Shown here piece by piece: positions 1 through 32,777 of a DNA stretch of 32,777 bases. The notes below the pieces were generated by a model, which saw only the letters and a program-made list of their open reading frames with translations, was not told the DNA's origin and ran no database searches. The translations under genes were made by a program, and so were the position numbers. How positions within the stretch are numbered: the first letter of the stretch is position 1; every line of letters starts with the position of its first letter. The stretch comes from a virus. The stretch lies in the IMG/VR virus record IMGVR_UViG_3300027710_000006, positions 1 to 32,777 of that record. One strand, written 5' to 3'.

Positions 1-127
1 GCTTGCTGATATTCTTTTGTCCCGAAAGTTATGCAGATTGGCATTTGCTTTTAATGTAATTATAAATGTTTAAGTCGCTAAAATAATATTCTTTTTGCTC
101 TTCTACAAGTTTTTGCGAATCGCCATA
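1..127. repeat. Direct terminal repeat, left copy (circular-map overlap)
   Basis: Bases 1-127 are identical to 32651-32777. A perfect repeat of exactly 127 bases at both contig ends is the usual trace of a de Bruijn assembly with k=127 closing on a circular or terminally redundant molecule. The GT10 gene stop (29-31) lies 13 bases from the start codon of the next gene, whose complete copy starts at 32694 (equivalent to 44), so the gene order is continuous across the join. The non-redundant length is 32,650 bp. A real 127 bp terminal repeat on virion DNA cannot be excluded from sequence alone. Confidence 0.95.
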
Positions 128-808
128 GCTTGCAAGCGAAATAATAGCCTCTAAACGTTGCATTGTATTCTCAGCAATGGCCGAATAAGGTATCGGAAAC
201 GCATTGCAGATGACAATATCCCAAAATTTTTCAGTTACATAATAGTCCTCAATTGAATTTTCAATGCAAATTGACGTATGATAATCAATCAATCCGTCTT
301 TTTTGTCTTTTAATTCGCCTTTGTATCTGGCATCTTTAATGTCCCAACCTTTGCCGTAAATATCAATGTCCAAATCAGATGCTAATATCTTTTCAACTAA
401 TTCATTCCTGAATCCATATAACGTCCCCTCTCTCGGTTCTTGTTTAGCAACTATAAAACTACACTTTTTAGTTTTTTCAGTCTTTAAATTTATTGCCTCT
501 TCGTAATCTAAGCCACTCCAATTAAACATCATTGGCAATTGATTATTAACTGGTGCGATAAACTCAGCAACTTGGCCGTTCCAATCTTTATAATTATCCG
601 ACCAACTTGGTTCTTGTGCAAACACAAAGGTTTTTGCAGGGTCTTTTATCTTTTCTGTCGTGTTATTAAATATAAATAATAAATCATAATCATTCCCAGA
701 CGTAAATTCAAAGTTTTTGACCGCATTTTTTGGAGCAAATTGTCTCATGACCTCATTTGCCAATGTCTCAGATGTGGCATAGTTGCTCGTTAATTTTACC
801 TTTAGCAT
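29..808 (-). CDS. GT10 family alpha-1,3-fucosyltransferase-like glycosyltransferase
   Basis: This 259-residue protein carries the signature of GT10 fucosyltransferases at residues 176-208: a YHTSICIENS block, then DYYVTEKFWD, then AFPIPY. It matches the family pattern of F-x-FENS, DY(I/V)TEK and a P(V/I)P ending, and in that family the E-N-S and TEK residues bind GDP-fucose. The N-terminal part contains FVFAQEPSW (61-69), resembling the family's acceptor half. Known members transfer L-fucose from GDP-fucose to N-acetylglucosamine or related sugars. No signal peptide or membrane segment is seen, so it should act in the cytoplasm. It overlaps the upstream gene by 7 bases and the downstream gene (across the map junction) by 16 bases, which places it inside one glycan-modification operon. 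The actual donor and acceptor are unknown. Confidence 0.85.
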   Translation of the reverse strand: MLKVKLTSNYATSETLANEVMRQFAPKNAVKNFEFTSGNDYDLLFIFNNTTEKIKDPAKTFVFAQEPSWSDNYKDWNGQVAEFIAPVNNQLPMMFNWSGLDYEEAINLKTEKTKKCSFIVAKQEPREGTLYGFRNELVEKILASDLDIDIYGKGWDIKDARYKGELKDKKDGLIDYHTSICIENSIEDYYVTEKFWDIVICNAFPIPYSAIAENTMQRLEAIISLASYGDSQKLVEEQKEYYFSDLNIYNYIKSKCQSA

Positions 809-1479
809 AAATGTTTAATTTTAAAGTTTTTAGTTGCACAAAAAGTCGAGAAAAAACGCTCACAAATGAATGTGTGCATCGGATAAAACTCAACGCCAGT
901 GATTGCCTTTATTTTTTCTTTTGAAAATCTGCCTGACTTGTATTTAGTGTCTGTGTATAATCGTTCCTGAAGCCATATATTGTCCCACTGAGACATTATA
1001 TCCATCAAAGGGATTAACCACGTGGAAACATATTCCTCGTATATCTCAGAGCGTGTAACATGCGCATTTTGATAAATGGTCGGAGTCTGCAATCGGTCTA
1101 TTCTTAGGCCATTAAACTGGTCAAAAATATGTTGAGCGGTTTGAATTATTCCAGAATGCCAGTTCTCAGCCACTCTCCAGACATTTGGCTGCGTGTGCAA
1201 GCGATAAAATGTGTATATGTCAGCATCTTTGACATCTGCCTCTAAATTTTTAAGCCAATAGGAGTTTTTAGATTCAAATTGCCACGAAAAAATGCCAAAG
1301 TATTCAGCCTCTTTATGCTTTCCCTGCTCTATTAACTCACGAATGATGTGGTTTTCAAACGCAGGTTGCAACTCTTTACCCTCGTAAATTGAATTGTCAT
1401 ATCCAATCGCATTTGGAGTAATATATTTTTTTGTCTTTTCGTCAAAAAAGATTTGATAAATTATTGATTTTGCAGCCAT
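802..1479 (-). CDS. Putative glycosyltransferase-like protein (DUF4422-like tail motif)
   Basis: A 225-residue protein that I do not recognise with certainty. It begins with a beta-strand-like IIYQIFF segment followed by an N-x-Y-D-N-S-I-Y stretch. It has a YFGIFSWQF segment near residue 60 and ends with a YPMHTFICERFFSTF block. The last resembles the closing motif of polysaccharide-type transferases of the DUF4422 kind, where an aromatic-rich stretch precedes ER(L/F)(L/F). No clear D-x-D is visible. It overlaps the neighbouring genes by 7 bases (GT10 gene) and 19 bases (58-residue gene) and lies within a run of glycosyltransferase genes. That context is the main reason for the call. It could be a processing or chain-length protein instead. 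Confidence 0.45.
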   Translation of the reverse strand: MAAKSIIYQIFFDEKTKKYITPNAIGYDNSIYEGKELQPAFENHIIRELIEQGKHKEAEYFGIFSWQFESKNSYWLKNLEADVKDADIYTFYRLHTQPNVWRVAENWHSGIIQTAQHIFDQFNGLRIDRLQTPTIYQNAHVTRSEIYEEYVSTWLIPLMDIMSQWDNIWLQERLYTDTKYKSGRFSKEKIKAITGVEFYPMHTFICERFFSTFCATKNFKIKHLC

Positions 1480-1637
1480 CTGTATGCTCTTTTATAACAC
1501 GACCCGCACCCAGTTGACAACCTATTGCCAGTTGCTCTTTTGTACATGTCAAATATTAGATTCCACGTTGTATCCTTTCTGTTCATAGCTTGCCCGCCTT
1601 GCGAGTCAACATATATTTTAAGTTCTGGAATTGTCAT
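1461..1637 (-). CDS. Small protein with C-G-S-C motif, first gene of the glycan cassette
   Basis: This 58-residue protein starts MTIPELKIYV and contains GNRLSTGCGSCYKRA near its C-terminus. The C-x-x-C pair could bind a metal or form a disulfide, but no partner pair is present, so dimerisation would be needed for a zinc site. I chose ATG at 1637 over the in-frame GTG at 1661. It lies 4 bases after a TATATTTG promoter element, whereas the GTG would be upstream of the inferred transcription start and inside the terminator's T-run region. It leads the glycosyltransferase operon. The function is unknown. Confidence 0.7.
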   Translation of the reverse strand: MTIPELKIYVDSQGGQAMNRKDTTWNLIFDMYKRATGNRLSTGCGSCYKRAYRWLQNQ

Positions 1638-1641
1638 AGGG

Positions 1642-1649
1642 CAAATATA
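1642..1649 (-). promoter_or_regulatory. Promoter -7 element TATATTTG for the glycan cassette
   Basis: On the minus strand TATATTTG matches the Bacteroidota sigma-A -7 consensus TAnnTTTG. It is followed by four bases (CCCT) and then the ATG at 1637. In this promoter class transcription starts a few bases after the G, so the mRNA would be essentially leaderless. It lies directly downstream of a strong terminator, as expected for a new transcription unit. No TTTG -33 box occurs at the usual 17-23 base spacing. Confidence 0.6.
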
Positions 1650-1661
1650 GTAATATTTCAC

Positions 1662-1700
1662 AAAAAAAAGAGAGGCGACATGTCAAACATATCGCCTCTC
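1662..1700 (-). terminator. Intrinsic terminator after the capsid/tail-tube unit
   Basis: On the minus strand GAGAGGCGA (1700-1692) pairs perfectly with TCGCCTCTC (1678-1670), a 9 bp GC-rich stem. After one mismatch a further 4 bp (ATGT/ACAT) closes a 3-base loop. Eight T residues follow (1669-1662). This is a textbook rho-independent terminator for transcripts coming from the tail tube gene. Confidence 0.92.
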
Positions 1701-1721
1701 CAAACATTTTTCTAAAACTAA

Positions 1722-2288
1722 TTAAGCAATTTTGCTTTCTAAGTAAGATTTTGTCGCTTGGTAGCTTGTTACAAAGAAATCTGGTGCTAATTCTGGCTCG
1801 CCACCCATTGGTTGCGATAACGTGATATTGAACGCATTGTCATCGCCAATTAAAACTCCAGTCGCTTTTGTAAGCGCAGTGATTTCTAATCCCGCAGATT
1901 TTCCGTACAATTCGAAAGTACCATTTGTCTTTTCTACTACAACGAATAAATCGTCAATTAATTTTAAATTATCCCAAACATTTTTGGCATCTTGAGTTTG
2001 TTGCTGAAATTTACCAGTAATCGTTTGTGTAAACGATTTGATATTGTTTTCGCCAGTAACCAATTCTTGAGAAGCACCTGCACTTTTTGTTTTTGCGCAG
2101 AACTTGTAAAGATAGTTGTATGGTTGTAAACCTATTGCAGTAACAACGCCCTCAGAATCTGTGGTAAATCCACTATCGGTTAAATCCGATAGTGAACCCA
2201 CATAAATGTTTTTGGCTTTTATTCCACCTACTGATTGCAAATCTTCGCAAGTTGCGCAGGCTAATCCACTAACTATTCCACATGGCAT
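1722..2288 (-). CDS. Putative major tail tube protein
   Basis: A 188-residue protein with no membrane segment and a repeated beta-strand pattern. The C-terminal half holds a FVVVEKTNGTFELYG segment, then a GLEITALTKATG segment, then a block ending in a proline-rich E-P-E-L-A-P stretch. This layout (small beta-sandwich protein with a turn like 'A-T-G-x-x-x-G-D') is what tail tube proteins of siphoviruses often look like, but the call is from fold pattern and position, not strict motifs. It follows the capsid gene and is the last gene before a strong terminator. It is preceded by the best Shine-Dalgarno sequence that I found in the window (2297-2302), which fits a very highly expressed virion protein. 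The N-terminus carries C3, C11 and C14. Alternative: another abundant head or tail decoration protein. Confidence 0.6.
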   Translation of the reverse strand: MPCGIVSGLACATCEDLQSVGGIKAKNIYVGSLSDLTDSGFTTDSEGVVTAIGLQPYNYLYKFCAKTKSAGASQELVTGENNIKSFTQTITGKFQQQTQDAKNVWDNLKLIDDLFVVVEKTNGTFELYGKSAGLEITALTKATGVLIGDDNAFNITLSQPMGGEPELAPDFFVTSYQATKSYLESKIA

Positions 2289-2296
2289 ATTGTTGT

Positions 2297-2302
2297 CTCC
2301 TT
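2297..2302 (-). promoter_or_regulatory. Strong Shine-Dalgarno site of the tail tube gene
   Basis: The minus strand reads AAGGAG followed by ACAACAAT and ATG (2288), an 8-base spacing. Most other starts in this genome have only A-rich leaders or stop-start overlaps, as is usual in Bacteroidota, so this full anti-SD match stands out and fixes the start codon. Confidence 0.7.
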
Positions 2303-2319
2303 TTTTTTAAGTTAAATAA

Positions 2320-3294
2320 TTATGATAAAGCGATTACAGATAAATCACCATAGATGTATTGAGTTCCCATTTTAAACTCAGCATCGATGTAATTCATTTT
2401 GTCTCTCTTATCATAAAAGAAATCTAATGTATTTGTGTCAGAAATCGCATCTGTACCAATTACCAAGTTCTCTTTGTAAGTATAAACCGCTCTGTGTTTG
2501 TGGTTCATATTGTTAGCATTGATAATTTGAGACCAACGTGATTTCTTGTAAACTGGAATGCCTCTAAACATTAACATTCTCGCACCTGCCTCAACCATAT
2601 CCCATGACTTATCACCACAACAAGCATCCTCACGACAAGTCAAATAATTGTCATAAAGTTCTCTGGTTAAAGCGAAATATTTATCGCCCTCTGGCATTTG
2701 GTCTAAAATGTCTGGTGCTGCTTCGTACATAGAACGCAATGTGTCTAATGCAGTGCAGTCAGCTAATGTGCTTGCAATCGTTACTTTTTCAACATCGTAA
2801 GCATTTGCACCTGCGATTAAGCGAGTCCAGATACCAGTACATGAAGCTAAAGTGTCATTTGTTGAGTTCTCATCACCAAACCAAGCAATATCGTAAACGT
2901 CTAAACGCACTGCGTTTGTTACTTTCTCGATAATGTAGTTTTCAACGATAGTTCCCTCTAAGTTTTGAGCCTCGTTTCCAGTTCTCAAATACTCTTCCAT
3001 GAAAGTGTTTTTTAAGTTCTTAGCACATTGGTCTAAGTTTACCTTTAAATCACATACTTCAATAAATTTCTCAGTGATGTCAACTACATCGCCTGCATTA
3101 TCACGACCGCAACCAACAGACGGACGAACTACGCCAGAAAGAATTGTGTCTAATGCTAATTGTCTTTTAGACTTAATGTCCAAAATGATTCTGAATTCGT
3201 TTTGTAACTCTGGAGTTAAAAACGTTGGTTTAATTAAAACCTCGTTAGCTTGTTGCCCTGCCCAACTAACGTTAATGTCTAATACATCTGCCAT
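2320..3294 (-). CDS. Major capsid protein, HK97-fold type
   Basis: A 324-residue protein directly downstream of the prohead protease gene, the usual position for a major capsid protein. The N-terminal third is mixed helix, with an apparent E-loop-like region around residues 60-95. The C-terminal part has RGIPVYKKSRW (about 243-253) and ends in a segment with NLVIGTD, DKRDKMNY, F-K-M-G and LSVIA. This P-domain/A-domain pattern is typical of capsid proteins of Bacteroidota siphoviruses. Eight cysteines are spread through the chain (62, 81, 90, 152, 180, 220, 225, 226), unusually many for a phage capsid protein. The start has an A-rich leader. The call rests on length, order and general pattern. 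Confidence 0.75.
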   Translation of the reverse strand: MADVLDINVSWAGQQANEVLIKPTFLTPELQNEFRIILDIKSKRQLALDTILSGVVRPSVGCGRDNAGDVVDITEKFIEVCDLKVNLDQCAKNLKNTFMEEYLRTGNEAQNLEGTIVENYIIEKVTNAVRLDVYDIAWFGDENSTNDTLASCTGIWTRLIAGANAYDVEKVTIASTLADCTALDTLRSMYEAAPDILDQMPEGDKYFALTRELYDNYLTCREDACCGDKSWDMVEAGARMLMFRGIPVYKKSRWSQIINANNMNHKHRAVYTYKENLVIGTDAISDTNTLDFFYDKRDKMNYIDAEFKMGTQYIYGDLSVIALS

Positions 3295-3322
3295 TTTCTT
3301 GTTGTTTTATTTTTTGTTTAAA

Positions 3323-4411
3323 TTAATATTGCTTTTTCAAATTTGCTGCTACTAAGTCAAATGGAGACGTTTTAACTTCTGCCTTTGCTGCTGCTGCGTT
3401 TACTACTTTAGTCTCAGCCGTTTCAACTAATGACTTTAATGCTTTGAACTCTTTGTCCATTTTCGCTTTGAATGCTGCGCTTGCAGTTTCAATAGTTACT
3501 TTCTCTTCTTTTAATGCAGTGATTTCCGCAGTTAATGACTCAACTTGTGCTTTTAATGTTTCCACTTCAGCTTCTGCCACAACTGGAACTACAACTTGCT
3601 CAACCTCTACGATTTCAGCAACCATTCCCTCTGCGCTAACCATGATTTTTTTCCCAGATGCTAATTCATATTCGCCCTCTGTTAATGGAGTCATGAATGT
3701 TGCGTCAGAAAAAACTGGAATACCTACTTCTAACTCTTCAGCTTGGTAGTAAATTTCAGTAACTCCGTCAGACAAAAATTCTGCTCCGTTTGTTGGCTCT
3801 GTGCCAGTTAATGCTTCCTCAATAGCCTTGAATGCTGAAGCAATTTTGTTTTTAAAATTTGTATCCATTTTTATTTTATCGTTAAATTTTCCATAAGCTG
3901 CAATTGGCATCCTTACTGCGTCAACAAATCCCATTTCTTTGGCTTGTTGTGGTGTCATGTAAGTTGTTTTATCCATCATTGACATGATGTCATCAATTGA
4001 TTTGTTTGTTTTTTTAGCGTAATTCTGAGCAAGGATTGTGTCGATTTGAGACAAAGCCTCAGCCGTTGACTTAATTTCGTTTGCAGTTCCTTGCGCTCCG
4101 CCACTTGAATTGTGAATCATATACTGAGCAGTCTCAGACATTTCCACATAAGATGCCGCAGATGCAATTAGTGTAGCAATTGAGCCACAAAACCCATGAA
4201 TGTAAGCGGTGATTTTTAGACCTGCGTCCTGCAAGTCATTGTAAATAGAAAAACCCTCGTAAACGCTGCCGCCACGTGAGTTAATAATCAATCGAATTTC
4301 TTTTGACCCCTGATTTTGAGCCTTTGCAATTTCTGCTCTGACATAGTCAGCCGACAATTCACCTTTGTCAGTTCCAATGTCTTTATTTATTAGCAAATTG
4401 TAAATTTCCAT
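3323..4411 (-). CDS. ClpP/S14-type prohead maturation protease with C-terminal scaffold domain
   Basis: Residues 1-170 form a ClpP-like serine peptidase: INSRGGSVYEG (43-53) is the oxyanion-hole glycine segment, GFCGSIAT places the nucleophile at S77, YMIHNSSGG the histidine at H100, and MMDKTTYM the aspartate at D147, followed by A-K-E-M-G-F-V-D. After residue 180 comes an acidic, alanine/valine/glutamate-rich region with a strong coiled coil (about 280-345), ending SPFDLVAANLKKQY. This protease-scaffold fusion is common in phages whose scaffold is cleaved during capsid maturation. It is followed by the capsid gene after 28 bases. A TAACTTTG promoter element sits 5 bases before its ATG, so it begins the head-gene transcription unit. 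Confidence 0.9.
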   Translation of the reverse strand: MEIYNLLINKDIGTDKGELSADYVRAEIAKAQNQGSKEIRLIINSRGGSVYEGFSIYNDLQDAGLKITAYIHGFCGSIATLIASAASYVEMSETAQYMIHNSSGGAQGTANEIKSTAEALSQIDTILAQNYAKKTNKSIDDIMSMMDKTTYMTPQQAKEMGFVDAVRMPIAAYGKFNDKIKMDTNFKNKIASAFKAIEEALTGTEPTNGAEFLSDGVTEIYYQAEELEVGIPVFSDATFMTPLTEGEYELASGKKIMVSAEGMVAEIVEVEQVVVPVVAEAEVETLKAQVESLTAEITALKEEKVTIETASAAFKAKMDKEFKALKSLVETAETKVVNAAAAKAEVKTSPFDLVAANLKKQY

Positions 4412-4416
4412 GTTAA

Positions 4417-4424
4417 CAAAGTTA
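4417..4424 (-). promoter_or_regulatory. Promoter -7 element TAACTTTG for protease-capsid-tail tube genes
   Basis: The minus strand TAACTTTG is followed by five bases and the protease ATG at 4411, matching Bacteroidota TAnnTTTG with leaderless spacing. It is identical to the element at 7633-7640. A 6 bp palindrome with a 3-base loop, TGTAAA-AAG-TTTACA, lies about 20 bases upstream in the same 51-base gap and could be an operator. No -33 TTTG is seen at standard spacing. Confidence 0.6.
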
Positions 4425-4462
4425 GCGGAAATAGAAATATGCTTTTTGTAAACTTTTTACAA

Positions 4463-4708
4463 TTATATTTTCTTTACAATATAGATGACTGAATGAATTG
4501 ACTTGCAATATTTCTCTGCTAAGTCAGCATAAATAATCATTTTGCTTTTTTTATTTTTAATCACTTGCTCTTCATATTCGCAACGGATTAAATAACGCTC
4601 CATGTCGCCAGTTGTTAGCGCACATTTCTCAGCTAAATGATAGGCAACATTATTGCAATCCCCGAACGTTGTGTCGATTCTGGTGTAAAATTCCTTTTCA
4701 ATGTTCAT
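4463..4708 (-). CDS. Small hypothetical protein, 81 residues
   Basis: I do not recognise this protein. It starts MNIEKEFYTR, has four cysteines, and ends in a basic, isoleucine-rich segment (SIHSVIYIVKKI). The region from about residue 57 (KMIIYADLAEKYCKSIHSVIYIV) resembles a helix-turn-helix, with A-D-L-A-E-K-Y-x-x-S as helix-turn. A DNA-binding role is therefore possible. It starts by ATGA overlap with the 39-residue gene upstream (stop 4705-4707, start 4708), so it is translated with the tape-measure unit. Confidence 0.6.
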   Translation of the reverse strand: MNIEKEFYTRIDTTFGDCNNVAYHLAEKCALTTGDMERYLIRCEYEEQVIKNKKSKMIIYADLAEKYCKSIHSVIYIVKKI

Positions 4709-4824
4709 TTACCTTGTCCTCTATATTTTTTAACTTGTTTATTTTTTGCTTTCGCTGCTCTGCCAGTCTTTCGTTTCCCGAAATTTACTTTGATTTTTTG
4801 TGCCGTTGCTTTTGCCTTTGCCAT
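4705..4824 (-). CDS. Very small basic protein, 39 residues
   Basis: The reading frame MAKAKATAQKIKVNFGKRKTG continues to KKYRGQGK and stop. About a third of its residues are lysine or arginine, and almost none are acidic. The start codon overlaps the tape-measure stop as TAATG (4824) and the stop overlaps the next start as ATGA (4707), so the frame is bracketed by coupled junctions on both sides. That is strong evidence that it is real despite its size. Such a peptide could bind nucleic acid or be packaged in the capsid. The function is unknown. Confidence 0.75.
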   Translation of the reverse strand: MAKAKATAQKIKVNFGKRKTGRAAKAKNKQVKKYRGQGK

Positions 4825-7196
4825 TATAATGATGTGCTTGTTTCTATGACTCTAAGTCTGTTTTGAACTTCTGTTATTTCGGTTGCGCTTACTACTAATT
4901 GCAATCCTTTCAATGCCTCTGCAATGTTTATACTGCTATCAATCGCAGCGTCTGGAGTTACCATCCCGCCGTTAGCAAATCCAGGTACTCCAATGCGCTT
5001 AAATGTATTTGAGCCACCTAAAGCCGCTTGTTGTCTTTGGTTTAAAATAACCTCTCCAGTTTTAATTGTTGCTAATAAATTATCGCCATTTTTTCTACGA
5101 ATAGGCATTCCCATTCCTGCTCCAATTCGAGTACCAGATAAACCGCCATTTGCAAAGCCATCAACATATCCGCCCTCAGCGAATTGTGGCACTTCTACGG
5201 CTCTAAGTTCTCGCACCCTTTGGTAACCTTGCAACAAAGCAATTCCCGCATTTATAGGCGCTAAAACTGCGCCAACTCCAAATGGCAATTTAGATGTTGA
5301 TTCGTAAATATTTTGAGCAGATGTTAACGTGCTAATAATTGTCGCAGCTATTGCCAATGCTTTTCCCTCTTTTGTATTCTCTCCTAATATTTTAGACAAC
5401 GCCATGAACGATTGGCCAACTGCTGCCAACGCCTCAATTCTGGCTTTTGCCGTTTCCTCTTCAATCTTTACAATTGCAGCATTGTTTTTTGCAATCTCAA
5501 CTTTCTTTTGCTCTTCTGTTTTCTTTGTATCTGCTAAAATTAAAGCATTTTGATTTTGTAGTATAGCAATTTCGGCTGCATTTTTATCCTCTAAATTAGT
5601 TGCCTCAACTTGTGCAAGTTCTAATTCATATTGCAATTTCTGCTCGTCTAATTGTTTTTGCTCCTCATCGTTGGCAATCTTATTGTCAGTAACAAGGTTT
5701 TGATTAGCAATCTTTAACGCAGTAATCTGGTCATCATAAGCACCAGTAATTCCATTGTATTCCTCGAGACGTTTTATTTCCTCGTTGTTTTTATCTATTT
5801 GTGATTGCTTTAAAGCGTCATCATATTGTTTCTGCGTGATTAATGCGTTCGCAAATTTCTGTTTTAAATTAGCCTCAAATTGCGCTCGGTTTAAATCGTT
5901 TATTGCTTTTTCGTTATTGAATGCGTCAACCCTCAATTTTTGCTCTTCAGATAATTGCGCCCTAACTTTGGCAGTAAATTTTTCTAATTCCTTTGCCCTA
6001 TCTTCTAAATTCTTTTTTTCTTTCTCTTTTTGCTTTTCTTTTAATGTTGCCTCAGCTTCAATCAATCCATTTATACGACCCTGATTTTTTTCTGTCTGCG
6101 TTCCCGCCGCTTGTTGTATTTCAAAACGCTTTTGTTGCGCATCTGCTAATCTCTGCTCTGCGGTGTCTCTATCTTGTCCAGTTTTAATTGCGTTTGATAA
6201 TGCTTTCGCTGCAACTGCAACTCTTCTGTTTGCTAATTCCTCGTCCTTTTTTAATTGTGCCTCTTCTAATCTGTTAGCTTCCTGCAATAAAGCAATTCTG
6301 TCTTTTTCTGTTTTAGTTCTGTCTTTAGATTGTGCAATTAAGATAGCCACATCCCTATTTGTTTGGGCGATTGACGCTTGGTTTGCACGCTCTGCGTCTT
6401 CTAAGTCGTCCAATGCCTGCACTAAGTTGTAACCCTCTGCGGCTGCCTCTCCAATTCTCGAGCCTAATCCACTAAATGCGTTCGAAAAAGAATCAAATAA
6501 TCCCCCGCCAGAACTTACCAAGTCAAAAAAGTTTTTAACCGATGACGAAATGGTTGTGATTGTCGCACTTAGTCCCTCAAAAACTCCATTAATTGCATTT
6601 GTTACTGGCTCTAATTTCATGAATGACTGAATCAATGGCGTTACTGCCATTAAAATTAAGCTAAATGGATTGCCTGCGCTTAATGCTTTGAATCCATTGC
6701 CAACTCCAGTTAATCCTTTCTCTAATGCAGGGAATTGACCGATTAATCCTTTGAATGATTCGGCATAGTTACCTACATTTCTGCGGTTGTCTCCGATTGC
6801 AGACTCCTGAGCCTTTAAAGTATCTGTTAAACTCTTTAATCTGGCCGTCTGTTCTTTTGTTGGATTGGCAAGTCGTATATATTCCGCATTCAATTCCTTT
6901 AGCAACTCACGATTTTGTTTGATTGAGTTGTTATTAAAATTAGTTGTGTCTGTGTTTGCTTTCTCGGCATTCGATAGCTCGCCAATAGACTTCTCGTTCA
7001 ACTTGTATTGACCCTCTAATGCTTTTAACTGGGCGTTATTATCCCTAAAAGCCTTTTGGTTTTCTTTAGTTGAAACATCTAATTTTGATTGCTCCTCTCG
7101 CAAGTCAGAAATTCTTTTTTTAATCTCTTCTTGATTTTTCTGGAGTTCGCCGAATTGAATATCGACATTATATACTATTGACTTTTCGTCTGCCAT
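4824..7196 (-). CDS. Tail tape-measure protein
   Basis: This 790-residue protein has the plan of tape-measure proteins: an N-terminal coiled coil (residues 10-140, with runs of E/K/Q/L), a hydrophobic central stretch (about 173-235, including FSLILMAVTPLI), a second very long coiled coil (about 260-590), a hydrophobic stretch (about 600-660), and a glycine-rich tail with FAEGGYVDGFANGG and GEVILNQRQQAALGG. The FAEGG...GEVILN pattern is recurrent at the C-terminus of siphovirus tape measures. At roughly 1.5 angstrom per residue it would set a tail of about 120 nm; this is a general rule, not a measurement. Its position before the capsid genes is unusual. A GNRA-loop hairpin lies just before its start. 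Confidence 0.92.
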   Translation of the reverse strand: MADEKSIVYNVDIQFGELQKNQEEIKKRISDLREEQSKLDVSTKENQKAFRDNNAQLKALEGQYKLNEKSIGELSNAEKANTDTTNFNNNSIKQNRELLKELNAEYIRLANPTKEQTARLKSLTDTLKAQESAIGDNRRNVGNYAESFKGLIGQFPALEKGLTGVGNGFKALSAGNPFSLILMAVTPLIQSFMKLEPVTNAINGVFEGLSATITTISSSVKNFFDLVSSGGGLFDSFSNAFSGLGSRIGEAAAEGYNLVQALDDLEDAERANQASIAQTNRDVAILIAQSKDRTKTEKDRIALLQEANRLEEAQLKKDEELANRRVAVAAKALSNAIKTGQDRDTAEQRLADAQQKRFEIQQAAGTQTEKNQGRINGLIEAEATLKEKQKEKEKKNLEDRAKELEKFTAKVRAQLSEEQKLRVDAFNNEKAINDLNRAQFEANLKQKFANALITQKQYDDALKQSQIDKNNEEIKRLEEYNGITGAYDDQITALKIANQNLVTDNKIANDEEQKQLDEQKLQYELELAQVEATNLEDKNAAEIAILQNQNALILADTKKTEEQKKVEIAKNNAAIVKIEEETAKARIEALAAVGQSFMALSKILGENTKEGKALAIAATIISTLTSAQNIYESTSKLPFGVGAVLAPINAGIALLQGYQRVRELRAVEVPQFAEGGYVDGFANGGLSGTRIGAGMGMPIRRKNGDNLLATIKTGEVILNQRQQAALGGSNTFKRIGVPGFANGGMVTPDAAIDSSINIAEALKGLQLVVSATEITEVQNRLRVIETSTSL

Positions 7197-7211
7197 TTCC
7201 TTTGTTTAAAT

Positions 7212-7231
7212 GGCGGCCGTTTCCGACCGCC
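7212..7231 (-). other. GAAA-tetraloop hairpin in the leader of the tape-measure gene
   Basis: On the minus strand GGCGGTCG-GAAA-CGGCCGCC forms an 8 bp stem with one G-U pair, closed by a GNRA tetraloop. It lies between the stop of the 81-residue gene (7238) and the tape-measure ATG (7196). The sequence after it (ATTTAAACAAAGG) lacks a T-run, so it is a poor terminator. It looks more like an mRNA processing, stability or translation-tuning structure. Confidence 0.6.
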
Positions 7232-7237
7232 GTTAAA

Positions 7238-7483
7238 TTATGCTTTCTCTAATCCTAATTCTGCAATAACAATGTCAGAAACATAACTATTGTCAGTTCC
7301 CCAGTTTGCAAATTGCTCTTCAGTTAATGCAATGTTTCCCTCAGCTAATTGTTTGCCATCGGCATCGCACAATTTGTAATAAGTTAAACACGTTACTGCA
7401 CTGGTCTGGAATGGTAAAACTAAAACATCAATTTGTGTGATAGTTCCCAAAATTCCCGCTTTACTTGGTTTCAGTTGAATCAT
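7238..7483 (-). CDS. Small hypothetical protein upstream of the tape measure, 81 residues
   Basis: The protein starts MIQLKPSKAGILGTITQIDV and reads as a beta-rich small domain with GNIALTEEQFANWG in its second half. No catalytic motif is visible. It sits immediately upstream of the tape-measure gene, where siphoviruses usually carry tail assembly chaperones. It overlaps the 55-residue gene by 23 bases. The position is suggestive only, since its sequence looks more like a small structural or tail accessory protein than a helical chaperone. Confidence 0.65.
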   Translation of the reverse strand: MIQLKPSKAGILGTITQIDVLVLPFQTSAVTCLTYYKLCDADGKQLAEGNIALTEEQFANWGTDNSYVSDIVIAELGLEKA

Positions 7484-7628
7484 TTTTTTGTTCGTTAATA
7501 TTTAAAACTTCTTTTAATTGAATTAAAGCGTCTGCAATCATTTTTGCATCGTTTAAATTAAACACCCCTTTTTGTGTTGCAATATCAAGTCCTTGACCTA
7601 ATATTGAATAAATTTGCTCATTATTCAT
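7461..7628 (-). CDS. Small helical protein, 55 residues, first gene of the tape-measure unit
   Basis: The frame begins MNNEQIYSILGQGLDIATQK and ends NINEQKNDSTETK. The whole chain is predicted helical with an amphipathic pattern (I-Y-S-I-L, A-L-I-Q-L-K-E-V-L). It has its own TAACTTTG promoter element 4 bases before the ATG and overlaps the next gene by 23 bases. A run of seven A residues occurs in the overlap. Its position two genes before the tape measure is compatible with a tail assembly chaperone, but it is much shorter than the usual 100-150 residues. Confidence 0.7.
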   Translation of the reverse strand: MNNEQIYSILGQGLDIATQKGVFNLNDAKMIADALIQLKEVLNINEQKNDSTETK

Positions 7629-7632
7629 AATT

Positions 7633-7640
7633 CAAAGTTA
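7633..7640 (-). promoter_or_regulatory. Promoter -7 element TAACTTTG for the tape-measure unit
   Basis: Minus-strand TAACTTTG followed by AATT and ATG (7628) matches the TAnnTTTG class with a 4-base gap, again implying a leaderless transcript. It sits in the short gap after the tail-fibre gene. There is no TTTG box at the usual -33 position. Confidence 0.6.
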
Positions 7641-7649
7641 GTATTTTTT

Positions 7650-9812
7650 TTACATATTACTCATAGAGAATTTTTTCCAGATTGAACCATCAAACATACA
7701 CATGTGATTAATATCGGTGTTGTAAACCATTAACCCCGCCGCAGGTGAAGCAATACTATTTATCTCGCCCTCTCCCATTCTCGGAACTAAAAATCCTTGT
7801 GTTGTCGAATCAATTTGCATTTTAGCAGAAGCATCTACACTTGAAGTTCCAACGCCAACTCTGCCCCCGCCATTTACCAATATAACATTTTCGACAGAAT
7901 ACCAATTTAATCCAAGCACCCCGCCTTGGTCGCCTGAATCCATTAATAAATAACCGCCATCATCTGACCCCGCTTTAATATTTGTTAATCCACTTGAACG
8001 ACCTACAACAAGACCATATTCTCCACCCGCAGGGTCTAATCTTGTTGTGCCTGCTACATCTAATTTATACCCTGCATCAGTTGATTTATTAATCAAAACA
8101 TTTCCACCTGATGTAATACGCATTTTTTCAGTTAAAGCAGAATTTGATTGAGTTGTGCCAAATATTAAACTACCTGACCAACTCCCGCTTCCCTCTTTAT
8201 AACCTTGTATTTTAGCAAATGGATAAGGACTTGTCCCGCCATTACTTGCACCACCAAAAGCAATTGACCCGCCAATATTTTCAGCAAATGAATCGCTTGT
8301 AAAAATATTTACATTCCCATAAGCATCAAAAACTTTATTTGAATCTCTAATATCTAATTTAGTAGTTGGAGCAGTAGTTCCTATACCTACATTACCCGAA
8401 TTATTAATTACAAAATCAGCAGTACCCGAAGCTAATACACCATCAGCAGCAAAAGAAGGGTCTGTTGTAGCGTTTGTTGAGCGAACTATTGCAAATTTTG
8501 TAGCATCTAAAGCATTTGTTAGCATAAACCTTTTAGCACTTGCAGTATATTCGTTATTAGCACTTAAAATTAAGTTACCATAAGAACCATAAAACAAAGC
8601 ACCACTTTGTAAAGATGCACCACTTATTCTTGTTGTATAACCATTTGCAGTTACATTAGTAGCTTGATTCCCTAAATCTGTGTTGCCTAAAACTGATAGC
8701 TTTTGTGTTGGAGCAGTTGTTCCGATTCCGACATTACCCGCAGATGTGATACGCATTCTTTCGTTATCATTTGTTCCAAATACTAATGGCTTGTTTTCTT
8801 TTACTCCTAAAAATATACCATCAAGAGAAGCATTAGGGTTAATTACTGCCGTTCTTGTTCCATCTGATACTTCAAATTTATAAGCAGGAGTAGTAGTTCC
8901 TATTCCTACATTACCACTTGCTTTTAAAATTAAAGGATAACCAGAACCTAAATATGTATCTACTGCCGTAGTTGGAGCAATATAAACATTATCATTATGT
9001 ATAGCTAATAATCTTAAAGCAACACTACCCGCTTCAATATCTAATATTTGTCTACTACTTGTATCTGTTGTATTTGTATTTTTAATTGTGCTAATTAATG
9101 TACTATTAGATGAACGGCTTACAGTTAAATCCCCACCCGTAGTTACCGAAGAAGCAAAAGTTGCTGCACCTGTTGTAGCAATACTTAAAGCATCAGCTGT
9201 TCCATCATAAATACGAAATATGTTTCCTGTATTGTAAATTTGAAAGTCTGTTTCACTACTTCTTGAGCCAACAACAATAGAACCATAAGCAGATGTTTCT
9301 AATCTTAATTGACCATAACTTGATACATTCCCAGTTGCCGTTACCGAAGAAGAAAAAGTTGCTGCACCCGTTGCCCTTGCAAATGATAATGGAGCATCAA
9401 TAAAAGTTCCCGCATCATTATATCTTCTTATTGCTAAATCTGCTCCCGCATTTGCGCCACTTTCAGTCCCATCCACACGAAATGCCCATCGAGGCAAATT
9501 CCCACTTCTGAATGAAAAGATTTTTGCAATCGAAGCATTTGCAGACATGATAAAACGATTAATCGCAGTTGTCGTTTCAGTTCCTTGATTTGTGCCGTCA
9601 TCAAAAAACGCACTATTGCCAATCGTTGACGATGCCGTAAACTTTGGCAGTCTGTTAATTGTGCCACTTCCCTCAACGCCAGACGCATTGCCTAAATTGG
9701 CAATGTCCTGCGCAGTTATTCGTTTAGTTGTGCCAGTTTGCACAATAGGGACTATTTCGAGTCCCGTTAAAGCACTACCCGCAGGCAGTTGACTAATTTT
9801 TTTCTTTGCCAT
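7650..9812 (-). CDS. Tail fibre / receptor-binding protein with GIGT repeats
   Basis: This 720-residue protein begins MAKKKISQLPAGSALTGLEI, an N-terminal attachment segment often seen on Bacteroidota phage fibres. The body is low-complexity beta-rich sequence (S, G, T, N, A). A repeat of the form S-G-N-V-G-I-G-T-T-x-P-x-x-K-L occurs at about residues 299-313, 358-372 and 472-486, with degenerate copies at 569-585 and 650-665. A second repeat, (A/T)TGAATF(A/S)SSVT, occurs at 148-158 and 213-223. Such repeats form trimeric beta-solenoid stalks. The C-terminus (MGEGEINSIASPAAGLMVYNTD) resembles a small chaperone-free tip; no S74 peptidase motif is seen. It probably contacts the host surface. Confidence 0.8.
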   Translation of the reverse strand: MAKKKISQLPAGSALTGLEIVPIVQTGTTKRITAQDIANLGNASGVEGSGTINRLPKFTASSTIGNSAFFDDGTNQGTETTTAINRFIMSANASIAKIFSFRSGNLPRWAFRVDGTESGANAGADLAIRRYNDAGTFIDAPLSFARATGAATFSSSVTATGNVSSYGQLRLETSAYGSIVVGSRSSETDFQIYNTGNIFRIYDGTADALSIATTGAATFASSVTTGGDLTVSRSSNSTLISTIKNTNTTDTSSRQILDIEAGSVALRLLAIHNDNVYIAPTTAVDTYLGSGYPLILKASGNVGIGTTTPAYKFEVSDGTRTAVINPNASLDGIFLGVKENKPLVFGTNDNERMRITSAGNVGIGTTAPTQKLSVLGNTDLGNQATNVTANGYTTRISGASLQSGALFYGSYGNLILSANNEYTASAKRFMLTNALDATKFAIVRSTNATTDPSFAADGVLASGTADFVINNSGNVGIGTTAPTTKLDIRDSNKVFDAYGNVNIFTSDSFAENIGGSIAFGGASNGGTSPYPFAKIQGYKEGSGSWSGSLIFGTTQSNSALTEKMRITSGGNVLINKSTDAGYKLDVAGTTRLDPAGGEYGLVVGRSSGLTNIKAGSDDGGYLLMDSGDQGGVLGLNWYSVENVILVNGGGRVGVGTSSVDASAKMQIDSTTQGFLVPRMGEGEINSIASPAAGLMVYNTDINHMCMFDGSIWKKFSMSNM

Positions 9813-9816
9813 TTTT

Positions 9817-12024
9817 TTATATTATTATGTCGTTATTGTTTTCAGTTATTATATCTTCTAAAATTTCAGTGTCTAAATATGTGAACTCTTCAACTGGCTC
9901 AATTGCTCCAAATGTGTCTGGTGTCCTCTCTAAGACGCCAACGTTTATTAATTCAACCTTTGTCAGACCTAATGAATTTGGATTGTAATCAATGATTCTG
10001 TTAAGCCTAAAAATTGCGCTAAAATACGAAATATACCAGAGTTCTGAAAAATCCAATTCAGTAATATCTTTACTACTGAGTTTAAAATATGCCGTAACTT
10101 GCGCAGAGACCGAAAGCGAGTCAATTGCTTGCTTGTAATATCTGTCAATTAAATTGCCTTGCGTCATCGTTACAATGTCTGGCGTTGAAAAACTTAGATT
10201 CATGTTATATGAATCAATCCCAGTTTCATTATATAATTGTTTCTGGAAATAGCACAATGGTAAATTGCCAACATTGCCAACATTCTCAATGTATATCTGG
10301 CTAAATGCCCCATCCGATAAAGTGTCAATTGTAACCAGTCCGCCATTTATTAAAATTCTCGGTTCTTTTTGCGTGTTTTTAATTGTTGGTTCAGCCGCAT
10401 CTAACATCGTTGTGATATTTATATAATTTGGCGAGTCTCCTTTAAAAGATTTTTCAATAATAGTCGGACAAAATCCAACCTCTCCAATCAATGATGCGTC
10501 TCCTTGCTTTGTTAAATAGTATTGCCCATCGCCAAACTTGTAAGGTTGCTGATATGTTTGTTTTAAGTCATAACGAATGCTCCAAAAGTCATTATCGTCA
10601 TGCTTATATCTAAAATCATATTTGCGACTAAAGTTTGTCGGCTGATAATTGATAATCGGAGCAGGCGTCAAACTTAATTTCTGGCTAAAATCTTTTTGTC
10701 TGTTATTCTGATAATATTGGTCGTAAGTAAAAATTTCGACCACGCCAGTATTGTCATTCACAAACACAATCCAATTAAACATCTTATAGCACCATTGAAA
10801 CAAATCAATTTGCTTTATTGGCGGCAAGTTTGGTGCAATTTCAGCCGTTTCGCCATAAACAATATTCAAAATATCGTCTGCATTTCTTTGCTTTGGACGC
10901 ACGATAAACCTACAATCATAAATTTCCAATGCTCCAGTTGCAAAAGGCCTAACAATGTTTAGTCTAAATTTTTCAGTGTCAGCAATAAAGCCAGTCGCAA
11001 ACAAACTAAAATCAACTCCAAATTGAGAATTCAATCTGTTTGGAAATGTTTTTGAATCAATTGAGCGCCAATCGCCCAAAGCATTGTCGAATTGTTCTAA
11101 ACTGGCAACAAAATTCCATCCCACTGGATATGTGTCGCTCGGCGTTTTATATTTAACACTTATTAAAACTTCAAATCTTTGATTTCCATTTGCAGTGTAC
11201 TCATCCACGCTCCATTGACTTAGATTATCGTTTATTGTAATCGGAAATGGAATAATATTGTCTCCAGTTGCAGAAACAGAATAGGCAGTGTTTGCCCTTG
11301 TGCCATAAAAACCAAAATTGGTTGTTAAAAAGTCATCTGAATGGATAAACTGCGCATTGCTAAACGGAATTAATAATTTGCTTGTATTATAGTCATCAAA
11401 AAACGTGGTGCTTAATGTATAGCCATTGTCGTTGCAAATCTGTTTAATTGCACGCTTTAAATATAGCGCAGGATATAAATCTGTTAATTTTATTGGCGGA
11501 GTTTCGCCCCCACTCAATGGGTCTAATGTTTGGAATTGACCATAATCAATTACTGGATAAAAATAATCCGCAGGAACGCCCGCAGGATAAGTGCCATTCC
11601 ATGTGTCAATAATTGTCTCATTGTAAACATGGTCTAAGTCATCCAGATTTAATTCGGTTAACATCTTTTCGCCAAATACATCTTTAAGTTTGCTCAACTC
11701 AGCAAAAGCATAAAAAGAAATTGTGTCGCTCGTTACTTCTGTAAGCCTGCAAAGGCCATTGAATAATACTTGGCTATTTTTTTGAATGCGAATTTTTCTT
11801 TGTGCGTATTTATCAAAAGCATTTTTTGCATTGATATTGAAAGCAAATCCGAATATTTTATCGTTTTGTTTTGTTCTGGGAATGACAATTGTTTTAGTCT
11901 TAGACCCCGAACGTCTATTTAAGTCCTTAATATCAATCAATTCATAAGTGGTCGGAATTAAAATAGCTTTGTCGCCCAACTCCAATTGATATAAATCGTC
12001 AATTATAATTTCTGTATATTCCAT
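9817..12024 (-). CDS. Large tail-tip / baseplate hub-like protein
   Basis: A 735-residue, beta-rich protein with many aromatic and asparagine residues and no signal peptide. The N-terminal 100 residues (ELIDIKDLNRRSG, then KIFGFAFNIN) form a compact domain typical of large tail proteins that follow distal-tail genes in Bacteroidota phages. The rest carries several carbohydrate-binding-like beta segments but no catalytic motif that I can name. It lies between two other tail proteins and the fibre gene and starts immediately at the stop of the upstream gene. Its role as hub or host-contact protein is inferred from size and order. Confidence 0.6.
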   Translation of the reverse strand: MEYTEIIIDDLYQLELGDKAILIPTTYELIDIKDLNRRSGSKTKTIVIPRTKQNDKIFGFAFNINAKNAFDKYAQRKIRIQKNSQVLFNGLCRLTEVTSDTISFYAFAELSKLKDVFGEKMLTELNLDDLDHVYNETIIDTWNGTYPAGVPADYFYPVIDYGQFQTLDPLSGGETPPIKLTDLYPALYLKRAIKQICNDNGYTLSTTFFDDYNTSKLLIPFSNAQFIHSDDFLTTNFGFYGTRANTAYSVSATGDNIIPFPITINDNLSQWSVDEYTANGNQRFEVLISVKYKTPSDTYPVGWNFVASLEQFDNALGDWRSIDSKTFPNRLNSQFGVDFSLFATGFIADTEKFRLNIVRPFATGALEIYDCRFIVRPKQRNADDILNIVYGETAEIAPNLPPIKQIDLFQWCYKMFNWIVFVNDNTGVVEIFTYDQYYQNNRQKDFSQKLSLTPAPIINYQPTNFSRKYDFRYKHDDNDFWSIRYDLKQTYQQPYKFGDGQYYLTKQGDASLIGEVGFCPTIIEKSFKGDSPNYINITTMLDAAEPTIKNTQKEPRILINGGLVTIDTLSDGAFSQIYIENVGNVGNLPLCYFQKQLYNETGIDSYNMNLSFSTPDIVTMTQGNLIDRYYKQAIDSLSVSAQVTAYFKLSSKDITELDFSELWYISYFSAIFRLNRIIDYNPNSLGLTKVELINVGVLERTPDTFGAIEPVEEFTYLDTEILEDIITENNNDIII

Positions 12025-12831
12025 TTATCGTGTTTGGATGTTAATTGGGAACGCATATTCAAATTGGAACTTTACAATAAAATCTTTTGACCATGTATCG
12101 TAAACAACAGATGAATTTTTGACATTCACTGGGACATAAGTCAAATCGTTCACAACGTAAACATCAATTGAGTCAATCAATTCACGTTTTAACCAGTCTG
12201 CCGTTTCTTTTGTGTCAACTCTGGTTGCTAAACTTAGCGACTCAACAGACGAATGCGAGCGATAGCCATTGATTCTATTTGGGGACTCAAAGTTTGTTGC
12301 CATGCTAAACTCAATTGGATTCTCACGTCTAACATTGATTGCAGTTTCTTGCCCCGCAGTGAACATAAAGCTATCATAACCGCCCAACTTGTTTAACCAG
12401 TTTACTTGTTTCTCATTACAATAAGCGTTCTGGTCTCTAATATAAAAACGTTCCTCAGTAATTGACACGCCGCCCACTGCTCTAATTATTCGCACTCTCA
12501 TTTTAACCGCCAATGGATTGACTCCAGTCCAATTAACTGGAATAGCGTTGTGATATAATGTTAAACTTGAATAGTATAGATTGTTTGTTGTTTCCGATAA
12601 TAACGTTCCACTTGCATTATAATAAGAATACTGAGCAGATGCAACAAAATTGGTATCATTACAAAGGAAATAAAGCGCAGACAATTCATTTTCTGTTAAT
12701 ACCTTAGTCAATGGCGCTTCGGTTAAAAACTTCTTGCCAGTTACGCCAGAATCATTTAACAGATAGTCTGTCATGTCATTTGTTACGTTATATTGCAACG
12801 CTGCATTGGATGTATAATAGTTCGTTGGCAT
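12025..12831 (-). CDS. Putative tail-tip structural protein, 268 residues
   Basis: A beta-rich protein with no recognised motif. It has several N/S/T-rich strands and a conserved-looking PIEFSMATNFESPNR segment around residues 171-185, and ends with YAFPINIQTR. It follows the putative distal tail protein after 3 bases and abuts the large hub-like gene, so all three are probably made together and assembled at the tail tip. The function is inferred from order only. Confidence 0.5.
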   Translation of the reverse strand: MPTNYYTSNAALQYNVTNDMTDYLLNDSGVTGKKFLTEAPLTKVLTENELSALYFLCNDTNFVASAQYSYYNASGTLLSETTNNLYYSSLTLYHNAIPVNWTGVNPLAVKMRVRIIRAVGGVSITEERFYIRDQNAYCNEKQVNWLNKLGGYDSFMFTAGQETAINVRRENPIEFSMATNFESPNRINGYRSHSSVESLSLATRVDTKETADWLKRELIDSIDVYVVNDLTYVPVNVKNSSVVYDTWSKDFIVKFQFEYAFPINIQTR

Positions 12832-12834
12832 ATC

Positions 12835-13494
12835 TTATAAGTCGCTTGGTGTTGTCTCTTCATACTCGGCCTCGTTTCCAACTGGATTATCAAAGCCCTC
12901 AGCATAAGAAATATAATATCTAATATATGATTTTAAATTGTTCTGGATAATTGGCGGCGATACTAATGGAAACAAGTCTCCAGATATTACATCGGTAACC
13001 ACGTTACACTCAGAATTATAATCTTTTAGGATGTCAGCCACATCAATAATGAAATAACAATAACCAGAAACAAATGTGGGCTTTAAAGTTAGTTTTGCAA
13101 GTTCCTCAAAACCATTGTCGCAATAGTTAAATCCAAATACTCGAATCACTGCGTTGTAATTTCTTAGATATTTATAAAACCAAAGTTGACCAACTCCAGA
13201 ACCAACAAAAGGTGCATTAATTGTAATATTGCTTTCGTTTACTTCTGTAACAAGCCAAACGCCATTATATGCCTCAACGCCTGCATTCTGTGAAACTTTA
13301 ATAAAATCGCCAACTAAAAGAGTATTGCCATCAAAATTTAATTGCAAATATCCATTGTTATTTACTTGACCAAATTCCACCTCAATTTCTGCTCCGATTG
13401 TATAGTCAGAACGAACATCCGAATTAAATTCAAAACGCACTGGATTATAAACGGCCGTATTTAAACTCGGCTCAACTTCAATAGTTAAACTCAT
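12835..13494 (-). CDS. Putative distal tail structural protein, 219 residues
   Basis: A beta-rich protein beginning MSLTIEVEPSLNTAVYNPVR. It contains FIKVSQNAGVEAYNGVWLVTEV (split by a loop near residue 90), a GVGQLWFYKYLRNY segment, and an acidic C-terminus. I chose ATG at 13494 rather than the in-frame TTG at 13521, because the first gives a normal start and a 17-base overlap with the upstream gene. It follows tail completion genes and precedes the larger tail-tip genes, so a distal tail (Dit-like) role is plausible but not proved by motifs. Confidence 0.5.
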   Translation of the reverse strand: MSLTIEVEPSLNTAVYNPVRFEFNSDVRSDYTIGAEIEVEFGQVNNNGYLQLNFDGNTLLVGDFIKVSQNAGVEAYNGVWLVTEVNESNITINAPFVGSGVGQLWFYKYLRNYNAVIRVFGFNYCDNGFEELAKLTLKPTFVSGYCYFIIDVADILKDYNSECNVVTDVISGDLFPLVSPPIIQNNLKSYIRYYISYAEGFDNPVGNEAEYEETTPSDL

Positions 13495-13939
13495 TATTAA
13501 AATAGTTTTGTATGTCCTCAAATACCGCTTTATTTATTGCGGCCTCAAAATTTGGAATTGTTTTGTCAACGTAAAAATTCCCCTTATATCCCTCTTTATG
13601 TATTTTCCTTGTAACCAAAAACGCTTGCTCTGCCTTTGTTAATTTCTTGCCTTTTGAGCCGTCTTTTTTATCTGGCGCATACCAATCTGGCAACTTGTTA
13701 ACCCACTCATCAATCTTTGGCCTAACTAATGCAGGATAATTCCCCTCTTTTGTAATTCCTCTGCCTTTATTCTGCCAGTACCAATAATCATTCGCCATAA
13801 TAGCAACTTGACTTCTGGTGTTTTCTGTTGTCAAAACAACTTCATGCGAGTCAGCCAATGTCCCCGCTTTATTCAATGCAGTTACAAGCGCCTCATTCAG
13901 CTTGTTAAATTCAGCCAGTGTGTTCGTTAAATCTATCAT
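13478..13939 (-). CDS. Putative tail completion / neck protein, HK97 gp10-like
   Basis: A 153-residue protein. It has a helical N-terminus, a central YWYWQNKGRGI motif, and a later lysine-rich PDKKDGSKGKKLTKAEQAF segment followed by a C-terminal helix. The pattern of a W-x-N-x-G-x-G turn after a strand, then 'P-x-x-x-x-A' helices, recalls HK97 gp10-type head-tail joining proteins. It starts by ATGA overlap with the upstream gene and precedes tail-tip genes. The family assignment is tentative. Confidence 0.5.
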   Translation of the reverse strand: MIDLTNTLAEFNKLNEALVTALNKAGTLADSHEVVLTTENTRSQVAIMANDYWYWQNKGRGITKEGNYPALVRPKIDEWVNKLPDWYAPDKKDGSKGKKLTKAEQAFLVTRKIHKEGYKGNFYVDKTIPNFEAAINKAVFEDIQNYFNNEFNY

Positions 13940-14379
13940 GCAAATAAATCACAACATAAACTTGAATCAATTGGCAACGTTACCGATACCGCAACCGACC
14001 AACCATAATGCACATTGTCTTGTTTTTTATTAATCATTGTTGCTTGTCCAAATGTCATTGCGTCTCTCTCTAAGTCTTCGTTTTCTATTTGCATTGACTG
14101 GATATATCCAACCATGATTTTATTTAACTGGTCAAAATGATTATTGATTTTTGATTGCTTATCTGTAAGCGAGCCAGACGTTAGAAATTGCAAGTTAAAT
14201 GAATACGTCTGCGACACAATAATGTTATTTGTCGAGTTGTTAGTTACGCTCAAAGGAAATAGCATCCAGATAAGCGGATATTTTATGTCCGATTGCGAAT
14301 TCAACTCGTTAAACGTTCCATTGCCGAAAGCATAAGTCTGCTCGGCTTTAGTCTTGAATATTTCTATTAATTTGTTCAC
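13936..14379 (-). CDS. Putative tail terminator / completion protein, 147 residues
   Basis: This small alpha/beta protein begins MNKLIEIFKTKAEQTYAFGN. It has PLIWMLFPLS near residue 35, a QTYSFNLQFL strand, and a helix from about residue 75 (KINNHFDQLNKIMVGYI). Helix-strand-strand-helix-strand order and size fit tail terminator proteins (lambda gpU fold) found just upstream of gp10-like genes, but there is no strict motif. It overlaps its upstream neighbour by 32 bases and couples to the next gene by ATGA. Confidence 0.45.
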   Translation of the reverse strand: MNKLIEIFKTKAEQTYAFGNGTFNELNSQSDIKYPLIWMLFPLSVTNNSTNNIIVSQTYSFNLQFLTSGSLTDKQSKINNHFDQLNKIMVGYIQSMQIENEDLERDAMTFGQATMINKKQDNVHYGWSVAVSVTLPIDSSLCCDLFA

Positions 14380-15082
14380 GCCTTAATTTTTCTAAGTTTT
14401 GCAAATAGGTTCTTTCAATCTTTTTGTAAGTTAAAAACGTATATGCTTCTGCAACGCTCGTTTTGCTTACCGCTTCAATGTCTTTGTAAACGCCGTCTGC
14501 CAGTTGCACCAATGTGCCATATCCGCCAAACTGATTAAGACTTTGAACTCCCGCTTCCAATTGAATGTCCTCTAATTCGCTCTCAAACAAAGGTAAGAAT
14601 TTATTGTGCATATCTGCAAACTGCTCATTCACTTTGTTTTGGTAAAAAAGTGCAACAGATGCGGGCAAGTTTAAATATTCTAAATATCGTTTATTTGTTC
14701 TGGTGTCATAGTTATAATCGCCAGTCTCTAACAAGCATAAAAATGGCAATGCTTTCCATTCGCAATCTTTAAATTCAGCAATGGTTGCTTTCCAGTCTTC
14801 AAATTGTCCAATCGGACAAGCCATGATTTCGTATAAATCCAAACGCTCACCAACCATAAGCACCTCGCCATTGACTAACATCTGAGCCAACTGAGTCAAC
14901 TCTAATTTTCCCTCTAAACTAATTTTGTCGTAAATGTCTGGAGTGATTCCAGATATAAGCATGACCGCCTCGTTGTATTTTTCCTCATGCAATAAGTTTT
15001 GCAAGTCAATAAAATGCCTCAATGTGATTTCGTCCAACTGAGTTGGGAATTGATATTCTTTGTCAACGTTAATTAAAACCAT
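14348..15082 (-). CDS. Hypothetical virion-region protein, 244 residues
   Basis: I do not recognise this protein. It is acidic and largely helical, starts MVLINVDKEYQFPTQLDEIT, and contains a conserved-looking CPIGQFEDWKATIAEFKDCEW segment near residues 109-129. The C-terminal helix is basic (KIERTYLQNLEKLRREQINR). It directly follows the large terminase gene (10-base overlap), the place where a portal gene would be expected, but it shows none of the portal features that the 28131-29564 gene has. It may be a tail assembly or chaperone-like protein. Confidence 0.55.
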   Translation of the reverse strand: MVLINVDKEYQFPTQLDEITLRHFIDLQNLLHEEKYNEAVMLISGITPDIYDKISLEGKLELTQLAQMLVNGEVLMVGERLDLYEIMACPIGQFEDWKATIAEFKDCEWKALPFLCLLETGDYNYDTRTNKRYLEYLNLPASVALFYQNKVNEQFADMHNKFLPLFESELEDIQLEAGVQSLNQFGGYGTLVQLADGVYKDIEAVSKTSVAEAYTFLTYKKIERTYLQNLEKLRREQINRNIQD

Positions 15083-16206
15083 GATATTTTTTTAGTATTT
15101 GATTTTGTGCCATTGAATATTCCGTATCTGGCAGCATCGCAAAAGTCATCATTGAATTTGACTGGCTCGTCAATTGCTTTGCCGTTCTTATCTGTTTTCC
15201 ATTTATAGGTTTTGAATTCTTTAACGCCATTTGGAGAGTCAACCAGAATGATTGGCTTTGATTTTAGTGTATTTATTCCGTCTTTAACCGATTTATCCGC
15301 ACTAAAGACGTTAAATCCCGCCCTATAAAGTTCCTCGATTGTATCTGGTCTCGCAGCATCGGCAAATATTTCCTTTTGACCAATGTTTAATTTCTGCATT
15401 TTAGCTATTAAGTCAGCCGTTGTCAATCCGCTTTCATAAATAACCTCTTCCAGATAAAATTTGCTTTCGTCCCATCCACATTTGACCAGTGTCGTTGGAT
15501 GGTTATATCCAAAGTCCAAGCCATAAACAAACTCCACATCTGGGAAACTATTCCCAATCGTCCAGTTGCGGTAAATAAGCCCCTCAATTCGTCCAGTGAT
15601 TCCCCTTGCATAGACTTTCCACAATTCAATGTCGATGTCTTTGAGCGCCTCGATTTCGGCTCTATTCTCATTTGGCACAAAGGGATTGTTTCTGTGGTCG
15701 GAATAAATAAACTTTGCGGTCGGATTGTTCAAATAGTCCTCATGCACCCAGAATTCAGCGTCTGGATTGAAATCAATAAATGCTTTTTTCTTTGTTCTAA
15801 GCAATAGTTGCTTTGCAATCTGTCTGTCAATACCATTCGCCTCGTTTAAAAACAAATAGTCTCGCTTTCCAGACTTAGCATCCTGCGAATTGTCATAAGA
15901 CTTAAACTCAATGGTTGAGCCATTGATAAATTTGTATATCCTATCTGATTTATTATACTCTGAAATCTGCGCATCAATGACTGGATTGTCTGAGACAATG
16001 TTTTGAAAGTCTCTAAGCGCTCCCGCTTTAAGATTCGGAATGTCCTGACCTACTATTGTTGTCAATGAGTTTGCGTCAGTCAATGCAAAATAGGCAATTG
16101 CTTGCAAAATAGAATAGGTTTTGCCAGACCATGTCCCGCCCTGATTAACAATTATCTTTGTATCTGCGGTGATGTTAGCTTCAAATAACTCAGTTGTCTC
16201 AAACAT
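15073..16206 (-). CDS. terL: Large terminase subunit (packaging ATPase-nuclease)
   Basis: A 377-residue packaging motor. Walker A is at GGTWSGKTYS (23-32) and Walker B at YLFLNEAN (117-124), the LNEA ending being typical of terminases. A coupling motif F-I-D-F-N-P (143-148) is present. The RNase H-like nuclease has YGLDFGYNHPT (228-238, D231), FADAARPD (281-288, D283) and DDFCDAARYG (353-362). All three acidic clusters are present, so it should be an active headful or cohesive-end packaging enzyme. It is a little shorter than the usual 400-450 residues, mainly at the N-terminus. It overlaps the small subunit gene by 8 bases. Confidence 0.95.
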   Translation of the reverse strand: MFETTELFEANITADTKIIVNQGGTWSGKTYSILQAIAYFALTDANSLTTIVGQDIPNLKAGALRDFQNIVSDNPVIDAQISEYNKSDRIYKFINGSTIEFKSYDNSQDAKSGKRDYLFLNEANGIDRQIAKQLLLRTKKKAFIDFNPDAEFWVHEDYLNNPTAKFIYSDHRNNPFVPNENRAEIEALKDIDIELWKVYARGITGRIEGLIYRNWTIGNSFPDVEFVYGLDFGYNHPTTLVKCGWDESKFYLEEVIYESGLTTADLIAKMQKLNIGQKEIFADAARPDTIEELYRAGFNVFSADKSVKDGINTLKSKPIILVDSPNGVKEFKTYKWKTDKNGKAIDEPVKFNDDFCDAARYGIFNGTKSNTKKISWF

Positions 16207-16591
16207 CGTTTTCTGTTGACCTTATAGGGAACTCAGTTTTGACAATCTTAATTTCCAATGTATTGTCTAAGCCTCCAGATATTTGTTGCTCGACCTTTTC
16301 GACATAGCCTCTGTGTTTGCCAATGGTTTTCAAATACAATTCAATTGCTCGCATCTTGACGTTGTCATTGTCTGACTTCATTAAACTAAATAGTCCGTCT
16401 TCTGCAACGTCAATGTTTTGCTCTTTGATGTCCATTAATTCCTCTGGGAATTTTAATGCTCGGTCTCTGACTGCTTGTCTGGTGTAATCTATTTTGAATT
16501 GCTTTTCAATAGCTTTTGCAGTCCTCGAAAATAGTCCTGCGTTCTCTCTTAGTATTGTTAAAAACTCTTTGTCGCTTATTTTTATGTTCAT
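16199..16591 (-). CDS. terS: Putative small terminase subunit
   Basis: A 130-residue protein immediately upstream of terL with an 8-base overlap. It starts MNIKISDKEFLTILRENAGL. An HTH-like stretch (FSRTAKAIEKQFKIDYTRQAVRDRA, residues 21-45) would bind the packaging site. The middle (DNDNVKMRAIELYLKTIGKHRGY) resembles the oligomerisation helices of terminase small subunits, where 'R-x-x-A-x-x-x-L-x-x-x-G-x-x-R-G-Y' is a frequent ending. The position and this pattern support the call. Confidence 0.8.
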   Translation of the reverse strand: MNIKISDKEFLTILRENAGLFSRTAKAIEKQFKIDYTRQAVRDRALKFPEELMDIKEQNIDVAEDGLFSLMKSDNDNVKMRAIELYLKTIGKHRGYVEKVEQQISGGLDNTLEIKIVKTEFPIRSTENDV

Positions 16592-16632
16592 GACAAGTAT
16601 TGGTAAAATTAAACCTTATAATTTACTTATTT

Positions 16633-16974
16633 TCAGCCGTTTATGTCAAGTGATTTAATCTGAAACTTTATAAACTCGTTTCCTTTGGCAACTATTGTCT
16701 TCACTATCACTATTTTATAGACTTCTGCGTCATCAAAATTATACTTTTTTTGCAATATATCCAAAAATGGTTTCATGGGATTGTCTATGTCCGATGCTTT
16801 GTTGCTGAATCCGAATTCAAAGTCAATTTGATATGGCGGCTCTGGCAGTTGCATTGGCTTTAGAGTCAAAAGCATTTGCTTCTCATAAACTTTGTACTCT
16901 GGAGACTTAAATCTTTTGCCTTGCCACGCTTTGTTTACGCTTAAAGGTTTGATGTATGCAATTCCGTTAGCCAT
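16633..16974 (-). CDS. rusA: RusA-family Holliday junction resolvase
   Basis: A 113-residue protein. The sequence SDIDNPMKPFLDIL (61-74) and the FDDAEVYKI stretch (80-88) match RusA, where the D-x-D-N-x-x-K-x-x-x-D core plus a D-D pair bind Mg2+ (here D62, D64, K68, D72, D81, D82). RusA cuts four-way junctions and in phages resolves branched DNA before packaging. It overlaps the HNH gene by 34 bases and lies 41 bases upstream of the small terminase gene, consistent with preparing DNA for the terminase. Confidence 0.9.
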   Translation of the reverse strand: MANGIAYIKPLSVNKAWQGKRFKSPEYKVYEKQMLLTLKPMQLPEPPYQIDFEFGFSNKASDIDNPMKPFLDILQKKYNFDDAEVYKIVIVKTIVAKGNEFIKFQIKSLDING

Positions 16975-17195
16975 TCTTTTGTAAGTTTATTATCGTGTGC
17001 TTTGTTGTGGCATTCCCTGCAAAGCGCAATTAAGTTTTCAATTGCATCTTGTTGGTCTTTGGTCTTTTTGCCAAACTTAGACCTAAAAACAATGTGATGT
17101 ATGTCAACCGCTTTAGCTTTGCATACTTCGCAGGCAATAAACGAATGCTCGTCTAAGCCGTAGTGATTAAAATAAACTTTGATATGCTTTTGCAT
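16941..17195 (-). CDS. HNH endonuclease
   Basis: An 84-residue HNH nuclease. The zinc ligands are C22-x-x-C25 and C59-x-x-C62. The core is DIHHIVFRS (31-39, with H33/H34), N54 in ENLIALC, and H63/H67 in ECHNKAH. The DIHHI-N-H order is the complete active-site set. HNH proteins next to terminase genes are often needed for packaging, or act as homing nucleases. The small stand-alone size and operon position before rusA and terS suggest the packaging-related type. Confidence 0.88.
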   Translation of the reverse strand: MQKHIKVYFNHYGLDEHSFIACEVCKAKAVDIHHIVFRSKFGKKTKDQQDAIENLIALCRECHNKAHDNKLTKEWLTELHTSNL

Positions 17196-17223
17196 AATTT
17201 TTTAGTAACGTTTCATGCACTTT

Positions 17224-17260
17224 GTCCAGTTAAATCGTTAAAAAACTGGACTTTATGTCC
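17224..17260. repeat. Inverted repeat with overlapping alternative hairpin
   Basis: GTCCAGTT (17224-17231) and AACTGGAC (17244-17251) form a perfect 8 bp inverted repeat with a 12-base spacer. The GGAC at 17248-17251 can instead pair with GTCC at 17257-17260 across 5 bases. The pair is mutually exclusive. It lies in the 117-base gap between the 81-residue gene and the HNH gene. It could be an operator or an RNA switch; there is no T-run, so it is not a normal terminator. I see no gene in this gap. Confidence 0.5.
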
Positions 17261-17312
17261 ATTGTAATATTTATGCTTATTGGCTTTTGTTAAATTCACC
17301 TATATGGGTTTG

Positions 17313-17558
17313 TTAAATGTCTGTTCGTTCCCTTGCAAATATTTTAAACTCATTTCCTTTGCCATCACGAAAAACAATATTTGAGTTTTTTTTATTCCTT
17401 ACTTTGATAATTAAACTCTTTTCGTTGTTAATTGCCGTTGCTAATAAAAACGGCTTATCGTTATTTAACTGAAATGCCCATTCAACTTGTTCAAATTCTG
17501 GATTGTCTGTTGCTACCTTTACTTTTGGTTTAAACAGATTCAATATTGCTTTTATCAT
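17313..17558 (-). CDS. Small hypothetical protein, 81 residues
   Basis: I do not recognise this protein. It has a short hydrophobic start (MIKAILNLFKPK) and a beta-rich body with FRDGKGNEFKIF near the C-terminus. It begins 11 bases after the DUF3310 gene stop. The predicted compact beta fold and lack of membrane segment suggest a soluble cytoplasmic protein. It is the last gene before a 117-base gap with an inverted repeat. Confidence 0.55.
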   Translation of the reverse strand: MIKAILNLFKPKVKVATDNPEFEQVEWAFQLNNDKPFLLATAINNEKSLIIKVRNKKNSNIVFRDGKGNEFKIFARERTDI

Positions 17559-17569
17559 GGTTTTTTAGT

Positions 17570-17836
17570 TTAAAAATCAAATGCTCCAAGTTTGTTAATT
17601 ATTGGACTCTCTTTTTTTTGGCCTGCTCTCAAATCTTTAGCCATTGCCTCATACCATTTAGCTTTGGCCAAATCCCTTTCAACTGGTTGGTCTGGTTTGT
17701 CGCCAAGTCTCATTCTGTATTTAAAGGCGTTCATTTCGCAAAAGGCAATGTATTTCTCAACGCCCCAGATGTCAAGCATCATTTCAAATACTTGCTTGTT
17801 TCCTTTTTTGTAGTAATCTGGATTAATGTCGCTCAT
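17570..17836 (-). CDS. DUF3310-family protein (SaV-like)
   Basis: An 88-residue protein beginning MSDINPDYYKKGNKQVFEMM. The N-P-D-Y-Y-K start, the central N-A-F-K-Y-R-M-R segment and the D-L-A-K-A-K-W-Y-E-A ending (positions 55-64) match the DUF3310 pattern of phage early proteins, often annotated as nucleotide kinase-like although the enzymatic activity is unproved. It starts by ATGA overlap with the upstream membrane protein gene. Confidence 0.75.
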   Translation of the reverse strand: MSDINPDYYKKGNKQVFEMMLDIWGVEKYIAFCEMNAFKYRMRLGDKPDQPVERDLAKAKWYEAMAKDLRAGQKKESPIINKLGAFDF

Positions 17837-18195
17837 GCTTTAAAAAGTTTATTATATGAATATTCAAAAACAATTCCCCAAATAACGCAAAAAATTAGTG
17901 CGTCCAATATTCCGTACATTGGAACGTACATCACAATGGCCAAAGATATAAAAGCAAGCATTAATGCTTTAGCCAAATGCCATCCGTCCGTTGTCCAGAC
18001 TAAAAATCTGCTCGATTGCCAGAACTTTTCGCCGTTGCGAATGTTTCCGCCTTGCCATTTATTTTTCCAACTAATTCGCCAATCCCAGAACTGCTCATTT
18101 TTAAAGTTTCTAAATATGGAAACATCGTATCTGGTTGACAATGTGTCCATTAAAGCGTTGCACATCGCTGCTAAAATTACAAAAATTATACTCAT
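17833..18195 (-). CDS. Small membrane protein, 120 residues
   Basis: There are two or three likely membrane segments: the N-terminal MSIIFVILAAMCNALMDTL, and a C-terminal pair around residues 78-96 and 98-110 (ALMLAFISLAIVMYV, ILDALIFCVIWGIVF). The loop between is tryptophan-rich (F-W-D-W-R-I-S-W, K-W-Q-G-G). Such proteins recur in Bacteroidota phage early regions, with unknown function. It couples to both neighbours by ATGA. Confidence 0.65.
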   Translation of the reverse strand: MSIIFVILAAMCNALMDTLSTRYDVSIFRNFKNEQFWDWRISWKNKWQGGNIRNGEKFWQSSRFLVWTTDGWHLAKALMLAFISLAIVMYVPMYGILDALIFCVIWGIVFEYSYNKLFKA

Positions 18196-18383
18196 AAACC
18201 TATATTTTCCTTTATTATTTTACTATTTAAAACCTTAAACGGCGAATCTTTACCTTTGCCAAACAACTCTCGTTTAATCCGTCTATCGTATTGCTCCCAG
18301 TCGTCATTGTTTGCCATTATTTTAATGTGTTTGATTTGATGGCCTATCTGGCAAATCAATTCATAATATTTAGGATTGTTCAT
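18192..18383 (-). CDS. Small hypothetical protein, 63 residues
   Basis: I do not recognise this protein. It is mainly basic and helical, starts MNNPKYYELICQIGHQIKHI, and contains RRIKRELFGKGKDSPFK. It overlaps the upstream replication-associated gene by 14 bases and the downstream membrane gene by 4 (ATGA), and the coupling supports its reality. The net positive charge would allow nucleic-acid contact. Confidence 0.55.
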   Translation of the reverse strand: MNNPKYYELICQIGHQIKHIKIMANNDDWEQYDRRIKRELFGKGKDSPFKVLNSKIIKENIGL

Positions 18384-19107
18384 TTATCTGGTTAACTCTA
18401 TAAGCTAAATATTCAGACTTAGTCAATTTGCGCCCCTCTACGCTAATAACTCGCACCGCACCACTACTTGGTTCACTTCGCCATAGTTCGTCAAACTCAG
18501 CCAGTAATTCACGTGTTCTCGACCATTCTTTCGGCTCTGGTGCTTTCTTATATTCTTTTTTATCTATTATTTTGTTTGTTAATGCTTTAACTTGCTCAAT
18601 TATTTCGTCCGATGGCTTATTGTCCAGATAGCTTTGCTCCCATTGTTTATATTTTTCTTGAATGGCTTCTGACTCAACTTGCTCCTTAGCCTTTTTTAAA
18701 TCGTTTTCAAATCTATGCAAAATTTTAAAAATAGTGGTAATGTCAAATGAATGAAACAATTCGATTTCTGGATATTTACCCATTTTAAAGTTGTTAAACG
18801 CCATAACGATGTGTTGCACAGACCAATAGTAATATTCCGAATAAATCATTTGCGCCGCTTCAGCTATCTGGTGTTCGTTCATGTTCTTAGAAACATTCAA
18901 AGAAACGATTAAACCATCAATTGTGCGCTCAATTACTTTTGAGACAAAGCCATCGCCCTGCTCTTTTCTAATCAATGCCAATGGAGTCGGACTGGCTATT
19001 ATCAATTCTTTGATTGTCCCCAAAAATAACTTTGGCGATGTACTGGTCGGCTTGCTTAATGCGTTGCTCGACTGCATTTCTGTTCTTTTCAAATTCTGAT
19101 TTTCCAT
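18370..19107 (-). CDS. Putative replication-associated protein, 245 residues
   Basis: A mainly helical protein directly downstream of, and overlapping by 140 bases, the DUF4373-type initiator. The central region (IYSEYYYWSVQHIVMAFNNFKMGKYPEIELF) is the kind of block found in phage proteins that follow replication initiators, possibly helicase-loader-like, but no AAA+ motifs are present. The C-terminus (VEGRKLTKSEYLAYRVNQ) is basic. ATG at 19107 is used; ATG at 19077 would shorten the overlap slightly. The function is inferred from context. Confidence 0.55.
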   Translation of the reverse strand: MENQNLKRTEMQSSNALSKPTSTSPKLFLGTIKELIIASPTPLALIRKEQGDGFVSKVIERTIDGLIVSLNVSKNMNEHQIAEAAQMIYSEYYYWSVQHIVMAFNNFKMGKYPEIELFHSFDITTIFKILHRFENDLKKAKEQVESEAIQEKYKQWEQSYLDNKPSDEIIEQVKALTNKIIDKKEYKKAPEPKEWSRTRELLAEFDELWRSEPSSGAVRVISVEGRKLTKSEYLAYRVNQINEQS

Positions 19108-19753
19108 TTTTTATAGTTTGATTGTCTCTTTTTTCCCAATTTTTGATGGCTGCCGCCCAGTTTAGATATTTAACTCCTTTGGACTGCGAATATAGCAAAG
19201 CGCTTTCATAATACTTAGCGAGTTTTTCACGTTCCCAATCTGGGAACGCCTCTTTAAATATTTTTTTTTCAAAATAAATAGAGTTTTCAAATGAATGTTT
19301 TTTAGTAAGCGTCAATTCGTTAGAATTGCTATACTCTTTTACTTTACTTCTATTTACTTTACTTATCTTTACTTTAGATGCGTTTCGTACATGTTCGGAA
19401 TGCGTTTCATTTTCTGCAACGTTCTGATTTTCACGCCATTGTTTCAAACGTTCTGCGGTTTTTTCTTTTTTTATCTTATAGTTTTCACTAAACTTTAGCA
19501 ATTGTTTGTTGAAACTTTCGCCATTGTTTGACGATATTAGTCCAATACTTTCCATAAACGACCAACATTTGTCCAACTTTTTACCGATGTTTAATTGCTT
19601 TTTTAGCACCGCAGTTTTGATTGGTTTTTCTTGTTGGGCGAACTTTTCTAATGCAGTATAAAACAAGCCGAGACCCTCATAACCAAAAGCCATAAATAGT
19701 TCTGTTACCTTTTCGTCATTAAAGGAGTTTGAATCGTGTAAAAAATACTTCAT
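18968..19753 (-). CDS. Replication initiation protein, DUF4373 (Lin1244/Lin1753-like) type
   Basis: A 261-residue protein starting MKYFLHDSNSFNDEKVTELF. The opening F-x-H-D-x-x-x-x-x-D-E-K followed by G-Y-E-G-L-G-L-F-Y-x-x-L-E is the classical start of the DUF4373/Lin1244 winged-helix domain found in phage replication initiators. This is followed by a basic linker (residues 95-125) and a second helical region around 160-215 with REKLAKYYES and YLNWAAAIKNWE, like the DnaD/replisome-organiser C-terminal part. It probably binds the origin and recruits the helicase loader. It begins only 6 bases after a strong terminator, so its expression likely depends on read-through. Confidence 0.75.
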   Translation of the reverse strand: MKYFLHDSNSFNDEKVTELFMAFGYEGLGLFYTALEKFAQQEKPIKTAVLKKQLNIGKKLDKCWSFMESIGLISSNNGESFNKQLLKFSENYKIKKEKTAERLKQWRENQNVAENETHSEHVRNASKVKISKVNRSKVKEYSNSNELTLTKKHSFENSIYFEKKIFKEAFPDWEREKLAKYYESALLYSQSKGVKYLNWAAAIKNWEKRDNQTIKNGKSEFEKNRNAVEQRIKQADQYIAKVIFGDNQRIDNSQSDSIGID

Positions 19754-19759
19754 GGATGT

Positions 19760-19796
19760 AAAAAAATAAAGCCCACCAGTCGAGATTGGCGGGCTT
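19760..19796 (-). terminator. Intrinsic terminator upstream of the replication initiator gene
   Basis: The minus strand reads AAGCCCGCCA (19796-19787), loop ATCTCGAC, TGGTGGGCTT (19778-19769), a 10 bp stem with one G-U pair, then TATTTTTTT. It stands between the HTH-type gene and the replication initiator, only 6 bases before that ATG. Its loop is complementary over 7 bases to the loop of the hairpin just upstream (19825-19858), which makes it a candidate attenuator and not a plain end of transcription. Confidence 0.88.
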
Positions 19797-19824
19797 AGAG
19801 GTTAGTAGTAATTAACCTTTAAAA

Positions 19825-19858
19825 TAATTTCACTTGCTCTCGACTTCAAATGAAATTA
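19825..19858 (-). ncRNA. Upstream hairpin with loop complementary to the terminator loop
   Basis: TAATTTCATTTG (19858-19847) pairs with CAAGTGAAATTA (19836-19825), a 12 bp stem with one G-U. The 10-base loop is AAGTCGAGAG. GTCGAGA in this loop is the exact complement of TCTCGAC in the terminator loop about 50 bases downstream. There is no T-run. The 124-base gap between the two genes contains this hairpin, a small imperfect repeat GGTTA...TAACC, and the terminator, and no further gene is visible. It may instead belong to an origin of replication. Confidence 0.5.
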
Positions 19859-19878
19859 CTGAACTCAAATATCGGTAT

Positions 19879-20025
19879 TTAATCCAATAAAATAAAATTA
19901 ATTCCAGATATTTTTAAAACTTTTACTTTGCCAGTCTTAGCCATGTGATATGACCACTGGGTTGTTTTATTATTCTTTTTAGCGTACTCACTAAAGCTAA
20001 TCAATTTTGATGTTTCTATTTTCAT
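19879..20025 (-). CDS. Small HTH (HTH_17/excisionase-like) DNA-binding protein, 48 residues
   Basis: The frame begins MKIETSKLISFSEYAKKNN and continues TTQWSYHMAKTGKVKVLKI to stop. The order 'S-x-x-E-Y-A-K ... x-x-x-x-Y-x-M-x-x-x-G-K-V-K-x-x-K-I' is that of MerR/excisionase-type winged-helix domains (helix, turn, recognition helix, then a K-x-x-K-I wing). It has its own promoter with both boxes 3 bases before the ATG, so it is independently expressed. Because no integrase is present, a regulator is more likely than an excisionase. Confidence 0.65.
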   Translation of the reverse strand: MKIETSKLISFSEYAKKNNKTTQWSYHMAKTGKVKVLKISGINFILLD

Positions 20026-20028
20026 GCC

Positions 20029-20059
20029 CAAATATATTATAAATTTTACAAATTACAAA
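20029..20059 (-). promoter_or_regulatory. Bacteroidota sigma-A promoter (-33 TTTG, 19 bp, -7 TATATTTG)
   Basis: On the minus strand a TTTG box (20059-20056) is followed after exactly 19 bases by TATATTTG (20036-20029), matching both consensus elements and their normal spacing. Three bases then separate it from ATG 20025, so the transcript would be leaderless. It overlaps the 3' end of the upstream gene (stop at 20046). It is one of the two best promoter matches that I see, and should drive the HTH gene and, through the attenuator-like element, the replication genes. Confidence 0.72.
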
Positions 20060-20282
20060 TAACAAGGTTTCTGGCCTCGTATTTTTTTAAATAAACTGAC
20101 TGGTCAACGTCATCATGCTTAACCGAAATGAGCGCTTTGTTTCCCATTCCAAAATAATAAGTCGTTAAACGAATAACAAAAGACCTTTGAACTTTAAATT
20201 TAGCCGCAGTGATTTTAACACTATTATTCCCGCCAATTAAAAACTCGATTATATTAGCGTTGCGTTCCATATTGTTTGACAT
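20046..20282 (-). CDS. Small protein with helix-turn-helix-like segment, 78 residues
   Basis: It starts MSNNMERNANIIEFLIGGNN; a second start at M5 is possible. The segment ITAAKFKVQRSFVIRLTTYYF (24-44) has helix-turn-helix spacing with A-A-x-F-x-V and a following hydrophobic recognition-like helix. It is basic overall. It overlaps the upstream winged-helix gene by 29 bases. A role as DNA-binding regulator of early or replication genes is plausible, but the assignment is weak. Confidence 0.55.
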   Translation of the reverse strand: MSNNMERNANIIEFLIGGNNSVKITAAKFKVQRSFVIRLTTYYFGMGNKALISVKHDDVDQSVYLKKYEARNLVICNL

Positions 20283-20625
20283 AAAATGATGTTTGGTCTG
20301 CGATTACTTTAATTGCGTCAATGCGGTCATATAATGACTCTAAATACTTATTGAGTTCGTCAATGTCTTCGGTTATTTTGTAGCCGTTAGACGATGCGAT
20401 AATGTTCGGAGCGGTTGTGCGTCTCAAATAGTTCATTATCACTCGAATTCTGGAATCGACCAAATCAAACTCGGTGTCATTACCAGAGCGCTCAAAGATT
20501 AGTTTCCTCAATTGCTTATTAGTGTAAAATTTATTTGTTTTTCTTAACAATGCCTCAATGAATTTGGCGCATCTCTTTTCATTTTCTGTGATTTGGTAGG
20601 TTAATTCCTCAAAATTTACTATCAT
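20254..20625 (-). CDS. Winged-helix-like DNA-binding protein, 123 residues
   Basis: I chose ATG at 20625 because it overlaps the upstream stop as ATGA; the in-frame ATG 60 bases further upstream would run into the NinB-like gene. The protein starts MIVNFEELTYQITENEKRCA. The central RRTTAPNIIASSNGYKITED segment (a wing with N-G-Y-K) after L-R-K-L-I and R-I-R-V-I-M-N-Y-L helices is a winged-helix arrangement. The C-terminal helix (YLESLYDRIDAIK) may dimerise it. It probably acts as a regulator or replication protein. Confidence 0.6.
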   Translation of the reverse strand: MIVNFEELTYQITENEKRCAKFIEALLRKTNKFYTNKQLRKLIFERSGNDTEFDLVDSRIRVIMNYLRRTTAPNIIASSNGYKITEDIDELNKYLESLYDRIDAIKVIADQTSFYVKQYGTQR

Positions 20626-21053
20626 AATAGTTCTAAGTTTTCGTTTGGTTCTGGAATATATACATTTAAAAATTCTGTTGCCCATTTCTGCACCTCTGCA
20701 ATAAAATCCATAAATTGACTGGTCGATAGTTCACTGGTCGATTTGATTCGCTCGATAAATTCGCCATTTACATTGGCCTCGTTTGTTTTTAAAAACCTAA
20801 ATTTTAATAAATCATGCACCTGCTCATTGTTTCTGTAATTTTCAAAGCCTGCGTCAATTAATCCCGCTTTAACTATTGGCAAAACAACGCCATGATAATA
20901 AGCATTCTGGTTGTTTGAGCGTTTTTTTGTATTCCTATCCAGAACAATTGAAACTTCTTTGCCGTTTAGCGATTCAATGTGAGCGTCAAACATGCTTTTA
21001 TTTAAAATCCTCAGACGTCCGTCCTCAATTTTACCAATATATTTTGCTTTCAT
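20622..21053 (-). CDS. NinB-like recombination protein
   Basis: The start is set to ATG 21053, which overlaps the upstream 37-residue gene as ATGA; the longer GTG-initiated frame (21122) would cover that gene. The 143-residue protein has RSNNQNAYYHGVV (residues 45-57), resembling the R-S-x-x-Q-N-A/Y-x-x motif of NinB proteins, followed by R-N-N-E-Q-V-H-D-L-L and S-T-S-E-L-S-T-S-Q-F-x-D-F. NinB (Orf) proteins of lambda bind ssDNA and help RecA loading and recombination. Together with ERF, exonuclease and RusA it completes a recombination set. The family call is by motif resemblance. Confidence 0.65.
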   Translation of the reverse strand: MKAKYIGKIEDGRLRILNKSMFDAHIESLNGKEVSIVLDRNTKKRSNNQNAYYHGVVLPIVKAGLIDAGFENYRNNEQVHDLLKFRFLKTNEANVNGEFIERIKSTSELSTSQFMDFIAEVQKWATEFLNVYIPEPNENLELL

Positions 21054-21163
21054 GATATAAAATGCAGGATTACTGAGACAACCATAGGAATAAAAACAAA
21101 AAAACAAAACAATAACGAACACAATATCAATAATTCGATTAAAAAATCTGTAAATTTTCTCAT
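21050..21163 (-). CDS. Very small single-pass membrane protein, 37 residues
   Basis: The frame reads MRKFTDFLIELLILCSLLFC and continues with F-F-V-F-I-P-M to stop. Apart from a short basic and polar N-terminus it is almost entirely hydrophobic, so one membrane segment spans nearly the whole chain. It starts as ATGA overlap with the XRE gene stop (21160) and its stop overlaps the NinB-like start as ATGA (21050), so it is bracketed by coupled junctions. The function is unknown; superinfection exclusion is one possibility. Confidence 0.7.
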   Translation of the reverse strand: MRKFTDFLIELLILCSLLFCFFVFIPMVVSVILHFIS

Positions 21164-21348
21164 AATAAATCCTTTAATTCAATTTTTAAAGCCTGCGCAA
21201 CCTTAACCAATGTGTCAAGAGTCATATTTTTACCTTGTTCAACTCTTTGATAAGTGCTGCGATTTAATTTGTTGTCGAAAGCAAATTGCTCGGCTGAATT
21301 ATAGCCAAGTTCAATGCGTCTGTTTCTAATTTTGATGTGAACTTCCAT
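21160..21348 (-). CDS. XRE/Cro-CI type helix-turn-helix regulator, 62 residues
   Basis: The protein starts MEVHIKIRNRRIELGYNSAE. The helix-turn-helix is S-A-E-Q-F-A-F-D-N-K-L-N-R-S-T-Y-Q-R-V-E (18-37), followed by G-K-N-M-T-L-D-T-L-V-K-V-A-Q-A-L. This is the full HTH_3/XRE domain and nothing else, so it is a stand-alone DNA binder of Cro size. It may control the early promoter region at 24120-24243. No second divergent repressor gene is present. Confidence 0.88.
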   Translation of the reverse strand: MEVHIKIRNRRIELGYNSAEQFAFDNKLNRSTYQRVEQGKNMTLDTLVKVAQALKIELKDLL

Positions 21349-21502
21349 ACACTAAAGAATAAATTTTTAATTCCCTTTCTAAATTATCTATTAATTTGTG
21401 CAATATTAATTCAGTTTGCTTATGAACTGCAATCAATTCGTCTTGTTTTGCGATTAATTCTTTTTGCGCTTTGATTAATTCGTCTCTTTTATCTAATTCC
21501 AT
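21326..21502 (-). CDS. Small coiled-coil protein, 58 residues
   Basis: The protein starts MELDKRDELIKAQKELIAKQ and keeps a heptad pattern with D/K-E-L-I repeated every seven residues (DELIKAQ, KELIAKQ, DELIAVH), a clear two-stranded coiled coil. It ends in YGSSHQN. It overlaps the XRE gene start by 23 bases. It probably oligomerises and could be an anti-repressor or a DNA-binding partner, but no function can be named. Confidence 0.7.
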   Translation of the reverse strand: MELDKRDELIKAQKELIAKQDELIAVHKQTELILHKLIDNLERELKIYSLVYGSSHQN

Positions 21503-21508
21503 AGCTTT

Positions 21509-22129
21509 TTAGTTTATTTTACCGATTTTATTAGTTACTTGTTCGTGATATTGTGCCAGATATTCTCTACACTGGATGACTTTGGCATAAACCTGCTCAA
21601 TGATTTCATCTGAATGCTCAATCGAATAAGCGAGCCAACGTTGCTCAACTGGCAAATGGTCATATTTAACCTCTCTTCCATAGTTAACATCCGCAGGGGT
21701 GTTCATAAGCGCATAGAATAGAATAAATTGCTTGCGCCCAGTAACGGCTAAATATCCACGACCTTGCCATTCATAATCGTCATTGATTCCAGATACATTA
21801 TCCAGAAAAGTTTTTCTGTTAAATGGACATTTTATGTCCACGCAAATATCTTCTGTTGGCAATACGTCTGGCTCTCCGATTATATAATTATTTGAAAATA
21901 CATCAATATTCTTTTCAGCAAATGGGAAACCAAGTTGCTCCGCCATGAACTGGATGGCATCGGCCTCAACGGCCTTGCCTTTCTCAGTGTATTTAGAATG
22001 TAATTCCTCATGGTCATCCGCATACCATTCATGCAAATAGGTTTTGCATGTGGCGCTCAACTCGCCGTCTTTTTTAGCTTTGCCCATGATTTTTGAAATC
22101 TGTGAGCATCTTATTTTAAATTGTCTCAT
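21509..22129 (-). CDS. YqaJ / lambda-Exo-like recombination exonuclease
   Basis: The start is set to ATG 22129, overlapping the ERF stop as ATGA (the longer frame begins at 22177). In this 206-residue protein the core is a PD-(D/E)xK nuclease: EKGKAVEADAIQF (the E of the first helix), GEPDVL (G-E-P-D, catalytic D) and VDIKCPF (D-x-K replaced E-x-K, with D-I-K as the metal ligand and catalytic lysine), followed by W-Q-G-R-G-Y-L. The combination with ERF is the classical two-component phage recombination system: the exonuclease makes 3' single strands and ERF anneals them. Confidence 0.85.
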   Translation of the reverse strand: MRQFKIRCSQISKIMGKAKKDGELSATCKTYLHEWYADDHEELHSKYTEKGKAVEADAIQFMAEQLGFPFAEKNIDVFSNNYIIGEPDVLPTEDICVDIKCPFNRKTFLDNVSGINDDYEWQGRGYLAVTGRKQFILFYALMNTPADVNYGREVKYDHLPVEQRWLAYSIEHSDEIIEQVYAKVIQCREYLAQYHEQVTNKIGKIN

Positions 22130-22677
22130 ATAGCTTCGTCCATTAACATTTCTCTTTGGCCGTTTGTCAACTCGCATTTAGCCTCAACGTCTGCAATTGT
22201 TATTTCGTTTTTAGCCAATTTTTCGACAATCTGTTTCCATGCCGCCGACCCTTTAACCAATGCAATTTTTTTAATCTTTACCTCTGGCGCTTTGCCATGT
22301 GTGTTTGTTGTGTCGCTATCCTTTGTATCGTCCAGAGCAAACATACCCCCAAGCGCAAATTTTCGAGCGTAACTCGATGACGAGCCAAACGACTGCGAAA
22401 TGTCCATGCCTTTGCGGTTTGGGTCAATGCCTGCGCATCCAGTTGTCGTTACAACGATTCCATTTGGCAAAGTAAGTTGGACGCTTGACTCGCAATAAAT
22501 TAATCCGCCCGCCTCTTTGATTTGGTCTGAAATAGTCAACATACATTCGTATTTCAAAAGAAATGGTTTTAACGCTTCAAGTATATCTTCGCAGTTGCGA
22601 TACTTGTATTTACCAAATGCGTTAAATTGATTTTTTGGTGCTTTTAATTCTGCCTGAATTTTAATTAGTTCTGTCAT
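22126..22677 (-). CDS. erf: ERF-family single-strand annealing protein
   Basis: A 183-residue protein. The N-terminal region has the ERF features N-x-F-G-K-Y-K-Y-R-N-C-E-D-I-L (residues 20-34) and then a P-N-G-I-V-V-x-T-T-G-C-A-G strand. The nearby D-I-S-Q-S-F-G-S-S-S-S-Y-A-R-K-F-A-L block is the signature of the family (G-S/A-x-x-S-Y-A-R-K/R-Y/F). The C-terminal part is basic and linker-like. The protein anneals complementary ssDNA, and its stop is coupled to the exonuclease gene by ATGA. In front of it lies a 59-base AT-rich gap without a clear promoter motif. Confidence 0.9.
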   Translation of the reverse strand: MTELIKIQAELKAPKNQFNAFGKYKYRNCEDILEALKPFLLKYECMLTISDQIKEAGGLIYCESSVQLTLPNGIVVTTTGCAGIDPNRKGMDISQSFGSSSSYARKFALGGMFALDDTKDSDTTNTHGKAPEVKIKKIALVKGSAAWKQIVEKLAKNEITIADVEAKCELTNGQREMLMDEAI

Positions 22678-22736
22678 TTTTAGTTTGTTTTAATTGATTT
22701 GTAAATTTAAATATTTAAAGTATTTAATCAAATTTT

Positions 22737-22958
22737 TTAACGGATATTTTTAAACAATTCATAATTGTCTCGCAACTCCAGATTGATGACTTTCTTTTCT
22801 GTGATTCCCAGTTGCGCTCGAATGTGTTTGCCCCAACGTTCTAAACTAATATTTGCATCCTCTGGCTTTTTGCCAGTTGTCGATTGAACAAAAACAACTT
22901 CTGTCTTTGGACATCCGTCCTCTTCTTGTCTGTGTGGATAGGTATGGATTAACTTCAT
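22737..22958 (-). CDS. Small hypothetical protein, 73 residues
   Basis: I do not recognise this protein. It starts MKLIHTYPHRQEEDGCPKTE. The middle is G-K-K-P-E-D-A-N-I-S-L-E-R-W-G-K and it ends in the basic N-Y-E-L-F-K-N-I-R. It couples to its upstream neighbour by ATGA. No domain or motif is apparent. Its place directly upstream of erf suggests a role in recombination or host takeover. Confidence 0.55.
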   Translation of the reverse strand: MKLIHTYPHRQEEDGCPKTEVVFVQSTTGKKPEDANISLERWGKHIRAQLGITEKKVINLELRDNYELFKNIR

Positions 22959-23281
22959 GATTTTATGATTTGATTGATTAAACTTTGATTAACTAATGAG
23001 CCACATTTAACGATTAAATTTAATTTTTCTGAGTCGCTTTTGTAGTCTCTGGGTAATTTAATAATTCCATGACATGCAAGCAATGTCATTGCTTGGTCTT
23101 CTGAGTCTGGGTAATAAAGCGGAGCGTAACAATTAGGCAATGTGAATGTCTCCCAGTTCAACTTTATTTCAAACTCATCTTTAATAAAATGTGCCATAAA
23201 TGGCTCTTCAATTCGTTCTATTAATACAAAACCTTGTTTGCTTAATACTTGGCCAAATGCCTCGATGTGTGATGCTATCAT
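22955..23281 (-). CDS. Small hypothetical protein, 108 residues
   Basis: It starts MIASHIEAFGQVLSKQGFVL. It has mixed alpha/beta character, with a LNWETFTLPNCYAPLYYPD segment (41-59). No catalytic motif is recognised, and no signal peptide or membrane segment is present. It couples by ATGA on both sides within the early operon. The function is unknown. Confidence 0.6.
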   Translation of the reverse strand: MIASHIEAFGQVLSKQGFVLIERIEEPFMAHFIKDEFEIKLNWETFTLPNCYAPLYYPDSEDQAMTLLACHGIIKLPRDYKSDSEKLNLIVKCGSLVNQSLINQIIKS

Positions 23282-23658
23282 TTTATTCTTGTTATTTTAA
23301 AAAATTTACCACTATTATAAAAAACGTCAAACATGTAGTCTCTATTTCTGGTCTTTCTGTAATAAGAAACCAGAGAGCGTTGGTTTTTAATTTCAGCCTC
23401 TGGGACTGAATAGTCTTCACCCAGTTTTAATTTACCAATGATTGTCTGGTTGTAAGTTTTAGATATTTCGCCCGCTTTTTTTCTGGCATGCTCTCGGACA
23501 TATTTCATTGCATCCCTTAATTCGATAAACTTATTTTCAACCGACAAGTCTTTGCCCTCAAAAGCATAAACCATAATTTCCGAATTGAATTGTTTTATCA
23601 TATAATCGACTCCATTTTCTTTGGCTTCGATTTTCCCTTTTAGTTTAAAATTTACCAC
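23278..23658 (-). CDS. Hypothetical basic protein, 126 residues
   Basis: The frame starts with GTG at 23658 (M-V-N-F-K-L); ATG at 23601 (M20, MIKQFNSE) is the alternative. The GTG gives a 14-base overlap with the upstream gene and is consistent with coupling, while ATG would leave a 43-base gap, so I keep GTG with low certainty. The C-terminal half is basic and aromatic (S-Y-Y-R-K-T-R-N-R-D-Y). There is no recognised domain. It is an early-region protein. Confidence 0.55.
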   Translation of the reverse strand: MVNFKLKGKIEAKENGVDYMIKQFNSEIMVYAFEGKDLSVENKFIELRDAMKYVREHARKKAGEISKTYNQTIIGKLKLGEDYSVPEAEIKNQRSLVSYYRKTRNRDYMFDVFYNSGKFFKITRIK

Positions 23659-23995
23659 TTTCGCTTTTAATTAGATTATAAAATAATTCGTATTTGTTCT
23701 CATCAATAAACTGGTCGAATGGAATAAACGTTGCATTCTCGCCCTCGCCATCTGTCATAATAATATACTTTCCATTTTTGATATTTGATTTAACCTCTTC
23801 AATAGAATAGTATTCCGATAAGTATTTGTCCAGTTCCTTTTCTGTGATTACCAAATAGCTTTGCTCCTCATTTTCGTTGGTTGTATAATAACCGCTAACA
23901 ATGTAAGTTGAGCCGTTCATGATAATGTCTGATATTTCGCATTCTGAATTCACTGGCAAACTTGCCAATGTCATCGCCGTTTTAACTGCTCCCAT
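23645..23995 (-). CDS. Hypothetical acidic protein, 116 residues
   Basis: It starts MGAVKTAMTLASLPVNSECE. It is acidic, with a beta-rich middle (N-G-S-T-Y-I-V-S-G-Y) followed by E/D-rich stretches (E-K-E-L-D-K-Y-L and D-G-E-G-E-N). It starts by TAATG overlap with the 42-residue membrane protein upstream. The acidic, small, early character is shared by many phage proteins that mimic DNA or bind host enzymes, but nothing specific can be claimed. Confidence 0.6.
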   Translation of the reverse strand: MGAVKTAMTLASLPVNSECEISDIIMNGSTYIVSGYYTTNENEEQSYLVITEKELDKYLSEYYSIEEVKSNIKNGKYIIMTDGEGENATFIPFDQFIDENKYELFYNLIKSESGKF

Positions 23996-24123
23996 TATCC
24001 TAAATAATAAAATAAGAAACCCATAAATGAAATGAATCCAATAATCAAAGTTGCAAAGCCTAACAATGTTTCTTTGAATTGTGCGTCTGTGTAATCCGAG
24101 TGTTTAGTTTTAAATTTGTTCAT
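23995..24123 (-). CDS. Small single-pass membrane protein, 42 residues, first early gene
   Basis: The frame reads MNKFKTKHSDYTDAQFKETL then a hydrophobic stretch (L-L-G-F-A-T-L-I-I-G-F-I-S-F-M-G-F-L-F-Y-Y-L). The basic N-terminus and one membrane segment predict N-in topology. Its stop overlaps the next start as TAATG. It lies 32 bases downstream of the candidate early promoter, so it is probably the first gene transcribed in the early operon. The function is unknown. Confidence 0.7.
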   Translation of the reverse strand: MNKFKTKHSDYTDAQFKETLLGFATLIIGFISFMGFLFYYLG

Positions 24124-24132
24124 GTTTTTAAT

Positions 24133-24152
24133 ACCGATTGGTTTGATTCGGT
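24133..24152. promoter_or_regulatory. Imperfect palindrome at the early promoter start (candidate operator)
   Basis: ACCGATTGGTTTGATTCGGT is an imperfect 20 bp palindrome (ACCGA/TCGGT arms, one further near-match). It lies just downstream of the candidate early -7 box, where a repressor would block RNA polymerase. The XRE protein encoded at 21160 is the obvious candidate binder, but this is inference. Confidence 0.4.
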
Positions 24153-24155
24153 CAT

Positions 24156-24186
24156 CAAATATCGTTTTAACTATTTAAAAAACAAA
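24156..24186 (-). promoter_or_regulatory. Candidate early promoter (-33 TTTG, 19 bp, -7 GATATTTG)
   Basis: The minus strand has TTTG (24186-24183), 19 bases, then GATATTTG (24163-24156). Only the first base of the -7 element departs from TAnnTTTG and the spacing is exactly that of the promoter at 20029. The spacer contains one copy of the 15 bp repeat described at 24165-24179. It precedes the first early gene and follows the terminator of the lysis unit. Confidence 0.5.
24165..24179. repeat. Direct repeat copy 1 (TTTTAACTATTTAAA)
   Basis: The 15 bases TTTTAACTATTTAAA occur here and again at 24229-24243, 64 bases apart and in the same orientation. Both are preceded by CG (one copy has an extra A). 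Copy 1 lies inside the spacer of the candidate early promoter, which suits a regulatory protein binding site. The 186-base gap between genes (24124-24309) otherwise holds only AT-rich DNA, the palindrome and a terminator. Confidence 0.6.
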
Positions 24187-24228
24187 ACATTTTTTATTTT
24201 TTTTTAATCTTTTTTTTACAATCTGCGA

Positions 24229-24243
24229 TTTTAACTATTTAAA
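24229..24243. repeat. Direct repeat copy 2 (TTTTAACTATTTAAA)
   Basis: This is the second perfect copy of the 15 bp repeat, upstream (in transcription direction) of the candidate promoter. Two spaced copies around an early promoter suggest cooperative binding of a regulator or of a replication protein. Confidence 0.6.
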
Positions 24244-24258
24244 GCCACTTTTTAAGGC

Positions 24259-24290
24259 AAAAAAAAAGCCGCACATTTCTGTACGGCTTT
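24259..24290 (-). terminator. Intrinsic terminator at the end of the portal-to-spanin unit
   Basis: The minus strand AAAGCCGTAC (24290-24281), loop AGAAAT, GTGCGGCTTT (24274-24265) forms a 10 bp stem with one G-U pair, followed by a run of T residues to 24259. It lies directly after the spanin gene stop at 24310 and separates late transcription from the early control region. Confidence 0.93.
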
Positions 24291-24309
24291 CCAAACTATG
24301 AACCTAAAA

Positions 24310-24741
24310 CTAAAAAACTTTCATTTTTGCTACAATGTAAATCATTAATGCGAGCAGGATAATTAATCCAAACAACCAGAGAGACCAAACGCCGCTCTCC
24401 TTAACCAATTCCTTTGCTTTCTGCTCGACTTTCTTTTGCTCAACTACTACTTGTTTAACTTTAACCTCTTCGTGTCTCACAACGGCTGATTTTCGCTTTT
24501 GAATAATCTGTCTGGTTAACTTCTTTGGCGCAGATTGAATCTGTCCCAGTGTATCGATGCAAACTTCAAAGTCAATAGTCTCCAGTATAATAACAACAGA
24601 CGAATCGTTGGCAACCTCTGAAATCTTTGCCTCCGTCTTTGTCTCAATCTCGCTCTGTGTCTTAACTTCAACGCTTGTCGTTTGTTTTTTGACTCCACAA
24701 CTGGCCAACATTATTGCCAGAATTACTATACTTAACCTCAT
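24310..24741 (-). CDS. Unimolecular spanin (u-spanin), lysis
   Basis: A 143-residue protein that carries both anchors of a u-spanin. The N-terminal signal M-R-L-S-I-V-I-L-A-I-M-L-A-S-C ends in lipobox LASC (C15, +2 Gly, so sorted to the outer membrane). A single C-terminal membrane helix (about 118-138, WSLWLFGLIILLALMIYIVA) would sit in the inner membrane. Between them lies a periplasmic segment with long K/E/V-rich coil (about 75-115). U-spanins such as T1 gp11 fuse inner and outer membrane in the last lysis step. The gene closes the lysis cassette and is followed by a terminator. It has a 74-base overlap with a small frame upstream (24668-24826). Confidence 0.85.
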   Translation of the reverse strand: MRLSIVILAIMLASCGVKKQTTSVEVKTQSEIETKTEAKISEVANDSSVVIILETIDFEVCIDTLGQIQSAPKKLTRQIIQKRKSAVVRHEEVKVKQVVVEQKKVEQKAKELVKESGVWSLWLFGLIILLALMIYIVAKMKVF

Positions 24742-24826
24742 TGTATTTTTGTTTTCTTTTTTTTATTATTTCCTCTAATTGATTTATCTCTTTTTCTATG
24801 CTCTCTAAAATCTTACTCTTGTTCAT
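24668..24826 (-). CDS. Possible small coiled-coil protein overlapping the spanin gene
   Basis: The frame MNKSKILESIEKEINQLEEI continues with K-K-R-K-Q-K-Y and ends after 52 residues, inside the spanin signal-peptide region in another frame (74-base overlap). The start overlaps the stop of the acidic 73-residue gene by 14 bases, which is the usual arrangement here. The helical, charged N-terminus looks like real coding sequence; the second half may be constrained by the spanin frame. Confidence 0.5.
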   Translation of the reverse strand: MNKSKILESIEKEINQLEEIIKKRKQKYNEVKYSNSGNNVGQLWSQKTNDKR

Positions 24827-25034
24827 CTTCAAAATTCAGCCACTTTAATCTCTGGTCAATTAACTTAATTAATTCCGATTGCCATTCCACTTTTTTATTT
24901 GGGAAATATAGCAATGTGTTCTCTTCGACCTCCCAAAGAAATTCCTTTAGGAAATACAACTCTTTGTATATGTCGTCGTCTGACATGTCCTCGATTTCCT
25001 CATCGAGATTTTGGTTTTCTGGTTTGTCGCTCAT
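24813..25034 (-). CDS. Small acidic hypothetical protein, 73 residues
   Basis: It starts MSDKPENQNLDEEIEDMSDD and is strongly acidic in the first 25 residues. This is followed by a helical part (K-E-F-L-W-E-V-E-E-N, I-K-L-I-D-Q-R-L-K-W-L) with several aromatics. It starts by ATGA overlap with the phosphoesterase gene. It may bind its neighbour or a host protein; no family is recognised. Confidence 0.6.
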   Translation of the reverse strand: MSDKPENQNLDEEIEDMSDDDIYKELYFLKEFLWEVEENTLLYFPNKKVEWQSELIKLIDQRLKWLNFEDEQE

Positions 25035-26245
25035 TCAGCAAATATCGGAATTTTAACTGAAATTCCTCTCTTTTCGTCTAATAATGTAAACGCTTGAGCG
25101 GGTTTTTCTGGTTTGAATCCTGCCTTGTGGCCATACGGCGACAATCCAATCAATGACCCATTGACGCAGCAACTGGTTGTCGGGTAAAATAATTGATGAA
25201 AATGGCCTAAACAAGTAAAATCGGCTTTTCTTTGTTCATCTTTTCTTAATAAATATTTAATCAAAGGAATTGTCAATCCCCCTATGCCGCCCCCATATTT
25301 GACCGCCTCTCCATGAAAAAACCTAATCGTTTTTCCCAGAACTTTGACGTAACAATCGTCCGACTCTGGCATGTGAAATGTCATTCGTTTCTCGTTTCTG
25401 AATAAGTCTTTTAAATCCGAGTACATCATAAACTCATAATTGGTCGCAGAACTGGTCGAAATGTGCATCTTCTTTGTGTTCCTGCCATGATTACCAACCG
25501 AGCATGGTATAATAAAATTGACCTTAGTATTTTTTAATAAAAACTCAAATCCATTCATAATTAATTGCTTTGCTTTTCTGATAGCTTGCAATGGCGAAAG
25601 GTTATTTGATTCAACTAATTCGTCATGAATATAGCCAGATATAAAGTCGCCACCCAACCAAACAACAACGTCTTTAATGTGAACGTCTTTGCTTTCTTTG
25701 TCAATTAATTTGACCATGTTCTGAAATACGGCCATTGAGCGTTTCTCTGCAATCTTTAAATTGTACTCATTAAATCCGTTAACTTGGCCACGTCTCACGT
25801 TCTCTTCAATGTGCCAGTCCGACAATGAAATGATTGGCGTTCCCATGTTTTTTGAACCGCTCGATTTTTCAAATTTAATTTCTAATGTGTCGCTTTTTTC
25901 TTTGATAGCCAATAAGTCATCATAAGCCTGCTCAGTTGATTCCAGTTTAGCAAGCAAATATTCGTTTTTCTTTTTAACGTCATTAAGCTGAGCCATTAAA
26001 GCCTTGTTTTTTCGGTCTTCTTGAATGACAATGCTAATGTCTTTGATTTTTTCAATTGGTTGCTCAATGCTTGGCAATGGATTGTCCCTGAAAAATGCTT
26101 TGACCCCTGCTCGAATCCCCTCTAAATTAGTTGAGCCAAGTTCTTTTGGGTAGCTTTCCTTTAATAATTGTGAAAATTGCGTTTTGTTTCTGCCTATCTG
26201 TTCGAATAAATCGAGATTTGCAACGATAAATTTTTCGTATTTCAT
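25031..26245 (-). CDS. Calcineurin-like metallophosphoesterase
   Basis: A 404-residue protein. Residues 1-130 are a helical/coiled-coil region with a possible HTH-like start; the phosphoesterase domain covers 135-355. The metal-binding motifs are in order: SDWH (142-145), GGD (198-200), GNHGR (251-255), FHGE (310-313) and GHFHQ (347-351), which matches the D-x-H, G-D-x, G-N-H-D/E, H and G-H-x-H pattern of two-metal phosphoesterases. In cells such enzymes are nucleases, phosphodiesterases or nucleotide phosphatases. Here it sits between endolysin and spanin genes. A possible -33/-7 pair (TTTG, 19 bases, TAATTTG) lies in the 51-base gap upstream. Confidence 0.85.
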   Translation of the reverse strand: MKYEKFIVANLDLFEQIGRNKTQFSQLLKESYPKELGSTNLEGIRAGVKAFFRDNPLPSIEQPIEKIKDISIVIQEDRKNKALMAQLNDVKKKNEYLLAKLESTEQAYDDLLAIKEKSDTLEIKFEKSSGSKNMGTPIISLSDWHIEENVRRGQVNGFNEYNLKIAEKRSMAVFQNMVKLIDKESKDVHIKDVVVWLGGDFISGYIHDELVESNNLSPLQAIRKAKQLIMNGFEFLLKNTKVNFIIPCSVGNHGRNTKKMHISTSSATNYEFMMYSDLKDLFRNEKRMTFHMPESDDCYVKVLGKTIRFFHGEAVKYGGGIGGLTIPLIKYLLRKDEQRKADFTCLGHFHQLFYPTTSCCVNGSLIGLSPYGHKAGFKPEKPAQAFTLLDEKRGISVKIPIFAE

Positions 26246-26296
26246 GTCTTAGGGTCTAATTTTGTGCAAATTAGCAATAATTTTAATAATAACAAA

Positions 26297-26896
26297 TTAG
26301 CCAAGTAAGGAATAGAACTCATTGAAATGCTGAATCCTATCTGAAAGGCCAATTGTGCCGCCATTTACTCGTTTAGTTATTGACGTTATAACAGCATCCG
26401 TTGCTCCTTTGTCTGCTATTGCATTCAATCCATTTTTATTCCAGAACCATGCAGCCGATGCCAAAGGATATTTAGTTGCAACCAGTTCTGGATTGTTTAT
26501 TATATCCTCTGGGACGCTTTTATCAAACTCAATATAATTAGCCTTGCCAGTTAGCTGAATAAATCCCCTGCCTAAATATTTAAACCCATCCTTTGACGCT
26601 TCATTTCCATTGCCCATTCTGTTGGCGTAAACCTTTGATGCAATTTTCTCTGGTTGCCTTGCATAATCTTTGGCGACCTCTAAAGTTGGAAAATATTTTT
26701 TGAATGTTTTAGTTAATCCCTCAGCCGAATAGTTGAGATTTTCTTTGACTGCTCTGAAATTAGCTGATTCGTGGCCACATTGAGCCAGAAAATGCGATAG
26801 CCTTAAAGCGGTATTGATTTTATATTGATTAACAACAAAAGGGATTTGAGCAATAACCGAAGCTGGGACATGCCCTTTCAGTTTATCTAAATTCAT
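26297..26896 (-). CDS. GH19-type endolysin (chitinase/lysozyme fold)
   Basis: A 199-residue protein without signal peptide. The catalytic glutamate is in the LAQCGHESANF segment (E43). The block L-G-R-G-F-I-Q-L-T-G-K-A-N-Y (108-121) and the V-N-G-G (177-180) near the C-terminus are the signature of the GH19 lysozyme/chitinase family used as phage endolysins. It cleaves the glycan backbone of peptidoglycan and depends on the holin for release. It overlaps the holin gene as TAATG. Confidence 0.9.
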   Translation of the reverse strand: MNLDKLKGHVPASVIAQIPFVVNQYKINTALRLSHFLAQCGHESANFRAVKENLNYSAEGLTKTFKKYFPTLEVAKDYARQPEKIASKVYANRMGNGNEASKDGFKYLGRGFIQLTGKANYIEFDKSVPEDIINNPELVATKYPLASAAWFWNKNGLNAIADKGATDAVITSITKRVNGGTIGLSDRIQHFNEFYSLLG

Positions 26897-27270
26897 TATT
26901 TGCCCTCTTTAAAAAATTGTTTAAATAGACTTTTGCCAGTCATGTCTTTTAGGTTTTCATCCAGAGACTTTAACTCAATAAACGCAATTAGACCAGATAC
27001 GATTTTCATTACCTCAATTTCCTGCAAAAAATGTTTTTGAAAAACATGACCTGCTAAAATTGCAAACATGTAGCCCATCCCTTTGGTAATTGTTGGCCTC
27101 ATTTTACGGCTTGTAATCGCTTCACCTCTTTTATAAGCTGCAACCATCCCAGTAATAAAATCAATCATTACCAAAAAGCTAATACCCATTAAAACCGAGA
27201 ATGTCGGAGAAAAATAAGTAACTAAATAAATAATAATTACATCCAAACTTTTAACCAACCAGTTTCTCAT
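26896..27270 (-). CDS. Holin (Phage_holin_4 / toxin-secretion type)
   Basis: A 124-residue protein with three predicted membrane segments: about 8-20, 24-45 (F-S-V-L-M-G-I-S-F-L-V-M-I-D-F-I-T-G) and 65-95. The M-I-D-F-I-T-G-M-V-A-A-Y-K-R-G-E block with later K-G-M-G-Y-M and E-L-K-S-L-D-E-N is characteristic of the Phage_holin_4 family. The charged C-terminus (K-Q-F-F-K-E-G-K) would be cytoplasmic. The gene is next to the endolysin, as in a classical lysis cassette, and starts by ATGA overlap. Confidence 0.88.
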   Translation of the reverse strand: MRNWLVKSLDVIIIYLVTYFSPTFSVLMGISFLVMIDFITGMVAAYKRGEAITSRKMRPTITKGMGYMFAILAGHVFQKHFLQEIEVMKIVSGLIAFIELKSLDENLKDMTGKSLFKQFFKEGK

Positions 27271-27599
27271 GTTATTAAATATGTGTCATTTTCTGTAATA
27301 ATATAAGCATTCCCATTGCCATTGCCAGTTACTCTGCAAATATCTTCATAAAGAAAATCTGCATTGTTTGGATTTAAGTTTGAATAATCATTTTGACCAT
27401 AAACCTCCATTGTCCAAGTTCCTTCTGGTATGTTTTCGTTTAAAAGAAACGTGAAAAAATCGCACTCAACAGATGTATAAATATTGCTAAAACCCTGACA
27501 TCCTCTCGTAAAAATAAACAAGTAATAATCATAAACGACCTCAGTCTCTTCTATGAATAAAACAACCTTGCTATCAATATTAGCCTCAATAACTACCAT
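27267..27599 (-). CDS. Hypothetical protein between connector and holin genes, 110 residues
   Basis: It starts MVVIEANIDSKVVLFIEETE and has a beta-rich pattern, with W-T-M-E-V-Y-G-Q in the middle and a repeat-like G-N-G-N-G-N-A-Y segment before the C-terminus. It may be a small head-tail or lysis-linked virion protein; no motif is recognised. Its start is embedded in a 12-codon frame with coupled junctions. Confidence 0.6.
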   Translation of the reverse strand: MVVIEANIDSKVVLFIEETEVVYDYYLFIFTRGCQGFSNIYTSVECDFFTFLLNENIPEGTWTMEVYGQNDYSNLNPNNADFLYEDICRVTGNGNGNAYIITENDTYLIT

Positions 27600-27631
27600 T
27601 CTGTGTCGATTATATCGTTGCCGTCAAACAT
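27593..27631 (-). CDS. Possible 12-codon coupling frame between connector and downstream gene
   Basis: The frame MFDGNDIIDTEW starts at the connector stop as TAATG and its own stop TAG overlaps the next ATG region. Its junctions follow the same rule as all other genes, so it might be a translation-coupling minicistron. Twelve residues are too short for a protein claim. Confidence 0.25.
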   Translation of the reverse strand: MFDGNDIIDTEW

Positions 27632-28131
27632 TAACAAATCCCCCAGTTTTCTAAGTTTTTAGTCTCATCGCAATTGTTGCACGATGCTTGGTCATATAGC
27701 GGATTCAAATTTTCGTTTAGCTTTAACCATTCAAACATTTCTCTCGCATAGTTTTTGCCAATCTGTCTCCAATAATTTGCTTGCTTTTCGTTAGTATCAA
27801 AATCAATAAACTCTGACTCATCCGTTACCTTTCTGACAACACTTTCTTTTGTTACTTGCACTGGGTGGAAAAACATTAAGTCTCCAAACGCATAGCAAAC
27901 GTGAACTTTTTTCAAATAGCACATTAATTCCTCATTTGCAGGAGTCAAATCGTTTGCCTCAATTTGCTCGCATAACTCATCAAATAAGTCTTGACAAAGC
28001 AATTGATTGATATATGTTATTTGCGTATTCTTAATAGCAATATCAATGTCCTGACTTTCAACGTTTCTTGAAAGCGGAACGATGCCATAAAAATCTGTTT
28101 GTGTTATGAATTGACAACTGCAACAAGCCAT
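27631..28131 (-). CDS. Head-tail connector / neck-like protein, 166 residues
   Basis: It starts MACCSCQFITQTDFYGIVPL. The N-terminal cysteines (C3, C4, C6) and an all-helical body with I-N-Q-L-L-C-Q-D-L-F-D-E-L (50-62) and C-Y-L-K-K-V-H-V-C-Y-A-F-G-D-L-M-F match the DUF6712-like helical neck/connector type found right after portal genes in Bacteroidota phages. It follows the portal gene with a 1-base overlap, and its stop starts a TAATG junction. The function is inferred from order and fold type. Confidence 0.6.
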   Translation of the reverse strand: MACCSCQFITQTDFYGIVPLSRNVESQDIDIAIKNTQITYINQLLCQDLFDELCEQIEANDLTPANEELMCYLKKVHVCYAFGDLMFFHPVQVTKESVVRKVTDESEFIDFDTNEKQANYWRQIGKNYAREMFEWLKLNENLNPLYDQASCNNCDETKNLENWGIC

Positions 28132-29564
28132 TATTTTACTGGATTAATTGGTGTAACAATTGGCTCAGATGTTGGCTTTGCACCAATCAATCCCGCCAGA
28201 CTTCTAATCTCTGCCTCAGACATAGATTCCAAAACTTTATTTGCAACCAATGGAGACAATGCGTTAATATTATCAATGATATTATTTGCCGCACTATTCA
28301 ATTTAACTTCTTTAGCGCCGTAACCAAATGCCTCTCTGATTTCCTCTTCTGTAAAGCTGCCTGCAAATGTTTCTGCAACAAATGCCAAAGGAATTGAATT
28401 GCTCACTTTTATAGTTGTGCCATCATAACCATCCATTAATTTCGCCAGTGCATTCATTTCGTACATTAACAAATTTTGGTCATGTTTAATGACTGCATTT
28501 TGATAATAAATTGAAGAGTCTGCAATTTCTTTTGCAGTTCCTAATTTTCCAGAAACCTGAATCCCTGCTAAAATAGATGGCACTTGAAACGCCGTTGCAA
28601 TATGGTCTCTAATTAAATTTGAAAGTGTGATATACATTTCATGAGACGTACTCTGGCTAAATGGAATAATCTGGATTGAACCCTCTTTTGATGAGCCATC
28701 CAAAATCGCAAATTTACCGCCATTATCTGCGCCAGTTAATCTGTCTGCAATGTATTCTCTCAATGACTCTTTCATGTCCTTGCCGTTTTCATCCTCGCCA
28801 GTTAATTTGTACGGAACGTAAACGATAAATGCAGGTGCAAAAGAGTTGTCAATATTATTAGCATGGAAATTCTGAATTTGGCCATCGGCATAAATCCATT
28901 TTAACGCAGACGCATATTTTGGTTGTGAATAATACACTTGGCCTGGCTTATATCTGCGAATATATTTCAAAGTCCCATTCCATTTGCTAAAGTCTTCGTA
29001 TAAAGATTGCTCACTGAAATTTGAAATTTTAGCTTTTGTTTCGATGTCATTATATAAATCAATCGGAACGGCTTTGTATCTTCTGTCTTTTGTTTCTTGT
29101 TGCCAGTTACTTGACAACTTGGCAAATGTAATTTCAAAATCTTTGTTTGGAATACCTAAACGAATGGTTGAAAAATCCTGCGATTTAACGCTTTTTAAAA
29201 AGCCATTCAAATCCCATTTCATAATCAATCCCAAACTTTCAAAATATGCCATGTCATAACATATTCTTTGGAACATTGACTCGTTAAAAACCTCGCTTAA
29301 TTTTCTCGAGAAATCTGTTTCCTCTCCAGTCGGAGTTTCAAAATATAAACCATCCCCATACAAAAATTTTGCATGTGTTTCAACGCATGCGTTTGCAATT
29401 GGAGACGACTGCACCGCCTTAATTAGTTCTTGAGGAAAATTATTGTCCTTGCCATAGCGCACAATTTTGTTTGCAGTGTCATCCGTTTGATTAAAAACAG
29501 ATAAATCCGCAGGCGCTTTAGCCGTAAACATGAAATAATTGTCTGATATTTGAGTTAGTTCCAT
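28131..29564 (-). CDS. Portal protein
   Basis: A 477-residue protein. The start MELTQISDNYFMFTAKAPAD, then a Y-G-K-D-N-N-F-P segment (37-44), and the C-terminal half with I-A-T-A-F-Q-V-P-S-I-L-A-G-I-Q and S-G-K-L-G-T-A-K-E-I are the recurrent portal features of Bacteroidota phages, including the helix before the wing domain and the 'E-I-x-x-S-x-x-Y' helix after it. Portal rings anchor terminase and tail. It begins a transcription unit with its own TAAATTTG element 5 bases before the ATG. It is separated from terminase, protease and capsid, which is unusual. Confidence 0.88.
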   Translation of the reverse strand: MELTQISDNYFMFTAKAPADLSVFNQTDDTANKIVRYGKDNNFPQELIKAVQSSPIANACVETHAKFLYGDGLYFETPTGEETDFSRKLSEVFNESMFQRICYDMAYFESLGLIMKWDLNGFLKSVKSQDFSTIRLGIPNKDFEITFAKLSSNWQQETKDRRYKAVPIDLYNDIETKAKISNFSEQSLYEDFSKWNGTLKYIRRYKPGQVYYSQPKYASALKWIYADGQIQNFHANNIDNSFAPAFIVYVPYKLTGEDENGKDMKESLREYIADRLTGADNGGKFAILDGSSKEGSIQIIPFSQSTSHEMYITLSNLIRDHIATAFQVPSILAGIQVSGKLGTAKEIADSSIYYQNAVIKHDQNLLMYEMNALAKLMDGYDGTTIKVSNSIPLAFVAETFAGSFTEEEIREAFGYGAKEVKLNSAANNIIDNINALSPLVANKVLESMSEAEIRSLAGLIGAKPTSEPIVTPINPVK

Positions 29565-29569
29565 TTTTA

Positions 29570-29577
29570 CAAATTTA
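29570..29577 (-). promoter_or_regulatory. Promoter -7 element TAAATTTG for the portal unit
   Basis: On the minus strand TAAATTTG followed by TAAAA and ATG (29564) matches TAnnTTTG and the leaderless spacing (5 bases). The 45-base gap before it is AT-rich; a TTGC about 23 bases upstream is a weak -33 candidate. Confidence 0.55.
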
Positions 29578-29609
29578 CTTTTATTTTTAAATATCTATTT
29601 GCAATATTT

Positions 29610-30335
29610 TTACAAATCGAAATGGTTTGGGACATCAATTGTCTTATAATTTTTAAAATGTATCATTTTGCCAGTGTCATCAAATCGATTCCAGATTTCA
29701 TATTGCCCATCGAATGCGCTTGACGATGACGAATTTCTCAGCTTGCGTTCAATATTTTTGCGCACAAACGAATAGTGGTGCATTCTGAGCCATTCAATTT
29801 GCTTATGTTTGGCGTAAGTATTTGTCCGCCTTGTTGGGTCAGCAAACGCAGGATATTTTTTATCAAAACACATCTTTGTTTCTGGGTAAATCTTATGAAT
29901 AAACGGAACGAAATAGTCCTCGTCTGGCGATAATTGTTTTGTTGGATATTTATAATAGGTTTTTAGCCTGCAATAGCTTGCATCCAGTTCCGCAATATAA
30001 ACTTGCTCCTTTGCACGCTCAAAATCCTCGCTAAAATACATTTCGTCGCAATCCATTTGAATGAAATGGGTGCAACCAACGCTCTTTGCAGTTTGCAAAC
30101 CTATATTTCGTTTGATGGTTTCATTCCACTGAGCGGTTTGCTCAAGCGCAGGAATGTAAAAATTTGTAAAATCAATCAATTCGTGTGGCAAAGTTGGCTC
30201 ATATAATTCGCCAGAGTTGCTTATGTTCTGGTAAACAACAATAACAACGTCCAAATGTGGTTTAATTTGTTCAATTGAACGGCGCAAATGCTCATCGCCA
30301 TCCCAAACATTCCAAATGCCTGCAAGTTTATTCAT
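29610..30335 (-). CDS. Glycosyltransferase-like protein with D-C-D-E-M motif
   Basis: A 241-residue protein starting MNKLAGIWNVWDGDEHLRRS. An N-x-W-D-G-D-E start plus a strand I-V-V-Y-Q-N (33-38), and the FIQMDCDEMYF segment (91-101) with a D-x-D-like D-C-D, mark a GT-A-type transferase of the GT2 or GT92-like kind seen in phages. The C-terminal part has basic, tyrosine-rich segments (RMHHYSFVRKN). No signal peptide is seen. It is the last gene of the glycan cassette. The substrate is unknown. Confidence 0.7.
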   Translation of the reverse strand: MNKLAGIWNVWDGDEHLRRSIEQIKPHLDVVIVVYQNISNSGELYEPTLPHELIDFTNFYIPALEQTAQWNETIKRNIGLQTAKSVGCTHFIQMDCDEMYFSEDFERAKEQVYIAELDASYCRLKTYYKYPTKQLSPDEDYFVPFIHKIYPETKMCFDKKYPAFADPTRRTNTYAKHKQIEWLRMHHYSFVRKNIERKLRNSSSSSAFDGQYEIWNRFDDTGKMIHFKNYKTIDVPNHFDL

Positions 30336-30603
30336 AATTTGAAACGATTAAATCAATAAAGTAATTAAACGAGGCCACAATTAAAATGGTCGGTATAATG
30401 TCAGCATTAAAACCAAATAAAAATGGATGCCAGAACAATGTGTGTAATGAGGCCATGCAGGTTAAACATAAACAAATTGGCTTTCCAAATATCTTTGGCA
30501 ATTTATCTGCAAATCTTTGGATAAAATATAAAATATTACCATGTCTGGTTGACCTATAAAAGCCAAAACATAGTAAACTAATTATAAAAGCGTTGTATAT
30601 CAT
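30328..30603 (-). CDS. Small membrane protein with C-x-x-C, 91 residues
   Basis: It starts MIYNAFIISLLCFGFYRSTR with an N-terminal membrane segment, then a basic linker. A C-L-C-L-T-C-M-A-S-L-H block (45-55) leads into a second hydrophobic stretch (I-I-P-T-I-L-I-V-A-S-F-N-Y-F-I). The C-x-x-C in a loop recalls the cysteine loop of DUF1360-like membrane proteins. It couples to both glycosyltransferase neighbours by 4-8 base overlaps. Confidence 0.6.
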   Translation of the reverse strand: MIYNAFIISLLCFGFYRSTRHGNILYFIQRFADKLPKIFGKPICLCLTCMASLHTLFWHPFLFGFNADIIPTILIVASFNYFIDLIVSNYE

Positions 30604-31211
30604 ACAAAAAGTGTTTTCATTTCGTTTGGAACGTATTGCGGGAATATAAATTCATGCGGATGCTTTGACATTAAATAAATAATGTTTTTGCGTTGCTGCT
30701 CCCACTTCTTATTATTGCCATAATTCTTAGTGCGGTCAAAATCCGAATGCGGGATGTATGCCATCAATCTAATAAAATTCTTTTTTATACCATTTCTGGT
30801 CAAAGAAATATATAAATCGGTGTCCTCTCCGCCATATCCTTTGATATTTTCATCATATCCCATAAAATCTGAACGCTTAACGATGCAATTCCCAGAACAA
30901 TCTGGCTCTCCAGTGTAATAATTGCCGTCTTTTAAATCTAAGCTATCAAAAAATGTCGGGTCAAGTAAGGTGTCCGCATCGCAAAAGAAAATCCATTCCT
31001 CGTTAGTTTCAGCAACCCCCAAGTTTCTGGCCTTTGATAAATGAAAGTCTTTTGCGGCCGTCAGGCTCGAGCGGATTCCATTCTGTTGGCAATATCTAAA
31101 TGCCATTTCATCGCCGTAACAAACAACGAATATCTTTGATTTATCTTGAATAGTTGCAATGCACTTTTTTAAGTGTGGCAATCTATCTTTGCAAGTTATA
31201 ATTATATCCAT
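30600..31211 (-). CDS. GT2 family glycosyltransferase
   Basis: A 203-residue enzyme with GT-A fold. The start MDIIITCKDRLPHLKKCI and the L-S-K-A-R-N-L-G segment (58-65) are the usual nucleotide-sugar half. The metal-binding D-x-D is F-C-D-A-D-T-L-L-D (76-84). G-Y-G-G-E-D-T-D-L-Y-I-S-L (125-137) is the E-D-x-D catalytic region typical of chondroitin-polymerase/galactosyltransferase-like GT2 enzymes. The enzyme is predicted soluble, with inverting chemistry. It lies in the middle of the glycan cassette with ATGA and 10-base overlaps to its neighbours. Confidence 0.88.
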   Translation of the reverse strand: MDIIITCKDRLPHLKKCIATIQDKSKIFVVCYGDEMAFRYCQQNGIRSSLTAAKDFHLSKARNLGVAETNEEWIFFCDADTLLDPTFFDSLDLKDGNYYTGEPDCSGNCIVKRSDFMGYDENIKGYGGEDTDLYISLTRNGIKKNFIRLMAYIPHSDFDRTKNYGNNKKWEQQRKNIIYLMSKHPHEFIFPQYVPNEMKTLFV

Positions 31212-31729
31212 AAAATTCCAATGCCACCCCAGTCAGAACCCTCAATAAATTCGTCATGCTCTTTGCCGTCTTTAATTTCATTCCAGAATTTATCCACTCG
31301 ACAAAATAATTCTCTGTGAATTGGTGTGTCTAATATATCATGAAATGCAATCACTCCGCCTTTGCGCACGAATTTAGAATAAATTTCGAAATCTGCCTTA
31401 ACTCCCTCATAAGTATGGTCGCCATCAATCATAAGAAAATCAATCTTTGCATTGCTATTGCCAAGTGCTTTGATTAATTCAGACTTTAAGTCTTTAGAGT
31501 CTCCGATTAAATAGTCAACGCCATCAATGTTTGAACGTTGAGCAATATCAATTGAAATCACTTTGTCAAACAATCCTTTGTAAGCATGCAAGCATCCGCC
31601 GTCATAACTGCCAATTTCAACTGCAATCTTTTTACTCTTCATTGAGTTTAGCGCATGCAATAACTCTTCAAACTCTAATGGCTTTTGTTGCGCCTTATTT
31701 TTTAGTGCTAACTGGACTAACGTTTTCAT
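31202..31729 (-). CDS. Class I SAM-dependent methyltransferase (Methyltransf_24-like)
   Basis: A 175-residue protein. VEIGSYDGG (37-45) is the SAM-binding glycine loop, V-I-S-I-D-I the acidic strand end, D-F-L-M-I-D-G-D-H-T-Y-E-G-V (97-110) the motif that identifies the Methyltransf_24/cephalosporin-hydroxylase-like group, and A-F-H-D-I (128-132) a later catalytic-site strand. In polysaccharide loci such enzymes O-methylate sugars. It sits between two glycosyltransferase-containing blocks, so sugar methylation is a good guess for its role. Confidence 0.82.
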   Translation of the reverse strand: MKTLVQLALKNKAQQKPLEFEELLHALNSMKSKKIAVEIGSYDGGCLHAYKGLFDKVISIDIAQRSNIDGVDYLIGDSKDLKSELIKALGNSNAKIDFLMIDGDHTYEGVKADFEIYSKFVRKGGVIAFHDILDTPIHRELFCRVDKFWNEIKDGKEHDEFIEGSDWGGIGILWI

Positions 31730-31874
31730 ATTCTAAAGTGATTTTTTTACCTATTATTTTATTTAATTTTTCTGCCTGCTCAACGCTCATAATGTAGTCA
31801 TTCAAATACATTTTTTTAACAACTTCCATATAAAGGCCATTGTCGTCTTTTTTTAATGTGCCTTTAATTTTCAT
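31695..31874 (-). CDS. Small hypothetical protein, 59 residues
   Basis: The frame starts MKIKGTLKKDDNGLYMEVVK and ends S-P-V-S-T-K-K. The residues V-V-K-K-M-Y-L-N-D-Y and E-Q-A-E-K-L-N-K-I-I-G-K-K-I-T-L-E-Y form a mixed helix-strand pattern. It starts by ATGA overlap with the membrane gene upstream and overlaps the methyltransferase start by 35 bases. It is kept as real because of this tight coupling. Confidence 0.6.
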   Translation of the reverse strand: MKIKGTLKKDDNGLYMEVVKKMYLNDYIMSVEQAEKLNKIIGKKITLEYENVSPVSTKK

Positions 31875-32044
31875 GCCTTAAAGATTATAAAAAAAATACC
31901 CAACTGAATTAAAATTGTGATAATTGTTTTAGTATAATAAATGCGAGAGCCGCCATATTCCTTAAAGAATTTCCAGTCTTTTTTATAAATACGATTATAA
32001 GAAAGCAACACGATAAACGCTAAAATTATTTTGTAAATGTTCAT
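31871..32044 (-). CDS. Small membrane protein, 57 residues
   Basis: The frame starts MNIYKIILAFIVLLSYNRIY and ends with a hydrophobic Y-Y-T-K-T-I-I-T-I-L-I-Q-L-G-I-F-F-I-I-F-K. Two membrane segments separated by a basic K-K-D-W-K-F-F-K-E-Y loop predict a hairpin topology. It starts by ATGA overlap with the glycosyltransferase gene and its stop overlaps the next start as ATGA. It possibly anchors the glycan machinery. Confidence 0.65.
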   Translation of the reverse strand: MNIYKIILAFIVLLSYNRIYKKDWKFFKEYGGSRIYYTKTIITILIQLGIFFIIFKA

Positions 32045-32694
32045 ATTGTTCTGTGATGGTTAAAGTAAGCATTTGCGCCCATACCCCATTGGCAAGGCGA
32101 TGTATTCAATTTAATATTGTATTTGACCGCTAAGTTGGTTAAAATAGATTGGTCGTGTCTATGGCCTTTAAAACCGCTCAACTGATAATCTGGATTGAAC
32201 TCATCATTGACCAACATTAATTGCGAGCATAGGTTAAAATATTCCTGCACAAATGCTCTGGTCTCTGGTGTATTTCTATAAATTTGGATTGCTGCATTCG
32301 CTTGTAATTGGTCTGGCATGCAAACAACGCCCATGTCATAATATGTCTCAGATTTGCACCAATCAACATGCCTTTGTCCGTTATGAAATAGCTTTATATT
32401 TTCGCCCTCTTTTATTAAATCTTTTGGATTCTTTAAGCATTCAATTGTTGAGTCCAGATACATTACATATTCCCCCTCGTCAATTATGCTCAAAATGTAG
32501 TCAATCAAATATGGTTTCCAAAGCCACCAACCATAACCTCGAGACGAATAAAGATGCTCTGGGTAAGCATCAAAAAGCATTTCAACACTCTTCTCGTTAA
32601 ACGTTTTTGTGTACATAAACCTGCTCATTGATTTATGGAGTTTATCGATAGCTTGCTGATATTCTTTTGTCCCGAAAGTTATGCAGATTGGCAT
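32041..32694 (-). CDS. Glycosyltransferase (GT32/capsular-type)-like protein
   Basis: A 217-residue protein. G-Y-G-W-W-L-W-K-P-Y-L-I (53-64) followed by E-Y-V-M-Y-L-D-S-T (75-83) is the recognition pattern of the sugar-transferase group with 'G-Y-x-x-W-K-P' before a D-x-D-like site; here the D-x-D reads D-S-T, so the second acidic residue is missing. H-R-H-D-Q-S-I-L (177-184) supplies the usual H-D-Q-x-I ending. The start codon (32694, equal to 44) lies in the terminal repeat; the gene is complete in the window. It follows the GT10 gene with a 16-base overlap across the map junction. Confidence 0.75.
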   Translation of the reverse strand: MPICITFGTKEYQQAIDKLHKSMSRFMYTKTFNEKSVEMLFDAYPEHLYSSRGYGWWLWKPYLIDYILSIIDEGEYVMYLDSTIECLKNPKDLIKEGENIKLFHNGQRHVDWCKSETYYDMGVVCMPDQLQANAAIQIYRNTPETRAFVQEYFNLCSQLMLVNDEFNPDYQLSGFKGHRHDQSILTNLAVKYNIKLNTSPCQWGMGANAYFNHHRTI

Positions 32695-32777
32695 TTGCTT
32701 TTAATGTAATTATAAATGTTTAAGTCGCTAAAATAATATTCTTTTTGCTCTTCTACAAGTTTTTGCGAATCGCCATA
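32651..32777. repeat. Direct terminal repeat, right copy
   Basis: This is an exact copy of bases 1-127. It includes the start codon of the GT32-like gene (32692-32694) and the last 99 bases of the GT10 frame (32679-32777), the rest of which continues at position 128. Counting both copies would double-count 127 bp of a circular genome. Confidence 0.95.

Follow-up and report, generated by a model that had tools for sequence, protein, structure and literature searches.

Several small phage RNAs are cut from, or share, the leader of the gene that they control. The CI RNA of P4 and the C4 RNAs of P1 and P7 are of this type, acting via self-complementary segments and, in P4, via transcription termination. 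In other RNAs, among them the HIV-1 dimerisation initiation site (DIS) and the phi29 prohead RNA, purine-flanked or complementary loops kiss. The C4 antisense RNA is listed in PMC2864571. In plasmid antisense copy control, changes to the recognition loops create new specificities (PMC4485353).

Here we describe an RNA element found directly upstream of a replication initiator gene in the IMG/VR virus record IMGVR_UViG_3300027710_000006, positions 1–32,777 of which make up the window. This phage RNA element is widespread, covaries strongly, is absent from Rfam and does not belong to any of the known antisense families against which it was tested. A sequence-only reading had assigned it to no named family, and this still stands: neither the window nor 18 related loci gave an Rfam 15 match at the gathering score. 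The best sub-threshold match was ncr1575 (29.4 bits, with 60 needed), and C4 (RF01695), likewise without a match at the gathering score in the window and the 18 loci, was not among the E ≤ 5 matches near the site. Literature searches found no description of this RNA element.

The locus and its RNA element

The window encodes a portal protein, head maturation protease, terminase, tape measure protein, Erf-like annealing protein, exonucleases and an endolysin; no integrase was seen among the window proteins scanned, which were a subset of the total. The element is located on the minus strand between the gene for a 48-aa putative HTH protein and that for a Lin1244-like initiator. The initiator, whose ATG is at 19753, matches the Pfam Lin1244_N family below the cut-off (E 1.1e-4), and searches of named phages, at the nucleotide and at the protein level, returned no relative of it. 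The features of the locus are as follows.

19879–20025, minus strand: gene for the 48-aa putative HTH protein (translation; weak family matches only), ending ~18 nt before HP1
19866–19873, minus strand: probable Bacteroidota -7 promoter box, GAUAUUUG / GATATTTG, 7/8 of the consensus TAnnTTTG
19823–19860, minus strand: HP1, a 14-bp hairpin with G-U/A-U ends and loop AAGUCGAGAG (MFE fold)
19838–19844, minus strand: kissing strand 1, GUCGAGA, in the HP1 loop, the exact complement of strand 2
19799–19818, minus strand: HP2, a short hairpin AGGUUA..UAACCU (core GGUUA..UAACC) of nearly invariant sequence (MFE fold, alignment A5)
19769–19796, minus strand: terminator hairpin, 10 bp, loop AUCUCGAC (MFE fold and terminator scan; the stem covaries)
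19779–19785, minus strand: kissing strand 2, UCUCGAC, in the terminator loop, covarying with strand 1
19757–19768, minus strand: U-rich tract completing the intrinsic terminator (terminator scan), U-rich also in the listed relatives
18968–19753, minus strand: replication initiator gene (Lin1244-like), 261 aa, matching PHROG 2562 replication initiation protein (E 3.9e-7)

The minus-strand RNA from 19878 to 19754 has a minimum free energy of -33.8 kcal/mol (z = -3.75), and none of 200 shuffled sequences folds as well. Within it, positions 19760–19860 form three hairpins: HP1, HP2 and the intrinsic terminator. The sequence-only reading had described two hairpins sharing an exact 7-nt loop complement, the second being a 10-bp intrinsic terminator; both hairpins are real, the complement is present and the terminator is borne out by fold and terminator scan, but HP2, lying between them, had been missed. 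Pairing of GUCGAGA with UCUCGAC has a duplex energy of -9.3 kcal/mol. The sequence directly 3' of the terminator hairpin is UAUUUUUUU, and a terminator hairpin with a U-tract is present in the listed elements of relatives, the ATG following the terminator within ~2–25 nt.

Some further features of the window were noted. GTCGAGA has two further sites elsewhere. The ORF at 18370–19107 shares 140 nt (18968–19107) with the initiator ORF, to which it is next; its gene may truly start further down. Another strong hairpin resembling a terminator, with 13 bp, a loop of 4 nt and a long U-tract, is found at 24263–24292 on the minus strand, in the early region.

Covariation of the kissing loops

Taken alone, the window's two complementary hairpins could be chance. 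As background, 64 of 10,540 distinct hairpin pairs in 0.96 Mb of the contigs studied had at least 7 complementary loop bases, and most of these 64 were this element or its opposite-strand copy; outside the element ~0.2%, as read from the list, reached 7 complementary bases, and those were mostly A/T-rich.

Relatives were collected by protein-based scans of IMG/VR and bacterial genomes, giving 242 initiator loci (some contigs being counted repeatedly), of which 149 were distinct in the last 110 nt. Where a strong terminator hairpin stands beside the ATG, an upstream hairpin with a 6–10 nt complementary loop is nearly always present. A second search, for tighter hairpins, revealed further types, for instance GUCGUAU/AUACGAC and AUGGUAC/GUACCAU, whose 7-nt loops are paired throughout. 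The loop pairs diversify among relatives, more than 20 different pairs being seen across those from IMG/VR.

In alignment A5 (29 distinct rows), all 216 of 216 kissing-helix cells are standard pairs, every one of them Watson-Crick, with two-sided changes in four of the eight pairs and no one-sided changes. None of 500 shuffles reached either the paired percentage or the covariation score, and partners slid out of register pair at 31–50%. In alignment A6 (14 rows), which represents a separate clade, the helix is 97.3% paired, with 4/8 pairs again changed on both sides. Parsimony requires at least ~11 independent double changes in A5, an approximate figure as the tree, built without the loop columns, is short and noisy. 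Native loops pair over at least 7 bp in 27/33 cases (82%), compared with 7% of combinations swapped between loci. Strict double transversions distinguish some very closely related loci (L022/L281 and L022/L245, for example). Since the match has been kept even where the loop sequence has wholly changed, the loop–loop contact is, on this comparative evidence, under strong selection. The loops do not evolve measurably faster than the stems (0.062 versus 0.051–0.062 per site), so diversifying selection on them is raised here as a possibility. A conserved U-turn (YUNR) loop motif was also considered and, on inspection of the elements, is not general.

The three stems behave differently. Two-sided changes are seen in 7/13 pairs of the HP1 stem in A5, and the terminator stem also covaries. 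HP2 is the most sequence-conserved part of the element: its five counted pairs are all invariant in the 29 sequences of A5, and close relatives show 0/660 differences. Its near-invariance from clade to clade, where compensated pair changes would have been possible, suggests that HP2 may be recognised by a protein or RNA.

The element was also sought on its own, using two patterns in which the terminator-side sequence was fixed and four loop positions were free. Of 101 distinct matches 98 are real elements, the others (L343, L371 and L401) being chance pattern matches that lack the structure. Seven or eight loop bases match in 97 of the 98. In the covariation check that the sequence-only reading had named, double compensatory changes in many relatives thus support the loop–loop contact which that reading had proposed, with a sole mismatch among the 98. 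This single one-sided loop change (GUUGUGAG versus CUCACUAC) is in L442, on contig IMGVR_UViG_3300020044_004370, and is possibly an evolutionary intermediate or an assembly artefact.

Association with replication initiators

Wherever enough sequence is available downstream, the element is followed by a phage replication initiator, with either no gene or at least one small gene in between. By script, 85 of the 98 were assigned to five initiator types (65 adjacent to the initiator, 20 after at least one inserted small gene). Among the remaining 13, eight with full flank and one cut short lead to other Lin1244-type YYFSHD proteins; for the other four, the contig ends within ~150 nt of the element. 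There are at least five types of initiator N-terminus: KY(F/Y)LHDS, YYFPHFCNARHDRK (Lin1244_N, E 1.4e-14), HTH_36, DnaA/DnaD-like (PHROG 6251) and DnaD-like (PHROG 2514). A covariance model (R1) built from A5 placed the element before SIGWIKVHRK-type initiators as well, and also at loci in which it is separated from the initiator by an HNH or other gene.

Related initiators may have the C-terminal part or the locus in common and yet carry unrelated N-terminal DNA-binding domains (L044, L045, L138, L149, L039–L043, L048, L050 and L428–L456), as if the N-terminal domain had been exchanged in situ while the leader RNA before it stayed the same. Retention of the RNA while this domain is exchanged argues against simple autoregulation by the domain. 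Elsewhere, the exact junction of terminator and initiator holds an inserted HNH endonuclease gene or another small gene (L116 and L129, with other genes in L104, L112, L119 and L216). The 63-kb contig IMGVR_UViG_3300043436_001856 has two copies of the initiator region ~32 kb apart (L130 and L190), perhaps reflecting a concatemer or misassembly.

Some related initiators among the loci collected lack the element. More distant initiators in named phages and a plasmid (EF62phi, LBR48, a Porphyromonas phage, Flavobacterium phage 1/32 and a Crassaminicella plasmid) showed no kissing pair with a U-tract after it. A scan of 395 Bacteroidota genomes did not find the element pattern, their Lin1244 loci had no kissing pair followed by a terminator, and a clade-2 element used as a DNA query gave no match. 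Many uncultured phages carry the element, and their hosts are probably Bacteroidota, an assignment that we infer from the -7 box described below and from a Hymenobacter MAG contig with the element (L166).

A promoter-like box and the RNA strand

The Bacteroidota -7 consensus is TAnnTTTG (PMC2483708). The sequence-only reading saw no separate promoter here, and in this it was probably wrong. The window's own box at 19873–19866 has one mismatch and is accompanied by no clear -33 box, but relatives have a perfect box, TATATTTG, at the corresponding place just upstream of HP1. By script, a TATTTG or TATATTG box is located 2–16 nt upstream of HP1 in 52/59 elements. The constant place of the box would put the transcription start at the foot of HP1. 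A promoter directly upstream of HP1 is thus very likely, judging from box position, so that the RNA can be a ~100-nt transcript in its own right.

G-U cells outnumber A-C cells in the stems by 83:11 and 23:2, indicating that the structure is that of RNA from the initiator's strand. On the plus strand of the initiator start region no TAnnTTTG was seen by eye.

Proposed role and alternatives

The few bases that separate the U-tract from the ATG are too few to hold a promoter, and thus every initiator-bound transcript would have to cross the terminator. The simplest role for the ~95–105-nt leader or small RNA is therefore proposed to be that of a conditional terminator, or attenuator, dosing expression of the initiator, with the kissing contact setting terminator efficiency; we give this reading a probability of roughly 0.6. 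Transcription would start from the promoter at the foot of HP1 and end at the terminator directly before the initiator gene. The loops of HP1 and the terminator would form a kissing helix of 7–9 bp, most likely by the HP1 loop capturing the terminator's loop strand as this emerges, and the released small RNA, bearing both loops, could compete in trans for the contact as gene copies accumulate. The contact would change read-through, the initiator level being the regulated output. That the element has a role in replication gene expression had been suggested by the sequence-only reading, and its constant place directly before initiators fits this; what that suggestion left out was the promoter and HP2.

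Kissing is compatible with a formed terminator, and the element is thus not a classical either/or switch. A crude length model using our own figures (2.8 Å per bp, 6 Å per linker nt and 18 Å across HP2) gives rods of 76–98 Å, compared with a reach of 36–102 Å with HP2 folded and 96–186 Å with HP2 open. With HP2 folded, the linker on this rough estimate is too short for a full intramolecular rod unless 0–7 bp fray or HP2 opens. In many elements full kissing in cis therefore seems to need fraying or HP2 opening, making HP2 a candidate switch and pairing in trans, by intermolecular contact, a possibility.

Pairing in trans could also make the element a self-antisense copy sensor. Each terminated RNA has both a loop and its complement; once released, it would bind the loop of HP1 or of the terminator in leaders still being made, so that termination ahead of the initiator is reset while phage copies build up. 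We consider this extension tentative and rather unlikely. If true, diverging loops would make related phages non-interfering, in the manner of plasmid incompatibility groups, all within one RNA and with no separate antisense gene.

An alternative that we regard as improbable, though less so than those that follow, is that the kissing loops serve only to give a ~100-nt RNA a compact, stable fold and that this RNA acts on other targets in trans, its position before initiators being incidental or a matter of timing. In favour of such a free-standing small RNA are its own promoter-like box and terminator, and the invariant HP2 could bind a protein. Against this, element-only matches with enough flank all precede a replication initiator, and the terminator would affect that gene regardless, as no promoter fits between the two.

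Constant linkage to initiators of different families would suit an origin module equally well, with the transcript priming or opening the origin (as do ColE1 RNA II and phage primer RNAs) and the kissing loops controlling its folding. That the terminator ends the RNA right at the gene, and that the same RNA is used with different initiator DNA-binding domains, makes this distinctly unlikely. Slightly less probable again is intermolecular assembly, in which complementary loops would link separate RNAs and so form dimers or rings, like those of HIV DIS and phi29 prohead RNA. The short linkers that strain full pairing in cis are in its favour, as is the AA-7nt-R form of the HP1 loop, which resembles the DIS loop; but the association is with initiators rather than packaging genes, and with both loops near each other in one short RNA, pairing in cis is favoured by concentration. 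A DNA-level role, with hairpins in single-stranded DNA or a cruciform at the origin, draws on inverted repeats adjoining the initiator gene and is very improbable given the G-U versus A-C bias, the promoter-like box and the U-tract, all of which indicate one RNA strand.

The element offers a defined and testable code of loop pairs by which these phages may set their replication dose. Its natural compensated loop pairs are a ready-made mutational series and could be used as an orthogonal kissing-loop toolkit.

Comparison with known systems

The element has the two hairpin loops with conserved, covarying complementarity that define a kissing-loop RNA, and it appears, from its comparative signature, to work like kissing-loop replication control. 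In ColE1 (RNAI/RNAII), R1, pIP501 and pMV158, too, loop–loop kissing controls a replication initiator or primer. The element differs from plasmid antisense RNAs in that a single transcript carries the two complementary loops, one being the terminator loop; moreover, whereas RNAs of the RNAI type come from the opposite strand, no antisense promoter was seen and the element shares the initiator's strand. Like the P4 CI and C4 RNAs it would be a small phage RNA tied to the leader of the gene that it controls, but its structure differs from theirs, and it precedes replication initiators rather than antirepressor genes. In HIV-1 DIS and phi29 prohead RNA kissing is intermolecular, whereas the element has no link to genome dimers or packaging. 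With leader attenuators that use intrinsic terminators it shares a terminator directly before the regulated gene, here downstream of a promoter predicted from sequence. It differs from them in having no competing antiterminator hairpin: the contact is instead between the terminator loop and an upstream loop, and a terminator loop as kissing partner is described for no attenuator that we found in the literature.
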